A DNA stretch of 64,000 nt from Antedon mediterranea (Eukaryota; Echinodermata; Crinoidea; Comatulida; Antedonidae). Under the pieces are notes generated by a model. The model was given only the letters and a program-made list of their open reading frames with translations, had not been told where the DNA came from and searched no databases. The DNA lies in NCBI RefSeq assembly GCF_964355755.1, contig NC_092675.1, positions 21,218,912 through 21,282,911 on the forward strand. Reading direction: 5' to 3'. Below, one piece after another: positions 1 through 64,000 of the stretch. Position numbers and translations under genes: made by a program. Positions within the stretch are counted from its first letter, which is position 1; the number at the start of each line of letters is the position of its first letter.

Positions 1-283
1 CATTGTGATATCTAGTAATCAAGGGGGAGATATAGAATATATTTCTTTTTTCATCATCATTATAAGGATCGTTACATTTATAAAGGTTATTAATATATTA
101 TTAAATTATTAGATAATTAAATACCACTGTTCAGAACATGCTGGAAGAAAATATGTTATAATGACATGATCTGTTATAGATATAGAATGTAAGGCTCTGT
201 CTACACTATCAAACTACTTTGACAAAAGAGAGCTTCAAGACGTGAATTTTTCTTGTTTTATTTCTCCCTTTTCTATCCTTTAG

Positions 284-2043
284 ACCCTTGCTATGGATAT
301 AAGTGCAAGGATCCAGTTGGCTCTATGTGCGTAGTAGTCGAGAAGGGAACCAAATTGAAGCCGTCATGTGTCTGTCCGGAGGAATGTCCCACCGAAGTAG
401 AGCCAGTCTGCAGTGTCTATGGCAAGCAGTATGATAACTTGTGTACTCTGCACAAAGTTGCCTGTGAAAAGAAACGAGCTATTCCAGTGGCCTTCCTCAG
501 TGAATGTATCGGTAAGTGTAAGATAGTGAGGAAAATGTGTTCACTTACTACAAACATCACAGTAGAAATGTCTCCCTCTTGTTCTCTACAATGTTATTAG
601 GAAAATTAACGTAACAAATGAACAAACGAATTAAATGTTTAACAGAGAGAGCACTTAAAAGTACATAATTCCGGTAACATAAGTAACTGCTTCAAGATTT
701 GATGATTAATGATTATCTGATCCTTAATTAAAAACCTCTCCATCACAGATTTCAACTTTCAACTTTATTTCAGACAAACTGTCCATATGAAATTATGTCC
801 GTATGATACTGTTTTTGTTATTGTACAATTGTCTTAGCAATTTAACCTTCTGTATTTTTATTGTAAGCCGGACTGCTATAGGCCTACCTACATTATTATA
901 TTTTTTTACTTTTAAACCCTTTTTAACTGGTGGTTATGACTTAAAGTTGTCCGCAACTTATTTTGACCTCCATCTGCACATTTTTGATGTTTTTATGTTT
1001 ATTGTAATTTTTAAGTTATGTGTCTATCTTATTTTTAATTTGTAATTTTTATCTTTTATTTTAAAATGTGTGGAGAAACTAATAAAACAAACAAACAAAC
1101 AAACCGTACACTGTCTTTCTATCTTATTTCTTTTTTAAAAATCCAAATCACAGAAAAAGTTGTAAGAAATATAATATTTATTTTATTATATGTTGTATAA
1201 AACTTCTATTTGAATTGTACATTTTCTATATTATCACGTACGTGCAGCCAAGTCAACACCATGTGCTCAGTCAGAACTTGAAGACTTCCCACACCGTCTG
1301 TTGGAATGGTTCCTCCATCTGCGAGAAACCGAAGAGTTGGGAAAAGTCAATCCAGAGAACAACATCCGTAATATTGACATCAGTGAGAGGATCGAACTTG
1401 CCGAGGTAAATGGTCGCTTTTGGTGATACTTAGACACATATGAAAAACAGCTAATAGTCTCATCCAGTATTTATTCACTTTAACAAACAATAATTGACGA
1501 TTTTACTTATTTTTAGTGGAAATTCCAGCAGCTAAACAGGAACAAAAAAGACAACAAACTTGATCGTCGTGATCTCCGAGAATTCCGTTACGCATTGATG
1601 CCTCTTGAGCACTGTGCCGACAACTTCTTCAGCATGTGTGACAAAGGTGACAACGTCATCACACTCGATGAATGGATCGAATGCCTTCGAATCGATGAAG
1701 TCCGTAAGTATCGATTATATTGATTGATTTGTCTTATTTTCATTGACTGATCGATAATCCGTAAATATTTTACACCGGAACACATGCTATACCGTAACCA
1801 ATGTCTTCCGGTATTTTAGATTTAGTGTATCAATGATGAATATCTAACACGAGACCGGGTATTTCATTTAGTGGACAACGAATAACCGTATTAGTAGTTA
1901 CAGTAGGCCTAATTTTGTGTGCTTGACAACACATTAACATAATATAACATCACCAGTAATTGCATCGCAGCATCAGTAATACATTTCTGTTATTATCTTC
2001 TTACACAGCATACGAACCAACTGAAGACGATGAGGAGGAATAG
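284..2043 (+). CDS. SPARC: SPARC (osteonectin), 3' four coding exons; 5' end outside window
   Basis: Secreted collagen- and calcium-binding matricellular glycoprotein. Exons read 284-511, 1248-1405, 1517-1703 and 2009-2043, each with AG acceptor and GT donor, and the phases join (1, 0, 1). Exon 284-511 encodes the cysteine-rich follistatin/Kazal module (starts DPCYGYKCKDP, ends LSECIG). Exon 1248-1405 starts the helical EC domain (TPCAQSELEDFPHRLLEW). Exon 1517-1703 carries the paired EF-hand region, with LDRRDLREF, EHCADNFF and the Ca loop DKGDNVITLDEW. The last exon ends in an acidic tail, PTEDDEEE, then TAG. The first exon begins in phase 1 and lacks a signal peptide and acidic domain, so earlier exons lie left of base 1. 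I see no break. Family assignment is firm; single-copy status is not testable here. Confidence 0.95.
512..1247 (+). repeat. SPARC intron with retroelement-like tail
   Basis: Intron between the follistatin and EC exons. Bases about 800-1104 are T-rich sequence ending in AATAAAA and a short CAAA microsatellite (about 1085-1104), as at the 3' end of a LINE or SINE copy. No recognisable reverse-transcriptase residues remain, so the class is unknown. The rest of the intron shows nothing. Confidence 0.3.
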
Positions 2044-2480
2044 ATGAAGAAGAAAATGAAGTTGAAACTACCTGGTCAGACGCACAGTGTTGCTACCTAT
2101 TAATCAATAGGTCCAACTAAAACAGAATTATAACTGTATAATTACGTGATATTTTTAAATTAAATTACAACTTGCATTAAATTGACTTAAAAATCAAAAT
2201 ACTGTACATATTTCCAGCTGGTTTTGGATATTATATTTTCAACCAAATTATGAAAAATGGTGCTATTTTCCATTTGTTTTTTAATTCTCGTTTTAGCTAA
2301 AGTAGATTTAGAAGTAAAATGTACTACAAAAGTAGTATTCTTGTTTCCTGATAATTAATCATTTTTATTTATTTATTTTTATTTGATATAAATCATGAAT
2401 GCTGTATGTTAAAATAAGGCGAATATTATATTGAAACGCCTTTATTCTCCTCCCCATATACATTTGTGACTAGAATAAAT
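2044..2480 (+). terminator. SPARC 3' UTR with candidate poly(A) signal
   Basis: AT-rich sequence after the SPARC stop. A canonical AATAAA lies at 2474-2479, about 430 bases past the stop, the best candidate end of the transcript. No competing ORF is present. The cleavage site itself is not visible. Confidence 0.5.
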
Positions 2481-2946
2481 ATGTTACGTAGAAAACGTTT
2501 TTTTTTTCTTGGCGTTTCCCCTCTATTTTCTTTCAAAAACTCTTCACTCATTCATCCTGTATTATCAAACCTTTACAGTTGACTTTTATTTTGTTCAAAT
2601 GACTCAATCTTAGAAGAATCTAAAAGCATTAACATTTTCTGAAAAAGAACTGAAATATTGAATGTACAAAATAGTCATATGCTTAAAAGTAAAACAAATG
2701 ACAAAACAAAGCATAGTATTCCCTGAGAGTTAGCCATCGAGTTACTTATTTATATTCTCCCTAGTTTGTTTCACTGAAATGAGTGTCCCCTTAAATCACA
2801 AAGGAGGGGTTCTATAGTAAAAGTGTACCGTCGAGTTAAAATAATTCCATTTACAATCGTCCAATAAAGGACTGCATTGAGTGCTCCCTTCCACTGAAGA
2901 CAAAAACAATGTTAGGGCGTTGTTTACACTTTAGTATCAGCAATGT

Positions 2947-3080
2947 AAAGCTTGGTTCCCACTAGGACGAAACGCAAGTGTTTTGACCAATCACAAGCTA
3001 TGGATTATTCGAACAGTGGCTTGTCATTGGTAAACTCGCTTGCGTAGCGGGTTAGTCCTTGCGTCCTAGCCCACGCTTTA
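2947..3080. mobile_element. MITE-like 134-bp inverted-repeat element
   Basis: Left end TAAAGCTTGGTTCCCACTAG and right end, reverse-complemented, TAAAGCGTGGGCTAGGACGC pair as imperfect terminal inverted repeats. The core holds ACCAATCACAAG-like words also seen in the element at 29048-29155. No ORF is present. Target-site duplication is not clear. Confidence 0.55.
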
Positions 3081-3837
3081 CAGTTGATATTAATTTACTT
3101 TCGCATATATCTCCAGCTATTCATTTTTCATAAAACATTTGAAAACCGCAGTTAAGTGGTCCGTATTATGTTTATGCTGAAACTTAGCTTTCATAAAACA
3201 AGTTAAAATACTGCAGCAGGAATGGAAACAATAATCATAACGAAATACAGTATTAACCAAAGTGTCAAATGCTTTATTTCCAAAATTTTAATTGGTTATA
3301 CAATATTTGAAATAATGCTTTTATAGAATTATCTAGTTATACTAAAAGTGTGATTTAACATCTTTGAAGCCAATAACTAAAGCAATATATAAAGACAAAA
3401 ATACTAAATAAAACATATACTGTAAGTTACATAAAAAATGGATTGATTATGCAAGCCGTGTCTAATATTGTACCATGATATTTGCTTGTGGCGATGATGA
3501 TAAACGATTTATTAACCGTAAAAATACTTTTTTTTCTTAAGAAATGGAGACTAACAAGTATTAACTAAACATAAATATATTTAAATATTATTTGTCCCGT
3601 CTCCTCGGATGTTTTGAACTTCATGACAAGCAATGTTATATCAATAGATGTAATGGCTAAGATACATACAATGAAGTATAGGTATAAGCATGCATTAACA
3701 GAGTTTTATAATGTAAAACTGGTCTAGCAGCAATATTGTTACGATTACTGATGATTCTTATGTTATAACGTACTAAATTCAAAGCATTTGTTACAAAAAC
3801 GATGAATAATCTTCTACAGTTCTAATGCATCAAAAGT

Positions 3838-3935
3838 CTGGTTCCCATTCGGACACAACTGTTGCTTGCGATTGGTCTACCCACCCGTGTAATGCCTAGG
3901 TCATTGCGTTCATCCACGTTTGAATCCAGCTTAAG
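3838..3935. mobile_element. Possible degraded MITE of the same family
   Basis: Begins with CTGGTTCCCATTCGGACA, related to the GGTTCCCACTAGGAC end of the 2947-3080 element, and ends in a weakly matching inverted segment. The match is short and imperfect, so this may be chance. Confidence 0.3.
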
Positions 3936-4433
3936 AAGTCAAGTCTGTGATGTAAGGCGCTATTACCACCCTTTGAGTTTTCATTCATTATGTGACACAT
4001 GACAAAATTTACAGCTTATCAATTACATGAAAACTAACATCCACACTTAGAAGTGCAGGTTTTTATATGCAAAATGAGTCAATTTAACAGTCAACATTAT
4101 TAAAACTTAATAGCACAAAAATAGGACAACTAGGTAAAGCAAACATCTCTATAAATTTAAAGCTAAAATACATTTTTAAAAAACACACAAATGACAAAAC
4201 AAGTTGCTGCATAGGACTCGCAACTCAAGAACTTTTTGCTAACAGTGATTGTAGATATGTCCTAAAATTACATTAAAATATTTACATAGGTCACATGGCT
4301 AGTGCTAAGGACATACAACACACTACCATAGTTGTCATCTCACTCTACAGTAATTGTGAAATTTAAAAAAGCTGAAAGCATCAGAAAATATGATATACAG
4401 AACGAACATTAGTGATATCTCTATGAATGTCCA

Positions 4434-7400
4434 TCAGTCATCTGCTGGAATCGGAGATGCTGAGCGTGATCTACTGTGACGATCACTTCCATTTTCAAGT
4501 CTGAAACCAAAGAAATTATGAATTTATCTCTTTACATCGAATAGCAAGCACATAACAAGCGTTTTCAATTTGTGAAGACCTAAAACATATGAACATTTAA
4601 AAACTTAGAAACCACAAGGAATCAAGTGAGTACTAGCCCTGCATGACGTCACTACAGTAGATGCAGATTGTTACAATTCCAAAGCTTCATGTTTACAGTA
4701 TGGAAACAAATTATGTTTTTTAAATTCTCATACAAGGCTCAGGTAGTCGTGCTGCTGTTTTGCCAATAAGACAGAGCCAGGATTTTAACCAAGGACTCCC
4801 TTCTCAGTTGTTGTGTTCTGTTTTCTTCTCGTGTTTCCCCCTCCCCTCAACATCCAAAACTCAATTTGAATTAAAGATTGGTTCTTCCAATGTTCGCATG
4901 AGCTGCAGTAAAGAGAGCTACAGATACATTTTAACTAAGGCCATGGCATGCAAATGGTTGCCGGACAGAGAAAAAAGACAACTAGAATTACCTGTCACTT
5001 TTGACTGATCCTGCGGCAGATCCACGACTGCGGCTACGACTTCTGTCCCTAGACTGTTCAACTTCGCGGCTTCCACTACGACTCTTTCTTTCGGCGCTCC
5101 TGCTTTTACTTCTACTTTTGCGACTTCTGCTTCTACTCTTGCGACTTCTGCTTCTGCTTTTACGGCTTCTGCTTCGACTGTTGCGATCTCTACTTCTATC
5201 GCGACTTCCGCTTTTCTGTTCACGACTGTGACTTTTCCGTTCCTTACTTACACTGCGATCACGACTTTTCCTCTTATCTCCAGATCTGAAAAACATTTTT
5301 TAAGGGTCTTATATTTATTATGCTTAATTAAAAAACAAGGTTGCTAGTGACAACACATTAGCAGCCTTTGTTGTCACGACGCACCAATAATAAATTATGT
5401 GCTAATTTGCAGAATGACTTTATACCCGATAGCTGCATTTGTCAAGTGATGCATATGAAAATAAAAGGTTTCAATTATTAGACCACCCTCCAACAAGAGT
5501 GTATACTCAAAGTTAACTCCGTAGAATACACAGTTTAATTACAACATTGGATAACTGTTCAGTTTCCTTTATTACTAATTATAGGGGAAAATTACACCCT
5601 GGATGGAGGTAATGTAAAACATACACAGTAAAAATAAATTACTTAAACCAAACAGTTTAACTGTGACTGTCCTATAAGTTGGTTGTCCTAAGAGTTTAAA
5701 TAGTGAAAAATCTAAAACCCTAACCTTGATCGCCTTCTTTCTCGCGATCTGTCCCTTGAACGAGAACGATTCCTGTTGCGCGATCTGTCAGAAACAACAA
5801 ACAAATATTTTATTGTACTATAAATTCCAAAGATTAAATAAAAGGCTAATATGATTAGATTATATTCAAACTTTCAAATGTGTGAAAGCTATTTAAAATA
5901 CATTCTAAAAATGGAATTAAGATTGCCTGATGGTGGTGAAGTGGATTGTTATGCAACACTAGAGTACTTCAATACTGTATAATACCAGGTCAGATGCACT
6001 TGAAGTAGTTTCAATGGCTGTTGTTTAGCTCTATACACTTTTTAGTCCTGTCCGATGCACATGAGTAATTTTCTCACGACCTTTTTGACCTACTTTATCA
6101 TGTAAAATGTAGAATGATTTAGTGCAATTATTCTACAATAATTATATTATTTTACTCTTCCAGCTGGACCTGCAGGCCAGCTGATACCCAGAAACTTTCT
6201 TTAAAATTACAAAATATTTATACTTTAAACTAAATTACTACAAAAAATGTTATAGTACCTTGATCTAGATGATCTGCGTCTTCTGTCTCTTGATCGTGAT
6301 CTTGACCTGATGCAAAGATATAGAAAATAATTACTAACATTTAATATTTATGTCACAGTGACTACTATGAACTGTAGACTTCAAACCAAGCCATGCAAGT
6401 ACAACCATATAGAGTTCCGTATATAACTTTACGTACAAAACTAATTACATTTTTGACTAAAATTATTTAAAAAATAATGTGTTCTTTAAGTGTGTGTTGG
6501 TAAGAAAATGATCAAAAACTATAAAAAAAATATGTTAATATCTAAACTTTGAAGCAATACAATGTTAGTAACATTGATAAGCTTTACAGCAATATCCCCG
6601 TACTTACAATAGTACCAGTGGTGCCTATAGAGGGCACCGTTTAAAACGAGCAGCTGCAAATATTGGTTAGTGTGTGGCGCAGAGGGAAGAGTGTGGTGGC
6701 TATATATGACAATGGTCGACTACTAGACTGGTAACAACGCAGCAGGCTTGGTTGTTTGTAAAATGTGTATTATTTGGTGGTGGTCAGGTCTGTTGACAAT
6801 CGTCGCGGAAACGAGAAGCCATTAGCAAGACCGAATAGTAGGACGTATAGATCAGTCGGTATTGGTGGTGGTAGTAGTAGAAGTACATGGTTTGGTATTA
6901 TGCTTTTAAGTCCATGAATGCTTGGTTGGTCTGGGTTAAAATGATTATCGTTTGGTAAGTTGCTCAGAAGTAGTTTATCAAACACCTATAATAAAAACTT
7001 TTCAGTAAAAACCAACACGTGTTTACTTTTTTATTCACTTTACTATTGTAAATTGTCCTGCAAAAATATTTCTGCCGGAATAATCAAAACTCGCGAATTT
7101 TACAAAAGCTAAAAGAAAAGTTTAAGCTGATGATGCCATCTCTGCAAAGAGTAAAGCTTTGCTCCTTCTTAAAGAAAGTCACAATAATTAAATATCTGTA
7201 CTGCTCTGCATAACTTTATATTTTGTCAATGAAATGCTAGGGTTATAATGAATTTTATTATGGCTGCAAAACTAATAGAAACAAAGCTTAAAAAGCACCT
7301 CAAAATAACAAAAAATTATTATACTGAATTTTTCAAATAGGAAAATTAGTGACACTCAAAAGTCTGTAATTCCACATTCGATTCAGTTTGACAACTCAAC

Positions 7401-8947
7401 TATGATATACCTAACTGAAAATTGGTTTGTAAAGAAATCTGAGCGGTTGACGTCTGTTGAGATTTTCCTTTACTGGGTTCTTCTTAATGTACATAACAAG
7501 AGCAATGAAGTAATCACATTATAACCCTTCAAAAATACTCTTGACCTTTCTGGTTCTTTTCCTTTTCAGCGATCATGTCAAAATCAATTTTATAATATAC
7601 GATACAGATTTGATTGAAATATTAAAAATCAAAACTTACCTTCTTGGTCTACCACCACCGAAACGGCCACCACCATGGTGCCCACCGCCGCCACCACCAC
7701 CATATCTACTTGAGCCACCATGGCGTCCACGGTTGTGCTGTGGTCTCGCATGTTCAACTCTAACTCGACGACCACATACAGATCTGTAAAAAAAAAAAGA
7801 GTTAAAAACCTTTGACAACATATTATTTCAAATCCATGATTTAGTCAAGTAATGCATTTTACAAACAATAGAAATTCAGATGGGTTGATCTCAACAGTAC
7901 AGTATATCATCAGCCAGGGTGGACATGCCATTCCAGTCTTGTATCTTCCAAGAACGGGTCCCAAGACGGATGCCTAAGGTTTTTAAGTACCAGAGAGGAG
8001 ACGACATGTTTTACTTATGAAATTTGAAGGGTATACTGTAGGTTAAGTCAGATAAATTCACAAAAACATAATCATTAATAACCATCCTTACCTGCCATCT
8101 AGTCCTCGGACAGCCCTTTCTGCATCATCCTCATATTTAAAAACTATGAAAGCAAAACCTGGTGGATTTCTGAAAAAATATCAATATAAATCAAAATAGG
8201 CCTACAGTAGGCCTTAGGCAAGGAAACTTGCGACATTAATGTAATGTAGCCAATAGAGATGCATGTGATTCGTTTGTATAACTGGTCTTTGTTTAAATCA
8301 ATTTTGTAATTATAAATGTTAATTTTGTCGTTTATTTATCTACTTTATTTACAAAGAAAATAAAAGAAGTTATCATTGTCATAAAAGTGGGAACGTTTCG
8401 GTCTAGCCTACCTAGGCCTAAAACTAGTTGGGCAGAATCCTCCTGGATTCCCTCCTGGCCTATACTACTAGGCCTTTGGCTAGCACTATCTAAATATAGG
8501 CCTAGGCCCTAGTTAGGCCAATTTAATAACGCCATTTTCTCCTTTTCATTTCAAACAAAATTTACAATACAATAAAATAATAATCAGCCTCAATGCATTT
8601 TAATTTCAGTTTATCAATTTTAATTCGGTGAAATATGCCTATAATAAATCAAAGCAGACAAATTAAATATTGTGAGTGGTAATGTATTTTTTTAAAATAA
8701 TTTGAAACATCTTCTCAAGCGACAGACAAAATGGCGAAAGGACGCTTTCCGAGTGACGAGAAGGAGGCCATGCGGCCCGCGGCGCGAGTTCTACAACTAA
8801 CTAGGCTAGCTATACATACCTGGCTACCCACACGTCCAGCATGTGGCCGTATCTTTCAAACTCTCTTTCCAGATCATACTTGCTTATTCTGGGTCCAATG
8901 TCACCAATGAATATTCGATAACCACCATATGAACGATCTACCGGCAT
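4434..8947 (-). CDS. SR splicing factor, SRSF3/SRSF7 type, 272 aa
   Basis: Nuclear RNA-binding splicing regulator. Coding exons in transcript order: 8947-8820, 8169-8092, 7783-7640, 6306-6259, 5784-5725, 5285-4992, 4500-4434; all introns GT-AG, all in phase 2, 819 coding bases. Residues about 10-84 form one RRM, with RNP2-like RIFIGDI and RNP1-like [10 protein letters not shown]; the RNPPGFAF and LDGR-VCG-RVRVE signatures are those of SRSF3/SRSF7. Residues about 88-115 are a Gly-rich hinge with a run of seven glycines. From about 117 comes an RS domain with repeated SRSRSRKS units, ending in SASPIPADD and TGA. There is no CCHC knuckle, which favours SRSF3 over SRSF7. The 1.33-kb intron after exon 3 sits where vertebrate SRSF3 keeps a poison exon; I could not identify one here. 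Confidence 0.93.
4736..4880 (+). mobile_element. Possible tRNA-derived SINE in the last SRSF intron
   Basis: GGCTCAGGTAGTCG resembles a Pol III A box, and about 40 bases on GCCAGGATTTTAACC resembles a decayed B box, followed by a pyrimidine-rich stretch. This is the usual order in tRNA-derived SINEs, but both boxes are imperfect and the 3' end is not defined. Confidence 0.3.
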
Positions 8948-10953
8948 AACTACAAACGAATTCTGATAATCTTTTGGGGAAAACGTCTATAAAATACAAC
9001 TCAAACTTGTACAACAACGACCACAAAATGGAGGAATTTTTCACAACTCGCTGCTCCGTCGTGGGAGGCCGACAGAGGACGCTCATCTTATTTAGAGTAT
9101 GCCATTTATATTGTGGCCAAAATTTGTAATTAAAATAAACCAATTAAACAAGTTAATTATTATAGACTTAATGACTATTTGTAATCAATATAAAGGTACT
9201 TTAAATTCTCATTTGATAATTTTGTTTAGTTTTGATAACACTTTATAGTAATTTATTCAGTCAAAATAACAACCGATTTACCCATAATAAAATCGAAAGG
9301 TCCTTAAGAATGAAATTGGATTGTCCCTCAAAAACATGAAAAATGAATAATAAAAAGACTTTGAATAGGCCATTTCGCAGTTTTTATAAAGTATAATCAC
9401 TTCCGTAGAAAAAAATAACGTTTTCACTTATAAAAGGAAAAAATAAATCGTTCAATTCTACCAAAACCGCATTGACTTCCAGTCAAGTGACTATTTTTGC
9501 CTTACAGTTTTTTCAGGTAGGGCCTAACCTTTTGTCCAATTTTTGGAGATCCTCAATCTTTTTTAAAGGCTAAAAATAGTAGGGGGATAGTTCTTAAATA
9601 TAACACACTAGATTTCTGGCCTAATTAAGATAACCAAGATAATAATGTTTAATATATATATATGTGATAATCACAACATTCTTGTTTCCACAATGCTTTT
9701 TTCGTTGATTTTGCGAACTGTAACTACAGCTTGTTTCTAGATCAATTGAACCATGATCATTTACAGGAGGGCATGAGAAACTTTATATTTATGAGCCTTG
9801 CTACGGCATCATCTTTATAGGCCTAATCGGATATCCGCCAAGCTAACTGTTAGTTATTCTACACTTTTCCTGATCTGATTACTGCCATGTTTTTTAGTCG
9901 CGTGGAAGCGACTCTATAGTTCACTATGTCGGTCGGTCGGTCTGTCTGTCTGTCTGTCGGTCTGTCTGTCTGTCTGTCGGTCCGGTATCACTATGCGTTT
10001 TATCGCTTTCTGACCTTATCTTGATATCAGTTTAATCTAGCTAGGTCAATTTTTCACAGTATATTCCTTATGGCCAGGAATCAATGTGGTTATGTTTTCA
10101 CGGTGCGCAATAAAAAATTACGCGGTCTACGCACGATTTAACGAAATCACGTTTGTAATCATATCTTCACAACCATGAATCACAATTAAATAAAATTTGG
10201 TACTCATAAATTTCAGGGCATAAATCATCATATGGCAATACAATTACGTGCGTAGCGCATGTAACGCATGCGTACGCGCGCTTAAAATTTTCAAAATTTA
10301 TTTTCGATGAAATAAGAGTACATTTCAGGCAATTTTAAGCGTTTACAAAATTGCCATGAGTGCGCATATTTTTGCGCGCGCACTGCGCGTTAAATGTTAT
10401 TGCGCACTCTTTTTGCCCGATTTCTGTTTTCTTGACTTACTTTTCAACTCGAAATTACGTTATACGAGCACGTCGAAAGTGACAGGCTACGCACGTGTAA
10501 ATAAAAAAAAATAAATGTTTTTAAACATTTCAACATTTTTAAACATGTTCAGTAATTTCGGTCAGTATAGTTCACTATGTCGGTCGGTCGGTCGGGCTCT
10601 CTGTCTGTCTGTCGGTCTGTCTGTCGGTACGGTATCACTATGCATTGTAGCACGCGACTTAATGGCTGTTGGCCTTGTTCTTGTTTTTTAAAATCTGACA
10701 TAATAAACTTTTATTTCTTATACTTTATTTATTGAGTCTGCATATTGCAGTTATTTTCCATTAGGGCTATAGAAATAAAATATGAATATTGATATTCGCC
10801 TAGCCCTATAATTATAACAAATTGCTTTAATTTTCAAACATGGTTCTTACGAACAAACATCGGTCCTCCATGTGGGACTGAAATTGACTTATTAACATTA
10901 ACAATTTAACACTCGGAATGTGCCATGTTCTTTGCTGACCATCAAGTGTCAAT
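8948..10953. other. Intergenic region between SR gene promoter and ST-1
   Basis: Bases 8948-9080 hold the 5' flank of the SR gene, including CAAAATGGAGG, whose reverse strand resembles a YY1 CCATTTTG site common in housekeeping promoters. Bases 9890-10660 are a repetitive element (listed separately). The rest is AT-rich with no supported gene. Confidence 0.5.
9895..10660. mobile_element. Non-autonomous repeat element with flanking GTCGG/GTCT arrays
   Basis: Two direct copies of AGTTCACTATGTCGGTCGGT plus GTCT repeats plus CGGTATCACTATGC lie at 9919-9996 and 10567-10643. The outer ends AGTCGCGTG (9896-9904) and CACGCGACT (10651-10659) are inverted. The interior is unusually rich in CpG and GCGC words (10259-10400). 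No ORF is seen. The class is unknown; the short inverted ends suggest a small DNA transposon. Confidence 0.4.
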
Positions 10954-13303
10954 TCATTCAAAGTCAAATGCTAATCCTGTTCCATGAAGATTCTCTCTGA
11001 TCACAGCATCAAACTGCTCATTTTGAGCAACAGTATAGTGGTTCTTCCAATCACCAATTTGCCCTACAAAAATAGATTTGAATTCAAGTAATTAATAATT
11101 ACAATTGGCTGGCTTTCACCTAACATGAACATCACCTACTTTTGGAGTGTACCCAGTTCGCTTTGTGTACATCCTGATCATTGTAAAACTAGGCATATAC
11201 TCGCCAGAATCAACAGCTTTATGTCTATTATAAAGGCTGAACGAGACTTCCTAAGAATAAGGAATGGCACGAACAGGTCTCAAACCCATGCTTCCCATGG
11301 TTACCTTTCCCACGTCCATGCTAGCTGTATTACTGTGCATTACTTCATATCGCTCTTGTGCAGGCAATGATGAGAACATAATATATGTTCTCATTGCAAT
11401 ATAGACCTATAGGTGATATTGTTCGCAACATACCCTTTCGAATAAAAGGTGCTTTCCCCATTGCTTTCGTAAGGAGTTCACCATTAGGTATATTCTTTTC
11501 AACTTTCTCATATGTTTTCTTCATGTTTTTCACATCAGAGTTATAAACGACTCTGTCAAGTTCTTCTTCAGTTAGAGTGCACTCCAAATGATCGGCAAAC
11601 TGAATGATCGCTCCTCTAGGGTCCTACAAAAACAAACCAAGAAAGAATAAGCAAAAGAAATGATATAAATAATTATGGTTAAAACACACATTGCTCCATC
11701 AAGGGCACTGGAAGTATATTCAGAATTACGAAAAATTTAAAAATAATATGACTTTTTCTGTCGTTTAAATAAGCCAGTTAGACATGATGCTTTTATACAT
11801 GTTGGTTCAGAACCAGAAATAATAAACATTTTGGCTTGCTATCGGATCAAAATATTGAATAGAAAACAGTGTACACAATCGTATAGAAAACAAAAAACAG
11901 GTCTATCACATACCTTTTTCATATCCTCAAACTTCATATACAAGAAATATGGTTCGTGTCTATATTTCCAAAAATCAAGAACGTGTGGAAAAAAGCCGCC
12001 ATATTCCACTAGAAAAAAAATTTGAAGAACAGAGTATACATTAGACCATGGAGAAATCAGTCCTAGCTGATTTCTCCATGCTTAGACTAACTCTTAAAAA
12101 CAATCTACAAAATTTGCAAAAAATGTTATAATGTGATATGTATATTGAAAGCGCTGTTTCTACTGTCTTAGGGACCCCATCATATTATTTCTAAAATCAA
12201 TCAATCTATTTCATTAAAAAAAATATGTAGGCATATAAATTGTCATAAAAAAAGGGAACTCAAAATAAGCAAAGAGTTTATACAGAAAAACAATCCAATA
12301 ATTTGTAATAGAACTTATAGAAACATATCAGCTTCTCAAAATGGGAAGATAGACTGCTAATTGTCTATTGACCCTCCGGTATTTGCCACCTTTCAACACA
12401 TACGTGAATTTGAGCATATCTTACAATTCTTTTGTTCTATCCATTGACCAATGAAAGCTTCCCATGACGATGCATCTGGTGTTCCAATTGTTTTTTTGAC
12501 GTGGTATAATGAAACGCCACAATCTTTAGGGTTTCGAGCTACGTAGATTATCTAACAAGAAGAAGAAGATGAACGTAAACAAACTTGTACAGGTGTTGCT
12601 TAAGCGTTCTCCTCAACTGTGTAAATCGTGGCATTGAGGAAAGCAGTAGAAATGACAAAACATTATCTACAGAAGAAAATAAATGAAACTATAGGGGACC
12701 TAATTTACTTCGTTCTAATCATCTGTAGGTCTGTAGGTTCTAATTCAGTAGTAACGTTCATTGACATCTCAATCATCCTCCCTAAGTAATACAGGCATGA
12801 ATAAAAAGGATGAAGTGTTTCAAATTACCTTCACTTTTTTGGAAAACACCTGAGGAGGTAAGAGAGATAATGGCAAGTGTGTTATTATAATTCTACGACC
12901 TTTCATCGAATTAAGCTTCAGATACCATGACCCAAACGTCCGATTGCTTTTGTCTGCCATATACATCATTTCAAGTACTGCTTCATGACGACTATGGTCA
13001 ATTTTGTCAGGATCTCCACCAGTTAAAATCAGATTGATAATTTCATAAGCCCAATGTGTTCCTATAGGAATAAGAAACAATATAACAGCGGTTCAATTAA
13101 TTGTTTTGAATTAGAATTATTATTTTAAATTGGAGATTTCCATAGTACATACCACATTTAAGATAGGTAATTAAGAAGATATCGTCAGGCCTGACTTCAA
13201 AAGTTTCCATGGCATCTAAATTATCAGGTGAAACCAACCAACGTACAAATTTAATTCCTTTGTACTCATAGCAACCATTCGAAAGTTCACCTTTCTCTGC
13301 CAT
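10954..13303 (-). CDS. ST-1: cytosolic sulfotransferase (SULT family), 301 aa
   Basis: Transfers sulfate from PAPS to a hydroxyl or amine acceptor; acceptor unknown. Exons: 13303-13153, 13061-12829, 12551-12425, 12008-11914, 11623-11434, 11063-10954; phases 1, 0, 1, 0, 1 as in all other copies. Motifs: 5'-phosphosulfate loop TYLKCGTHW (Lys about 49), catalytic His in THLPLSLLP (about 112), 3'-phosphate site YVARNPKDCGVS (Arg about 134, Ser about 142), and C-terminal RKG..GDWKNHYTVAQNE. Length is normal for SULTs. The N-terminus and middle are the most divergent of the cluster, and the loop has Leu where other SULTs have Pro. The start is the only ATG before the conserved YKGIKF block. Open throughout. 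Confidence 0.92.
12047..12080. repeat. 34-base hairpin in the third ST-1 intron
   Basis: CATGGAGAAATCAG and its exact reverse complement CTGATTTCTCCATG are separated by six bases (TCCTAG). It lies just upstream, in transcript sense, of exon 4. Role unknown. Confidence 0.7.
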
Positions 13304-13847
13304 TTTACCTGCATATGAATAAACACATATACATTCAAAATATATATTACACTCGGTTTAAAAATCAAGGTTTCTTAAAGTATAGGTAATACCAGCAACA
13401 TTTATTATATATATATATATTTGACATTTTGTATTCTTGCCAACTTGCAGTTAACTTCAAGATTACATATCCTAGATTTATAAGACTGAGGTCACACGGA
13501 TCCGGGAAGTGATCACAACACTCTTGTTAAACATGATTTTTTGCCACGAAAGCATGTCATACTCACTCACGTTTGTGTGTACTGTCTGCAAGATTGCAAC
13601 CCGAGGGGGGGGGGGGGGACCGGTCCCATAACCCCTCGTATTATCCGTACTCGAGCCACTAAGCATGGATTTTACAATAATCGTTTCTACATATACGCCT
13701 GTACTGTTATGATGTATATACCATTTTGCTATAAGCTCTCAAATAAAAACACATTTTACCTTAGGCCTACACGATAGGCTTGGACTGAATTGTTTATTTG
13801 AATTCGTGAGAACTCACAGTTATCGATAGCAGATATCCTATGGATAG
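13304..13847. other. 5' flank of ST-1
   Basis: No ORF supported. Contains a TA microsatellite (about 13406-13422) and a run of 13 or more G (about 13604-13618). It must hold the ST-1 promoter, but no motif shared with the other ST promoters is evident. It ends at the left LTR of the retroelement. Confidence 0.5.
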
Positions 13848-14014
13848 CGCCAATAAGGTTGATGTTTATATGCCACAACTCTACAGATCACACATAGACC
13901 GATGTAATGCGAATAATGTATTTTAATAACAGTCAATTAAACTACAATACAACAACATGGAAATCAAAAGCCACAACGCACGAACAACTCCAGCCCATGA
14001 GGGCGCACTGGCGT
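13848..14014 (-). repeat. 3' LTR (167 bp)
   Basis: Differs from the right copy by one substitution and one single-base indel. On the minus strand it begins ACGCCAGTGCGCC and ends CCTTATTGGCG, so it has short CGCCA/TGGCG inverted ends instead of TG/CA. Confidence 0.85.
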
Positions 14015-14019
14015 GACTA

Positions 14020-14041
14020 CTTTTCTTTCTTCTTCTTTCTT
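14020..14041 (-). promoter_or_regulatory. Polypurine tract of the LTR element
   Basis: On the minus strand a 22-base run of only A and G (AAGAAAGAAG type) ends six bases before the 3' LTR, the position needed to prime plus-strand DNA synthesis. Confidence 0.7.
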
Positions 14042-14093
14042 AATCAGTTTTAATCTAAAACAATACAATACATGAGAAGAAAAGCAAAACATA

Positions 14094-15373
14094 CAGGGCC
14101 GTAACCAGGTTTGACGGCGGGGTGGATCGTTAAGTTGTTTAGTGGAACCCAGGGGCGGATCCAGGATATTGAAATAGGGGTGGCGTAGCTTTGCGAGCGA
14201 AGCGAGCAAACATTGGCTGGGGGCCAGGGGGCCGCCAAGGGCCCCCGGCGCGGTCGGGATCCAGGGGCCGACGGCCCCTGGAAATTTTGGCGTTCTAGCG
14301 CATTGTAAGTCGTTTAAAACGATTTACAAACATCTCATAATGTCATTTACCAAACACTCTAAAGCTCGCAAATTACGACATGTGGAATATGCAGCTGATA
14401 CTTACCTAGGGTACCAAAAGCAAGCTAACAACTTGCCTGTACTTTACATCTAAATTTTTACAACGCGACGATGTTTTTCACCTTTTAAGCCGATTTTCCA
14501 CTAGGCGAATTTGTTCGCTTTATATTATAAACTATATAATACCTAGGCCGGTATTATTTTTTTACACGCGCGCCGGGTCGATCGCGGTCACTATACTTGG
14601 CATGCAGCTAAAGTAAAATGACGTCAAGTTAAAGCGGGTCGTCACAGAGTCTCATCATGAATATTAATGAAGCAAACTTGCTGAGAGTGTTTTCACCACG
14701 CAACACATGCGACGCGAGATTTATCGAAACTCGACTCCGAGCCATCGACTGACGGTCATGTTTTTGACAATTAAAATCACGGTATATTCAACGATCGTTT
14801 AAAAATTAGCGGTCCGGCTCGATTACATTATATTTAGTGATTTGAAAAAACAAAACACCTCTTTTGTCATGATGTCATCGCGATGTGTTTATGAGAATCA
14901 TCGACGGGAAAGCAAATAAAACAACAAGGGTCATGAAATGCTGCAGCATTGTTAATATTTTAATAGTAATACGTTTTAATAACATTTAGCCCTAACGGGA
15001 TAATTTTCATAGGCACTACAGTCCTAGCCTTTGTTTTTATTGTACTTAATAAATGGGCGCGTAGTATAGTAGCACTGACCATGTGGCTTCATCAACTCTA
15101 TTGATCGTCTGAGGTACCGCTACTCTACAATACGGGAGTGACGATCACAAAGGATGCCGACATGCTTAGTGGAACGCGACCAAGCTCACCACGTGGCTTT
15201 TATCAACTTGCTCCTTTTACACTTAACTGTGAATGATCGTTGGTAACGCTGTTACACTAGAGATTGATAGTACACAAAGGATGTCGACGTACATGATGCT
15301 TGGTGGAATGCGATCAAGCTGACGATGTCCTCCGACGTACGATCCCCCCGATCCCCCCCTGGTTACGGGCCTG
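14094..15373. mobile_element. Nested 1280-bp inverted-repeat DNA element
   Basis: Starts CAGGGCCGTAACCAGG and ends CCTGGTTACGGGCCTG, an inverted pair with one mismatch, and is flanked on both sides by ACATA (14089-14093 and 15374-15378). It sits between the integrase stop and the 3' LTR. No transposase ORF. A second terminus-like motif, CAGGGGCGGATCCAGG, lies at about 14151-14166, and a GAGCGAAGCGAGC word follows near 14195. Bases 15078-15320 hold a degenerate tandem duplication (two units of about 110-120 bp). Confidence 0.7.
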
Positions 15374-15476
15374 ACATATGGTAACCGGCATCACAAAATC
15401 AAAGCAAAAAATAAAATCATGTTATTCAGAGTGAAACTTGTTAAAAAATAAAATAACGTGCAAGATCGTAAAACCA

Positions 15477-16967
15477 CTAGTCCATAATAAATTCAGCAAA
15501 TCGGTTTGGTAGGTGGTGAGAGTTTTGAGGTCTTGAACAAGACTGAGAAGTTGGTTCATCGCGAATCTGGTTGTAGGGCGGATCATTATCATGAACATCT
15601 TCAAGGACGGTGTTTGTGGCACCGTCGACAAGCGGAGAAGATATCTCAAGAGGAATGACAGGCTGAACTGGGGCAACCACGGTAGGTCCAAATGTATTAT
15701 CCTCATTGTCCGATCCCTCACTCTGGTACTTTCGTGAGGTAAGTGTACTAGGAGCAAGTATAGAGCTAGGAACTTTAAAGCATTCGGATCGCTTAACACG
15801 GTACGATGTGTTTCGTAACTGGGTTCCACTGAACTTGCGAACGCAACACCATGTACCATCAACAGATACGACAAGGTATCTCTTACGAGCGTTAGACTTG
15901 TTAAGATCTGCATACAGGTATACGAGATCACCCACATCCACAAGAGTTGCAGGAGCAAGTTCACGAGTGGGAGCTTTTGAAATTCGACTGTATTTGTGAT
16001 TAGAGGTGCGTGATGAGTGCTGTTCGCGGATAAGCTCGAGGTCAGAGAGTGGGATCTGTTCGTGGGAAAACTGGTCACGCTGGGTCCACATCTCACGAGC
16101 GGATAAACCACGGGAGCGAATGCGTGAGTTGAGTTGTGCGGTTGCACGAGCGAGTGCAATAGGCGAGATAAAACCAGCGTCAGGATCCAAACGAAGTAGC
16201 TCATCTTCCAGTTCTTGAATAGCCTTCTCGGCAATTGGATTTTTATTAACATTTTTAAGTCGGCCTATTTCAATACAGATGCGTTCCTGCTTGAGTAATG
16301 AGTCATTAACAAGTGCTTGGAATCCGGGTGCCCCATCGGCACGGATAATGGCGTGGGGACCATCAAGGGGACGGAGCTCAACGCACATTCGGATAAGAGC
16401 GTCACGAAGTGAGTTACGCTGTTCGTTGTCAAGAAAACAAGCGACTGTGAATGACGTTACCGCTTCTCTCACAATCAGAATGAATTGACGATTGCGCTTC
16501 ATGACATCTGCAGCGAACGTAACACCCACAGTTTCCGGTGGGTCGCCAGTAGACTGATCGATAGAGGCCTTAGGAATTCGGCGAAGGGTGGCGCATTGGT
16601 GGCAAGATAAGGTGGTGACTTCGATCGATTTATCCATGTCGAGGGCATAAAAATATCGATGTGCCATATGTTTGAGTTGGTGACAAGTCAGGTGGTCTAA
16701 TCGGATGTGTAAGGCAGTAAGCAGGCCATGCAAAAACGGGCGTGGAACAATAATTCTTTCTCGTGGAGGAGGAAGTGGCTCATGAACGAGAGACACGAGA
16801 AGGTTGTCTTTGCTAAGTGATGCGACAGCGAGGTAGCGTTTGACATCTCTCTTATCGGTAACCTTTTTAGAAGGACGCGTGCCTTGGATTAAGTGGGCGT
16901 GTACCCTACGTAAATCAGGGCATTCAGATTGTAGTGAAAGCCATGCGGACCTACTTGTGAAAGGCAA
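15477..16967 (-). CDS. Integrase region of the LTR element (496 aa open frame)
   Basis: Longest intact piece of pol. Residues about 80-140 hold an HHCC zinc-binding module (H...H...CHQC). The DDE core shows FAADVMKRN, IIRADGAPGF and AEKAIQELE as the three acidic positions. After that come a basic region and a C-terminal domain with YLVVSVDGTWCCVRKFSG, then an acidic tail. The frame continues upstream of this ATG into RNase H through the stop at 16995-16997, so this start is not the original one. Confidence 0.75.
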   Translation of the reverse strand: MPFTSRSAWLSLQSECPDLRRVHAHLIQGTRPSKKVTDKRDVKRYLAVASLSKDNLLVSLVHEPLPPPRERIIVPRPFLHGLLTALHIRLDHLTCHQLKHMAHRYFYALDMDKSIEVTTLSCHQCATLRRIPKASIDQSTGDPPETVGVTFAADVMKRNRQFILIVREAVTSFTVACFLDNEQRNSLRDALIRMCVELRPLDGPHAIIRADGAPGFQALVNDSLLKQERICIEIGRLKNVNKNPIAEKAIQELEDELLRLDPDAGFISPIALARATAQLNSRIRSRGLSAREMWTQRDQFSHEQIPLSDLELIREQHSSRTSNHKYSRISKAPTRELAPATLVDVGDLVYLYADLNKSNARKRYLVVSVDGTWCCVRKFSGTQLRNTSYRVKRSECFKVPSSILAPSTLTSRKYQSEGSDNEDNTFGPTVVAPVQPVIPLEISSPLVDGATNTVLEDVHDNDPPYNQIRDEPTSQSCSRPQNSHHLPNRFAEFIMD

Positions 16968-16994
16968 CTTGGATTGACCTGTGATGAAATCGTG

Positions 16995-19119
16995 TCAAGC
17001 GATTCTGAGTACAACTGATTCCTCAGAGCGCTGAACAAAGGAACATACCTGGCAATTGGCATCAATGCATTCAGGAGCATTGCGGCTTGCAAAGTCTGAG
17101 GGAACATTCGCGGAACCAGCTAGGTGTCGAACGGAAACCTGGTATCGGCTAGCAGAGGACAGGAAAGTTGATACTCTGGGGCTCACGGAAAATTCACCCC
17201 GGCAAAGCTTTTCAAAAGCCTGCACGCACGGTTTACTGTCAGTTAAAACACAAGCTCGTTTAGTAGATTGAACAACATATGGACTAAAATGCTTAACTGC
17301 GACAGCGATTGCCAGGGCTTCGATCTCACACGGGAGCCACGTAAGCTGTCGAGCTCTAAGTTTCCGGAGATCCGCAGACTATCGTCTCGTCTAATGTATA
17401 GTGTTGCCCCAATTCCGTGTCTTTTTACTGAACCATCAGTGACTATCCAAAGCTGGTCATCTGGATGGGGTAACGTGATTGTTTGGCTGGTTGTGAGCAA
17501 CTTTTGAGCAGTCTGAAAATCTTCACAAAGGGTATCACACCACGTGATTTTGTCTTGGGACTGTCGGCCAGCCACAGCATCGTCTAAAGGTGTGAGGATG
17601 GAAGCGCAGTTGGGGATAACCCGTGCGAGCACTTTATACGCCCCAATGAACGATCGGAGGCCCTTTACAGTCTTAGGGGGAGAACACGTAGCGAGCGTCG
17701 AAATACGATGTGGATTGGCTCTTAACGTGCCAAGGGACCATGTCCACCCGAGTATAGTGGTAGTTTTTGTTCAGATAAATGTTTTACTTGCTGAGAGACT
17801 GAGGCCGCATCTATAAAGTTCGGACAGCAGTCGGCGCCAGTTGCAAAGTAACTCATCTAGGGTGTCTCCTCCGCAGTAGAGATCGTCTGCAATCTTGGCA
17901 ATGACGCCTTCAGAGAGAAGCTCTCCTAAGACGCGGCAGGTTAGTTCCTCCAGCGCTGTTTCAGATCCCGGCATTCCCATAGCAGACCTGGCGTATACAC
18001 GGATTCCTCTGAAGGGCGTGGCCACTCCGCAGTACTTCATCGATTCGCGTGAAAGCGGTATCTGATAAAATGCCTTAGTGAGGTCTGTAGAGATAATGTA
18101 CTTCCACCTAGCGATATGACGAAGTACTGTACAGAGTTTACGTCGGGCATTAGTGAAGGCTGAGGTTTCGCGTATCGACCGACATCCGCAAAGGCGGTTA
18201 CAAGGCGGAATCCTCCGCTGTCTTTCTTTACTAAGAATGATGGGTTTCAATATTCTACTTGAATACCCGCATCTTCAGGTCGCACAAAAACACCCATCTT
18301 CTCTAAGTCGTCGAACTTCTCTTGAAGCTCAACAAGTTTGTCTCGCGAATACTGTGGAAGTCTGCCTTTTCGCTGTGGTGGCTGTACAGGACCCATATTA
18401 ACGACGGCTTGGAAGGGACCGGCTGCGCCATTATAGCATTTGATATGCGGATCAAAAACAACATCAAACTCTTCGTTAAGAGATTTAAATCTTTGTCGGA
18501 TTGTAGGGGGAATGATACGATCAGGGTCAAGGTGAATTTGCAATGAATGTAGTGTCGATTGTGTGGGGCGTGGTGATGAACTGGTTTTCACAGGAGGTTT
18601 ACAAGTGTGGTCATTGGTATTACAATCGTCCGGGACAAAGACAGGGCGTATCTGACAGAAGTGTTCGTTTCGTTTAAGAACCTGAGGTAATGATGTGTTA
18701 TTTTCAATGCGAATTTTTCCGTCAATGCTGTGAATAGTACCATACTCTGGCCAGGTAGGAGGTCGATGAGTATAGCTGCGAGGTTCAAGGGCGAGCTCAT
18801 TATCATGAGTCGAAACACCTTCTGGGATTAGTAACTCTATGAAGTCACCAGGCCACAGAGTAGTTAAGCTGCTAGGAGCGCGTAATACTTGAGCGCGACG
18901 AATGGCAGGGGTCTTAGTAGTGTCCTTAGAACCGTACGTATAAGAAGAAGTGTTCCCTATGACTACTTGACGTTTCGCTGGACGAATGGCGATGTCATTG
19001 TTTTCCATAAAGGGTGTGCCTGCCAGAATATCCACATCGAGTCGTTCGACTACGAGGCCGTCAAAGAGAAGTTCAATATGGTCGCGGGAAAATGTAACTA
19101 ATTGTTGTCTCGCCGACAA
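16995..19119 (-). pseudogene. Broken pol: protease end, reverse transcriptase, RNase H
   Basis: RT signatures include [13 protein letters not shown] and the catalytic IADDLY; RNase H shows a DGS start, EIEALA and TDSK. The reading frame is interrupted at least five times: in-frame stops at 18247-18249, 17771-17773 and 16995-16997, and frame changes near 18130 (before the RT core) and 17365 (inside RNase H). A sixth change lies at the protease junction near 19100. Both catalytic Asp of the RT are still present. It cannot make a full-length Pol. Confidence 0.8.
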
Positions 19120-20314
19120 CCTTTAATGGAGATGAGCCATCTGCTTGGTGGGCTGATTGAGATGATTCTCTAATTTCGGCCGATAGGGCTGTCGCTGCGG
19201 CAAGGGAGATCATATTGCCGGTGGCACCACTGTCGATAGTAATACGTGCCGTGTGGTGATTGTGGAAAACGTCGAGATAGGGCGACTGTCTGATCTGCAG
19301 GCGTAGTGCAGCCTGTTCTGTCTGGTTATCTGCTAAACTGGCGTCATCGCTAACGTCAGTCTCCTCGATACCTTCAATGATTCCGATGACCTGTCTAGCC
19401 CTGACCATGTACTTCCGGTCCTGTTCAGGTAAGTGAATGCATCCACTGAGAAAGTGGGTGTCATGCTTTCGACCAGCCTGTTTGCAAAGAGGACAAGACT
19501 TTAGCTGTCGACGAATATGACTAGTAGTATTACGAGACGTGCGAGAAGCGCGTTGATAGTTGACCATGGGAGGTGTTGCGAAAGTACGCATTGCGCGTGT
19601 GTCTTCTGTAGCACGCAATTCATCGAGAAGGGAATCCATCGCTTGCGAAATTTCGGGCTTTATTGTCGCCAGGGTACGATCTCGCAGATCAGTTCCATAT
19701 CGTTGCTTGACTAGACGCGGGAGGTCTTTATGGATAAGGGATAACCAGGTTAACACAATAAAGTTCTCCACAGTAGGTGTCATTTCTTCATCCTCTGTGA
19801 TCGCGACGCCGTGATGATTAATTCCGCCTCCAGTGCGTAGCAAATTATCGTCAGCAAATGCCAATAGTCGTTGATACAAATCTTCTGGACGTTCACCAGC
19901 CTCGAGGTGAATAGTGGCAAAGTCTAAGAAGTGACCTCCGGTCGTTTGGAAACCATAGTGAAGTCGGATGGCCTTCCAGATTTGCGAGATGGACGTGGAG
20001 GTTTTAACAATTGTGCTTCGAGAAATAATAGGACAGAAGTTTGCGATCTGGCCTAGCATGAGCTCGAGCATGTGTACCTTTTGCTGAGCAGTACGTCGAC
20101 GTGCTCTAGGGACAGTGTCATCATCGTCCTCAAATAGGCGGAGTGGAGATGCTCTGGTTTTGGGGCCCCATTGTGTGCCTTCCATCAAGAATGGAGCAAA
20201 ATTTTCATCCAACGAAAGTGTATAAATAATGTTCTGCCGCCATGACTCAAATGAGTTTATTGTTTCAGTTTTGGTTAAGCTCCACTGTTTAGGAGCTCTG
20301 TTAACGTTCGCCAT
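19073..20314 (-). CDS. Gag-like protein with start of protease (413 aa ORF)
   Basis: Open from ATG 20314. A capsid-like helical region is followed by a C-x2-C...H...C zinc-knuckle-like cluster near residue 275 ([19 protein letters not shown]) and then the aspartic protease motif [12 protein letters not shown] near residue 350. The frame ends inside the protease domain, whose second half continues in another frame at 19119 and below. That could be a frameshift lesion or a programmed shift; a shift inside a domain favours a lesion. Confidence 0.75.
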
Positions 20315-20448
20315 CCTACCAGCTATATGTGCTGGCTGGTCGTACGCCTCTGTGCGTTAGTGCGATCTCGTAGATAATGGTATGGATGGGCCTAGGCTAG
20401 GCCTAAGTTCAACAACTAATAACTCACTGGTTTTAAGCGGAAGGTCCG

Positions 20449-20468
20449 AATATCTTGGGCTGCCACCA
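20449..20468 (-). promoter_or_regulatory. Retroelement primer-binding site, tRNA-Leu-like
   Basis: The minus strand directly after the 5' LTR reads TGGTGGCAGC, complementary to a tRNA 3' end GCTGCCA-CCA as in metazoan tRNA-Leu(AAG). The match weakens after about ten bases. Confidence 0.6.
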
Positions 20469-20634
20469 CGCCAATAAGGTTGATGTTTATATGCCACAAC
20501 TCTACAGATCACACATAGACCGATGTAATGCGAATAATGTATTTTAATAACAGTCAATTAAACTCAATACAACAACATGGAAATCAAAAGCCACAACGCA
20601 CGAACAGCTCCAGCCCATGAGGGCGCACTGGCGT
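20469..20634 (-). repeat. 5' LTR (166 bp)
   Basis: Right-hand copy of the LTR. It is followed immediately, in element sense, by the primer-binding site. Confidence 0.85.
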
Positions 20635-21420
20635 TTTTTAGTAAAATATTTTGTGTATTAACATTGTAAAATTCAATAAAATATGATATTAAAAGATAGT
20701 AAATAAAAAATAATAATTATTTAACCTCATTCGAAGAATATCAATACTCTATTAGTCCTGAGAGACAACGTGATTTTACGTGGTAGGCATACACGCGAGA
20801 AAAATATTATAGAGTGCACTGCATTTTTACCTTGAAAGATTAAAAACAATTAAATTATTAAATATGACTACTTTCCTTTGCTGTTTCAAACCAACAAAAT
20901 TGTAGTATGTAATTATTATTTATTTTCATGACACAATAAACCTAAAGACCATGAACTTATGTAGGGCCTACTAGGACACCACTCTATCACTACGCGAAAT
21001 GTCGTAAAAGACGCACTGGCCGTTTCATAGAAATTACCGGCGGCTCAACTTGTCGGCGGCCCAACCGGTCATATCCCCCCATGGACATGTTACGCTGCTT
21101 GGTAGGCCTATAGTGTTCGTTATAAGAAGACTAGATGTAATTATACGTCTATGGTTTAACCATGTATTGTATAATATTTTTTTCTTTTTAATTTATTTTT
21201 AATATGTCAAATGCAGTTTTAATGATGCACTCTTGGCGTTCCATATCTGTTCGTTTGTTCGTGTCGACACATTCAGTATCAAATGGCGATATTTCTGTAT
21301 TTTTTCAATCAATTGCTTGCTTGCGAGTATTATATAAGGTATGGTTTAAAGATCTTTGGTTATGTTCGGCTTTGGGATGTTATACCATACTTAGGCCTAG
21401 GCTAGGCTAGGCTATTATAG

Positions 21421-21513
21421 GGGTCGTCGGTTTCGTGTTATGGGTCGTCCAATTCTAGGTCGTCCAATTCGAGGTCGCCCGGGTCGTTGGGGTCGTCCAA
21501 TTCGAGGTCGTCG
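21421..21513. repeat. Short tandem array of GGTCGTCC / AATTCGAGGTCG units
   Basis: GGTCGTCCAATTCGAGGTCG-type units recur about four times with variation, giving a local GC peak in AT-rich DNA. Confidence 0.6.
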
Positions 21514-22318
21514 CTTTCTACACACCCTGTCTGCTACTGTTGTGAACCAACTTTCATGTGCATTTACTACGCCAATTTATATCAAGTTTAATATGTGTGC
21601 TATGTAAATAAGTTATAGACCTATATGATATATTTGATTTTATTTACCGTAATAATATTATAATAATTAGATTTGTTTGCCTTAGAATAGTATAAAAATA
21701 GTATTTTTTATATGCACCAATACTTTGCCATAAAAAAATAAAAACATCTCGTTACATTCTGCATTGTCTAGGATTAATTTCAATAATAATTTCATCATGG
21801 TAGTGTAAATATTGTATAGTGCATAATAATTACAGTATATTTATTTATTTTATCAGCATTTAACTTCTATCTAGTCTTTTTAAATGTTATCGTATTTATG
21901 TTTAAATTCGTGCTGCATAATTGTATTAGGTTACATGTTTCTCAGTTCTTCAAAAAATACCAAAGAGATTCAGTTAATTTACACTTACACTTTTAATGTT
22001 TTATAACTCTACCAAAATCATTTTTGTATATTTTAGGATAGTTTGTTAATGATAATTTTTATTTTACAACAGTTATGAATTGAAATAAAATAAAGTATAA
22101 ATTTTAAAAATTCTTCTTTGTGTTTTATTTTTATTATGTAGTTTTTGAAGAATTTGTGGTGTGATGATTGCAGTGATGGATTGTGCATTGTAAATTAATA
22201 TTTATTAATTAATAACAATAATAAATGGAATTTAAAAATTAAATCATAAATACTGTAATGCAGTCAGACCTTGAAAGTTTTTATTAAAAGCAGTCTGGTT
22301 CCCCTACGACTAATGCCA

Positions 22319-22500
22319 TGACGTCATTTTAAGCCGTCTGGTGCTGTAAGGCTATTGTCATTACGTCATTTCTCTCGTCGGAAAATGGCTGCTATTTTAG
22401 AATTCATTCGCTTCACTCAAACGAATCCAGCCGTTTTTTTCTTCAAGAGAGTTTAACGATTTCCTTTGGTAGAAATGTTTGGAATATATATTTACGTCAT
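22319..22500. promoter_or_regulatory. Cluster of CRE-like ACGTCA words
   Basis: A full palindromic CRE, TGACGTCA, lies at 22319-22326; further ACGTCA words follow near 22361 and 22493, with AATGGCTGC and AATGGCGGCG (YY1-like) nearby. No transcript start or ORF is attached, so function is only suggested. Confidence 0.25.
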
Positions 22501-22851
22501 ATACCTAAAATCTGTGACTGTTCATACGATTTTCAGTGAGTTATTTAATTTTTTTCGACTAAAGTTACTCATCACTACGCCAGTCGCCGCTAGCCTACGC
22601 TAAGGTCGCCACAAACTTTCACTTGGCTAGGCTAAATATGATCGAATTTTTGAATTCTATACAGGTAAAATCCCTTAAATATTATTTATAAATACAAAAT
22701 ACCCTGTAAATCGTTAATAAAATCTCATAATTTTACACGGAAATTCAGAACTTTTTTCTCTCGATTGCCGGTAGCAATGGCGGCGATTCAAATTTCGAGA
22801 TTGTGATAATTTCGAGGTCACGCAACTCTGCGTCTCGACTCAGAAGGTAAT

Positions 22852-23830
22852 CGATCAGGATAGGAAGCGTTTTCGAGATATAAGGGGTCAAAGTTCAAAA
22901 TTGACCAATTACAACAATGTATTATGTATATGTATTATAACAAATTTATTGAAGCACAATTTGGTCTGTTATTACATTTTTATGATTATAAGTGTCTATT
23001 CAATCACCTTATGAAAAAAATCCTTTGTGATTAAGGGTCAAATGTCAATATTGACCAATCATAAAACGTACCTATAAAACCAAATAAAAACTAATATTTA
23101 ATAAAAATTGGATGTTTTCTCATCCTGTTAATCAATCATACGCAATGTAAAAGAGCGAATACATCATTTCATCAGTTGACATAAGGTCAATTTCATCAGT
23201 TGACATAAGGTCAAAGGTCAACATTTTAATACGCGTATTAGTTAACAAATAAATGCAAAGTTGTCGAAACTATGATATTGATGGTTTTACAAGTAATCAA
23301 ATTATTTGATTAGTAAAGTTATGTTATTTCATTATAATACTGTATTTAATCAAATCAGACTTCGATCAAGATAGGAAGCGAATTGGAAGAGATAAGGGGT
23401 CAAAGTTCAAAATTGACCAATTATAACAATGTATTATATACATATGTATTATAACCAATTTATTAAAGTTCAATTTGGTCTTTTAATACATGTGTATGGT
23501 TATAGGTATTGTATGGTGTTATTCAGTCGCCTTATAAAACAAATACTTTGCAATTAAAGGTCAAATGTCAATATTGACCAATCACACAATTTGCATTTAA
23601 AACCAAATAAAAACTAACATTTAAGACAAAATGTTATGTTTTATCATTCTGTTAAGACATCTATCAATCATACACAATCAAAAGAGCACATTTATCATTA
23701 CACAAGTCGACATGGGTCAAAGGTCAACATTTGAACAAATGATCCACTAAATAATGCAAAGTTATTCAAACTATGAGATCGATGTTCATAAATGTAATCA
23801 CATTATTTGATCAGTGAAGTTATGGTATTT
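22852..23830. repeat. Two tandem copies of an about 511-bp unit
   Basis: GATCAGGATAGGAAGCG at 22853 matches GATCAAGATAGGAAGCG at 23364, and the similarity continues through GGGGTCAAAGTTCAAAATTG, ATTGACCAAT and AAACCAAATAAAAACTAA. Each copy carries two DR1-type words. Confidence 0.75.
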
Positions 23831-24129
23831 TTATATTTTTTCTAGTGCGCATTATTTTAAATGTATTAATATAATACTGTAAAGTAAATAATAAAATTAA
23901 TATTATGACGATTAAAATGTTATGATGTTAAAAAAAATGTTGCGCTGACCTTCAATGATTTGCCACTATACAGTTGCATTTATTAGGGCAACAATATTCG
24001 TTTTTGGAAAATAAACTACTATTCATCAGAACCAGAGAATACCAATTCGTACAGGATAGGGCATAGGCAGATCCAGGTGGCCAAACTCAATCCACAACTC
24101 ACTACACAGACAGACCAAAATTTTTATAT

Positions 24130-25690
24130 AGTTTGGCCCATACAGGAAATAGTTTCCTGTATACAAAGGATTCTAAAATAACCCATATGGATTTGCCCGA
24201 ATGAACCCTCTTAGGACCCTTTTTGGATCTCTATGTGGTGTGCTTCTACATAAGGCCCTGTATTAGAAATTAGTAAATAGTTCATAGATGAACTATGGAA
24301 TAAAACTAAATGTGCACCCTCAATCTTTAAATAACATTTATGGATTTGCTCAAATGAACCCAAGGGCTGATCCTTCATGGACCTTTCGGGGTTCTCTATG
24401 TGGGGCTACAAGAGAACCTATATTGGAAATACTGTATGTGGGGTGAAAATGTGGGTTCATAGAGATATAATAAATATCCCTGTGCGCCCTCGATCATCCA
24501 TAAGGAACATTTTATGGATTTGCCCAAATTAACCCAAGGGCCGGTCGTTCTCCATGGATGGACATTAAGCTCCATAATGGAAATATAAGGGGTGACACTG
24601 TGAGTTCATATAGACAGGCGCGGCCCATGAATTAAGCTGACTGTGCACTCTCGATCCTTAAGACAAATTTATGGATTTGCCCAAATTAAACCAAGGGCCG
24701 GTCCTCCATGGACATTAAGTCCCATAATGGAAATATAATGGGTGACACTGTGGGTTTATACAGACAGGCAGAACCATGGAATAAAGCTGCCTGTGCACTC
24801 TCGATCCTTAAGGAACATTTATGGATTTGCCCAAATTAACCAAAGGGCCGGTCCTCCATGGATGGACATTAAGCCCCATAATGGAAATATAAGGGGTGAC
24901 ACTGTGAGTTCATATAGACAGGCGCGGCCCATGAATTAAGCTGACTGTGCACTCTCGATCCTTAAGACAAATTTATGGATTTGCCCAAATTAAACCAAGG
25001 GCCGGTCCTCCATGGACATTAAGTCCCATAATGGAAATATAATGGGTGACACTGTGGGTTTATACAGACAGGCAGAACCATGGAATAAAGCTGCCTGTGC
25101 ACTCTCGATCCTTAAGGAACATTTATGGATTTGCCCAAATTAACCAAAGGGCCGGTCCTCCATGGATGGACATTAAGCCCCATAATGGAAATATAATGGA
25201 TGACACTGTGGGTTTATATAGACAGGCACATGGAATAAAGCTGCCTGTGCACTCTCGATCCTTAAGGAACACTTATGGATTTGCCCAAATTAACCCAAGG
25301 GCCGGTCATCCATGGACATTAAGCCTCATAATGGAAATATAAGGGGTGACAATGTTGGTTAATATAGACAGGCACATGGAATAAAGCTGCCTGTGCACTC
25401 TCGATCCTTAAAGAACCGATTTGGATTTTGCCTAAAATGAAACAATTACAGCAGGTCATCTATTTAGACCCTTATGCGGTTCTCTACTGTATGGTCAGTT
25501 CTACATTTGGCTCCTGTATGGGATCAATGCATTTGGCTACATAAGTTACTGTGTTAGAAATATATCGGGTAATTAAAACTGTAGGTTCCAATATTAAGCC
25601 ATGGGAAAAGCCTGTCTGTGCACCCTCAATCCGTTTAAAAGAACCCATATGGATTTGCCAAAATGAACCAAGGGTAACTTCTGAATTCTC
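24130..25690. repeat. Tandem array of about 150-bp units with 304-bp higher-order period
   Basis: The word ATGGATTTGCC recurs near 24187, 24340, 24514, 24671, 24821, 24975, 25125, 25275 and 25649, with a divergent copy near 25430. Two central blocks (from 24742 and 25046) are almost identical at a 304-base offset, so a two-unit block was itself duplicated. Short ORFs inside are by-products of the repeat. Confidence 0.8.
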
Positions 25691-25879
25691 TATGAGCCGT
25701 ACATTCCGTTTATTGGAAATACATGGATACCTGATTGAAATTGCTCAAAAGAAAGACATTGTACTGTATAGTAATAGTATTATTCCCCTTCCACACCTCT
25801 TTGAATTAAATCTGCCCTGATAGGCTCTTTGTAAAGGCTTTCAAGGCAATAATCACACTTGTATTTTTCAAACAGTATA

Positions 25880-26400
25880 ATCTATTAGATTGAATAAAAA
25901 TATCTATTATAAACAATTTGCCGTTAGAAATCGCTATGCCATGTCGTTATTTAGATGAGAAAAACAGGTCAAAGGTTAAAATTACAGAAAAATAGGTGTT
26001 TAAGTCACTTTTTGAAAAAAATGTTGCATTATGTAAAGTATAAACATATATATTGTGAACAATTTGACACCAAAATTGGCTCCTTACGACAAATATTTAT
26101 TAATGTTTTTATAACCTTATTCAATTATGTCAAAGGTTAATAACCACACTTCCGGTCATTTTCAAGCAATATCATCTGTTATACTGAATATAAATGTATA
26201 TCTTGGGAACAATTTGCTCCTATTTTTAATTCTCTCCGACCTGCCGTTACTTAGATATAGCAAAAAGAGGTCAAAGGTCAAAATTGCTATTATTTTTCAA
26301 AGAAAGTTCTGTTAGAGCTAATATAAACATATACATTGTGAACAATTTGACACTAAAATTATCTCACTACGTCCAGAATTTCCAGAGATATAGCATGTTT
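25880..26400. repeat. Degenerate about 140-bp tandem units
   Basis: AACAATTTG followed by GACCTGCCGTTA- or CTCCTTACGAC-like sequence and (A)GGTCAAAGGT recurs near 25911, 26057, 26198 and 26340. Confidence 0.55.
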
Positions 26401-26470
26401 TTATATTGGTCAATTTTGAACTTTGACCCCTTATATCTCGAAAACGCTTCCTATCCTGATCGATTACCTT

Positions 26471-27261
26471 CCATATTCGTAATCTACGGAAAATTCTGGT
26501 CTAGAAAAGTTGGATGGCAATTTGTCCCCTTTCGGGTGGTGATATCCCCCCTCCTGCCACCGGACTAAAATGGTCCATTTATCGAAGTTGCGTTTATAGA
26601 CTCACGACGCTTGAATAGCATTTGTTTCCCTTCTGTTCTTTGTAATATTGTTGTAGTTTTCAAATAGTCTTGAGCAGCAGGTCACTGGATAAGTCATCGC
26701 TTTTATCGTTTAGATTAAAGTTGATCAAAGAGGGGTACTTTAGGGTTAGGATGGGTATGGTGTCTATACATGGAATACTTGTTTGAATAAGAAGTGCATA
26801 TTTAACTATTTCATTATGGGTTCTACATCGCATTCATCAAACAATTTCAGCAACTAACGAATTATAAGATTATTTTGTGCAGGGAATCTTAATGCATAAT
26901 AAATATTCTAAAATTCATTTGGTTACTGGTTCAATGATTTATTCGATATTAGGTCTTAACATTATTAAAACGTACATATCTAATTTATTTTTCATTTAAA
27001 AAATGAATAATATAGGCTTTCCTATAACATCGTTTCTGCCGCCGGATTCATCAGCCATGATAATTAAATGATGATCTTTAGCATGTCATGACCCCAAACA
27101 ATAGTATCTATATTTTCATAATTGGGGAGAGTCTGTATATAGACTATATCATTATATCAGTCTGGATGATTATTTTGTTGTATTTGTACACTTAATAGTT
27201 TATATTTCATCTGTTACAAGGATAGGCCTACGAACATGGATTTCTTTAAATCAATGATGCA
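26471..27261. other. Intergenic DNA left of ST-2 3' end
   Basis: AT-rich, nothing recognised. The ST-2 3' UTR, which reads leftwards from 27262, should lie here. Confidence 0.5.
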
Positions 27262-30200
27262 CTATTCAAAGTCAAATGCTAGACCCGTTCCATGAAGATT
27301 CTCTCTGATCTTAGCATCAAACTGCTCATTTTGAGCAACAGTAAAGTGGTTCTTCCAGTCACCAATTTGACCTAAAGAGAAATAAACAGTGGGTTGAATT
27401 TGGAAAAGAAACACATATAGTAAAAGTAGCGTAAAATTGACTGGAAATATCCAATTTAATCATGCCATCCGTGGGTTGTCTCAGTAGTCGATGTTCTAAA
27501 CTGCATTTCAACTTAATAGAAGATATAAATTAAAAGATAATATATTGGCACACATGACGTATAATATCGTAACGCCGACTGTGTTGAACACACAAAAAAC
27601 TACCGTATTTCATTAATAGTATTCACAGATGGTGACTTTGGATGTCACCATGTCACAACACAAGAGTTCAGCAATTCAAAACGATCCCTCTGAAGCAAGA
27701 GGTACCAAACACAACAATCCAAAGTTGTTATATACGCCTCATAAATTACAAACCTTTTCGGATAAATGGTGATTTTCCCACTGCTTTTGTTAGGAACACT
27801 CCATCTTTCACTTTCTTCTCAACATCGTCGTAAGTTTTCTTCATATTTTTTACATCCGAGTAATGAACTACCTTGTCAAGTTCTTCGTCCGTTAGAGTGC
27901 GCTCCAGATGATTGGCAAACTTAGTGACCGATCCTTTTGGATCCTAAGAAAAATCCATAAAAATCATATAAAAATAATTATCTTTCTCATTAAACCGAGT
28001 TATATTTTCCAATGCAATTGTTGATGAAGTGTATACTTATTTGAACTTTTTTGTTTAATCCTGCTGTTGTAACATTATCGTTTTTTTCTTCCTATGCGTG
28101 TTTTTTAAAATTTATTTATTAAGAGTGCCTTGAAATTTCCAGTTGGAAGATTATCCTCTTTTAAGTTGAAATAAAGAACAGTATTTTTTAGTTATAGTCG
28201 ACAATGTGTTAATGACCTATCTGGCGTACCATTCATCTTGCCATAAAGAAGAATTCCTACAAATTACAACTTGTTGTTTTATGTATTCAATATTAGGAAA
28301 TTGTTTTCAATTCTTGATTTGTTTCTGTTTTCTTTATGAAAATGGTTCATTTGCATACCTTTGGTTCATTTGCATACCTTTTTCATATCTTCATACTTCA
28401 TATACAAAAAGTTTGAATCATGTCGATGTTTCCAGTATTCCAGAGCATGCGTGAAGAATCCTCCCATTAGTACTGCAAAAAAAGAATTATGATACACCAG
28501 TGGTTAGAAAAGTTGCTGTGGCTAGTTGTTGATTAACACTTTTTGAAATGAACAAAAAGAATACAGCTAATATAATATGGGTGTCCTTACAATCTTCTTG
28601 TTTTATCCATTCGTCAGCAAAAGTATTCCAAGTTGCATCCAGAGCCGACACACCAATTTTGTTGTTAGCATGATACAACGATACTCCACAATCTTTAGGA
28701 TTTCGGGTTACGTAGATAACCTGCAAGACGAATTCCAATGAATTTGTAATTGTATTATTTCTTACACCTATAATAAATGCAATATCGACACCCCAAAACT
28801 TTGAAGCAATTGGATAATTATGGTCAACAAATCAAATCATGAGATAATTATGGAACCTTTAACTCAAATTGGTTTGAAAGGCTTATGTATACGGTAAATT
28901 AGACATCCATCCTCCAATAGAAAATTTGTCACGAATTAAATAGATGTTTCTTCAAGCTTTTTAAAATCAAATCCAATCGTGTTAGTGATTGTGTTTATAT
29001 TGAGAGTTAGGCCGAATAGACGGAATGTGCATGTGACAGTGGACTGTAGCTCGGTTCCCACTACCCTGTACGACGCGACGGAAGGAGGTAAGCGTTGCAA
29101 CTCAAGTGATTGACCAATCACGAGAGGTTCAACTGTCTAAAGTGGGAACCAAGCTTTAGTTGTGGAGACATCAACAAACAACAATTGGATAATGTTGCAG
29201 AAATCGTATCGTACCTTTGGTTTCTTTGTAAACACCTGAGGAGGAAGTAGAGATTCTTGCAGATGCGTGAGAATAACTCTTTGACCTTCTATTGCTTCCA
29301 ACTTTTTGTAAAAAGGCGCAAGAGATTTTATGTCAGTTTTGTCCTTTATGTAAGACATTTCCAGAGCAGCTTCCTGACAAGAACGGTCAATTTTGTCCGG
29401 ATCACCACCAGTTAGAATTAAATTGATAATTTCATTCGACCAGTGAGTTCCTTTAAAAAAAAAAAGAGTGAGATCGTTATAGCCTGCTATTCAATTTTCA
29501 AAATCCAAGAAATCGTTTATGCGCAAACTTCCCGCTGTCTACTTATTTTAAAGCAAATAAAATGCGCAACCGTAGCTAAGGGACGTTCGATTCTACAGTA
29601 TAATGTAACCGGCATAACATAGATACTGTATAGTGTCAGGAGAGGATACACTATATCATAATGACATGAACGTGGCTGTCAGAAGACTCGATACTGGGAT
29701 GCTGTTTACTATCGCTAGACTTAATACCGCTCCACATGCAGAAGAAAAATTATACATTTTAATATCATAATCTAGAGCATATCAAGTGGGATATTACTTC
29801 ATTTCCATTAAAAAATGTTTAGCTATAAATATGATCTCTGCAAATAAGGTATGCTGCATAATCAATCATTTTTGCTTTCTTTTGAATTAGGGCTGTAAAC
29901 ATTTGGATAAGATTACGACTGTTTACACAGATTAGACCGAGTTTACTTATGCTTGAAAACGTGCCCCATGTTTGATCATTCAACCGTCAGATTTTGATAT
30001 GTATTACTAATATTTTTTTAGTAAATTATCGTTCCATGAATGATAATATTAAATTTAAAAAGTATACATAAAAATTAATAATCATCATCCATCGTCATAA
30101 TTAGTATTAGTAGAATATATTCAAGTTATGTTATATGCCTAGTAAACACATTTTTTTTACTGAAAAATAAATATTTTTGGTGTAAAAATTATTTACCACA

Positions 30201-30362
30201 TTTTGCATAAGTAACCAAAAAGATATCGTCAGGTCTGACTTCAAACGTTGGCATGGCATCTAAGTTTCCAACTGGAAAGACCATGGTGTGGAACTTAATC
30301 CCTTTGTAGTGATAGTATCCCTTCTGGAACATTTCGGTTGAAAATTGTTCTGCGGCTGACAT
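27262..30362 (-). CDS. ST-2: cytosolic sulfotransferase, 308 aa
   Basis: PAPS-dependent sulfotransferase. Exons: 30362-30197, 29450-29215, 28720-28591, 28472-28378, 27943-27754, 27371-27262, all GT-AG, 927 coding bases with stop TAG. Starts MSAAEQFSTEMFQKGYY, like ST-3 and ST-4. Motifs: loop TYAKCGTHW (Lys about 54), catalytic His about 118 in THLQESLLP (Gln replaces the usual Pro after HL), YVTRNPKDCGVS, and RKGQIGDWKNHFTVAQNE. The donor of exon 4 lies in a 19-base tandem duplication, so two identical GTATGCAAATG donors exist; only the first keeps the frame. Acceptor TTCACAG lies six bases before the ATG, so a 5' UTR intron is expected. Confidence 0.92.
28344..28380. repeat. 19-bp tandem duplication of a splice donor in ST-2
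   Basis: GGTTCATTTGCATACCTTT occurs twice in direct succession (from 28344 and 28363). On the minus strand each copy contains AAAGGTATGC. The right copy is the donor joined to exon 4. Confidence 0.8.
29048..29155. mobile_element. MITE-like 108-bp element in ST-2 intron 2
   Basis: Left AGCTCGGTTCCCACT and right AGTGGGAACCAAGCT pair as inverted termini with one mismatch. The interior contains TTGACCAATCACGAG, related to the element at 2947-3080. It is a second member of this short family. Target duplication is unclear. Confidence 0.6.
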
Positions 30363-30953
30363 TTTGAACTGTGAATATAATTCATTCAATTATTGCCAGA
30401 ATCTTAAATTGATTTATACTATACATCATACATTACAAACAGTCTATACAAAAGAAATATAGTACACAATGTGATTTTTTTAATCGAGTAGGTCAACTAC
30501 TGACCTGACCATAGAGAGAGTGAATTGAGATAGAGTACCGTATGCCTACAAATTACAACACTTCAAAATGTACTGTGTTGCTCTGAACTGGGCGAATTTT
30601 CTTAAGCTCTGTCTGCACAAACAAACTTTATATGACGAATCAAAATTGATGCTCCCATATATGGACATAATGATGTGTTACTACCATATTTGAGAATATC
30701 ACTAACATATTTGGACACATCATACTTTTTTTGGCACAAATTCATAGTAGACAGAACTTTACATTAATCAGCACTCCTCTTCAAACATACGTATGCCTAA
30801 CATGTGAACTTAGTAATAAAGGGCACATTTTTCCGGTTTAATTGTTATTAGTGAAAAAAAAAATCACATGCATTACTTTACTTTCAGGCTATAGGCGAAA
30901 TGTTATGTAGCTCATAATAGCATAAATTAGATAATTAAATCAATTTACTGTAC

Positions 30954-31060
30954 CTTAATAGCTGTTGTGACGGTATTCTTCGTTATTCACCTTCGTTGCA
31001 ACTGGGTACTATTAAGTCGACGGCGACTCTTTTAAATGAATTGAACGGTGTAAATTACAC
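30954..31060 (-). promoter_or_regulatory. ST-2 untranslated first exon and proximal promoter (putative)
   Basis: The minus strand has TATTAAG|GTACAGTAAA at 30954/30953, the same donor found upstream of ST-3 and ST-4 (AATAAG|GTACAGTAAC). It would splice to the acceptor just before the ATG at 30362. Exact start unknown. Confidence 0.45.
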
Positions 31061-31123
31061 GTAGGTTTATTTATCAAATAATAATAGACGTGTCTCGTGT
31101 AAATAGAACTAATGTAAGGAAGA

Positions 31124-31230
31124 GGTCGTGGGTGACGTGGCAATGTTGTTGACAGTGCTCTGTAAACAGAAGGTCATGGGATTGAGTTCTTACCCCTCAA
31201 TGGTTGAAATAAAGTGATATTACTATATAA
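31124..31230 (+). mobile_element. Possible tRNA-derived SINE
   Basis: GTGACGTGGCAATGTTG resembles an A box, and AGGTCATGGGATTGAGTTC lies at the right spacing for a decayed B box, with GTAAACAGAAGG between as in a tRNA anticodon arm. The body after it is short and AT-rich. Confidence 0.4.
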
Positions 31231-31755
31231 GACCTAATAATATCCCACCCGATCCAGCAGTTGTCACTAGGTAAATCTTAACTGAATATTGATAGTCATC
31301 TAAATAACGTGTCTGGTGTATTTCAATAATAAAAATTAATTTTAATACAATTTTAATACAGTTCCATTTCAAAGTGTAAATTTTTATCAATTCACGATAA
31401 AAAGGAGTCATTTCTAGAAATTATATTTTAATTGACAAGCACGTTCTACACCAATTTGTATGAATATTGATAAACGAAGAAATACATCATACATTTTTAT
31501 ATGTACTGCCGTACCACATTTAAATGAGTCAGAACATTTTTTTCGATTTCATCAGCGTAATGATTGATCTTCAATGACCCTGTAAATAATATAATCTTAT
31601 TTTCATAATTGCGGAGAGCCTGGACTGATTAATTATAGTAGTCAATTTATTTATATAATCGATTGCAATAAAAAAAGTTCAAGTTCAAGTATAGTTGAAT
31701 ACGGTATTTCGGCACACTCATATTTTTCGTATCTTTTAAACATGTGTTTAACTTG

Positions 31756-34432
31756 TTATTCAAAATCAAATACTAGGCCCGTTCCGTGAAGATTTTCTCT
31801 GATCTTAGCTTCAAACTGCTCATTTTGAGCCACTGTGAAGTGGTTCTTCCAGTCACCAATTTGACCTAAAAAATTAATAAACAGTGTTTTGATTTTGGGC
31901 AAGAAACACATTATATTAGAAGTACCGAGAACTTGGCTTGAAATTGAATGGAAAAATATCCTTTAAGCATGTCAACCGTGGGCTGTCTCAGCAATAGTCT
32001 AGGTTCAATCATATTAATGCCAGTATGAGAACTTGCGAACAAAATAATATAATGAAAAAAACTTTCCCGATCATACCATACGTTGTCGAAGCATGGATGT
32101 AGCATTGCTTAGTTGTTTACATAAAATTACGAACCTTTTCTGATAAATGATGATTTCCCCATGGCTTTTGTGAGGAACACTCCATCTTTCACGTTCTTCT
32201 CAACATTGTCGTAAGTTTTCTTCATATTTTTTACATCCGAGTAATGAACTACATTGTCAAGTTCTTCATCCGTTAGACAGCGCTCAAGATGATCGGCAAA
32301 CTTAGTGACCGATCCTCTTGGATCCTTAAAAAGAAATTTTAAAATAATTATTCATTCTAAAAGAATAATATTAGCAATTTTCACTATATATCTACGCTTT
32401 TTAACATTTATTCTTGCAGTCATAAAACTAAAAGTATTTTGATTAAAGTTAAATAGAGTCTATAAACAATTACATTACATTCAAGAATTATTATTTACAA
32501 TCATCGTCTTGCTCACTCACTGTGTTTATCAATCATATTGTGTTGTATTTAGGCCTATTTATCTTTTTTGGGGGTTCAATCTTAATTTTATTATAAATAT
32601 CAGCATTTTTAGTTGGAACTGAATCGGTTGTATCTTTTTAATTGTCTACAATTCATGTTGGCCGGAAATAACACTGAGTTAAACTAAATGTTATGAGGGT
32701 TAGTGCAGACCAGCTGTTTGATCGAAGAAAATTCTTAACGAACATCTTAGTAGGCTATTTAGTGCTGAATAGGTTTTCGACTCCAGTTCTACGACGAAGA
32801 AGAGGATCCCATATGTATGTATGTATGTGTGTTTAGGCCTAGTTATGTACTGAGCAGTCTGTCTTGGTTGACTGTTCCTTATGAAAATGGTTGATTGAAT
32901 ATCAGAAGTAAGCTATAGCTATGTATACCCTTTTCATATCTTCATACTTCATATACAAAAAGTTTGAATCGTGTCGATGTTTCCAGTAATCTAGAACATG
33001 TGTAAAGAATCCTCCCAATAGTACTGCAAAAATGAATTAAGATACAGTGGTTAGAACATATGCAATGTATATAGTGTGTGATAGAACTCAGATACAGAAA
33101 AATGCGTTTATCCTCACTATCTTCTTGTTTTATCCATTCGTCAACAAAAGTACTCCAATTTGTATGAGCCGTCATACCAACTCCTTTTGTAGCATGATAC
33201 AAGGATACTCCACAATCCTTAGGATTTCGGGTGACGTATATCACCTGTAAGAGGAGTTTAGTAGTATTTTTAAGAAACAGGTCGTTGGCAGCACTTCTTA
33301 TTACTATCACGGCTTATGGGACGCCGTGTCAAAGCACAACTACAGTTAGGTGGGCTTAAGTAACTACAGTTTAAGTAAAGACGATGCTCTTGCGTCATTT
33401 AGCAATATGTTACTTGAGGGAAAGCTCGCGTTTACACAATATTGCAAATCATTAGCAAATTTATCAATACTGTATTCTAAATAAACATTGTTCTCCTTCT
33501 CATACTTAAATCATAACATGAAAATCAAATCGTACCTTCGGTTTCTTTGTAAACACTTGAGGAGGAAGTAGAGATTCGGGAAGATGGGTGAGAATAACTC
33601 TTTGACCTTTCTTTGCTTCAATCTTTTTGTAAAATGGCTCAAAAGATTTCATGTCAGTTTTGTCCTTTATGTAAGACATTTCCAGAGGAGCTTCCTGACA
33701 AGTACGGTCAATTTTGTCCGGATCACCACCATTTAGAATTAAATTGATAATTTCATACGACCAGTGCGTACCTAAAAGAAGCCAAGAGTCTTAGCGCCTG
33801 CTTTCCACGAAAAAAAAAATGTATTTGGGATTCGTTTATGTGTAAATACGTCACTATAGAAAACTGTTCCAGTGGGACTTTACTAACAAATTGGGCAATC
33901 CGTCTTGAGGAGACACATTAATAGGGCGAAATTGCTACCTATAAATGGTTATTGGCTGTTAATATCACAATATAGATATTTTGAAACAGTTAACATTTGA
34001 TTACGGCTCTTTGCATCGGGACCAACATTACCGATAAAGTCAATATCTTCGCCCCTCTTCCTGTTTATCTAATGTTTTTAATATAATACAATCGTTTCTT
34101 TTCTAATAGTAATAATTATATGTTGTGTTCATTAAATTGAACATAAAATGAACGTTATTCGAATTATATCGTGAATAGGACCATGAGTATTGTAAAACCA
34201 ATGTTAAAGTAATGTTATTATTAGTGTTAAACACCTTATACCGATATGTGAAATGTATTTATTTACCACACTTTGCGTAAGTCACTAAAAATATATCGTC
34301 AGGTCTGACTTCGAACGTTGCCATGGCATCCAAATTTCCAGGAGGAAGCATCATCATATGGAACTTAATCCCTTTGTAATGATAGTACCCCTTCTGGAAC
34401 TTTTCGGTTGAAAATTGGTCTGCGGCTGACAT
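31756..34432 (-). CDS. ST-3: cytosolic sulfotransferase, 307 aa
   Basis: Exons: 34432-34267, 33771-33536, 33244-33118, 33023-32929, 32324-32135, 31865-31756; GT-AG throughout, 924 coding bases, stop TAA. N-terminus MSAADQFSTEKFQKGYY. Motifs: TYAKCGTHW loop (Lys about 54), His about 118 in THLPESLLP, YVTRNPKDCGVS, and RKGQIGDWKNHFTVAQNE. One codon shorter in exon 3 than ST-2 and ST-4. Exon 4 ends MKR instead of MKK, as in ST-4. Closest paralogue is ST-4: intron 2 shares a nearly identical block of about 55 bases. Its intron 4 preserves the empty site of the Helitron-like insertion found in ST-4. Confidence 0.93.
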
Positions 34433-35911
34433 TTTGAACTGTACTGTTAATCTATTGTTAATTGTATACTGTATTTATGAATTATAAGCATTCTACAAAG
34501 GTATGAACAAGATATACTTTAATACATGAGAGGTCTGGGAGTCGGTGGTGCGTTGAATCCCCCACCCCCTTAACAGCCAAAATTAAATTATTAGTCTCTT
34601 CAAATAATTATAGTTTGAATGGACCATCTAGATGCTTAAATGCCTCTGATCATAAATTCGACTATTAGCAATCTTCTGTTCAGAAAGCCTGGTGAGCATA
34701 GGCATACTGCATCACTAAAGTTAGCCTAAGTCAAGCCGACTATAGGCCTAATTGGCCGAAAGTGGCCAAAAGGTCAATTACAGAATTACGGTAGAAAACT
34801 GAATTGCGTCAAATAATATCTATAGACAAATAACAAACAACTATAAAAATAGAAAATACTACGATACATACAAATCTAACAAAATTATTATTAAATGATG
34901 TTACTGTACCTTATTATGAAAGTCTGTGATATTTATTCTTACTGGTACAAGATGACCGTAGTAGACACAGACTTGAACTTTGTACATCACACGTGGCATA
35001 TCCATCAGATAATTTCAAATATACATAAAAGTGAAAGGTCGCAGAAGGTTTACCGTATAAGTACATAGTGTACGTCAATTTGTATAACCCCGGGTTTAAC
35101 ATTTCTATTGTTTAGGCCTATTTGATTCTTAAATATGTTTTACATGACGAAACAGTACATAACTTAGATACTGTTATTGAAAAAAAGTGAAAATGTCAGT
35201 ATTGAATTGTTAACCGTTTGTATATTATACAAATATAGTATTAATTATTTTGAAAGTATTGAAAAATAAAATCAACGGTACTTAGGCCTATTGCTTTATT
35301 TGACCTTGCGATACAAATAATGCTAAAAAGAAATAGACTAATGTGAAAGAAAGAATATTGAATTGTATTTCTTAAAAGTCATGCATATTTATGTGTTTTA
35401 AAGTTATTTTATCTTTTTTGTTATAACTTATATAGAAAATCTATATGTATAGTATAATAGTTTTATAGGTGACCGTACATTTTTAATCAAAATATGATGA
35501 ATGAATAAATGTGGGTTGCCACTTGCCAAACATTATTATTATTAAAGTTATTACAATTTTGTAATAATATTATCCTAAACCCTCGTCACTGATATTCCAA
35601 ACTTTTACCTACTCCAGTTATATTTCTTGAATTTTCTATATATTTACCATTTGACATTAAATGTCGTGCTGTTATAACGTCCCTCTATTTATAAATCATA
35701 TATTTAATAAAAAAAAAAAACCAGTATCATAATATCTAAAGATCTAATTTGTATAGAGTAAAACAATGTTGATATTATATAATATATTATTTCTTCTTCA
35801 CGTTCTATGATTTTAAATTACTGGACTGATTCATTATAATGATTTAGTCTAGTTGAATACGATACTTCGGCACACTAATATTTCGTCTCTTTTAAAAATG
35901 AGTTTAACTTG
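34433..35911. other. ST-3 5' region and ST-4 3' flank
   Basis: The right boundary is the ST-4 stop. The ST-3 promoter lies at about 34910-35045. The rest is AT-rich with no ORF support. Confidence 0.5.
34910..35045 (-). promoter_or_regulatory. ST-3 first-exon donor and proximal promoter, conserved with ST-4
   Basis: The minus strand reads TTATGTATATTTGAAAT (TATA-like, about 35013-35029), then CACGTG in GCCACGTGTGATG, CAAGTCTGTGT, ATCACAGACTT and the donor AATAAG|GTACAGTAAC (exon end 34910). The same words in the same order occur at ST-4. Conservation between paralogues is the evidence; no transcript start is known. Confidence 0.55.
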
Positions 35912-38900
35912 TTATTCAAAATCAAATACAAGGCCTGTTTCGTGAAGATTCTCTCTGATAACAGCATCAAACTTCTCATTTTGAGCCACAGTGAAGTGGT
36001 TCTTCCAGTCACCAATTTGACCTAAAAATAAACACATTGGATGCCAGTTTGTGAGGATTTGAGTAAAAAATAATATAAAAGAAACATTTTCCATACTTTA
36101 CTGTCTGTAGGCCTATTGTAGTTTTTACTGAATGATTTGGTTGTCGAAATGGTCGAACAATCCCCCAGAACAGAAGTAACCAGCTAGCTTGCTTGATTGT
36201 TTAAATATAATTACGAACCTTTTCTGATAAATGATGATTTCCCCATGGCTTTTGTTAGGAACACGCCATCTTTCACGTTCTTCTCAACATTGTCGTAAGT
36301 TTTCTTCATATTTTTTACTTCAGAGTGATGAACTACCTTGTCAAGTTCTTCATCCGTTAGAGTGCGCTGCAGATGATCGGCAAACTTAACAATCGATCCT
36401 CTTGGATCCTAAAAAGCAATTTTAAAATAATATTTATACTAAAATGTTAGCAATTTTCACTATATGTTTACGCTTTTTAACATTTATTCATGAAATCGTA
36501 AAAATAAAAGCATTTTGATTGAAATAAATAATGTATTTATGACATTTTTATGAAATTGTATTTCCATGTTTTTTCTGTAAGCATATTTTGTTGTATTTAT
36601 TTTCTATCTTAATTGTAGTATAAATATCAGCATCAGTTGGAACTCAACCGGTCGTATCTTTGTAATCTATATATAAATTTACGTAAGGGCAAAATTCGGT
36701 AAATCGCGCGTTATTTCTACAATGTTTACTCGATTGTATATAAAGTTGGTTCGTACTTTCGGTACTGATTTTAACCACCTGATGTAACCCTGTTTACTAA
36801 TTAAATTTAGTTCGATAATTAGTTATTGACAATTAAAACGAATTTAGGTTCAATGATTTGCCCCAAGTAGGGGTGTTTTTCAATCGTGGTATACACTGTC
36901 TAATGGACGTCCATCTTGAAAAATACCCGCAGACAATAATACGAGGATGCTTCGCATTTTCCTATCTCCTCCTACGATAATTGTTTTTAATGGCTGAAAA
37001 CTGGTTGAACAGCTCGAGTACAGCATCATAATGTTGAAGACAGGCCGATTTTCTTTAAAAAATACTATTTTGATAGATTTAATATACGTTTATACAAATG
37101 TATTGATTTGCGATGAATGGAACATTCCAAATTATTTGGTTTAACCATGCTTGCATACCTCCATGGTTTAACACAAGTAGGTAAATTTATGGGCCATTGG
37201 AGAATAAACATAAATAGTATTGTAATGCTATACAATACTGTAAATAGGTATTAACCACTTTAGATCGCCATTTGAATCGCAAATTTCTTATTGTGTGTGT
37301 TGGGACTGTTAGATATAATATAAACAAAAATACAAATAAACTTATTACTGTGAGTGTGGGTAGCCCCTAATTTTAGATTATAAACACATAATAATATAAT
37401 ACTTTATTACTTACAGTTGCTTCTCAACGTTTGTATTAATTAATAATTACAAAAAATATAAACGTCGTAGTGGTGTATCGTTACATGTACTTTACTATTT
37501 CAATCGACTATGACAGTGACAATTGTAACAGTTAATAAATCGGAAATGTTTTACTCTATTTAGTGGTATATTATTTATAGGCCTATAAAAAACATATTTC
37601 GTTACTTAGTGGATAATAAAGAAATATAAAGAATAATTTAATATAAAGAATATATTAAAAAATTGTTCCTCTTTGTATCTATCCTCATCCCAACCCTCAA
37701 CCCTAATGTTAGATACAAAACACAAATTGGGTTTGTATAAATAAGTCAAAATTTAACATTTTGACTCATTTTGTGACAAGTTTCTCTGTTGGAAGTAATT
37801 CGCAGGGTGCTAATTTTGGTACACTACATAAATCATTGTGTATATTTATTTGTTTCTGTAAACGACAATGTTTTTTAGTCATGCGGTACGTAAATTTGAA
37901 ATCGCCAGTTTTTTTACGCTGAAATTACATGTATTCGAGAACCATCTGTGGGCACGACCTAGATGGTACGCGAGCGAAGCGAGCGTACCATCTAGTTGTC
38001 TACAATTCATGTTGTCGGAAAGAACACGCCCTAAAGCGACAACCTAATCAATGGGGTGTGCATCAAATGTATACTGCAGACCCTGTTTGTATGTGTATTT
38101 AGGCATAGTTATGTACTTTGGGCAGTCTGTCATTGATTTTGTTCTGTAGTAGCCAACGTGCAGTATCCAATAGATAGTTTTAAAAAACAGTAAAGTTAGT
38201 TGACAGTTCTTTAAGGAAATGGTTGATTGAATATCAGAAAAAACTGTAGCTATTTGCATACCCTTTTCATATCTTCATACTTCATATACAAAAAGTTTGA
38301 ATCATGTCGATGTTTCCAGTATTCCAGAACATGGGTAAAAAATCCTCCCATCAGCACTGCAAGAAAACCCCAACATTATGATACAGTGGTTAGAACATAC
38401 AATGTATGTAGTTATGATGTTATTATGATGATAAAAGAAAGTTGTTGGCTAGAACTCAGATAGGCCTAAAGAAAAATACGTTTATCCTCACAATCTTCTT
38501 GTTTTATCCATTCGTCAACAAATGTACTCCAAGATTCATCCAGAGCCGACATACCAATTCCCTTTTTCGCATGATACAAGGATACTCCACAATCTTTAGG
38601 ATTTCGGGTGACGTATATCACCTGTGAGAGGAGTTTAGATTTAGAGTCTTTTATTACGGACTTTGAAGAAACAGGTCGTTGGCAGCACTTCTTATCACTA
38701 TCACGGCTTATGGGACGCCGTTTCATTGATATCTTCAAGTTGTTAATTTAAATGAATCGAGTTTAGTTTATGTTCTATAGGCCTAAGTTGTGAGACGAAA
38801 TTCGTACGGTATGCAAGAACAATGGATATTAAAGTGCCTACCTATAGTTATACCATGGAGTACTCGAGTATGTATATACCGAGTATACGAGTGCAGACAT

Positions 38901-41900
38901 AAACAAAATGTTTTGGCATAACCGCTTTTATTTCATCAATCATCAATTCATAAACAATATTGCATCATTATCAAATTGATCAATACTGTATTTTAGATAA
39001 TAATTGTTCACGGATATTAACTTAAAAACATAACTTGAAAATCAAATCGTACCTTAGGTTTCTTTGTAAACACTTGAGGAGGAAGTAAAGATTCGGGCAG
39101 ATGGGTGAGAATAACTCTACGAGCTTTCTTTGCTTCCATCTTTTTGTAAAAAGGTTCAAAAGATTTTATGTCAGTTTTGTCCTTTATGTAAGACATTTCC
39201 AGAGCAGCTTCCTGACAAGTACGGTCAATTTTGTCCGGATCACCACCAGTTAGAATTAAGTTGATAATTTCATTCGACCAGTGCGTACCTAACAAGAAGC
39301 CAAGAGAATTTACTTGTGATTTGTTTATGTGCAATACGTCACTATAGAAATTAATTGATCCAGCAGGACTTTACTAACCAATGTGGCAATACATTTTGAA
39401 AAGAAAAAAATTGTTATTTATAATATTGTGATGTATTAACTGAAGCTGTTATTTTACGGAAGCCCGTTCGGGCCACAAGTTAACTACATTTTAAAAGCCG
39501 AACGTAATGGTAAATGGGCCAAATAGAAATGCGCCGAATGCTGAAAGAGCCGAACGTAATGGTGAATGGGCCGAATAGAAATGCGCCCAATGCTAAAAGA
39601 GCCGAACGTAATGGTAAAAGAGCCGAATAGAATTAAAGTTTGCTGCCGGAGGCAGCGATGGCGTTCCATATGCAACATCGCCTCGGATCCAATGCACGTA
39701 CATGTCACGTGACGGGACATGTACTGATAATAATATAATACGCCAGATAATTAAGTGGCGGCCGCCAGATAATTAAGTGGCGGCCGCCAGATAATTAAGT
39801 GGCGCCCGCCAGATAATTAAGTGGCGGCCGCCAGATAATTAAGTGGCGGCCGCCAGATAATTAAGTGGCGGCCGCCAGATAATTAAGTGGCGGCCGCCAG
39901 ATAATTAAGTGGCGGCCGCCAGATAATTAAGTGGCGGCCGCCAGATAATTAAGTGGCGGCCGCCAGATAATTAAGTGGCGGCCGCCAGATAATTAAGTGG
40001 CGGCCGCAAGATAATTAAGTGGCGGCCGCCAGATAATTAAGTGGCGGCCGCCAGATAATTAAGTGGCGGCCGCCAGATAATTAAGTGGCGGCCGCCAGAT
40101 AACAGCTTTTAAGCTAAGCTTTATGTGTCGAGGTGTTCTCTCTGCAGCAGCAACGCTCTAGCCTCGATCTCTACAACGCTCTCTAGCCTCGATCTCTCCT
40201 ACATCTAGGAGTTCTTTGATCTAAGGCTAGAGAAGGGAAAGAAATAGTTTAGAGCATTTTAGCTCCCTGTTACTAGGCTAGGCATATAGGAAAACAAGGC
40301 TAAATTTATAGCCTTTTGACTCTATATATTATTTATTAATACTGTATTAAATATAATATAAATAAGAAGCCTCCTTTCCGACCTACCAATTATGAAGCAC
40401 AGGCTTCATAATTGGCCTAATAACTATAATCGTAGGAGCCTTTTTTTCCGATAGGACATGAAAACGTACCCCCTCCCCCCTCTCCATTTTCTATGATATT
40501 CTAATTTAAAACCAATTTTGTTTGTATTGATATTTGACATAGTGTTGAGAACTGATCGATTATGAAAATATAATGATGAATATCGATTCAGAACTTCTTA
40601 AAACAGAGGGCCGGGGGACATTCTTTCACAGGGTGGTTGAACATTTTAGATAGGCCATGAAAACGAACCCCCTCCAATTTCTATGATATTCTGATTTAAA
40701 ACCAAATTTTGTTTGTATTGATATTTGACATAGTGTTAAGAACTGATCGATTATGAAAAAATAATGATGAATATCGATTCAGAACTTCTTTAAACAGAGG
40801 GGGACATTCTTTCACAGGTGGGGTTGAAAATTTTAGATAGGCCATGAAAACAAACCCCCTCCAATTTCTATGATATTCTGATTTAAAACCAAATTTTGTT
40901 TGTATTGATATTTGACATAGTGTTAAGAACTGATCGATTATGGAAAAATAATGATGAATATCGATTCAGAACTTCTTTAAACAGACGGGGGACATACTTT
41001 CACAGGGGGGTTGAAAATTTTAGATAGGCCATGAAAACGAACCCCCCTCCAATTTCTATGATATTCTGATTTAAAACCAAATTTTGTTTGTATTGATATT
41101 TGACATATTGTTGAGAACTGATCGATTATGAAAAAAATAATGATGAAAATCGATTCAGAACTTCTTTAAACAGAGGGGAGACATTCTTTCACAGGGGGGT
41201 TGAACATTTTAGACAAGTAGGCCTACCTTATGGTTATATGCTGTGGAAACGAACCCCCTCCAATTTCTTAATTAAAACCATTTTGTTTGTATTTATATTT
41301 GACATAGTGTTGAGAACCGATTGATTATGAAAAAATGAAGCAGAACTTCTTCTTTGTAAAACAGAGGGAGACATTCTGAAAATTGTATTATTATTATATT
41401 GCGACATAAAAAAATAAAATTATGATTATAAAAAGGCCCTCGTAATATCCATGTTTATTTATTTTGTTATTTTTTAGGTAACTATGTGGTTCTGCTATAA
41501 GAGATGGTGGAGGGTCAGTCAAAAGAGAAAGGGGGTGGGTGGGGGGGGGGGGGGGTTGAAAGTTTTAGCTTAGCTAACATTTTCAACCTCCCCTCCAAGC
41601 CAGCGAAGATCAGTGAAGCGTGTAATCGTTGAATAAACATAAAAAATTCCCTTTTCGCGCATGCGTTGTTAAGGGGGGGGGGGGGGAGAGGTTGAGAATT
41701 ATGGGGGGGGGGGGTGGATTTCTTAGAACAACGGCTCTTTACATCGGGACCTACATTACCAATAAAGTCAATATCTTCTCCACTCTTGCTGCTTATCTAA
41801 TGTTTTGGTTGTAATCTTTGAAATTGTTTCTTTTCTAATATATACTTTGTGTTCACTAAATTGAATATAAAATGAACGTATCTTCCAATTATATCGTGAT

Positions 41901-42174
41901 AATTTGTAGGACCAGTATTGTAAAAGCAATGTTAAAGTTATAATGTTATTATTAGTACTGTATTAAACACCTTGTCACATACCAATTATGTAAAATGGAT
42001 TTATTTACCACACTTTGCGTAAGTCACTAAAAATATATCGTCAGGTCTGACTTCAAACGTTGCCATGGCATCCAAATTTCCAGGAGGAATCATCATCATA
42101 TGGAACTTAATGCCTTTGTAGTGATAGTACCCCTTCTGGAACTTTTCGGTTGAAAATTGTTCTGCGGCTGACAT
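35912..42174 (-). CDS. ST-4: cytosolic sulfotransferase, 308 aa, repeat-filled introns
   Basis: Exons: 42174-42009, 39288-39053, 38621-38492, 38356-38262, 36408-36219, 36021-35912; GT-AG throughout, 927 coding bases, stop TAA. N-terminus MSAAEQFSTEKFQKGYY. Motifs: TYAKCGTHW (Lys about 54), His about 118 in THLPESLLP, YVTRNPKDCGVS, RKGQIGDWKNHFTVAQNE. Intron 1 (2.7 kb) contains three tandem arrays and G-runs; intron 4 contains the Helitron-like element 36666-37995. The coding frame is intact despite this load. Acceptor TTAACAG lies eight bases before the ATG, matching a separate untranslated first exon. Confidence 0.93.
36666..37995 (+). mobile_element. Helitron-like element 1 (1330 bp, non-autonomous)
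   Basis: Begins TCTATATATAAATTTACG directly after an A and ends in CTAG directly before a T, the Helitron A|TC...CTAG|T pattern without target duplication. The 3' end is a strong palindrome, CTAGATGGTACGC..., with core GAGCGAAGCGAGC (37960-37995). ST-3 intron 4 has the uninterrupted site at 32641/32642: TATCTTTTTAATTGTC there versus TATCTTTGTAA + element + TTGTCTACAATTC here. No Rep or helicase ORF, so it would depend on another element. Confidence 0.8.
39495..39640. repeat. About 55-bp tandem repeat, 2.6 copies
   Basis: GCCGAACGTAATGGTAAATG recurs near 39497, 39552 and 39601, with GGGCCGAATAGAAATGCGCC between. Lies in ST-4 intron 1. Confidence 0.75.
39741..40106. repeat. 22-bp minisatellite, 16 copies, GGCGGCCGCC core
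   Basis: ATAATTAAG recurs every 22 bases from 39747 to 40077. Each unit alternates AT-rich CAGATAATTAAGTGG with the GC-palindrome GGCGGCCGCC. Only two units carry a visible change (GGCGCCCGCC in one, GCGGCCGCAAG in another), so homogenisation is recent. Confidence 0.95.
40386..40415. repeat. 30-base perfect-stem hairpin
   Basis: CCAATTATGAAGC and GCTTCATAATTGG are exact reverse complements with a four-base loop. Lies between the minisatellite and the 190-bp array. Confidence 0.7.
40449..41370. repeat. About 190-bp tandem array, about five copies
   Basis: AGATAGGCCATGAAAACGAA, TTGACATAGTGTT, AACTGATCGATTATG and GACATTCTTTCACAGG recur in order from about 40449, 40640, 40830, 41020 and a degraded last copy near 41220. 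Lies in ST-4 intron 1. Confidence 0.85.
41531..41715. repeat. Long G-runs
   Basis: G-rich tract at 41531-41555 (25 bases, only two T), then pure G runs at 41673-41686 and 41703-41714. These are G-quadruplex-capable on the plus strand (C-rich in the ST-4 transcript). Homopolymer length may be inaccurate. Confidence 0.6.
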
Positions 42175-43468
42175 TTTGAACTCTGTTAATCTATGGTTAA
42201 TTGTATATTTATGAATTATAAGCATTCTACAAGGATATACATAGGCCTATGATTTGAAATAGTGTACGACATGAAGAAGATATACTTCAACATATGAGAG
42301 ACCTGAGAGTTAGGAAGTATTGCATGCAGATAGGGAGGATTCGGGTCGGTGGTGCGCTACATCCCCAACCCTGTTTAACAGCCACAATTAAATTAATAAT
42401 CTAAACAATTCGACTATTAGCAATCTTCTGTTCAGAACACCTGGTGAGTATATGCCTACTGGCAATTGACCGACAGTGGCCAAAAGTTGGTAAATTACAG
42501 TAGCCTACTATTTATCTACTATAGCCTCCACACAAAGGAAATTATCAAATGATGTTACTGTACCTTATTACTGTGGAAGTCTGTGATATTTTTTCTAACT
42601 GGGTATGTTACAAGACGACCGTAGTAAACACAGACTTGAACTTTGTTCATCACATGTGGCATCAGATAATTTCTTGTAAATATACATAAAGTAAAAGGTC
42701 GTAGAAGGGTTATGCATACATTTTCCCGCCAATTTTAAAGCCACGGGCTTAACATTTCTATTGCTTTGGCCTCTATATGAAAAACTATCTTAAATTTGTT
42801 TTACATGACGAAACAGTTCGTAACTTGATAGATACTGTTATTGAAAGGTGAAAATTTCAATATTTAATTATAAATCTCATTGTTAACCGTTTGTATATTA
42901 TACAAATATAACATTAATTTTTTAGAAAGTATTAACAAAATTCAACAGTAGTTTGGAACTTGCTTGATTTAAAAAAAATGGACTAATGTGAAAGGAAAAA
43001 TAATGAATTTTATTTCGGAAAAGCTATGCATAAATGATTCTTAAGTTGTTAATCCTAATATAACATATAGAAAATCATAAGTATATTAGTTTTGTAGATG
43101 ACCGTACATTTCAAATAATGATTTTAATTAAAATATGATGAATAAATAAAAGTGGGTTGCCACTTGCCAAAAAAAGGCCATCTATATCCATATTTTTGAT
43201 TTAAACTAGTTATATTATTTACCATTTGACATTAAAAGTCGTACCATTATAACGTCCATCAAAAAGCTCTATTCATAAATGAATTATTTATTAAAAACAA
43301 GAGTCATAATATCTAATGGTCTAATTTGTATATAGTAAAACAATGTTGATATTTGTCACAATAGTATTACTTCTTTCCGTTCTATAATTTTAATATTTAT
43401 ATTGTAGGCCTACATTTATAAGCTGCAACGCTCTCTACTGAGCAGATTTATCATCCAAGCATGATGCA
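42175..43468. other. ST-4 5' region and ST-5 3' flank
   Basis: Holds the ST-4 first exon and promoter, then AT-rich sequence whose right half resembles the ST-3/ST-4 intergenic DNA (AACCGTTTGTATATTATAC at about 42886 and 35213), a sign of block duplication of gene plus spacer. Confidence 0.55.
42564..42700 (-). promoter_or_regulatory. ST-4 first-exon donor and proximal promoter, conserved with ST-3
   Basis: The minus strand carries TTTATGTATATTT (42678-42690), CCACATGTGATG (the CACGTG of ST-3 is changed here), CAAGTCTGTGT, ATCACAGACTT and the donor AATAAG|GTACAGTAAC (exon end 42564). The sequence match to the ST-3 upstream region supports a real promoter and untranslated exon. Confidence 0.55.
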
Positions 43469-46040
43469 CTATTCAAAGTCAAATACTAGGCCCGTTCCAC
43501 GAAGATTCTCTCTGATCTTAGCATCAAACTGCTCATTTTGAGCCACAGTGAAGTGGTTCTTCCAGTCACCAATTTCACCTAAATATAAATAAATGTATTA
43601 ATAAGAATGTTTTCAGACAATAAAAATTTCTATTTGCAATTACACATGTCTATTTCCATTTAATTATTTTTTCTTCTTCTTTCGAACATTTTCTTTCGAC
43701 AAAAATCACTCTTATGCTATTCTTATCATATTCGAATTCAAGATCGAATAGCTGCAATTTTATTTAGATTTTATCTGAGTTTCGGTTTTTTCTTACCGAA
43801 AAAAGTAGAAGGTTAGGCAAAAAATCAGGGAATCATACTTATTGTGTTCGCAGAAAGGTTGACAAAATGAAATATGAATGCGCATGTGCATAAACCATTA
43901 TGATATCTCTATGCATAAACTAACGCTATCGATTCTCCTAATAATTCGCTGTGTGAAAATCAAGCTTTACCTTTTCGGATAAACGGTGCCTTTCCAAATA
44001 TTCTGGTGAGAAACACTCCTCCTGGTACATTCTTCTCAATGTCATCATACGTTTTTTTCATATTGTTCACCTCCGAGTGATGAACAACAAGTTTAAGTTT
44101 TTCGTCAGTTAGATTGCACTCCAGGTGATCGGCAAACCTGACAATCGACCCTCTAGGATCCTAGAAATAGCAATCATTCAGGAACATCAACTTTTTAAAA
44201 TTATATTCAAAAGTAGGAAAGATTGAGATTACAATCCTCATTAGAAACAATTAATAAGGATATACACTTTACCAAGAATTATAGAATGACGAATAGATTC
44301 TCCAATAGGCTTCCTTACATACCTTTTTCATATCTTCATACTTCATGAACAAAACGTTTAAATCATTCCGATGTTTCCAGAAATCCAAAACATGTTTGAA
44401 GTACCCTCCGTATGTTACTTAAAAAAAAATACATTGTAATAGCTTTAACTTTGTTTAGTTTTCAATATAAAATGTTATATGTAAACATTATATTTACATA
44501 CAATTTGTAACCACTGATCAAGATAACGTTAAAAGCATTCCGTGTAGACATCATTGTTTGCCCGAGAAAAGGTAAGTACGTTTGAATGTCATTATTCACA
44601 CCGGATAATAGTTTCATTAACAAGATCAGAGGTTATTTGATAAAATTCGGGCAGTATCAGTAATAGTGTCGAATACACTCCATATAGTGTTTTTCTGATT
44701 CCTTCAATTAGTTCCGCAATTCGGTTCATCGGATGAACAGCTGAACCACCACAAAATAACGACTGATATTAATGGTGTTCGGATGAATCGGTTAAAATAA
44801 AACGCGAAAGTGAATGTGCAGATTTCGAGTGTATAAACAAAATGTCATCGCTGACCCACACGATCAAATACTCGATAGTGTAAAAAGTAAAAATAATATG
44901 AAGTTTTTGCATGGAAAGATTATATAATATAGAAGTTTCTTACATTCCTCTTGTTTTGTCCATTCTTCGACAAATTCTTCCCATTCCGATGCAGCGCCCA
45001 TTTCCTTAAGCGCAGTGTAGATGGATACTCCACAATCCTTAGGATTTCTGGCTACATAAATCACCTAAGACGAATTTAAATAACGTAATTATTAATACTA
45101 CTGATCCAAGTGCATCACAAAAATATTTTGATAAGATTCCGAAAAGTTACAGTACGTGTATATAGCATAACTGCATATACTGACGATGCGTCCAATTTCC
45201 TTTTTTATGATTACTTTACGCATAAACTGGGGCAAAGATTAAAGAGAAACTAGGAAATGAATATGTGTCCGTGTTTTAAGACTATTCATCTTTGTTTACG
45301 ATAGTGCCACGCCTATCTAAAAAACATAATCTGTACATTATCATTCGGAAGTAATCATACAAGAATGAATTGAGTCAATTCCGGGAAACATGACTTGTAC
45401 TATGCATGTAAAACGTACGTTTTATCAGATGTTTATCATGTAATGAATTCAGATAGGCCTATATAATAACTTAATATCATAAATATTAAACAATCTACTT
45501 CCTTGCCTTGGGTTTCTTTGTAAACACTTGTGGAGGAAGAAAGGATTCTGGCAAGTGGCTGACAATAACCCTTCGATCAATCTTTGCTTCCAACTTTTTG
45601 TAAAAAGGTTCAAAAGATGTCATGTCAGTTTTGTCCTTTAGGTATGCCATTTCCAACGAAGATTCCATACAGGTACGGTCTATTTTGTCCGGATCACCAC
45701 CAGTCAAAATTAGGTTGGTAATTTCAAATAACCAGTGTATACCTTTAGAAATATATTCATTAAATTATGTGAGCTAAGCTAAATAAAAATAGGATTAAGT
45801 ATACCTTAACACTAACATTGTGGAAAAGTTTAAATCAGAAATCTACATTCAACTCAAAGCATCGACAAAATAAAATACTTTTATTTGTCAATAGATTGCC
45901 TTAAACAATTTACCACACTTGGGATAAGTCACCAAAAAGATGTCATCGGGTCTAACTTCAAACGTTGCCATGGCATCTAAGTTTCCAGGAGGAACCATCA
46001 TGCTGAACTTGACTCCTTTGTAGTTATGCTCTTGTTTCAT
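43469..46040 (-). CDS. ST-5: cytosolic sulfotransferase, 292 aa, one GC-AG intron
   Basis: Exons: 46040-45914, 45742-45507, 45064-44944, 44417-44323, 44160-43971, 43578-43469; 879 coding bases, stop TAG. Short N-terminus, MKQEHNYKGVKF. Motifs: TYPKCG loop with the classical Pro (Lys about 41), followed by IHW; His about 105 in SHLPESFLP; YVARNPKDCGVS; RKGEIGDWKNHFTVAQNE. The donor after exon 2 is AAG|GCAAGG, a GC donor at the place where every other copy has AAG|GT. The frame joins only with this donor. Groups with ST-6 by N-terminus, exon 5 (LTDEKL) and promoter. Confidence 0.92.
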
Positions 46041-46120
46041 TTTGATCTTAAAAAAATACAATTTCAATCGTGTCAATTTTTTCATTACTTTGAAACTCTT
46101 TCGACCAGCCTTTAAATGCA
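46041..46120 (-). promoter_or_regulatory. ST-5 core promoter with ATTTAAA box
   Basis: The minus strand has GCATTTAAAGGCTGG about 75 bases before the ATG (TTTAAAT at 46111-46117), matching ACATTTAAATCTGG upstream of ST-6. No splice acceptor precedes the ATG closely, so the ATG exon seems to be the first exon here. Confidence 0.45.
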
Positions 46121-46171
46121 TATTTTACTGGTGAGGCTCAGCTAACATTCACCACGCTGCTGGTGATAACA

Positions 46172-48184
46172 GGTGTAAATTCAACTCAATTCAATTTCTT
46201 TTTATTTCGGAAATATCATCCATATTAATAAACTTATTAACAGAAAAAGAAAAATCTAAACTTAAGTATAAAGAATGCTTCTCCATCTACAATACATTTT
46301 GGAGTTATGGAGCATATGTTTGCAAACACAAGCAACAAGGATGTTATCACTATTCAACATACGTTGCATGAAACCATAGGTAGATTTTCGCATGTACTCA
46401 TTAAAGGAAGGGACACCATGTTCAATAAACATTGCACTGGCACTACTACTTCTACAGACATTAAGTATACGGCGCAGAGCATTATTGTAGCATACATTAA
46501 GAGATCTAATAGTCTTCATACGATAGTTACACCAAAGGGCTGCACAATACATATTAATACAGTAAGATCTAAAGAGACAACATTTAAAATTGGTAGAGCA
46601 TTTCATAAATTTACGATTGAGTGAGTTGCTTATAATACATAAAGACCTGTACTGACTTTGAATGTCGGCCTCATCACTGCAATCACACATAAGAATATGA
46701 CCAAGATAGGTACCTTTCTCAACATAAGCAAGTTTTTTACCAACAAGTTTAGTAATAGAATTACCTTCAAGTTTGCAAGTACGAGGACAGAAACGCATAC
46801 AAAAAGATTTCTTATCATTAAATAAAACATCATTCTCTTGCGAAAACTCTTCACAAACATGTACCAATTGCTGGAGACCAGCAACTGAGGGGGCAAGTAG
46901 AACAAGATCACCCGCATAACTAAGATGATTCAAGATAATGTTTCTACATTGGCAACCCTGACACAAACCACTTAGTCTACAATTTAGAGTACTAATATAT
47001 ATGTTATAAAGGAGAGGGGACATAACCCCACCCTGTCTAACTCCATTGGATACTGTAAATGGATTTGAAACAGAGTTTCCCCAACGTATCACAAAACTCT
47101 GCTTCTCATACCAACATTTGAGCAATTTAACAATACAAAGATTAATACCATTGTTAATGAGCTTATTATAAAGAGTCCAGTGATTGACTCGATCAAAATC
47201 CTTACTGGCATCTAGAAAGCAGGCAAAAACTGGACTACAATTTCTATTGTAGTAGTCAATTACATGTTTTAATACAAAGATACACGTATCAGTCGAGTGT
47301 TTCGCTTTAAATGCAAATTGGTAGTCATTGGATTCCAATGGGTTACCACAATGACTGATCAAAATGGATTCAAACACCTTAGATAATACAGACGCTAAAG
47401 CAATAGGTCTATAATTATTCTTATTAGTAGTATCACCTGATTTGCTCTTAACAATCGGCACTAGAATAACTTTAACAAGATCTTTAGTTACATGACCATG
47501 ACACAGCATAGCATTATAGCATAAACTCAGGATATTAAGTCGTTTACTACCATATTTAAGATGTTCACCACCCAAACCATCAAGTCCGGGTGATTTTCCT
47601 ACAGAAAGTTTATCAATGCAATTAGATACAAGATCATGAGTGACATTAATACCAATCTCAGGCGGACAGTATTCTAGAGTCTCCTCTACAAATGCTTTAT
47701 GAGTCGTGTTATCCACACAGTTAAACAAATTCTCACAATGCTTGGCCCAATGATTACATATGTTGTATTCACCACTAACATTATCAATAACTTCAGAGGT
47801 ATTAGCTCTAGTATCATTCGTATGCTTAACACCTTCCCAAAAACCTTGGTAGTCCCTATTACTGTAAGACTGAGCTAATTTATCAGCTCTCAGTTGTTGA
47901 TCATTCTGTTTACACGTGCGTAATGCCAACTTAAAACGAGAACGAGATATTTTCATAGAATGAAACAAGGGCCCATTCCTTGGTTTGCCGTTGTTAGTTC
48001 TCCATAATAAGAAGGCTTCACGAGCAACAGAATGCAGATCAGAAACATACTCATTCAAGCCCGGCACAATATTATATGACTTGGACCTAGTGGGCTTCAA
48101 ACATTCACTAGATGCACGTTTTAGGCAAGCAATAATATTGTTATACAGGTCATCATAAAGAAGCAGGGATTTGAAATTAGATAT
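46172..48184 (-). mobile_element. Non-LTR retrotransposon, RT region, inactive
   Basis: Minus-strand LINE fragment. Its 3' end (46172-46260) carries an AATAAAAAG word and an ATTGAATTGAGTTGAA simple tail. The open frame runs from 48184 to 46262 and contains only reverse transcriptase and downstream sequence; the endonuclease is missing, cut by an in-frame TAA at 48185-48187. Lies between ST-5 and ST-6. Its 5' third is duplicated at 48911-52549. Confidence 0.8.
46262..48100 (-). CDS. LINE reverse transcriptase (612 aa), catalytic motif changed to YAGD
   Basis: RT blocks in order: NNYRPIALAS, FLDASKDFDRV (usually DASKAFD), GVRQGGVMSPLLYNIY, then SYAGDLVLLAPS where YADD is expected (GGT for GAT, near 46912). 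The first catalytic Asp of the pair is lost, so polymerase activity should be abolished although the frame is open. The C-terminal part has a thumb-like region. Non-LTR clade uncertain (CR1/Jockey-like group by motif style). The ATG is internal: the frame is open upstream to 48184. Confidence 0.8.
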   Translation of the reverse strand: MKPTRSKSYNIVPGLNEYVSDLHSVAREAFLLWRTNNGKPRNGPLFHSMKISRSRFKLALRTCKQNDQQLRADKLAQSYSNRDYQGFWEGVKHTNDTRANTSEVIDNVSGEYNICNHWAKHCENLFNCVDNTTHKAFVEETLEYCPPEIGINVTHDLVSNCIDKLSVGKSPGLDGLGGEHLKYGSKRLNILSLCYNAMLCHGHVTKDLVKVILVPIVKSKSGDTTNKNNYRPIALASVLSKVFESILISHCGNPLESNDYQFAFKAKHSTDTCIFVLKHVIDYYNRNCSPVFACFLDASKDFDRVNHWTLYNKLINNGINLCIVKLLKCWYEKQSFVIRWGNSVSNPFTVSNGVRQGGVMSPLLYNIYISTLNCRLSGLCQGCQCRNIILNHLSYAGDLVLLAPSVAGLQQLVHVCEEFSQENDVLFNDKKSFCMRFCPRTCKLEGNSITKLVGKKLAYVEKGTYLGHILMCDCSDEADIQSQYRSLCIISNSLNRKFMKCSTNFKCCLFRSYCINMYCAALWCNYRMKTIRSLNVCYNNALRRILNVCRSSSASAMFIEHGVPSFNEYMRKSTYGFMQRMLNSDNILVACVCKHMLHNSKMYCRWRSILYT

Positions 48185-48882
48185 TTATCTAATCAAATCT
48201 ATTAATGTTTTGTTGAGGAGGATGCTGTATTTTGGAAGATTTGATTAACTGTTCCATTCAAACTTTTATTGGGGATGGATGCATGGAAATGGATAAGCGG
48301 ATTAATGTATTATAGAGGATGGAATGTGTGTTGAACCATTCTATCGACTATGAGCGGTGTGCGGATACATATTGAAATAAATATGCCATTACAATAATTC
48401 ACTAACAATAGCCATTGAAGTAGCTAACTGAACCTTGTATTAAGTTAGATTAATTTATATGTAGTTACAATAAAGAGAAAACATAATACATTGAAAAGAG
48501 ATTCCAATAACAATTGTGTGAACTGAACCGTACACAAATAACATACAATTAATATTTAAAGGATCTGTATTTGTAGAAAATAATTTAGTAAAGCCGTCGC
48601 CGTTATTATTTAGAAAGCCGAGCTTTCTTCAAATTACTCTTTTTAAAAATAACTAGTAGACTTACCTTACTTTTTATGAAATGAGAGCTGGTATTCTTAA
48701 ACACACCCTGACGTTAAATATACTATCAGTATAACGACAAAGTTGTTATGGACTTAGTTCACGAGTTATTTCCTTGGTTCATTAAATAGAGTGCGTCCTC
48801 GCTATTAAAGTTAATTTTATTGAGGGCGTCGTTGCAACGCACCGCGGGTGGTACCATGGGCAAGCGGAGTAGAATGGCTTGC
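47638..48882. repeat. Tandemly duplicated segment, copy 1
   Basis: Covers the 5' part of the LINE plus about 700 bases of upstream flank, ending ATGGCTTGCAAC. Copy 2 is 48911-49014 plus 51511-52549. Copies differ by scattered substitutions and small indels. The flank ends with GTTGCAACGCACCGCGG ... GGCTTGCAAC, a short inverted pair. Confidence 0.8.
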
Positions 48883-48910
48883 AACGTATCACGCTCTTTA
48901 AACACAATGA

Positions 48911-51900
48911 TAGGAGTGACATTAATACCAATCTCAGGCGGACACTGAGTATTCTAGAGTCTCCTCTACAAATGCTTTATGAGTCGTGTTATCCACACAG
49001 TTAAACAAATTCTCATAACTAGATGGCACGCTCGCTTCGCTCGCGTACCATCTAGGGGTGCTCACAGATGGTTCTCGAATACAGTAGAATAGAATAGAGA
49101 CAACAAAACCAATACTGGATTCCATAAAGGACAATTAATTTATGTGGACTAAAGAAATTAGGGAGAAATGGAAATGTATGTACCGGGGAATTGGGCGGCA
49201 CGTGGTGGTGGTGATGGAACCGCAGTAATAAAGTTGATTGTATTTATATATTATAAGAACCAAACTAAATAAATAGACCTAGACATTCTGCGAAATGGAA
49301 ATCGGAAATTCAAGCTCCTATTCAGTGAAAAATTAAACTGTAGTCTACCTAAATATTTAGGGCAAATCATCGGTTGTGGTGGTTGAAATTCCTGTAAACA
49401 TTTGTGTGAACCAAACTGGGTCGAATTTCTGTCATGAGTACTGATTTGTTGGCCTGTGATTTATGACGCCTAAGGGATCTATCTAGACTTATTTTTTAGA
49501 ATAATGTACGTACCTGTCAGATACAATTGTCTTGTGTCGTATAATAAATAAGTACTGTAATAGTTACTGAAGTTACTATTACAATCTCGTCAATGAAAAC
49601 ACGAAAATGTATATGCACTTACTTATGAAAACGTATACAGTATTATACTCAGTTATTGAAACAGTAGGTTTAAAAAAGTTTCGTTTGTCTGTAAAATGAT
49701 GTAATCAAGCTGTTTACATGAGTCTTAATTTATAAGCACATCAATAATAAAATAGTTTATCTATCCTGTAATTGGCGACATTATGGTCGCTGTTGAATGA
49801 AATAAAGCCAATCGGTATCATATTTGTACAGAAACGTTTTCGCGGCCGAAGGGTGTAACCTAAATTCGTTGTATTATCGTCAAGAACTAACTGTAACTAA
49901 ACTTACATAGAAAGTAGGGTATCATAAATTTGGCCTTAGCACTCGGGGGAGTGGCTAAGATGAAGTCCGTGGGACTACTAAATATAAATTGTAATGAACA
50001 TAAATAGGAATATTTCATGTTTCATTATCAATGTATAATAAATGGAAACTGTTTACCGATTCAAATAATATAAATTGGTTTTTAACATTTTCCGAACCTA
50101 TTGCAAGTTTATTCTCAAAGGGCCCATATATTTACCTACCGTATGTGTTAAACCAAGGGCTCATAAATTTACCTACAGTACTTGTGTTAAACCAAACTCT
50201 GGCAGACTGAGAGATTGGGATGTTCCATTCATCGCAAATCAATACATTTGTATAATCGTATATTAAATCTATCAAAATAGTCTTTTTTAAAGAAAATCGG
50301 CCTGTCTTCAACATTATGATGGTGTACTCTAGCAATCTATCAAAATAGTATTTTTTTAAAGAAAATCGGCCTGTCTTCAACATTATGATGGTGTACTCTA
50401 GCTGTTCAACCGGTTTTCAGCTATTAAAAACAATTATCGTAGGAGGAGATAGGAAAATGCGAAGCCTCCTTGCTATGTAACATTAGGGTTGAGGGATGGG
50501 AAAGCGGATAGGTACAAAGAGGAACAATTTTTAAATATATTCTTTATCCACTGAGTAACGAAATATTTTGTTCATGTTTTATAGGCCTATAAATAATATA
50601 CCTCTAAATACAGTAGGCCTAAAACATTTGCGATTTAATACTTTGTTAAAACTGTCACTGTCATAATCGATTGAAATATTAAAGTACATGTCACGATACA
50701 CCACTACGACGTTTATATTTTTGGTAATTATTAATTAATACAAACGTTGAGAAGGAACTGTCAGTATAAAGTTTATTTGTATATCTAACAGTAGAGCCTA
50801 TCCACAGTCTCAGTAATAAAGTTTATTTGTATATATTTTTATATTACATCTAACAGTACGAACATTCACAGTAAGAAATGTTCGATTCAAATGAAAAATA
50901 GTTAATAGGTATTTACAGTATTGTCAAAGTATTGCAAGTTTATTCTCAAAGGGCCCATATATTTACCTACCGTATGTGTTAAACCAAGGGCTCATAAATT
51001 TACCTACAGTACTTGTGTTAAACCAAACTCTGGCAGACTGAGAGATTGGGATGTTCCATTCATCGCAAATCAATACATTTGTATAATCGTATATTAAATC
51101 TATCAAAATAGTATTTTTTTAAGAAAATCGGCCTGTCTTCAACATTATGATGCTGTACTCTAGCTGTTCAACCGGTTTTCAGCTATTAAAAACAATTATC
51201 GTAGGAGGAGATAGGAAAATGCGAAGCCTCCTCGCATTTTTTTGGCGGGTATTTTTCAAGATGGACATCCATTAGACAGTGTATACCACGATCGGAAAAC
51301 ACCCCTATTTGGGGCAAATCGTTGAACCTAAATTCGTTTTAATCGTCAATAACTAATTATCTAACTCAATTTAATTAGTAAACAGGGTTACATCAGGCGG
51401 TTAAAATCAGTACCGAAAGTACGAACCAACTTTACATACCATCGAGTGAAAATTCTAGAAGTAAGGCGCGATTTACCGAATTTTGCCCTTACGTAAATTT
51501 ATATATAGATTATTCACCACTAACATTATCAATAACTTCAGAGGTAGGCCTATAGCTCTAGTATCGTTCATATCACCTTCCCAAAAACCTTGGTAGTCCC
51601 TATTACTGTTGTAGGCCTAAGACTGAGCTAATTTATCAGCTCTCAGTTGTTGATCATTCTGTTTACACGTGCGTAATGCCAACTTAAAACGAGAACGAGA
51701 TATTTTCATAGAATGAAACAAGGGCCCATTCCTTGGTTTCCCGTTGTTAGTTCTCCATAATAAGAAGGCTTCACGAGCAACAGAATGCAGATCAGAAACA
51801 TAATCATTCCAGCCCGGCACAATATTATATGACTTGGACCTAGTGGGCTTCAAACATTCACTAGATGCACGTTTTAGGCAAGCAATAATATTGTTATACA

Positions 51901-52549
51901 GGTCATCATAAAGAAGCAGGGATTTGAAATTAGATATTTATCTAATCAAATCTATTAATGTTTTGTTGAGGAGGATGCTGTATTTTGGAAGATTTGATTA
52001 ACTGTTCCATTCAAACTTTTATTGGGGATGGATGGAAATGGATAAGCGAATTAATGGATTATATAGGATGGAATGTGTGTTGAACCATTCCATCGACTAT
52101 GTACGGATACATATATTGAAATAAATATGCCATTACAATAATTCACTAACAATAGCCATTGAAGTAGCTAACTGAACCTTGTATTAAGTTAGATTAATTT
52201 ATATGTAGTTACAATAAAGAGAAAACATAATATAATACATTGAAAAGAGATTCCAATAACAATTGTGTGAACTGAACCGTACACAAATAGCATACAATTA
52301 ATATTTAAAGGATCTGTATTTGTAGAAAATAATTTAGTAAAGCCGTCGTGTATTCTTAAACACACCCTGACGTTAAATATACTATCAGTATAATGACAAA
52401 GTTGTTATGGACTTAGTTCACGAGTTATTTCCTTGGTTCATTAAATAGAGTGCGTCCTCGCTATTAAAGTTAATGTTATACTTTATTGAGGGCGTCGTTG
52501 CAACGCACCGCGGGTGGTACCATGGGCAAGCGGAGTAGAATGGCTTGCA
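48911..52549. repeat. Tandemly duplicated segment, copy 2, split by Helitron-like element 2
   Basis: 48911-49014 matches 47638-47737 and 51511-52549 matches about 47767-48882; about 30 bases of the original between these blocks are missing. The LINE frame here is only a remnant (protein fragment at 51617-51853, MKPTRSKSYNIVPGWNDYV). Confidence 0.8.
49019..51509 (-). mobile_element. Helitron-like element 2 (about 2.5 kb, minus strand)
   Basis: On the minus strand it starts A|TCTATATATAAATTTACG (5' end 51509) and ends with the palindrome around GAGCGAAGCGAGC and CTAG|T (3' end 49019). About 570 bases at its 5' end match element 1 in ST-4 in inverted orientation. It contains an internal direct repeat (about 50099-50470 and 50931-51230) and a further 67-bp tandem duplication near 50267-50400. 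No Rep or helicase ORF. Confidence 0.7.
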
Positions 52550-53164
52550 ACAAATGATTGTATGTCGCTTGCCGTGGTCCTCTATAAAACATCAACTGAT
52601 ATTGTCGTAAATACTCTATCAATAACGAAACACACCCATGTATAAATGATTATGCGCAGTATGATTGCTCTATTCACATGTATGCGTCGAAGATCAATTG
52701 ACAAAAACAAACGTATTGCTAAACAACTGTCTTTATTTCCTTAAAATTAGACCACGGAAAGATTATTACTTATTATTATTATTATAAGTGTTCGATTCTA
52801 ATTGTTTAAATAAAATATGTAATTATTATATTTTGATTATTATATTTCAGCAAAGCATAATAAACACGTATGTAATAAATACAAATATGTAATTAAGCAA
52901 TAAAATATTCAAATTCCAGACTGAGATTTAAATGTATTAACTTGATATAGGCCTAACCTGAGATTTTACTGTATGGACCTAACTTGCTATATCACTGTAA
53001 CTTGATATAACCTGAGGTTTAACTGTAACTTGCTAATCACTGTAACTTGAAATACTGGAAATTGAATATTATATCAACTCGTTATCTACATTATTGTTTT
53101 ACGGTTCGTTTATGTTTTCAATAATCGAATGGGACACTCATGGTGTGTTTACTATTTGACTGCA
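52550..53164. other. ST-6 3' flank
   Basis: AT-rich, with short repeats of AACTTGATATA-type words (about 52950-53060). No gene is seen; the ST-6 3' UTR would lie here. Confidence 0.5.
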
Positions 53165-54030
53165 TTATTCAAAATCAAATACTAATCCGGTGGTATGAAG
53201 ATTCTCTCTGATAACAACATCAAACTGCTCATTTTGAGCAACAGTGAAGTGGTTCTTCCAGTCACCAATTTGACCTTAACATAGATAATAAAGATATTTT
53301 CTGTTGGAATATGTACAAGTGCAATATGGAAAGTTAATTATAAGACCAGAAATTGTAAATAAAATAATACAACAATGACTATTACGGTAGCCAATATACC
53401 ACTATGTTATTTTTCGAGAATTATTTGCTGGAAAAAATCGCGCTGCACTTACTATCCAATTACAACACAACGAATTATTCTGACTAGAGGGTGAGCTCGC
53501 TTCGCTCGCTCCCCCTCTAGGAAGTGTAGACGATGGTTCTCGGAATGATAATGACTCAGGACGTAAAAAGTCTTAGAAGGACATTCTGGCCTGGACAATT
53601 TCGGTCGGTTACCATTATTTAAATGCTTTTGATATTCGTAAAACTAAACGTACTCACTAACCTAAAATAACAAATGCTTGGTAAATTGTAGATAACAATC
53701 CGAAGAAATCTATACTAAAAATAGTATAATTGTGTTATAAATATAATACAATATTGTGTGTATAAATGTGGATGGGCGTTTATTAGATGTATTTGGGGTT
53801 GGGGGGGGGGGGGAGAGTGGTGAGTAGCGAGATATTTATTTAAATTGATGTTTTGTTCCGGGCGTTTATTCAAATAAATACCATCCTAATTGGTATAATT
53901 AATACATTATTCCGCGACACAGTGGCCTAAGAAGGAAGACGTTTTAGACGGCTTGCAACATGGGCAGAAGTATCCCAGGGTCCTGACGGGACACAGATAG
54001 CGCACAGTATACATAAAGTCCTGGCAGATT

Positions 54031-55608
54031 AAGATTGCACAGCTAGCAGATGACACTGTGCTTTTTCTAAAGGATATAAATAGTATAGATAACAGCATAA
54101 GTATTATTGAAAAGTTTGGAGAGGTTTCTGGATTAAAATTAAATAAGAATAAAACAAATGCTTTTTGGCTTGGCAGTTTAAGAGACTGCAAGGACACACA
54201 TGGTAACATTTCTTGGACATCCACACCAATTCGGATATTAGGTATCTATGTTGGACATGATAAGGAATATTGTTATCAAAAGAACTGGAAAGAAAAAATA
54301 GACGCATTAGAAAATACCCTAAAAACATGGGAGAAAAGACACCTCACTTTTTTTGGAAGAATTACTATTGTAAAAACATTAGCGCTCTCAAAAATTATAT
54401 ACAATTCCTGCATTTTGCTAGTACCAGAAAAAGTAATAAAAGAGGTGGATAAATTAATTTTTAAATTCATTTGGGAAACCAAGAAAGAGAAAATAAAAAG
54501 AAAAACCATGTGTGCCAATTACAGTCAAGGTGGTCTAAAAATGGTAGAATTCAGATCTCAGGTAATATCTTTCCAAGTTAAATGGTACAGGAGACTGTAT
54601 GAAAACGATGATGCCAAATGGAAATATTTACCTACATTTTATATAGAAAAGATAGGCCCAAAATCATTAACCTCAAATTTATCAAAAGTTCCGTGTAATA
54701 TATCCGTACCACCATTTTACCTCTCAGTTATTAAGTCTATAGCAGTAGCTAATGCTTGTAATAATAGATTAAATAAGGAACCAATAAGCTATGATGACAT
54801 TATTAATCAATCATTATGGGGTAATGAGTTTATATGTATTAAAAAGAAGCCGTTATATAACTGTAACTGGATTAGTTCAGGGTTTTTAAAAATATATGAT
54901 GTAATAAATAATAATGTGTTTAAGCCTGCGATAGAGATAAAAAGATGGTTAAGATGTACACAAAATTGGATCAGTGAATATTCATGTATATTGAAAGCCA
55001 TTCCAAAAGAATGGAAATGTATTTTAAAATCAACACATGACATTAATGTAAATGATATACCTATTACAAACAATAAGGTCTTAAATATGACGTCTAGACA
55101 ATTATATAGATTCATAATAGATGCTCAATATATTACACCTACGGCACAGGTTAAGTGGGAATCCATATTTGGTAATATGCCATGGACAAAAATATGGGTT
55201 AAGAAAGTTTCTGGTCTTAAAGAAAAAAAACTGGCACATTTTAATTTTAAATTGTTGCACAGAATATTGCCAACAAATGAAAGATTACATAGGTGGAGAC
55301 TTGTAAATTCCCCATGTTGTGACACATGCAATGTTATTGAGAATGATAAACATATGTTAGTAGAGTGCATAACAGTAAAATGTTTATGGAGAGAGATAAA
55401 CGAAATAATTAGAGCAGTAAGCATACATATTCCTGTTTTTTCTTTCAAAAGACTTTTATTTGAAACTGACAATAATTACGTAAATAAATTATACACTTTA
55501 GGAGCATTTTGTATTTATAAAGTAAAGATATTAAGTTTATTGGAAAAAGAAAAAAAAATCAATCTCCTACAAATGTTTAAATCTGAAAAAAAGATAAGAA
55601 ATATGTAA
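54031..55608 (+). CDS. L1-like ORF2 C-terminal part (about 525 aa open frame)
   Basis: The frame opens in the catalytic block IAQLADDTVLFL (54034-54069), so the RT palm before it was lost by 5' truncation. Then come the RT thumb (SGLKLNKNKT, LGIYVG) and a long C-terminal region with a CCDTC...H...C cluster (CDTCNVIENDKHMLVEC) typical of L1-type ORF2. No stop for over 500 codons, which points to a recent insertion. It has no start of its own and is unlikely to be expressed. Confidence 0.8.
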   Translation, partial: KIAQLADDTVLFLKDINSIDNSISIIEKFGEVSGLKLNKNKTNAFWLGSLRDCKDTHGNISWTSTPIRILGIYVGHDKEYCYQKNWKEKIDALENTLKTWEKRHLTFFGRITIVKTLALSKIIYNSCILLVPEKVIKEVDKLIFKFIWETKKEKIKRKTMCANYSQGGLKMVEFRSQVISFQVKWYRRLYENDDAKWKYLPTFYIEKIGPKSLTSNLSKVPCNISVPPFYLSVIKSIAVANACNNRLNKEPISYDDIINQSLWGNEFICIKKKPLYNCNWISSGFLKIYDVINNNVFKPAIEIKRWLRCTQNWISEYSCILKAIPKEWKCILKSTHDINVNDIPITNNKVLNMTSRQLYRFIIDAQYITPTAQVKWESIFGNMPWTKIWVKKVSGLKEKKLAHFNFKLLHRILPTNERLHRWRLVNSPCCDTCNVIENDKHMLVECITVKCLWREINEIIRAVSIHIPVFSFKRLLFETDNNYVNKLYTLGAFCIYKVKILSLLEKEKKINLLQMFKSEKKIRNM

Positions 55609-55690
55609 ATCTGCAGGTATACTGTATATGCTCAACCAGATTAAGGAAGAAAATATGTAAAAGAGATACCATGAATGATGAATCTATTAT

Positions 55691-55726
<36 letters not shown>

Positions 55727-55989
55727 CTTGCTACTATATTGTATGTTTTGTAAATATGTATACCTTGATGATTTGAAAACAAAAAGACAAAATGTGAAAA
55801 GCTTTTTATAGATTGATGATAAAAAAAAATGATGAAGGATAAGAAGGTTTAGGTTTAAGTGGTGAAGTGTTTTCATCAAAGCTTTCATATTATAGGTATA
55901 TACCGTATATATGTAATTTGCACATTCTTACTGCATGTGGAATTTTGAAATGATAAAATGGTTAAAAAGAAAAAAAAAATTCTAATTTT

Positions 55990-57070
55990 TTTAATGGATC
56001 ATTAAACACAAATGTTGTTAAATGATAATGTATGTATGAAAAAATAATAGAATAAATAATAAGTAAAAAAAAAATAATTGAATGAACCCACATAGGAAAA
56101 AAAAAGTTAAATGAAACTTTGATGGGTTATACTGTAGATGCAAAAAAGGATAATCTGTTGGAAATAAATTTTGTAAACATTTAAAGATAAAAAAAAAATC
56201 AATGTTAAAGGATGAGGAAAATATAATGTTAACAGTAAAAAGTTTGTAAGTAATTAGTATAACAGAGAATAAGCATTGTTTAAATGAAAATATGTTTGCA
56301 TAGATAAATCCAAAGAAAAATAAAATGGGACAAACCCATGGGATGGATTTATTAAACATAAACGTATTATAATTGTATGAAATAAATATGCATGTAGATG
56401 AAAAAAAAAACAAAACAACTATGTAAGAAAAAAATAAGCTTTGTTAATGAAAATGTGTTATAGATAATATGTATAAAAAGAGGAAACCAGGTAATCAATG
56501 TGGTTAAATGATAATGTATGTATAAACAAAATAATATATGGAAATAGTTTTTAAAGAAAATAAGAAAAAAAAAAAAAAGTGGAATGAATCCACATAAGAG
56601 AAGAATGTAAAAAAGTTAAATGAAAATTTAAGAAGTTATAGATGCAAAAAAAGATCTGCTGGAAATAAAAGTTTTGTAAACATTAAAGAACAAAAATATT
56701 AATATTAAGGTTAAAGAATGAGAACAATATTATGTTAACAGTAAACATATAGTAAGTAATGAGTATAACAGAGAATATGCATTGTTAAATGAAAATGTGG
56801 TAGATGAAAAAATCAAAAACAACTATGTAAGAAAAAAATAAGCTTGTTAATGAAAATGTGTTACAAATAATATGTTTAAAAAGAGGAAGCTATGTAATCA
56901 ATGTGATAATATGTAAACAAATGAATAAAACTCTTTAAATAAGTATATGTATACAGATGATTAAACAAACATTGTAAATATAATGATATGTATTAGTGTA
57001 TAGTGAAAAATATATGTAAAGAGAACAGTGGTATGGAAATAAAAGTGGGATGAACCCACATAAGATAAAA
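55990..57070. repeat. A-rich tandem units (about 490 bp) in the L1-like 3' UTR
   Basis: TTAAATGATAATGTATGTAT occurs near 56018 and 56504; GAATGAACCCACATA or near copies occur near 56082, 56582 and 57050; AACAGAGAATA-GCATTG recurs likewise. Two full units and part of a third. Confidence 0.75.
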
Positions 57071-60000
57071 AAAAAAAAAAGTCCTGGCAGCTTACTCAAC
57101 AACTCGGCTATCGGGGTTTCATTCGATTTCAAAACAAAAACTCTTATCATCAATTCTCTCGATGTAATGTAATTTTATATAATTAATTCCCACAATTTAC
57201 TCCTATGTTTCATGAATGTATTTAATTTGATCTTTATGTACTACTATACTGAAAATAAACAAAAAATCTAAATGGCTATCGCCACTAAGCACCAACGGCC
57301 AACTTAGTTGAAACAGGTAGTTGTTTTACAACTCCCTGGTTGAAACCAACACCTTACCGTGAACCCGGAAATTACTTCTACCGCGCGTAGAGTTAAAATT
57401 TACCGATTGAAATCAGAAAATTTCTTATAAAACCCTTTATAATATCTTCCTAAGATAGAAATATGGAACAATAGCGTCGATGTGAAAACTAATGTTATCA
57501 AATCTACGTTTCACAGTACATCTGAGATAGATAAGGTTTGTACCGAAGTTTTTGCATTGTGCTCGCCTATGTCAGAATTAACCATAATTTATATATAGAT
57601 GCATGTCTCTGCTTTCGAACTGATGTTCAATTCGCTATAGATATTGAAGCTCAGGTTTTTTTTATCGCAAAAAATAGAAACATGCGACCTCATTTTCTGA
57701 AGCGAAAAGCTCAATGATCTAGAATTCGTCGCACATATGGATTTGGCAACTAGGAATATGAATATAATAATATAATATATATGTGCCTAAATAGCAACAA
57801 CCAACCTTTTCGAATAAACGGTGCCTTTCCCAATATTTTTGTCAGAAACACTCCACCGGGTATATTCTTCTCAATGTTATCGTACGTTTTCTTCATATTG
57901 TTCACCTCCGAGTGATGAACAACAAGTTAAAGTTTTTCGTCAGTTAGATTGCACTCTAGGTGATCGGCAAACCTGACAATCGATCCTCTAGGATCCTAAA
58001 AATAACAGACAAACCAACACCAATATTTTGAGAGTTATTAAATACCCTTAGTCTACTAATGTGATTTTAGGCTTATATCATTTAACCAAGAAATTATATC
58101 TTCTATAAATTGACACACTGACACGTTAACACTGTAGGTAGCTAGTTATGAGAAACTGTCAATGAAATATCTTTTATTTAATACTCCACTATACAAACTA
58201 TATCCATACCTTTTTCATATCTTCATACTTCATAAACAACAAGTTTGAATCATGTCGATGTTTCCAGAAATCCAAAACGTGTGTAAAGAATCCACCGAAT
58301 AGCACTGGAAACAAAATTATTGTAACACAGTAGATTAAACGTGTCTAATACAACTGTTGCAACTGAAGAGAGCCCTTTATTTTTAAGTTAATTTTAATTT
58401 TAATTTAATGTCAGCTTCAAAATAACCTTAGCAAATAATTAATTCTTACGTACAATGATTAATTTTCTTAAATCCTACCTGATGACGAAGTCTATTCTAT
58501 GATAAACATGTTACTTTCGATAAACTACATGAATTTATATACACATGGTTGTTACCGTACTATACCTTATATTATACTATACTTAACAACAAGAGTTATA
58601 ATCAATTGTCGGCAAACTAAAGTATTATAAGATTATTCTTACATCTTAGATTATATTATATTTATTGAATCAGTAGTTTTTACAAAAAAATACGAAAAAA
58701 AACAAATTTACACACAAAAATGAGTCACAAAAATGTACTTTTTTCATCATTTCCTTAAAGATCACAATGTGATATTTAATGAATGCGGAAGAATGAACAG
58801 CAGCTTGTTACACTTCTAAACAATATTTACTTAAGCAAAAAGAAAAATGGTAGGCTTAAACTTTTTTCATACACAATTAGTATAATTAGTTGTGATTAAG
58901 CATGTATGTGTATATGTATAAGGTTGTTATGTTTTCTTACAATTATCTTGTTTTGTCCATTCATTAACAAATCCATCCCAATCTGAATCCGGCATTCCCA
59001 TTTCTTTAAAAGCATGATACATAGATACGCCACAATCCTTAGGATTTCGAGTTACATATATCACCTATAAGAGAAGTAGACCTATATTCACACTTGTTCT
59101 GTTGAATATTCCGCCGTTCAGTTCTTCGTACGATTTTCTAACAAAACGGTACCGTCTTTCGTTCCGGGAGTCATTCGAAATAATAAAAAGAACGCCTGCA
59201 CACGATTTTCCATCATGGTATTGGTTATATGGAATATGAAATAACGAGATTGCTGTAATATTGCGTGGTGCTGGCTCCCTTTCATCCTGTCTGCACCAGA
59301 CTTGTTCTCCCTTTTGTTCATTTCCATTCAGATTTACTCACAGTTGGAAAAACAAAATAACCATTGAATGAATGAATGATAAAATATGGAGACTCCATTG
59401 ATATACTGGTACACTTCAATATGCTTTAAAAAAAAAACCACAGAAACAACTATGTGTGGTGGCCCCCTTTCAACCTGTCTGCACCAGACCTGTTCTCCCT
59501 TTTGTTCATTTCCATTCAGATTCACTCAGTTGGAAAAACAAAGTAACTATACAAAAATGAATGTTTAGTTAGTTGAACGGGGAATATTTTTTCCTTACAA
59601 GTATTTTGATTGACAAAAGAGATTTTTTTCTCTATACCGTATACAGCGGGTAAATTATAAGAAGTTTTGGATAAGGTAAAAGGTATACTACAAATTGAAA
59701 TATGCTTACCTTAGGTTTCTTGGTAAATACTTGAGGTGGTAGTAGGGATTTGGGCAGGTGCGTGAGAATTACTCTACGACTTGTTTTTGCCTCCAATGTT
59801 TTATAATAAGGCACAGTAGATGTGAAGTCAGTTATGTCCTTTAGGTATGACATTTCTAAACATGCTTCCATACAGGTACGGTCTATTTTGTCCGGATCAC
59901 CACCAGTAAGAATTAGATTAATAATTTCACATGCCCAGTGTGTGCCTAAATTAAAAACATATAAAACATAAAAACAATCTCGGTAATAAATTACATTTCG

Positions 60001-60422
60001 CAAGATATATAGACCAAAAATTAAAGTTAAATTTACCTAATCATAACTTAATAATACCGACAGAGCATTATTACAGTAGTCTCCATTCAAGACTTCTATT
60101 TTACTGACTTCCATCGATGGTCATTTAGGTGTATCTATATGGTGTCTATCAGCTGTAGAATCGGATAAAAGTTATATCTATAACTAGTCTAGTTATATAT
60201 ACATTAACAATGTTCCAAACATTAATAGCATTAATCAATGTGTTAACATTAATTTGATCATTTTGTTAACCTTATTTAGGCCTACTTACCACACTTAGCG
60301 TAAGTCACCAAGAAGATATCATCGGCTCGAACTTCAAACGTTGACATGGCATCCAAGTTTTCAGGGGGAACAAACAACATGTTAAATTTGAAACCTTTGT
60401 AGTAGTAACAGCCTTCTTCCAT

Positions 60423-60525
60423 TTTGATGTCGAATCAATGTTACAGTTTGACGTTCCACAAGATAGGTTCAGATTAAATAATCTGAGTCGTTTATTTTAA
60501 AACTATTTCCACCAGATTTAAATGT
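60423..60525 (-). promoter_or_regulatory. ST-6 core promoter with ATTTAAAT box
   Basis: TTTAAAT at 60517-60523, about 95 bases before the ATG, in a context (TTTAAAACTATTTCCACCAG on the plus strand) homologous to the ST-5 upstream region. Confidence 0.4.
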
Positions 60526-61777
60526 GCGTTTTACTCTTTATGCCCGATTGAAAGGTGGTTATCTGAAATTGTCCGCGTCGATGCATTATTATTATTCAAC
60601 TTGTAGTTATATAATTGGAAGAATGGATATAGAGAATAGGGGTGCGGAGCTACATTATGGGTAGAAGCTAACGACAAAAGCTGTATTTCTGTAGTGAAAT
60701 TAGAAAATGTATACGAGAAATATTTCAATATGGAATACAATACTAATCTTAGCCTATTCATTACATTTACGTTGTTTACAACAAAGAAACATGAAATAAT
60801 AATGTTATAAAGATACAAAAACAAACACACCGAGTAATAATTTAACATAATTACATTTTAGTAGGAATGTCATGGACATAGTAACAGTACTTTCGCTTGT
60901 GAGTAAATTAATTAATTTCCTCCGGAAAGAAACTTGTGTAAAGGCCAGGTGCGGGCAAAAAATTTCTATTGATCATACATTCCAATAATTATCGATCTAT
61001 AGTTTCCCCTATGTTTCATAATTTTTGGGATTTTATTTGTGTTACACAAGCTTGTTGAAAATCAGCACTTTCTTATCAGTGGGGGGATAGTTCAAATTAA
61101 ACAGTAAAATCTCTATTCTTTTGTACACAAATTTTGTAAATAGACAGACATTTTAAAACGCTATGAAAAATAAACATTGTGGTAAAAAATGTTATCAGAT
61201 GACTAAATATAGGTAATATAACTTGAATATTACATTTCTGTTTTTTTTTATTCAACTTCAGATTTTTATTTTCATGCTATAGCAAAAATTATCCAGCGTA
61301 TATCCACCATCTTTTTTCACCTTCTAGGGAGTCACCAGACATGTTATTACATTAGGTTAACTACCTAACTACTGAAAAAAGGTCTTCTTGGTTTTTATGG
61401 AAGAATTTTGCCAAATTTTGTATTTGACCATATTAAGGGAAATTCATGTTTTTTCGTCTTGATTTCTGTTACACATATTTGATTTATGTACAATTAACCA
61501 AATATTATATTTAAAATTCATGCCTGTACCTGAGCTTAACAGCTTATTAAGCGATAACTCCAGAGGGCGCCATATTTAAAAGGTAAATCAAAGATAGTGT
61601 AGTAGGCTATCTTTGGGTAAATGGGGACAAAACAGTTCCATAGGCTAGGCACGAGGCTAAGCGCGATGATGTAAATTTACATTACTGCTATACTATATTA
61701 TACAGGTATATAACACATAAATAAATTCCTGTCATTTTATTGGACGCATTTAGGTCACATGGCGTGTAATAGTACGC

Positions 61778-61801
61778 ACTATTAAACGATCGTTTAATAG
61801 T
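61778..61801. repeat. 24-base perfect palindrome
   Basis: ACTATTAAACGA followed by its exact reverse complement TCGTTTAATAGT with no spacer. A second hairpin, TTTTTTCGTGTACGAAAAAA, follows five bases later. Confidence 0.8.
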
Positions 61802-63006
61802 ACCTTTTTTCGTGTACGAAAAAAAAAATCTTTCTGCGTTTGAAAAACATTTTGTTTTTTTAATATTGCTTTTGAAATACAACAGCGCCACCTACTTTGT
61901 ACTTTCGCCGCGATTTGAATGTTATGATTGGTAAGTTTTGATTGCGATAAAACATATACCCTATATGTACTAATTTATACCAAAAGCCTTTTGAAAAGGC
62001 ATTTAAATTAACTTTAGATCGTTTGTAGGATTTTGAATAATTAATGGAAACATCTAAAAAAGACGTGGAATAATTGGAAAAATAATTAGCCTAGATGAGT
62101 TCCAATTGTCTGTCGAAGTTGCCTTTCAGCCAAGCTATAGTACTAGGCCTAGATCTAGCCTAGGCTAGGCCCAGAGCTGCTATAGTCTAGAGGCCTTAGT
62201 ATTAGGCTAGGCCTAGCCTATAGGCGTTTTAGCCTTGCTAGGCCTAGGATTGTTTGGTCGTTTGTTGACATAATTAACACTAAAGTAGTAGGTGTGTTTC
62301 TAAAATACATATAAATATAACATTTAATATAAAATTAAAAAAACAAATGTTACTTAATAAATGTGAATCAAATGTAGGCTAGGGCTACCTTTTATTTAAA
62401 TAAATGATTTAAAACAAATAATAGGTGTCTGGATTACGAATCGGTGGATCCTAAAACAAATGTGTTTCTCAACACAAACAGATATGTAAAACAAAGGCTA
62501 AAGCCGTATGAATGATTTGATTCCACAATTATCTGGACTACGGTGGCCCTACCAAATAAAGCATACAGATAACATAAAGATACAAAAAAATGTGTACAAT
62601 TAAATAAAGAATCGTAAACGTAAGACAGAACATATGAAAATTAGAAACTAAATAAAAAGGATGAAAAAATGTACAAAACAATATAAGGTCTATAGCAAAT
62701 TATTAAAATTCAATTTAAAAAAGAAATTGTATGCCAGAGAAGTATTATTGGCTGGTGTTAGTAAAAAAATTGGTTATTACAATGTGAGATTTAAGACGTA
62801 CAATAAGCAAATTGACAGAAGGTGTTTCTTGAGTAAAACCATGGAATATTTTTTAAAAAATCACTAGTTTATTGTTTAAAGTTGTTAATATTCGCATATG
62901 TTCTTGTGTATATAATTGGCTAATGTCATTTTTCGATAGTCTGTTCTCTTTGTGGTGAATCGCTTTTTGAGGCTACATTAGAATGGTGGTATCTTGAGTG
63001 AATTAC

Positions 63007-63032
63007 GGATCTATAAATTAATTTATAGATCC
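63007..63032. repeat. 26-base perfect palindrome
   Basis: GGATCTATAAATT followed by its exact reverse complement AATTTATAGATCC with no spacer. It lies about 190 bases from the ST-7 3' end. Confidence 0.8.
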
Positions 63033-63222
63033 ACGAGTAAATCTATACGAAAGTTGTGAGGCAGAGTATAGTTTAAAATATAAAAGATATAACATATTAA
63101 ACACTACTTATCAATTCCAAACCACCATAAAAATAGTTTAGTAATTTAAGTTATAAGAATTCTTCATTGAAAAAATGAAAGACTATAGTGTTAGGTCATT
63201 AGTTCAATTGAGTATTAATGTA

Positions 63223-63767
63223 TTATTCAAAATCATATACCAGGCCTGTTCCGTGAAGATTCTCTCTGATCACAGCATCAAACTGCTCATTTTGAGCAAC
63301 AGTAAATGGTTCTTCCAGTCACCAATTTGACCTATATTAAAACAATTTGCAAACATTAAAACCCAAATGAGGCCGGCAATAACTAACTTGTCATTTTGCC
63401 TGAGCAGCGAATGATGATGATGATGATCTTCTGATCATAACAAAGAATAATAATAATGTTTTTTTCTAAAAGAATACAAATTGTGTAAAGTATCTTAAAA
63501 CAAATTGCATGAAAAGCACTAAAATTTAAAAATTTCTACTAATCTTTAGTGTGGTGAAAGAACCTACAGTCACTTACCTTTTCGGATCAATGGAACTTTT
63601 CCCATTGCTTTTGTTATAAACACGCCTCCTTGTACCCTTTTCTCAAAATTTTCATATGATTTCTTCATATTTTTTACTTCAGAGTGATGAACTACTTGGT
63701 CAAGTTCTTCATCCGTTAGAGTGCGCTCTAGATGATCGGCAAATTTAATGATTGATTCTTTTGGGTC
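63223..63767 (-). pseudogene. ST-7: sulfotransferase 3' part; last exon frameshifted; 5' exons outside window
   Basis: Only exons 5 (63767-63578) and 6 (from 63331) are inside. Exon 5 is open and ends VPLIRKG with a normal GTAAGT donor. Exon 6 starts GQIGDWKNH, but the plus strand has AACAGTAAATGG where the other copies have AACAGTAAAGTGG or AACAGTGAAGTGG. One base is missing, so the frame leaves the family sequence after DWKNH and stops at 63272-63270. The downstream original stop at 63225-63223 is still present. The lesion removes the FTVAQNE end of the PAPS-binding C-terminus. May be a pseudogene, an allele or a base-calling error. Confidence 0.75.
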
Positions 63768-64000
63768 CTAAAAGTAATATTTAGAACATTATTGAACACA
63801 ATGCTGATGCTTTAAGCAACTCAATTAACGTAGTCACTTTCAATACTCTACAAAAACCATACGGCCATTTACAAAATGTTCTGTTATATCTAGAACATTA
63901 CATACAGTAGGAAAAATGTAATAAGCCTGTGTCACGTGTGCCAATTCCAGTTTTTGCACTGATGGCACAACCTTTATTATCCAATATAAACTATATATAA
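63768..64000 (-). other. ST-7 intron 4 (partial)
   Basis: AT-rich intron after the acceptor of exon 5. No exon 4 signature (YEDMKK with GTATG donor) occurs before the window ends. Confidence 0.6.

Follow-up and report, generated by a model that had tools for sequence, protein, structure and literature searches.

One intron of the gene ST-4 of Antedon mediterranea contains a 1330-bp segment that is missing from the paralogue ST-3, which raises the question of what the segment is, when it arrived and which enzyme moved it. Both genes lie in the window, that is, the whole 64,000-nucleotide stretch of DNA that was analyzed. The ST-4 junctions read ...gtatctttgtaA/TCTATATATAAATTTACG...GCGTACCATCTAG/Ttgtctacaattcatgttg (a slash marks a border), so that the A/TC...CTAG/T borders and the size proposed in an earlier note were confirmed directly in the window sequence. 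The element occupies positions 36666–37995 of the plus strand, starts with TCTATATATAAATTTACGTAAGGG and finishes with a hairpin closing in CTAG. A host A stands directly before it (36665), and the 3′ flank of the target (37996–38007, plus strand) has T at +1 and AATT at +9 to +12 (38004–38007). The 5′ terminus, TCTATATATAAATTTACGTAAGGGCAA (36666–36692, plus strand), also contains an AATT, at +11 from the A/T border; this terminus is common to the subfamilies described below, and the autonomous partner has a version of it with indels. The border is ambiguous by one base, since element and 3′ flank both begin with T, and parsing the site as A/T or T/T describes identical DNA. No long open reading frame was found within the element. 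The host genes, on the minus strand, are presumably sulfotransferase-like, as judged from frames with VIYVTRNPKDCGVSLYHA by knowledge of the family rather than by a profile search; the element, on the plus strand, is therefore intronic and antisense to its host gene. A MITE or another cut-and-paste element was rejected because the termini are not inverted and the target is not duplicated.

The intact target was found in the ST-3 intron (32640–32653, plus strand), where the junction reads ...gtatctttttaA/Ttgtctacaattcatgttg between A32641 and T32642 and an AATT is already present at 32650–32653. When the two introns were aligned, which was the check asked for in the earlier note, homology ended exactly at 32641 and restarted at 32642, with a local identity of about 85% by substitutions. 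A 22-base pattern spanning the junction matched twice in the window, exactly in ST-3 and with one mismatch in ST-4, where none was expected. The ST-3 intron is thus uninterrupted at this point, as had been stated, and the claimed lack of a target duplication was borne out by the empty site. A second pair of filled and empty sites was provided by a copy nested in another copy in opposite orientation (L034), around which the resident resumes cleanly, again at an A/T site without duplication. The 3′ flank of this nested copy, TTAAAAACAATT, is identical at three ends (L034, C1:10481636 and C1:12965493) and equals a sequence found inside the element, so repeated nested insertion at a single hotspot is possible.

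The genome (354 Mb, 18 contigs) was searched for further copies by similarity, and the best 40 of 3412 candidates were scored. Eleven among these best 40 were near full-length relatives at 88–96%, with many more partial copies or members of sister subfamilies. In 38 further regions that were compared, the shared sequence stopped at the same borders unless truncated, and the 3′ neighbor was T; neither sharing beyond the borders nor target duplications, which the earlier note had named as grounds for refutation, were seen. Most of the copies compared have TC...CTAG termini, like the window copy. The subfamilies are modular, with about 465 bp (often 927 bp) in common at the 5′ side and the last 190–350 bp in common at the 3′ side.

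Exact-pattern counts over the whole genome gave 1794 5′ ends preceded by A and 227 preceded by another base, the latter with a pattern that left out cases with G at −6. Among 100 non-A cases listed, the preceding base was T in 67 and G in 6, and the remaining 27 were of the CTAG type, meaning the CTAG of another copy, either intact or changed at one base. At the other end, the CTAG/T pattern (up to two mismatches) was found 1589 times, and 66 matches had CTAG followed by a base other than T. About 61 of these 66 were CTAGG and were rejected as non-T insertions because they mark the inward side of hairpins in which the loop is inverted; about five genuine non-T ends are left, and the 3′ neighbor is T in more than 99% of ends. 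Many genomic copies thus share both ends, and their placement between A and T was nearly strict on the 3′ side and held for roughly 85–90% on the 5′ side, where the other 10–15% have T or another copy's 3′ end before them. The family has more than a thousand copies, of which the window copy is an ordinary one. The window itself holds a second, rearranged copy with intact A/TC...CTAG/T borders (49019–51509, minus strand; its 3′ flank has AATT at +8) and the 3′ end of a related element (53484–53546, minus strand) with the hairpin CTAGAGGG...CCCTCTAG and the 3′ flank TCAGAATAATT, which also has AATT at +8. The hairpin of this related element is diverged, and its changes are mostly compensated.

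A genome search with Helitron_like_N (Pfam) revealed two classes of proteins, namely a few frames of 1380–1452 aa and a much longer class, mostly of 2500–3200 aa, at about 50 loci. One element encoding a protein of the shorter class, at C1:29677649–29686831 (9183 bp), starts with TCTATATTATAATTAACATACGTAAGGGCAA after an A and is followed by T, and its last 70 bp match the window copy with 93% identity; the two have only these 70 bp and about 30 nt of the 5′ terminus in common. Its uninterrupted frame of 1439 aa contains Helitron_like_N (9e-53), PIF1 (9e-70) and Pif1_2B, aligns to the bat Helraiser over about 1340 aa (E 1e-243) and retains HVH and YIYKY. The same type of 3′ hairpin, with changed stem bases, was present in two further RepHel copies (on C5 and C1) that are 99.5% identical to each other and whose 5′ end is masked by internal repeats, and the 3′ hairpin is also common to the element with the 1452-aa RepHel. 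Since a Helraiser-type RepHel is encoded by an element that has both ends in common with the window copy, the earlier label of Helitron-like was upheld and could be sharpened: the segment of 1330 bp can be classed, with a probability of about 95%, as a canonical Helitron (Helitron1-type) that is non-autonomous and served by a RepHel acting on the common ends. Two features speak against this reading, the small overlap between partner and window copy and a 3′ hairpin that reaches the very last base. Four characters of Helitron1 were found, namely 5′-TC and CTRR-3′ ends without terminal inverted repeats, A–T insertion without target-site duplication (empty site, L034 and genome counts), a hairpin near the 3′ end (13-bp stem) and a partner with matching ends that encodes an HUH-Y2 Rep and a PIF1-type helicase. 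The family resembles Helibat1/Helraiser in its TC...CTAG ends, in its A/T target without duplication and in the HUH-Y2 Rep with PIF1 helicase, as well as in the occasional TT targets and an AT-rich preference that is stronger on the 3′ flank (PMC4778049).

Two other accounts bear on the class and the age of the insertion. The abundant proteins of about 3100 aa could suggest that a Helentron/Helitron2-type (HINE) element was moved by them, and both the roughly 50 large-frame loci, mostly of 2500–3200 aa, and the 10–15% of insertions with a left T or other non-A base would agree with that. Helentrons, HINE, DINE-1 and FoHeli (Helitron2) do share with the present family the rolling-circle Rep/helicase superfamily and non-autonomous copies in high number, but they use TT or TNAT/A targets and carry subterminal inverted repeats at both ends. 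Here the dominant left neighbor is A, the inverted repeat observed at the element ends is the 3′ hairpin, and the ends are common with the 1439-aa RepHel element rather than with a large-Rep partner; an 18-kb region around one large-frame locus (L083–L084) had no similarity to the element ends, and TT is the first-named alternative dinucleotide for Helraiser too (PMC4778049). A Helentron origin was accordingly rejected on ends and partner and is extremely improbable. As for age, the element might formerly have been present in ST-3 and have been removed precisely, for instance by gene conversion from another paralogue, in which case the empty site would date nothing. The window holds several paralogues and conversion is possible in principle, but ST-3 and ST-4 agree in this intron right up to the border on either side, and the other paralogues in the window have no match spanning the insertion region, so that such a loss is very unlikely. 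Precise excision is not known for Helitrons. On the assumption that they do not excise precisely, the empty ST-3 site supports the proposal that the canonical Helitron was inserted after the ST-3/ST-4 duplication.

The 3′ hairpin (37959–37995, plus strand) has a 13-bp stem, CTAGATGGTACGC paired with GCGTACCATCTAG, that includes the terminal CTAG. This 37-nt end (CTAGATGGTACGC-loop-GCGTACCATCTAG) folds with −17.1 kcal/mol (z −4.5), and the final base of the stem is the final base of the element. CTAG falls inside the stem in each of the five family ends that were aligned, pairing holds in 96% of the pair cells (four distinct ends), and 3 of the 13 stem pairs show compensatory changes on both sides across the family ends, which is modest evidence of covariation, coming from just four distinct sequences. 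In Helitrons the hairpin usually stands 10–15 nt from the end (PMC13286980), a spacing that is descriptive rather than defining and that is zero in the present family; in Helraiser, 11 nt separate a 19-bp palindrome from the end, whereas here CTAG is inside the stem (PMC4778049). Because Helraiser without its hairpin still transposes, at reduced efficiency (PMC4778049), the zero-spacer hairpin was treated as a variant.

By analogy with Helraiser, transposition might proceed as follows. A RepHel protein (HUH-Y2 nuclease and PIF1-type helicase) would act on the common 5′ TC end and the 3′ CTAG hairpin; one strand would be nicked at the 5′ A/TC border and peeled off, and transfer would halt on reaching the 3′ hairpin. 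The intermediate, a circle or a strand (the circular route again being borrowed from Helraiser), would then be joined into a new A/T without duplication of the target. The element that mobilized the window copy was probably the C1 partner rather than a sister of it.

The target preference extends past the dinucleotide to A/T-N6-7-AATT. Among the 1238 genome-wide 3′ ends with exact GCGTACCATCTAGT, AATT started at +7 to +11, mostly at +8 or +9, in 841 (68%), and a control interval of equal width nine bases further on contained it in 88 (7%); these counts include segmental duplicates, such as the repeated TTTAAACTCAATT on C1, and are not all independent. In 83 distinct flanks that were listed, AATT started at +8 in 46 and at +9 in 28. 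All three family ends in the window carry the motif in the 3′ flank. In an independent set, the ends of the other RepHel lineage, AATT occurred within the scanned range at 19 ends; it stood at +8 to +10 in 18 of them and far out in one, and one end was entered a second time at a nearer AATT. Simple AT-richness was rejected as the explanation by the shifted control and by the window background, in which AATT accompanies 6.0% of all A/T sites. The motif was also rejected as a part of the element, given that its spacing varies between +8 and +9, that the intervening sequence is free and that both the ST-3 site and the L034 resident hold it; as the empty ST-3 site already has the AATT, the motif belongs to the target.

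In barley Helitrons, AAA is preferred from 8 bp downstream of the A–T site and was interpreted as a protein contact one helical turn away (PMC5738225). The AATT motif is a variant of this reported property, its animal parallel and not the first case. The asymmetric arrangement is the same in both, an A–T site plus a motif from 8 bp downstream; the barley motif is AAA in a plant host, whereas the present one is AATT at +8/+9 in an animal, at 68% against 7%, and it differs from the flank preference of Helraiser, described as AT-richness, in being positioned. The agreement between plant and animal suggests that Helitrons may generally contact the downstream target DNA when they integrate. The transposase itself presumably reads the AATT; simple patterns searched for in the RepHel gave no AT-hook that might serve as its reader.

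Additionally, many copies abut one another exactly. CTAG/TCTATATA... junctions were found at 83 places genome-wide (up to three mismatches), and about 80 copies are joined head to tail as CTAG/TC, more than 1000-fold above random. With about 2070 copies, insertion at random A/T sites should produce about 0.03 abutting pairs in the same orientation, and insertion confined to motif sites about 1.3, both being rough values that use the composition of the window; because of segmental duplicates, such as three at C5:30.5 Mb, fewer of the junctions are independent. When a junction was used as the query, many other stacks matched at 87–96%, and some stacks may have moved as units, judging from this sequence likeness. 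The array at C3:30549934–30552569 has three successive junctions, and its complete unit 1 is 98.5% identical to a copy elsewhere (L015), of a subfamily unlike that of units 0 and 2. Neighbors also differ in subfamily in the L021 and L041 pairs.

The stacks can be accounted for in three ways. Rolling-circle read-through, in which the junctions would mark concatemers of one element instead of separate insertions, is how tandem Helitrons of bats, plants and silkworm are generally explained (PMC5876387; PMC4067079), and neighboring units of the C4 array are indeed 97% alike where compared. The match of the C3 unit to the distant L015 and the mixed L021 and L041 pairs speak against it, and since neighbors often come from different subfamilies, simple concatemers are disfavored and this origin seems doubtful for the stacks. 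Perfect CTAG/TC junctions would also be produced by homologous recombination between an excised circle with joined ends and a resident copy: Helraiser circles have exactly joined ends (PMC4778049; PMC5876387), and the 5′ block of about 465 bp common to the subfamilies would be enough for recombination. Chimeric units with crossovers in that block would then be expected, but the sole complete unit examined (unit 1 of L088) looks uniform over almost its whole length, even if a crossover within its common 5′ block could be invisible; this route, too, is rather unlikely. A newcomer inserting at the A/T of a resident 5′ end would explain the exact junction by the normal target rule, while insertion downstream of CTAG would need G/T, an uncommon site otherwise (6 of the 100 non-A cases listed). 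One possibility, somewhat less likely than not, is that the transposase reads targets as if they were its own 5′ end (A/T with AATT about one helical turn on), so that resident 5′ ends would be preferred and mixed-subfamily stacks would grow by serial insertion, not by read-through. The AATT spacing is +8/+9 in targets and +11 in the element's own 5′ end, in the autonomous partner as well as in the non-autonomous element. Exact head-to-tail junctions are compatible with rolling-circle and circular-intermediate transposition.

Head-to-tail arrays, sometimes of distantly related neighbors, are on record for bat, maize and silkworm (PMC4067079; PMC5876387), with abutting Helitrons, even distantly related ones, described for bat and maize (PMC4067079). 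Compared with these, the present stacks comprise about 80 exact junctions of one family, counted genome-wide and set against a random expectation. The family is new and its kind, the canonical Helitron, is well known; the AATT motif and the stacks are both extensions of known observations. The single insertion in ST-4 is ordinary, and its clean empty site with exact borders makes a good anchor for annotation. Moreover, with more than 1000 exact-ended insertions, at least one uninterrupted RepHel frame, an asymmetric motif and about 80 exact stacks, the family is a natural data set for the reading of targets by Helitrons and for the formation of tandem Helitrons.

Some minor features of the genome were also observed. 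The large uninterrupted Helitron_like_N frames, at about 50 loci and often clustered (for example at C8:930832–940266), look like a second, much larger rolling-circle family that was recently active. In about 4% of the ends of the present family (about 61 places in the genome), the loop and inner stem of the hairpin run opposite to those of most ends; the ends concerned belong to more than one subfamily (examples are L013, L038 and L047), suggesting repeated inversion at the palindrome. In three copies (L020, L035 and L041) the terminal hairpin is missing, apparently because the sequence between two CCATCT repeats was deleted, yet they terminate in or close to CTAG; similar hairpin-less ends were found at some stack junctions (GAGAACCATCTAG/TC).
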